DNA of 12,701 nt from Dehalococcoidia bacterium. Its GTDB lineage: Bacteria > Chloroflexota > Dehalococcoidia > Dehalococcoidales > UBA5760. The notes beneath the pieces were generated by a model, which saw nothing but the letters and a program-made list of their open reading frames with translations, was not told the origin of the DNA and did no database searches. Of the stretch, positions 1 to 12,701 are shown piece by piece. The number at the start of each line of letters is the position of its first letter. Position 1 is the stretch's first letter. The stretch lies in NCBI GenBank assembly GCA_030639215.1, contig DAOWDD010000003.1, forward strand, positions 1 through 12,701, written 5' to 3'. The position numbers were made by a program, and so were the translations under genes.

Positions 1-42
1 AAAAGCGGGGACTAAGCTCGCCCAGTTTTCCGTTGTTACCGG

Positions 43-825
43 TTACTTCGCCGGAATACCGCCATCAATCATAAAGTCTGCCCCGGTAACGAATTTAGAC
101 TCATCGGAAGCGAGGTAGAGGACGGCGTAGGCAATATCAATCGGCTCTCCGACATGCCCGATGGGACAGTACTTCTCGGCTAGCTGCGCCAGGTACTGCT
201 CGCTGGTCAGTCCGTAGTCTCTAGCCTCCCCGTCGAGCATCGGGGTGTAGATGTAGCCGGGGTAGACGGCATTAACCCGGATGTTATATCCGGCCTCACA
301 GCAATGAATCGCCGCTGTCTTGGTAATGTTCCTCACCGCACCCTTAGCGGCATTATAGGCGAAAAAGAACGGCTCGTTAATATGGACCTCAGTAGATGAG
401 ATGTTCACTATCGAGCCCGGCTCACCACTGCCCTTCATCGTCTCAATCCCGTATTTAGTACCCAGGAAGACCCCGGTTGAATTGATGTCCATTACCGCAT
501 TCCAGTCAGCCAGGGAGGTCTCTTCCACATTCTTCACCACGGAAATGCCGGCATTATTGACGACAATGTTGAGCTTACCGTATTTCTTGATGACCCCAGT
601 AATTACCCTTTTCCAATCATCCTCTTTCGACACATCAAGCTGAAGAAAAATAGCCTCTCCGCCGACCTTTCTTATCTCTTCAGCCAGCGCCTGTCCTTCC
701 TCCACCTTCTTCCTGGTCGTAATGGCAACCTTAGCCCCTTCCTTAGCCAGCAAACGGGCATCAGCTTCTCCGAGGCCGGCGGCACCACCGGTTACCAGGG
801 CAACCTTACCATCCACTCTTCCCAT
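43..825 (-). CDS. SDR-family NAD(P)-dependent oxidoreductase (3' gene of mtbB cluster)
   Basis: A 260-residue classical short-chain dehydrogenase/reductase, a soluble Rossmann-fold enzyme that oxidises an alcohol or reduces a ketone; the substrate cannot be read from sequence. Visible motifs are the cofactor-binding TGGAAGLG (residues 12-19), NNAG (90-93), the structural Asn in MDIN (115), and the catalytic triad Ser144, Tyr157 and Lys161 (YNAAK). The second beta strand ends in TTR rather than an acidic residue, which suggests NADP(H) over NAD(H), an inference. The C-terminal VTGADFMIDGG is the usual SDR end. The ATG start has an AAGGAG-type ribosome site about ten bases upstream, and the stop is TAA. 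It lies 151 bases downstream of the methyltransferase on the same strand and may be its co-transcribed partner. Length is normal for the family. Family assignment is firm, substrate unknown. Confidence 0.93.
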   Translation of the reverse strand: MGRVDGKVALVTGGAAGLGEADARLLAKEGAKVAITTRKKVEEGQALAEEIRKVGGEAIFLQLDVSKEDDWKRVITGVIKKYGKLNIVVNNAGISVVKNVEETSLADWNAVMDINSTGVFLGTKYGIETMKGSGEPGSIVNISSTEVHINEPFFFAYNAAKGAVRNITKTAAIHCCEAGYNIRVNAVYPGYIYTPMLDGEARDYGLTSEQYLAQLAEKYCPIGHVGEPIDIAYAVLYLASDESKFVTGADFMIDGGIPAK

Positions 826-877
826 CTTCTCGTACTCCTTTCTATATTCCTCGTTTATTATGTACCGTTACAATACA

Positions 878-929
878 AATGGCTACCAAGCGACCGGGCT
901 AATACCAGACAAAGCACTTGGTAACCATT
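878..929 (-). other. 13-bp stem-loop in the mtbB to SDR gap
   Basis: Arms 878-890 and 917-929 are inverted copies. In minus-strand RNA they give 13 consecutive base pairs, with a single G-U wobble and all others Watson-Crick, around a 26-nt loop that could fold further (CUGG/CCGG). Read from the plus strand the same position is a C-A mismatch, so the structure fits minus-strand RNA better. There is no U-run after it, so it is not a classical intrinsic terminator. It may protect or separate the transcript segments of the methyltransferase and the downstream dehydrogenase; that role is inference. The rest of the 826-976 gap shows an 8-base C run (944-951) and the SDR ribosome site. Confidence 0.6.
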
Positions 930-976
930 CGATTTTCAATGTTCCCCCCCCGGGTTCCTCACCTCGCTCAGCTCAG

Positions 977-2404
977 TTATGCACTGGCGGGGGTAAACAT
1001 CCCTGTTTTCTGCTTGAACTTGTTCACCGAGTTGATCTCGATATCCAACAACTTGGCGATATTGAACTTAGCCTCCATCCCCTTGGGGTGACCGGGTAGC
1101 TGAGCGACACAACCCAGCCCGAGCTCTTCTCTTACCACAGTCATCACCGTAGAGTCGGTCAGGTCAAGAACAGAGACTTTCAACTTATCGGCTACGTACT
1201 TCTTTGCATCCTTGGTCTTCATGCCACGGGCCATCTGGACACGCGCCACCAGGTCTCCGGCGGTACGTGCTCCACCCATACCCGAGGCGATAGAGTGAGT
1301 AATGCACATACCCAATATATCGCCCACACCTACCTACAACCCGTCCACCCTGGATATTTCCGCAACGGCCGTCGAGCCCCGCGATACCGCATCCGAGGCG
1401 ATAATATCGGTCAACGGACTGCCGCCGACCCCCATTCCCATATTGGGATGCACCGGTATTTCGGCAGCCTCCATACAGGACTTTAGCATAGTACAGAGAC
1501 GGGCTACATTCCAGGCACAGGAGCGCCTGGTGTTGGTATTTACCACCGGCCCGTAGACGGTAACCCCGGCCTTAGCCGCTAATTTGACCTGCTGATGCGG
1601 CCACAGGCCAGCCAAGCGTACCCCATCATAGGTCAGTGCGCCGTGTATTCCCAGAATGAACTCTGCCGCCATTCCCATCTCGATGAACATGTTGGGGTAC
1701 TTTTTCTTCAGTATCTCGCAAGCCCGCAGGGTGGACAGAAAGTCTACATCACCAAATCCACCTGTGGTATCGAAATTGACACCATCAGCACCCGCTTCAT
1801 ACATGCCACTGGCGACGTAGACCATATCCCTGGTCGCCGCCTCCATCATCTCCTCACTGGCCTCCCTGGCCTCCTCTATCTTGCCCTCCGTGAGCAGCGT
1901 CGTCGGGTTACGGAAGGGACCATCGGGTCGGGTATAGGAACCCAGATTGGGCATCGCTCCGTAGTAGATGGGGATAATGGTGGACAATAACGTCTGCTCC
2001 ATCTCCTGCTGCTCGTCAGCCAGGATGTTTTTTGACGGCTTAAAGCTGTAGTCAACATGGCCGAAGTCCATGGTATCGGAGCCCAACACCCGCTCGTAAA
2101 TCTCGGTGCAAGTCCTCCGGCCAATGTCCAGTCCAAGGCCGGCCCCACCCGACACCCCCACATTGAGCTTGATGGTGCCGCCATCGTGGCTGAGCAGGAT
2201 TTCATTGCCCGGCTCGACACTGATGAACCGTCGAGGAGAAGCGTAAATATCGAAGAGGTGCTTCAGTTCATCGTCCGAGAGAGGTGAACCCCCACACCTA
2301 TCGGCAGCATCATGAGCCCCCTCTTCAATATCCTTCCGGAGTTCGGTCTCGGTCATCTCACGGAGATAACCATCCCCGAAACGCTGCATGGTATTTGCCA
2401 TCAT
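977..2404 (-). CDS. mtbB: Dimethylamine:corrinoid methyltransferase MtbB-like, with in-frame amber read as pyrrolysine
   Basis: A 475-residue member of the MtbB family (Dimeth_Pyl), which in methanogens moves a methyl group from dimethylamine to a cobalt corrinoid protein. One in-frame TAG (codon 357; codon 356 from the second ATG) interrupts it, at the site where methanogen MtbB has pyrrolysine. The family blocks seen before the amber include GADGVNFDTTG, LAGLWPHQQ, a VNTNT-x4-AWN segment, NMGMGVGG and the closing VDGL. After the amber, VGVGD, then ASGMGG and RTAGDLVAR, continue in the same frame to a TAA stop. An excellent GGAGG lies six bases before the first of two tandem ATG codons. Conventional gene calling would give a truncated 356-residue protein and a spurious 116-residue ORF starting at a GTG at 1327. 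No corrinoid protein or pyl gene is in the window. Family assignment is very secure. Pyrrolysine insertion is inferred from position and conservation, and a nonfunctional nonsense allele is the alternative. The true substrate could differ from dimethylamine. Confidence 0.9.
1334..1336 (-). other. In-frame UAG recoding site (putative pyrrolysine codon)
   Basis: The plus strand reads CTA, hence TAG on the coding strand. The residues around it read VDGL-[amber]-VGVGD, matching the pyrrolysine context known for MtbB (VDG-I-O-IGVGD in the methanogen enzyme as I recall it). The frame is open for 356 codons before and 118 sense codons after. Pyrrolysine is known to be needed in this family for activating the methylamine substrate. 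Decoding would need pylT tRNA and PylS elsewhere in the genome. Confidence 0.8.
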
Positions 2405-2440
2405 TAATTACCTCCTTCTTTAACTATCATCACTAATCTG

Positions 2441-3229
2441 CTAAAGCTGGTCTTCCGGCCACATTGATAGCGGCCCCATATTGGTGCCACCATCGACACG
2501 CCAGGTAACCCCGGAAACCCAACTGGCGCGGTCGGAAGCAAGGAACAGGGCCGTATTAGCGATGTCAATCGGCTCACCCATCCGGCCCAGCGCTATCTCA
2601 GCCGCCGTCACCGCATCATCAATACCATAGGACGCCATCATCTCTGTGTGCACACAACCAGGGGCAATCGCATTTACCCTTACGTTATAGCGACCCCACT
2701 CAAAAGCCAGCGTGTTGGTCAGGTGACGTACACCAATCTTAGCACAATTATAGGCTACCTGGTTCGGAATCGGGTTAAAGGCATCGGTAGAAGCTATGTT
2801 GATAATGCTACCCTTCCTTCGCTTAATCATCCCCCTGGCAACTGCCTGGTTCATCAAGAAGGTTCCTTTGAGGTTGGTATCAATGACAATGTCCCAGTCC
2901 TCTTCGGAAAAATCAATCGACGGATTCACCCGCAGTACGGCAGCAGCGTTAGCCAGGGTGTCGACATCACCCAGCTCAGCCTCCACCTTCTGGATCAAGT
3001 TGGTGACGGAGGCCTTATCCGAAATATTGAACTGAATGGCCAATGCCTGTCGCCCGAGCTTCCGGATTTCTTCCGCGGTATTATTTAGTTCATCACCGGC
3101 AACGTAATCACAGACGGCTACATCCGCCCCAGCCTCAGCGAAGAGGAGGGCAATCGCCCGACCGATACCGCGCCTGCTGCCGGTGACAATAGCTACCTTC
3201 CCTTCCAGGGATAAACATGGTACTGCCAA
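2441..3229 (-). CDS. SDR-family oxidoreductase (5' gene of mtbB cluster)
   Basis: A 262-residue classical short-chain dehydrogenase. It has the nucleotide-binding TGSRRGIG (residues 16-23), an acidic Asp41 at the end of the second beta strand (VAVCD) that favours NAD(H), Asn119 in DTN, and the catalytic Ser147, Tyr160 and Lys164 (YNCAK). The usual NNAG motif is changed to NAAA (94-97). The start is TTG at 3227-3229; it is chosen because a strong AAGGAGG lies eight bases upstream and no ATG fits before the Rossmann motif. The stop is TAG, followed by a TAA seven codons later. The gene ends 36 bases before mtbB, whose own ribosome site lies in that gap, so the two are very likely one transcript. 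It is similar in layout to the other SDR of the cluster but has different cofactor signals. Substrate unknown; it might handle a product or precursor of the methylated compound. Confidence 0.92.
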   Translation of the reverse strand: MAVPCLSLEGKVAIVTGSRRGIGRAIALLFAEAGADVAVCDYVAGDELNNTAEEIRKLGRQALAIQFNISDKASVTNLIQKVEAELGDVDTLANAAAVLRVNPSIDFSEEDWDIVIDTNLKGTFLMNQAVARGMIKRRKGSIINIASTDAFNPIPNQVAYNCAKIGVRHLTNTLAFEWGRYNVRVNAIAPGCVHTEMMASYGIDDAVTAAEIALGRMGEPIDIANTALFLASDRASWVSGVTWRVDGGTNMGPLSMWPEDQL

Positions 3230-3335
3230 TCTTCTATCCTCCTTACTCTAATATCTTTTTGCTTTAGTACCTAAAATCGTTATTCCCAGTACCATCATCA
3301 GATGGTTATCGCACTGGATTGACATAGGTTATTCT

Positions 3336-3364
3336 ATTATATTTCTATTTTACAAGAAGGTCTA
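3336..3364 (-). promoter_or_regulatory. Putative promoter of the SDR-mtbB-SDR cluster
   Basis: On the minus strand a TAGACC (3364-3359; four of six bases of the -35 consensus) is followed after 17 bases by a perfect TATAAT (3341-3336). Predicted RNA start is near 3329, giving an approximately 100-base leader before the TTG start. It is a sequence match only. Confidence 0.4.
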
Positions 3365-3396
3365 TCACATATACTATACATTCTTGCTCAAGGATT

Positions 3397-3414
3397 TTTG
3401 TGATAACTCACAAA
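3397..3414. promoter_or_regulatory. Perfect dyad TTTGTGA-N4-TCACAAA, candidate operator
   Basis: Two perfect 7-bp inverted arms (3397-3403 and 3408-3414) flank four bases (TAAC). The half-site TGTGA resembles a CRP-type half-site, but the spacing is two bases shorter than the CRP consensus. Its centre lies about 68 bp upstream of the predicted response-regulator start and about 77 bp upstream of the divergent promoter, so one protein could act on both. The binding protein is unknown. Confidence 0.4.
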
Positions 3415-3438
3415 CAATCATATTGATACAACTGTTAC

Positions 3439-3467
3439 TTGACACAATTATTATCAAGCATTATAGT
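3439..3467 (+). promoter_or_regulatory. Sigma-70-like promoter of the response regulator
   Basis: A perfect TTGACA (3439-3444) is followed after exactly 17 bases by TATAGT (3462-3467, five of six). The predicted start is near 3474, leaving a short leader before the ATG at 3511. TTGATA (3423-3428) and TATCAA (3452-3457) form inverted half-sites around the -35 box. This is the strongest promoter match in the window. Confidence 0.65.
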
Positions 3468-3510
3468 GAACCTATATAGGATGAGGTAACCAATTCTGGC
3501 GAGAGGCACT

Positions 3511-4185
3511 ATGGAGAAAATAAGGGTACTGGTCGCTGATGACCATCCGTTATTTCGGGAGGGCTTGAGCCGTCTCTTTCAGGACGAGAAGGACCTGGAG
3601 TGTGTCGCAACGGCAGAGGATGGCGAAGAAGCGGTCAGGCTAACGCAGGAGCTTTGCCCGGATGTCGCCATACTCGATGTTAACATGCCTAAGCTTACCG
3701 GTATTGATGCCGCCAGGCAGATTAAGGAGACTTGTCCGAAGACCGCTGTCCTGATGCTCAGCGCCTACAAGTACAACCACTACGTAATCACCTCGATACA
3801 GGCTGGTGTGGACGGCTATTTACTCAAGAATACTCAGCGCGGCGAACTGATAGAGGCAATTCGTATGATTCACTCCGGTAAGGGCGTCTTTAACCTCGAG
3901 GCTATCAGTAAGGTTCTGTGTAAACTGACCTCCGGGAAAGACAGCGCTAAATCAGGCCCCAACGAGCTGCGCAACCGTGAACTGGAGGTACTCAAGCTAG
4001 CCGCCCGCGGAATGAGCAACAAACAGATTTCCAGTGAGCTTAGTATCACTGATAACACGGTTGGTACCCACCTGGTCAGTGTCTTCAGGAAGCTGGGAGT
4101 CGAGTCACGTACCGAAGCCGCCCTTTATGCCTTAAAGGAAGGACTGATTAGCACCGACGACATCGCCAGTAAGAAAGAAACATAA
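3511..4185 (+). CDS. NarL/FixJ-family response regulator
   Basis: A 224-residue DNA-binding response regulator. The receiver domain (about residues 1-122) shows the acidic pair Asp10-Asp11, the phosphoacceptor Asp56 in ILDVNMP, the switch Ser84 and Lys106 in YLLKN. The LuxR-type helix-turn-helix domain (about 150-215) shows RELEVLKLAARGMSNKQIS and ITDNTVGTHLVSVFRKLGV. Phosphorylation is expected to promote dimerisation and DNA binding. The ATG at 3511 follows a GAGAGG ribosome site four bases upstream, and the stop is TAA. The kinase gene follows 95 bases later on the same strand, making a regulator-first pair. It is divergent from the mtbB cluster across a shared 281-bp control region, so it might regulate that cluster, which is inference. 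It is complete and intact. Confidence 0.94.
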   Translation: MEKIRVLVADDHPLFREGLSRLFQDEKDLECVATAEDGEEAVRLTQELCPDVAILDVNMPKLTGIDAARQIKETCPKTAVLMLSAYKYNHYVITSIQAGVDGYLLKNTQRGELIEAIRMIHSGKGVFNLEAISKVLCKLTSGKDSAKSGPNELRNRELEVLKLAARGMSNKQISSELSITDNTVGTHLVSVFRKLGVESRTEAALYALKEGLISTDDIASKKET

Positions 4186-4280
4186 CCGGATATCTACCTT
4201 ACTTCCTTACCCCCAACACCACCCTTGTTTTCATCCCGTCTACTTTTTAAAACGGTGTGCTTCATTGAAAGAGTGAGAAA

Positions 4281-6203
4281 ATGCAAAGCAAGAAAAAAGA
4301 AGAACAGGCTATAGAGAGATTCATAGGACCAAGTAAGCAAAATCATAGTGAAAACGATGCATCCTGTTCTAAGGTGCCGGCGAGAGAAGATAAATTCCAT
4401 TTGCTAGTATCGGACATCCCAGACGTATTATGGAAGATAGATAGAAACAACTATATTATCTATATAAGCGAAAACATAGAAGCAATCAGCGGGTATACTC
4501 CGGATGAAGAATATGAGATGGGGTCCTATCTGAACTGGATCGATAGGATTCACCCTGACGACATGAAAGAATATGTAACCGCTTGCGATGCACTGTTCGA
4601 AAAGGATAGACCTTTCAACATCGAATACCGCTTGAGGAGAAAGGACGGGGAGTGGGTCTGGATACATGATAGAGCCGTGGTTACCTACGACGAGGATGGT
4701 AAGAAGTATGCGAGTGGCCTGCTTTCCGACATCACGGAACGTAAACAGGTGGAAGAGGAAACGAAAAAGCTGAAGGAAAAATACGAGAGCGTGATTAAGC
4801 ATATCCCCGATACCATATATTCTGGCCTACCCGATGAGACATGCACGATGACCTTTGTATCAGAGAGATATAGTGAGTGGACCGGATACTCCCCGGAAGA
4901 CTTCTATCAAGACCCCTGGGTATGGCCAAAAACAGTCCACCCCGAAGATAGGGCCAGTGCCATGGAGGCCTATGTCAGGGCCTGCGAAAGCAAGACTGAG
5001 TATAACCACGAGTACCGAATAGTCCACAAAGACACCGGGCAGGTACGCTGGGTCAGAGACCATGGTGTGCCAGTCATTGATGAAAAGGGAACACTGATAT
5101 TGATTGATGGCATAATAATCGACATCACCGAGCACAAGCAGGTCGAAGAAGCACTGCAGAAGAGTGAAGAATTCAGTTCCAAGTTGCTGAATAATTCCCC
5201 CAATCCGATAGTGGTTGTCAATTCAGATTTAGCAGTAGGGTATGTAAATCCGGCGATGGAGAGGATGACCGGGTTTTCCTCTAGAGGGCTTCTGGGTAAA
5301 AAGCCCCCCTACCCCTGGTGGACGGAAGAGATCCGACACAAAGTCAGTAAAGACCTGCAGGAAGCCTTGAGTGAGGGAATAAGCAAAAGGGAGAGACTCT
5401 TTCAAAAGAGGAATGGAGAGCGGTTCTGGGTTGAGGTAACCGCGGCACCGATAACACACAATGACGGCTCCATGTACCTCCTGGTCAACTGGACTAACAT
5501 AACCGAGCAGAAGCGGCTGAGAGACGATATGCAGTTCTACATCAGAGAGATAACCAGGGCCCAAGAACAAGAGCGCAAGAGAGTCTCCCGCGAGCTACAC
5601 GATGAGACAGCCCAGTCCCTAGCCGACCTTTGTACTGATGTTGATATGACCATAATGAAAGAACAGTTATCGGAAAAGGTTGTCCGGCGGCTGGAGCAGC
5701 TAAGGCTTAAGATTGATAGCATGCTGGAAGAGGTGCGTCGCTTCAGCCACGAGTTACGGCCGGGGCTTTTAGACCAGTTCGGACTGATACCATCGCTAGA
5801 ATCCCTGACCGCGGATGTGAATACAGAGGAAAAGCTAAGCTGCCGTCTCGAGGTAACCGGCTTCGAGCAACGGCTATCGTCCGAAGCTGAGGCGCTACTG
5901 TTCCGTATTACTCAAGAGGCGCTGCGGAATATCAGGAAACATGCCAAAGCGACCGGGGCTATCGTTAGAGTTGATTTCAGCCGGTGTAAGGTCAGACTCA
6001 GTATCACAGACAATGGTATCGGCTTTAAAGTGCCAGAAATCCTGGGTGGCTTTGCCCGCAGGGGCAAACTGGGTCTAATAGGTATGCAGGAACGAGCTCA
6101 CCTCCTTAACGGCAGCTTCAAAGTGAAATCGACTGCTGGTAAGGGCACCACGATAACAGCGGAGATACCGACGCAACCAAATCACAGCACTCGCTCCGGC
6201 TGA
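4281..6203 (+). CDS. Cytoplasmic multi-PAS sensor histidine kinase (HisKA_3 type)
   Basis: A 640-residue kinase that should phosphorylate the preceding NarL-type regulator. It has three PAS domains: about residues 38-155 and 168-288, both ending in DITE-x-KQVEE of the PAS_3/PAC kind, and about 298-412, ending in NITEQKR. A short helical linker and a HisKA_3 dimerisation domain follow, with phosphoacceptor His440 in SRELHDETAQSL. The ATPase domain (about 530-632) has Asn550 in the N box, DNGIGF at 577-582 and GKLGLIGMQER at 595-605. No transmembrane segment or signal peptide is visible, so it senses a cytoplasmic or diffusible signal. The ligand is not evident. The stop is TGA; it is convergent with mutS, leaving 44 bases between the genes without an evident terminator. 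Confidence 0.93.
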   Translation: MQSKKKEEQAIERFIGPSKQNHSENDASCSKVPAREDKFHLLVSDIPDVLWKIDRNNYIIYISENIEAISGYTPDEEYEMGSYLNWIDRIHPDDMKEYVTACDALFEKDRPFNIEYRLRRKDGEWVWIHDRAVVTYDEDGKKYASGLLSDITERKQVEEETKKLKEKYESVIKHIPDTIYSGLPDETCTMTFVSERYSEWTGYSPEDFYQDPWVWPKTVHPEDRASAMEAYVRACESKTEYNHEYRIVHKDTGQVRWVRDHGVPVIDEKGTLILIDGIIIDITEHKQVEEALQKSEEFSSKLLNNSPNPIVVVNSDLAVGYVNPAMERMTGFSSRGLLGKKPPYPWWTEEIRHKVSKDLQEALSEGISKRERLFQKRNGERFWVEVTAAPITHNDGSMYLLVNWTNITEQKRLRDDMQFYIREITRAQEQERKRVSRELHDETAQSLADLCTDVDMTIMKEQLSEKVVRRLEQLRLKIDSMLEEVRRFSHELRPGLLDQFGLIPSLESLTADVNTEEKLSCRLEVTGFEQRLSSEAEALLFRITQEALRNIRKHAKATGAIVRVDFSRCKVRLSITDNGIGFKVPEILGGFARRGKLGLIGMQERAHLLNGSFKVKSTAGKGTTITAEIPTQPNHSTRSG

Positions 6204-6247
6204 AGTGGTTCCCGAAAAAGCCGCTCTATTCGCACAATAGTCCTCCC

Positions 6248-8839
6248 CTACCCCTCCCGCGCCTTCTTTTGCAGCTCGTAGAGCTTGTGGATTGCCTCCA
6301 GTGGCGTCAGCGAGTTTATGTCAAGTCCTTCCAGTTCCTCCACCACCGGTGATTTTTGCCCGAAGAATGATATCTGCTGGGCCACCTCTTTCTTCCGCTT
6401 AGGGCTTTCCTGTGCTCCTGTCTTTCGATTGCTATCCCCTTCCATCTCCTCCAGCACTTCATTAGCCCGCTGCACCACCGATCTGGGTAAGCCCGCCAGT
6501 TGAGCGACATGGATACCATAGCTCTTATCAACTCCACCCGGTACAATCCGGTATAAGAAGACCACCCTCCCGCCCTCTTCGGTTACCAACACGTTAAAGT
6601 TTTTCACCCGGGGTAGAACACCGGCCAGTTCCACCAGTTCATGGTAATGAGTGGCAAAGAGGGTCTTGGCACCTAGCCGGGAATTGTTATGGATATACTC
6701 ACAAACCGCCCGGGCAATCGAAAGTCCATCATAGGTACTGGTGCCTCGCCCGATTTCATCAAGGATAATCAGCGAGCGCGGCGTGGCATTATTCAGGATA
6801 TTGGCTGTCTCCACCATTTCCACCATAAAGGTGGACTGACCAGCGGCGATATCTTCCCCGGCGCCGATGCGGGTAAATATACGGTCAACCAGGCCGATGG
6901 TAGCAGAATCGGCGGGAACAAAGCTTCCTATCTGCGCCAGAAGAACGCTTAAGGCGACCTGCCTTAAGTAGGTTGACTTACCTGACATATTGGGGCCGGT
7001 AAGGACGATAAGCTGGGTGTCATCATTGGAGAGATAGGTATCATTGGGCACAAAGCTACTTGCCGGCAGGCCTCTCTCTACTACCGGGTGACGCCCCCCG
7101 TTAATGACTATTTCACTGTCAGTGGTTAACCTAGGCCGGACATAGCCATAATGCACCGCTACCTCGGCCAGGCTGGAGAAAACATCAATGTTCGCCAGGG
7201 TGCCGGCAACCGTCAGGATGCGCTCGCTGACAGCAGCTACCTGGCAGCATACCCGATGAAAGATATCCGACTCAAGCTCACTAATCCTGTCACGGGCATT
7301 CAGAATCAGGGACTCATACTCCTTTAGTTCAGGAGTGAAAAAGCGCTCACCACCGACCAGTGTCTGCTTTCTAATGTAACTCTGGGGCACCTGGCCAAGG
7401 TTAGCCTTGGACACCTCAATATAGTAACCGAAAACCCTATTGAAGCCGACCTTGAGTGATTTAATCCCGGTCTTTTCGCGTTCTTGACGCTCCAGATTAG
7501 CCAGATACTGCTTGGCATTCTTAGCTACCAGACGGAGGCTATCCAGCTCCTCGGAAAACCCCCTTCGCACTACGCCGCCATCACTCAAAGACGAGGAGGG
7601 TGACTCTTCCATCGCCTCTGTAATTAAATCAACAACATCCTGACGGGGCTTGAGCTCGTCCCTAAGCCAGCCGATGGTACTACCTTCATTACCGGCGTCG
7701 ATTACTTCGATGAGTTTGGGAAGAACCTCCAGACTGCGCTTCAGGCTGATTAACTCGCGGGGGGTAGCTACGTTACTCCTCACCCGATTAATCAACCGTT
7801 CCAGGTCAGCCACCTTATCAAGCCAGGAAATCGTCTGGCTGCGAGCCAAGGTGTTATCGAAGAACCAGGTGATGGCATCCTGCCTCTTGACTAGTTCCGT
7901 TATGTCAAGTAAGGGCTGCCCTAGCCAGCGCTTCAGCAGCCGGCTCCCCATCGGTGTTCTAGTCAGGTCAATCACCGAGAGCAGGGAGCCATCGGCTCCC
8001 TGCAGACGACCTGAGTGGAACAGCTCCAGATTTTTCTGGGTTTGCGCATCAAGCGCCATAAACGAATCCGTAGAATAGGTGGCAAGCCGGGTTAGCTGTC
8101 CCAGGATCCCCTTCTGCGTTTCTCGAATATAGCTAATGATAGCGCCGGCAGCTCTTACCGCCAGGGGGAGGTGACTGCAGCCATAGCCATCAAGGGCGGC
8201 CACTCCAAAATGCTTAAGCAATGTCTGCTGGGCCCCATGCAGCTCAAACCAGTAATCCTCAAGGCGGCTTACCGGAGATGTTAATTCCAAATCAGATAAC
8301 TGAGAACTATCAGCTGTAATAACCTCCGATGCCTTGAGTCGCTCCAGTTCCGCATTAACCCGCCCAAGAGGTAGCTGGGTAAGTGCAAAATCACTGGTGG
8401 TGATATCAACATAGGCAATACCCGCCGCCTCATCACCCAGAACAAGGCTGACCAGATAGTTATTGGCTCTACTATTAAGCAGGCCGGGCTCAATAACCGT
8501 TCCCGGTGTTACCACCCGCACCACGTCACGTTCAATAATACCCTTACTCTCACCGGGCTTGGTCACCTGCTCACAGATAGCAACCTTATAGCCACGATTA
8601 ATAAGCCTGGCCAGATAGTTATCCAGGGCATGATAGGGAATACCGGCCATAGGCACCCGGTGCCCCTTACCCATCTCTCTTGAGGTCAGGACAATATCCA
8701 ACTCCCGGGAGGTAAGCTCGGCATCCTTATCGAAGGTCTCATAGAAATCCCCCAGGCGGAAGAGGACAATAGCCTGGGGGTAATCGCGCTTTATCCTGAG
8801 GTACTGCTGCCGAACAGGGGTTAGCCCTTCTTTTGCCAT
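6248..8839 (-). CDS. mutS: DNA mismatch repair protein MutS
   Basis: An 863-residue MutS that binds mismatches and small loops and signals repair through ATP-driven clamp movement. The mismatch-reading Phe-Tyr-Glu (FYETF) is near residue 32. The connector, lever and clamp regions follow, with a FNRVFGYYIEVSK segment near 467-478. The ATPase has Walker A GPNMSGKST (about 615-623), Walker B LIILDEIGRGTST (about 690-702) and the ATHYHEL segment (about 729-735). A C-terminal LTPLEAIHKLYELQ block matches the usual end of bacterial MutS1. I chose the ATG at 8839; a TTG lies immediately before it and a TAG stop two codons further up. The ribosome site is weak. The stop is TAG, with a TGA after 21 further sense codons. 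mutL is not in the window. Length and motifs are standard, so it is probably functional. Confidence 0.97.
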   Translation of the reverse strand: MAKEGLTPVRQQYLRIKRDYPQAIVLFRLGDFYETFDKDAELTSRELDIVLTSREMGKGHRVPMAGIPYHALDNYLARLINRGYKVAICEQVTKPGESKGIIERDVVRVVTPGTVIEPGLLNSRANNYLVSLVLGDEAAGIAYVDITTSDFALTQLPLGRVNAELERLKASEVITADSSQLSDLELTSPVSRLEDYWFELHGAQQTLLKHFGVAALDGYGCSHLPLAVRAAGAIISYIRETQKGILGQLTRLATYSTDSFMALDAQTQKNLELFHSGRLQGADGSLLSVIDLTRTPMGSRLLKRWLGQPLLDITELVKRQDAITWFFDNTLARSQTISWLDKVADLERLINRVRSNVATPRELISLKRSLEVLPKLIEVIDAGNEGSTIGWLRDELKPRQDVVDLITEAMEESPSSSLSDGGVVRRGFSEELDSLRLVAKNAKQYLANLERQEREKTGIKSLKVGFNRVFGYYIEVSKANLGQVPQSYIRKQTLVGGERFFTPELKEYESLILNARDRISELESDIFHRVCCQVAAVSERILTVAGTLANIDVFSSLAEVAVHYGYVRPRLTTDSEIVINGGRHPVVERGLPASSFVPNDTYLSNDDTQLIVLTGPNMSGKSTYLRQVALSVLLAQIGSFVPADSATIGLVDRIFTRIGAGEDIAAGQSTFMVEMVETANILNNATPRSLIILDEIGRGTSTYDGLSIARAVCEYIHNNSRLGAKTLFATHYHELVELAGVLPRVKNFNVLVTEEGGRVVFLYRIVPGGVDKSYGIHVAQLAGLPRSVVQRANEVLEEMEGDSNRKTGAQESPKRKKEVAQQISFFGQKSPVVEELEGLDINSLTPLEAIHKLYELQKKAREG

Positions 8840-8961
8840 CAAAGCCTATTCTACTAGAATTTGCGGCGAAAAAGAAGGGTGATTTTAGCCTACCTTACCC
8901 CCATTTCACCTGGTTTACCTTCCGGGTCAAGAAGATGAATTGGACCTGTGCCGCAGACCAA

Positions 8962-9417
8962 CTATTTCATGGTTTCCTTGGGCTTTCTGACCAGAATAGG
9001 CAACTCCGATTGCCTCAGTACAAAGTCTGCCACGCTACCAAAGACCAGGCGACCCAAGCCGCTATGTCCATGGGTACCCAGAGCGATAAGGTCGATATCA
9101 TTCTGGGTAGCATAGTTGACAATAGTCTTGCCGGGGTCCCCGGGCAGAGTGACACACTCCACGTGCAGTCGCTTCCGGCGCAGCCTCTTCGCCACACGCT
9201 GTAGGTATTCTCTAGCTACTTCCCCGTCTCTCTGAATCTTTTCCAGCGGGGTGGCGTGATAGTAACCGATCAACGGCTGGACAACAGCGCTCGGTGGAAC
9301 GGTAACCTCGAGAAGCACCACCTTACTACCAGAACACAGCGCTACCTCGGCAGCATAGGGTAGAATCTGCTCAGTAAGACTGGAACCATCCAGACAAACC
9401 AGAATTCTTTTGAACAT
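8962..9417 (-). CDS. Universal stress protein, UspA family (ATP-binding type)
   Basis: A 151-residue single-domain UspA protein, a small cytoplasmic nucleotide-binding stress protein. It starts with the typical MFKRILVCLDGSSLTEQ strand and Asp10. The ATP-binding signature is complete: Gly114-x2-Gly117-x9-Gly127-Ser128 (within GTHGHSGLGR and VFGSVADFV), and it ends in LPILVRKP, a standard final strand. The start is ATG with a strong AGGAGG a few bases upstream; the stop is TAG. It is 122 bases upstream of mutS on the same strand, so read-through transcription into mutS is possible; no convincing separate mutS promoter was found. Its exact stress role is unknown. Confidence 0.93.
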   Translation of the reverse strand: MFKRILVCLDGSSLTEQILPYAAEVALCSGSKVVLLEVTVPPSAVVQPLIGYYHATPLEKIQRDGEVAREYLQRVAKRLRRKRLHVECVTLPGDPGKTIVNYATQNDIDLIALGTHGHSGLGRLVFGSVADFVLRQSELPILVRKPKETMK

Positions 9418-9479
9418 TAATCCTCCTTTCCCGAAAACCGACCATACCTAGATACTTTTATCTCCTCGGTGGTTATGTT

Positions 9480-9508
9480 ATGGTATTGTAATGGCAAAGC
9501 CATGTCAA
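9480..9508 (-). promoter_or_regulatory. Putative uspA promoter with internal dyad
   Basis: On the minus strand a perfect TTGACA (9508-9503) and a TACCAT (9485-9480, four of six) are separated by 17 bases. The spacer holds a short dyad ATGGC-AAA-GCCAT (9491-9503) that could serve as an operator. The leader to the ATG would be about 55 bases. Confidence 0.35.
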
Positions 9509-9514
9509 GAACAG

Positions 9515-9543
9515 TTGCGTAATCGCCAGCAAAAGTATAAGAT
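9515..9543 (+). promoter_or_regulatory. Weak candidate promoter of remA-gmk
   Basis: TTGCGT (9515-9520) and TAAGAT (9538-9543) are separated by 17 bases. Matches to consensus are only partial. The predicted leader contains inverted 6-bp arms ATTAAG (9544-9549) and CTTAAT (9570-9575) just before the ribosome site. Confidence 0.25.
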
Positions 9544-9591
9544 ATTAAGCGTCACAGAGATATAAACAACTTAATCTTCGAGGTGTTGATA

Positions 9592-9885
9592 ATGATTATG
9601 GAGCCAGTTCACATTGGGTTTGGCAATATAATAGCCATGAACAGAGTTATTGCCATAGTCTCACCGAACTCAGCGCCTACCAAGCGCGCCGTCCAAGAAG
9701 GAAGAAACAAAGGGCTACTGATCGATATGACCAACGGCAGAAGAACGAAAGCTGTTATCATCACCGACAACGGGCATATTATTCTAGCAGCTCTGGCCCC
9801 AGAAACCATTGCTGGGCGGCTACAAGCCAGCCGAGAAGACCCTGCACTAAAGCTAGAGCCAAGCGATGAAAAATGCGAGCTGTGA
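9592..9885 (+). CDS. remA: RemA-like DUF370 regulatory protein
   Basis: A 97-residue protein of the RemA/DUF370 family. In Bacillus, RemA is a DNA-binding activator of extracellular-matrix genes and forms ring-like oligomers; here the target genes are unknown. The family core is fully visible: [23 protein letters not shown], a [28 protein letters not shown] stretch (given here across its central blocks) and APETIAGR. The ATG at 9592 is preferred because GAGGTG (9580-9585) lies six bases upstream; a GTG at 9583 overlaps that site, and an ATG at 9598 is also possible. The tail after about residue 78 is acidic and variable. The stop TGA lies inside the gmk gene, an overlap of 20 bases, which predicts coupled translation. 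Linkage to gmk is well known in Firmicutes and other phyla. Confidence 0.88.
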
Positions 9886-10501
9886 GAACCAGCCTCCTTT
9901 TGACCCGTTACCAAGACCTTTACTGATAGTCCTATCCGGCCCATCGGGCGTAGGTAAAGATGCGCTCCTGACCAGGATAAAACAGTCCGGTTACCCCCTA
10001 AAATATGTCACCACGGTAACCACACGAGGTAAGCGGGCCAACGAGAGAGATAATGAGCACTACCACTTTGTCTCCCCAGGAGAGTTCCAGGAGATGATAA
10101 GAAATGAGGAATTACTGGAGTGGGCCAATGTTTACGGGAACTGGTATGGCGTACCCAAGCAACCGATTCAAAAAGCCCTGGAAAAAGGACAGGACGCAAT
10201 AGTAAAGGTTGACATCCAGGGAGCAGCTACTATCAAGAAACTCCTGCCGGAAGTAGTCTCTATCATCCTCATGCCGCCATCCATGGAAGAGCTTATCAGC
10301 CGGCTCAATCAACGCCGTACTGAAACACCCTTCGATCTAGCCCTGCGCATAAAAACTGCCGGGGGAGAAGTAAAGCAACTGGCCCTGTTTGACTATGTAG
10401 TAGTAAACAGGGAGGACGAAGTTGACCTGGCTGTATCAGAGGTCAAGGCAATCATTACTGCGGAAAAGTGCCGGGTAAGCCCGCGAAAGATTACCCTATA
10501 G
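9866..10501 (+). CDS. gmk: Guanylate kinase
   Basis: A 211-residue enzyme that converts GMP and ATP to GDP and ADP in purine nucleotide synthesis, in the cytosol. The P-loop is GPSGVGKD at 25-32; the residue after the lysine is Asp where Ser, Thr or Gly is usual. GMP-site motifs are present: TTRGKRANE (about 52-60), HYHFVS, then [13 protein letters not shown] (85-97) and VKVDIQGA (113-120). The lid segment RLNQRRTE and the closing FDYVVVN region are typical. The ATG at 9866 lies inside the end of remA and has only a poor ribosome site, so translation probably depends on remA. About 17 residues precede the first strand, a slightly long N-terminus. The stop is TAG, with a TAA six codons later. 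It is convergent with the phosphate transporter, leaving nine bases. Confidence 0.95.
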
Positions 10502-10510
10502 GCCAGCCAG

Positions 10511-11506
10511 TTAGAATAACGGCCGCAGTAGCCAGGCAACTAAATAACCCAGCCCGCCACAGACAGGAAAGGTGATTACCCAGGCAGCGACAATTCGGCG
10601 CGCTACACCCCAGCGCACCGCCGAAAGTCGCTTGGTAGCGCCAACCCCCATAATAGCCGAGCTGCTGCAGTGAGTGGTACTTACCGGGATACCTAACTGC
10701 GAAGCTCCCTCAATCACCCCCGCCGCGGCAACATTAGCCGTAAAGGCCTGAATCGGCTCCAAGGCCGTAACCTTCATCCCCACTGTTTTGATAACCCGCC
10801 AGCCGCCCATGAGCATACCTAGACTGATAGCGGCGGCTGATACCCCTATTACCCACCAGGGAATATTGTCCCACAGGCCGGTCTGGCCGGTATGAATTAC
10901 CAGCGCCATAGTGATGATGCCTATCGGCATTTGACCGTCATTCTTACCGTGGCTGTAAGCAAGAAAAGCGGTAGTAAGCCACTGCAAGCGGCTGAAGATA
11001 ACTCGCAGTTTAGCCGGAGCGCTACGGCGGAACGCCCACAAGAGAGCAACCATCAGGCCAAAACCACCAGCGAAGCCCAGGGCCGGGGCAGCCGCCACTG
11101 AGACCAGAACCCGCCGCATAACACTCCACACCACCGCCCCGCTACCAGCTACCGCTACTCCGGCGGCAGCCAGCCCGGCAATAAACCCATGGGTGAGGCT
11201 TATCGGTACACCATAGTAGGTAGCGATAGCACCCCAGACAACAATGGCAATCAGAGCAGCAATCACCGGGAGATAAGAAGTCATCGCCTCCGGGGCCAGA
11301 ATTCCCTTGCCGATGGTCCTGGCAACTGCCGTGCCGCTAGCGGCACCAGCTAGATTAAAGCAGGAAGCTAGTATGATAGCATTTCGGGGAGAAAGAGCCC
11401 GAGAACCAACCGAAGCAGCCACGACATTGGCAGCGTCATTGAAACCGTTAACTATAGCAAAACCGAGTGCCAGAGAAATAATCAGGACAAGAAACGGGTC
11501 AGGCAT
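10511..11506 (-). CDS. pit: PiT-family inorganic phosphate transporter
   Basis: A 331-residue, strongly hydrophobic membrane protein of the PiT family, which imports phosphate (often as a metal-phosphate complex) with a cation gradient. The two inverted family repeats are visible: VNGFNDAANVVAASVG near residue 19 and the second signature AYSHGKNDGQ near 203, plus the paired PISLTHGFIAG and PVSTTHCSSSAIMG segments. About ten membrane segments can be drawn. The length fits the shorter bacterial PiT type with a reduced central loop. The ATG at 11504-11506 overlaps the end of the DUF47 gene by eight bases, so translation is coupled. The stop is TAA. Cotranscription with a PhoU-like DUF47 protein is a common arrangement and supports the phosphate role. 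Confidence 0.93.
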   Translation of the reverse strand: MPDPFLVLIISLALGFAIVNGFNDAANVVAASVGSRALSPRNAIILASCFNLAGAASGTAVARTIGKGILAPEAMTSYLPVIAALIAIVVWGAIATYYGVPISLTHGFIAGLAAAGVAVAGSGAVVWSVMRRVLVSVAAAPALGFAGGFGLMVALLWAFRRSAPAKLRVIFSRLQWLTTAFLAYSHGKNDGQMPIGIITMALVIHTGQTGLWDNIPWWVIGVSAAAISLGMLMGGWRVIKTVGMKVTALEPIQAFTANVAAAGVIEGASQLGIPVSTTHCSSSAIMGVGATKRLSAVRWGVARRIVAAWVITFPVCGGLGYLVAWLLRPLF

Positions 11507-12128
11507 ACTTGAGGGCTACCCCTTCAAGAACGTTAGCCACATCCTCACACCGGTCGGTTGCCGCCTCCATATGCTCGTATATCTCGCGCCATTTAATGAC
11601 CTGAGCGATGTCTATGTCGTCATCAAAGAGCTCAGCCATCGCGGCACGGAATACCCGGTCGGCAATATTCTCCAAGCGGTTAATCTCCACACACCGTTCA
11701 AGTACCTGCTTCAACTCGGCACGACGCCTCAGTTGAGGCATCACCTTCTCTACCTCAATCGACGCCTGGACGATAATATCAGCCAGTTCCTTAGCCCTCA
11801 GCGTAGGGCACTCTATCTTGTAAATAAGGATGGCATCGGCCGCCGAATGAATCAAGTCAGTCACATCATCCAGGGTATGGGCCAGCAGCGCTATATCCTC
11901 CCTGTCAAACGGGGTGACGAAGGTGCGGTGTAGCTGAGCCATAATCTGATGGGTAATAGTATCACCCTGGTGCTCGAGCTCGGTTATTTCAGCCACGCTT
12001 TTCACAACATCACCGCAGGTATCAAGCATTCCCTGCAGTCCCTCAGCCGCCTTGACCATATTCCGGGTACTCTGCTCAAAAAGCCCAAAAAACTTTTCCT
12101 CTTTAGGGATAAAAGGAAACCTGACCAT
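11499..12128 (-). CDS. DUF47 (PhoU-like) phosphate transport accessory protein
   Basis: A 209-residue helical protein of the DUF47/PhoU-like family, thought to regulate or assist the PiT transporter. It shows the typical opening FIPKEEKFFGLFEQ, the acidic ELEHQGDTITHQI helix, NRLENIADRVFRAAMAELF and the final EHMEAATDRCEDVANVLEG, which carry the metal-binding-like E/D patterns of PhoU relatives. I chose the ATG at 12126-12128 because GGAGGAG lies eight bases upstream. The open frame continues to 12257, but those 43 extra codons read as an unrelated sequence that includes the promoter region. The stop TGA overlaps the start of pit by eight bases, so this gene is first in a two-gene operon. Cytoplasmic, with no membrane segment. 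Confidence 0.92.
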   Translation of the reverse strand: MVRFPFIPKEEKFFGLFEQSTRNMVKAAEGLQGMLDTCGDVVKSVAEITELEHQGDTITHQIMAQLHRTFVTPFDREDIALLAHTLDDVTDLIHSAADAILIYKIECPTLRAKELADIIVQASIEVEKVMPQLRRRAELKQVLERCVEINRLENIADRVFRAAMAELFDDDIDIAQVIKWREIYEHMEAATDRCEDVANVLEGVALKYA

Positions 12129-12228
12129 TACTATTTCTCCTCCGTGACTAAAGAACGCACAAATACCTTCATTTGAATCATAACTAAGATTATGAGGCCA
12201 AAAACCCCGGCATAAAATCTGTACTTTG

Positions 12229-12257
12229 AGTTTAGATGAGGATAATATACTTGTCAA
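12229..12257 (-). promoter_or_regulatory. Sigma-70-like promoter of the DUF47-pit operon
   Basis: On the minus strand a perfect TTGACA (12257-12252) is followed after 17 bases by TAAACT (12234-12229, four of six). Predicted start near 12222 gives a leader of about 94 bases. Its -35 box lies 12 bases from that of the divergent promoter. Confidence 0.5.
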
Positions 12258-12269
12258 GCAAAGGTCTTA

Positions 12270-12298
12270 TTGACAGAAATCAGATAGACGAGTAAAAT
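12270..12298 (+). promoter_or_regulatory. Sigma-70-like promoter toward the small ORF and trkA
   Basis: A perfect TTGACA (12270-12275) is followed after exactly 17 bases by TAAAAT (12293-12298, five of six). A weaker second candidate lies closer to the gene: TTGACC (12356-12361) and CATTAT (12379-12384), again 17 bases apart. The gap between the divergent genes is 320 bases long (12129-12448) and apart from these elements and the palindrome below I see nothing in it. Confidence 0.55.
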
Positions 12299-12395
12299 TC
12301 TCCGAGCACCGTGGAAAAATAATCAGAGCAAGCTGGTGGAGAAAGAAGGATGCACTTGACCATTTCCTGAATCGGTGCCATTATTATGGCTGTGA

Positions 12396-12409
12396 TTTAG
12401 AAATCTAAA
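12396..12409. promoter_or_regulatory. Palindrome TTTAGA-AA-TCTAAA, candidate operator
   Basis: Six-base inverted arms separated by two bases, just downstream of the second candidate -10 box and about 40 bases before the small ORF. Position suits a repressor site. No known regulator can be named from the sequence. Confidence 0.3.
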
Positions 12410-12448
12410 CCAGATAGAGGATAACGGGTACGAAAGAGGTGCTACGGA

Positions 12449-12592
12449 GTGACAAAGAAAGAACTTGTTGAGGAATTACCCACTATTCGGCCGGGTGACC
12501 GGGTACTGCGCAGGCAGAGGAGGCCTCAAGGAAAGTGGCGTACCATCTCTCAAAGAATTTCAAGATTATTCAGATTTACCACTAATAAATAA
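12449..12592 (+). CDS. Small basic protein of unknown function, 47 residues
   Basis: An open frame from a GTG start to a TAA stop, encoding 47 residues rich in Arg and Lys (opening MTKKELVEELPTIRPGDR and followed by LRRQRRPQGKW). A purine-rich AAGAGGTG lies eight bases upstream of the GTG as a fair ribosome site. It sits 16 bases before the trkA-like start on the same strand, downstream of two candidate promoters. I do not recognise a family. An acidic-amphipathic start followed by a strongly basic stretch could suggest nucleic-acid or membrane-surface binding, but that is only a guess. The chance of a random frame this short is not negligible. Confidence 0.45.
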   Translation: MTKKELVEELPTIRPGDRVLRRQRRPQGKWRTISQRISRLFRFTTNK

Positions 12593-12608
12593 GTTTAGAA
12601 TAGAATAG

Positions 12609-12701
12609 ATGTATATTATTATAGCCGGTGCCGGAGTAGTAGGTTTCCACATAGCCTCCCTGCTTGTCCAGGAAAACCATCAAGTAGCGATAGTAGATCG
12701 G
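12609..12701 (+). CDS. TrkA-N domain protein, 5' fragment (potassium uptake regulator)
   Basis: The first 31 codons of a gene cut by the window edge. The sequence is a Rossmann start: MYIIIAGAGVVGFHIA with Gly7-x-Gly9-x2-Gly12, and Asp30 at the end of the second strand (AIVD), the NAD(H)-binding pattern of TrkA/KTN subunits that gate potassium uptake systems. No clear ribosome site precedes the ATG, but a TAG codon lies immediately upstream in frame, so no in-frame start can lie beyond it. Translation might be coupled to the small ORF 16 bases upstream. Other RCK/KTN-domain proteins with the same start are possible. Confidence 0.75.
   Translation, partial: MYIIIAGAGVVGFHIASLLVQENHQVAIVDR

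Follow-up and report, generated by a model that had tools for sequence, protein, structure and literature searches.

The window analyzed here, a stretch of 12,701 nucleotides, carries on its minus strand a gene (mtbB, 977–2404) that, as judged from its sequence and genomic context, very probably encodes a pyrrolysine-containing [dimethylamine--corrinoid protein] Co-methyltransferase (MtbB) of an uncultured Dehalococcoidales bacterium; we put the probability of this reading at roughly 0.9. The predicted product has 475 residues, including one amber codon. The sole internal stop in the frame running from 2404 to 977 is a TAG (1334–1336, minus strand), flanked by ...SRVDGL and VGVGD.... The first-pass annotation of this DNA had proposed that this lone in-frame TAG separates two MtbB-like halves and had put it at residue 356/357 of 475. 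Both proposals stand: the frame reading and the column shared among mtbB copies place the codon at residue 357, the pyrrolysine column, and the read-through product matches both TIGR02368 (523.6 bits; cut-off 369.1) and PF09505 (656.3 bits) over nearly its full length; for TIGR02368, residues 4–466 are aligned over profile positions 4–465 of 466. A ribosome-binding-site-like stretch, AAGGAGGT (2410–2417, minus strand), can be read from the sequence 5 bases ahead of the ATG at 2404.

The same genome contains a second amber mtbB copy, described below, and a comparison of the two genes gave 101/77/189 differences at codon positions 1/2/3 before the TAG (355 codons) and 29/23/60 after it (114 codons). 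The excess of third-position differences on both sides indicates that the coding pattern carries on beyond the amber. We treat it as confirmed, at the level of gene structure, that 977–2404 (minus strand) is one predicted gene, which standard annotation splits in two, and the amber is most likely read as pyrrolysine. No PDB chain matched MtbB by sequence at E ≤ 0.001, so the enzyme seemingly has no close relative of solved structure, and no mtbB relative was found among the viral contigs scanned. The Rfam model PYLIS_2 (RF02509) matches 1237–1336 on the minus strand, starting at the TAG and lying inside the coding sequence (64.2 bits; gathering score 36). PYLIS_3, however, gives a hit above its gathering score of 38 (51.1 bits) in an mttB relative of this genome that has no amber (L060:2264–2363). 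The PYLIS models thus track conserved coding sequence and are not specific to pyrrolysine genes, and the match in the window does not prove pyrrolysine and is weak evidence for it.

The window corresponds to contig 83 of a genome bin that totals 758,661 bases over 174 contigs and is 75.2% complete and 3.0% contaminated. The bin holds three amber methyltransferase genes, two mtbB and one mttB. The second mtbB (529.6 bits) lies on contig C32 (L001, 3055 bases, examined whole), where the order is the 3′ part of pylC, pylT, pylSn, mtbB, and the start of a methyltransferase gene. The tRNA-Pyl gene, with anticodon CUA, is at L001:897–968, and its cloverleaf folds with −28.2 kcal/mol. PylSn scores 126.4 bits (cut-off 51.15), and the pylC part, of which the N-terminal portion is lost at the contig end, scores 300.3 bits (cut-off 248.3). 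At the other end of C32, a fragmentary gene start of 43 residues resembles methyltetrahydrofolate methyltransferases with 50.2 bits, under the cut-off. The amber mttB is located on a separate contig, C69 (L059), and scores 701 bits (cut-off 525).

A search of the genome for pyl genes, which the first-pass annotation had suggested, was thus successful for tRNA-Pyl(CUA), pylSn, and the 3′ part of pylC, but not for pylSc, pylB, and pylD. Profile searches gave no match to any of these three in the 758,661 assembled bases of this approximately 75% complete bin and none over the cut-off in eight relatives. On Natroniella and Spirochaetota proteins, these profiles give 287 and 336 (PylSc), 475 and 466 (PylB), and 260 and 252 (PylD), well over the cut-offs, which makes insufficient sensitivity an unlikely cause. 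With a bin of this completeness, split over 174 contigs, the pyl machinery is demonstrated in part only. We infer that one lost region would account for all three genes, since a quarter of the genome is absent and pyl genes are usually clustered.

The first-pass annotation had also held the trait to be rare in this lineage, and the survey agrees. We found mtbB in 1 of 156 Dehalococcoidales genomes, namely this one, and in none of the other 155; in a sample of 400 genomes from the Chloroflexota, it was again found in this genome and in none of the other 399. PylSn likewise occurs in this genome only (1 of the 156 of the order). Many of the sampled genomes are incomplete: at least 90% completeness with at most 5% contamination is reached by 52 of the 156 order genomes and by 283 of the 400 phylum genomes.

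This isolation within the order could mean that mtbB is a transferred passenger in a cell that has no working pyrrolysine system, with C32 mis-binned or the cassette decayed, and that only a 356-residue product is made. The failure to find pylSc, pylB, and pylD in the bin would fit such a situation, as would the common use of TAG as a stop in this genome and the nature of C32 itself, which is short, carries no housekeeping gene, and is assigned to the genome by binning and by a tetranucleotide correlation of 0.629 with the rest of the genome sample. This correlation, however, falls within the span (0.55–0.75) covered by five 3-kb pieces from the congener G006, and 3-kb pieces of eight named loci from other organisms reach 0.396 at most. 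Within the genome, C32 is at the low end, with 2 of 12 contigs of 2.5 to 4.5 kb that have defined values scoring lower; as the correlation is undefined for some short contigs, single values were used and no median. The passenger scenario is also at odds with the third amber gene, mttB, which lies on a contig of its own next to a gene for an aminotransferase that shares 82% identity with one from the congener G008 (a genome with 6% contamination); in the other seven congeners, the best counterparts of this aminotransferase show 58% identity or less. Moreover, mtbB downstream of the TAG is still under coding constraint, and of the 120 PylC relatives listed, a single one bears an organism name, that of a Dehalococcoidia MAG (P0304, 64% identical). 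Two others, P0242 and P0243, are 94% identical to the PylC of the bin, P0243 being encoded on a contig of 77,515 bases. All in all, we consider an inert, transferred mtbB unlikely and prefer a pyrrolysine-containing MtbB.

The chromosomal setting of mtbB is clear from its neighbors. A short-chain dehydrogenase gene (SDR2, 2441–3229, minus strand; PF13561) precedes mtbB in the same orientation, with 36 bases between the two. Divergent from SDR2–mtbB are genes for a LuxR-type response regulator (3511–4185, plus strand; PF00072 and PF00196) and for a histidine kinase that has PAS and HisKA_3/HATPase domain matches (4281–6203, plus strand). A guess from their position is that the kinase and the response regulator might control the adjoining SDR2–mtbB pair. 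The flanks are conserved: mutS (6248–8842, minus strand), whose counterpart in G006 is 87% identical, anchors the contig to the Dehalococcoidales, and SDR1 (43–825, minus strand) encodes a protein 89.6% and 88.5% identical to those of G006 and G001. Both congeners have the order phoU–pit–gmk–usp–mutS–SDR1, with about 0.14 kb from mutS to SDR1, and lack the segment in between (861–6218; 5358 bases in the comparison with G006), which comprises mtbB, SDR2, the response regulator gene, and the kinase gene. Window positions 861–6218 are opposite 72 bases in G006, and 861–6247 are opposite 102 bases in G001. The adjacency of mutS and SDR1 in these two genomes shows that the 5.4-kb mtbB segment belongs to the chromosome; on this comparison of sequences, the segment represents either a gain in the Dehalococcoidales lineage of the window or a loss in G006 and G001.

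The mutS stretches compared came from six relatives, and the empty site was seen in two of the six (G006 and G001). SDR1 was not found beside MutS in the four other fetched stretches (L055–L058), two of which (L056 and L057) end within 1.7 kb of mutS. Orthologues of MutS are present in seven of the eight other genomes of the genus, at 79 to 87% identity and with two of them partial, and a MutS relative named as coming from a Dehalococcoidales bacterium, P0159, is 79% identical. Contamination as the source of the window is ruled out, as the products of phoU, pit, gmk, usp, and mutS are 81 to 91% identical to, and encoded in the same order as, those of G006 and G001. An archaeal origin of the contig is ruled out too, its relatives being Chloroflexota and Dehalococcoidales. 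In a tree of the MtbB part before the amber (65 rows, including 48 taken from the best 120 of 1415 relatives), both copies of the bin group with bacterial and organism-unlabelled rows, apart from the archaeal ones, at a fork with support 90/85, which is below the starred level. Downstream of mutS in G003 (L055:4700–5680), a second copy of the 3′ end of mutS lies about 0.8 kb further on, the two flanking a small gene; together with the window segment, this duplication suggests that the stretch after mutS is insertion-prone.

UAG is an ordinary stop in this genome. Among 85 ORFs on 37 contigs (165,448 bases), TAG ends 27, TAA 29, and TGA 29; these ORFs are non-overlapping, of at least 150 codons, chosen by length, and uncurated, and the three amber genes were excluded. 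The same choice of ORFs in six stretches from relatives gave TAG ends for 26 of 69, so there is no clear depletion of TAG stops in the present genome. Inspection by eye of ORFs with long downstream open frames yielded none that was judged a further amber gene, some being same-frame neighbors. In PMC9723677, TAG stops are given as less than 6% in pyrrolysine-containing archaea and as 21% in Sifarchaeia, the latter figure being said to match that of pyrrolysine-encoding bacteria, and the way in which pyrrolysine-decoding cells avoid misreading UAG stops is called unresolved. Compared with these figures, the TAG share found here is at the high end, which favors conditional or context-bound decoding, and the frequency of TAG as an ordinary stop makes unrestricted amber suppression unlikely. 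Hence, pyrrolysine decoding in this genome is probably conditional or context-dependent.

A bolder proposal is that the cell combines a working pyrrolysine code, serving two mtbB genes and one mttB gene, with UAG as the end of about one-third of its genes and with a pyl set that is rearranged and scattered. We hold this tentatively, at somewhat less than even odds. If true, the cell would have to restrict decoding through the context of the message or through control of pyl expression, in which the two-component system next to mtbB may take part; a scarcity of UAG stops, which serves this end in methanogens, would not be the means. With its many ordinary TAG stops, the genome is useful for the question of how UAG stops and UAG pyrrolysine codons are discriminated.

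Another way to account for the amber would be its reading as an ordinary amino acid by some other suppressor tRNA, or the separate synthesis of the two halves. A GTG start is indeed available shortly downstream, at 1327, but the C-terminal half has no ribosome-binding site visible on an unsystematic look. The bin contains tRNA-Pyl(CUA) and pylSn, and there is no other tRNA on the 37 sampled contigs (165,448 of 758,661 bases), on which ARAGORN found none and on which Rfam gathering scores gave none at all. Leucine at the amber column of one MtbB relative, P0050, would be in keeping with decoding as a standard residue; even so, we judge suppression by another tRNA, or production as two pieces, very improbable next to insertion of pyrrolysine. 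P0050 is a full-length relative of 466 residues, 48% identical, on a long tree branch, and its leucine was seen at the protein level only; it may be an MtbB that lacks pyrrolysine or may have been translated with another code. The number of tRNAs on the 37 contigs is below expectation, and the six stretches from relatives likewise contain no tRNA.

Close relatives of the window MtbB were sought in one genome per GTDB species, which gave 12 named loci with 14 mtbB copies. The 14th copy, L027, is cut by a contig end and was left out of the site count. All 13 copies that cover the site, from 11 of the 12 named loci, have TAG at the same alignment column, and a sense codon, which the first-pass annotation had regarded as telling against pyrrolysine, was seen in none of these 13. 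The residues flanking the amber in these named copies follow the pattern DG[LVI]-O-VG.GD; the earlier remark that the residues bordering the amber fit the family is supported by this alignment. The window MtbB is 62% identical to the copy of Natroniella sulfidigena. A protein search of 5.8 billion proteins returned 1415 MtbB relatives, and among the best 120 of these, 118 have DG[LVI], the residues preceding the amber, as their C-terminal end (protein calls only). P0017, from a Desulfobacterales MAG and 77% identical, ends earlier than DG[LVI] and is the only organism-named MtbB among the best 120 of 1415. Another of the relatives, P0002, reaches 92% identity. Standard gene calling thus seems to cut MtbB enzymes as a rule, with 118 of the best 120 relatives stopping before the amber. 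A pseudogene created by an ordinary nonsense mutation or a sequencing error, the origin that one TAG in an otherwise intact frame might suggest, is hardly credible against a TAG column that is shared by all 13 named copies covering the site and by the bin's other copy, 118 of the best 120 of 1415 relatives that stop right before it, and a conserved C-terminal half of MtbB. A chance TAG is likewise ruled out by its identical position in 13 of 13 copies. Two Desulfohalobiaceae MAGs, L021 and L022, have two amber mtbB copies each, the starts being separated by 1.4 and 1.7 kb.

In the preferred reading of a pyrrolysine-containing MtbB, PylSn and an unassembled PylSc would form a split PylRS that charges tRNA-Pyl, as expected from the family, and the ribosome would insert pyrrolysine at the UAG of mtbB. 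By analogy with its family, the full-length MtbB would demethylate dimethylamine with a corrinoid protein as methyl acceptor, and tetrahydrofolate would probably be the next carrier, loaded by a methyltetrahydrofolate methyltransferase like that whose start is on C32. Methylamine use is thereby suggested for this uncultured relative of Dehalococcoides, which belongs to a group whose best-known trait is organohalide respiration.

The window gene shares with the mtbB genes of methanogens and of pyrrolysine-using bacteria (Natroniella, Spirochaetota, and Desulfohalobiaceae, L016–L022) the full-length match, the amber column, and the flanking residues. Unlike those loci, it is set in a Dehalococcoidales chromosome, on a contig without a pyl gene, and has an SDR gene and a two-component system as neighbors. 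For bacterial pyl cassettes, PMC3941956 gives the orders pylT–pylSc–pylB–pylC–pylD–pylSn and pylSn–pylSc–pylB–pylC–pylD; L020 resembles the former and L016 the latter. C32 is like these cassettes in encoding tRNA-Pyl, PylC, and a separate PylSn, but its order is pylC–pylT–pylSn–mtbB–methyltransferase, with no space for pylD between pylC and pylSn.

Pyrrolysine in other bacteria is well documented (PMC7593587 and PMC8318568). In Mukai et al. 2017 (PMC5424206), Chloroflexi-type pylSc and pylSn are reported from metagenomes, and a Dehalococcoides lineage is described that has both PylRS and SepRS, with stress on their co-occurrence. The Chloroflexi lineage with pylSn and pylSc in that paper belongs to the same phylum as the window genome. 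No SepRS was found over the cut-off in this approximately 75% complete bin or in eight relatives (nine genomes of the family). Judging by titles and abstract openings among the matches listed, there is no other report on pyrrolysine in Chloroflexi, Chloroflexota, or Dehalococcoid bacteria and none on a Dehalococcoidia methylamine methyltransferase. With Chloroflexi-type pylSc and pylSn already published (PMC5424206), pyrrolysine in the Chloroflexota is not categorically new. The present data tie pyrrolysine decoding to a specific Dehalococcoidales chromosome, for which the empty site in two congeners indicates that the mtbB segment was either gained or lost.

Matches to the MttB family are more widespread, occurring in 50 of the 156 genomes of the order. 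The non-pyrrolysine, MttB/MtgB-like family of the Dehalococcoidales has a member in the window genome, on contig C84, which is included in this count. In 13 aligned non-amber proteins of the family, the pyrrolysine column holds Met in nine and another residue in four. Among the matches listed, a TAG was flagged in two mttB genes, and it is at the pyrrolysine column only in that of C69. The other, in G008, was rejected as an amber gene: its TAG is the first codon of the match, and it has Met at the pyrrolysine column. Two further mttB matches were flagged with one TAA, near the match start. The C84 genes have an operon-like arrangement (L060:1301–4412) of a non-amber MttB relative (470 bits, not reaching the cut-off of 525 of the trimethylamine model), a methyltetrahydrofolate methyltransferase (292.5 bits; cut-off 259), and a corrinoid protein that is nearest to MtgC (210 bits, not reaching the cut-off of 370). 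They are perhaps a set of the glycine-betaine type, residing in the same genome.
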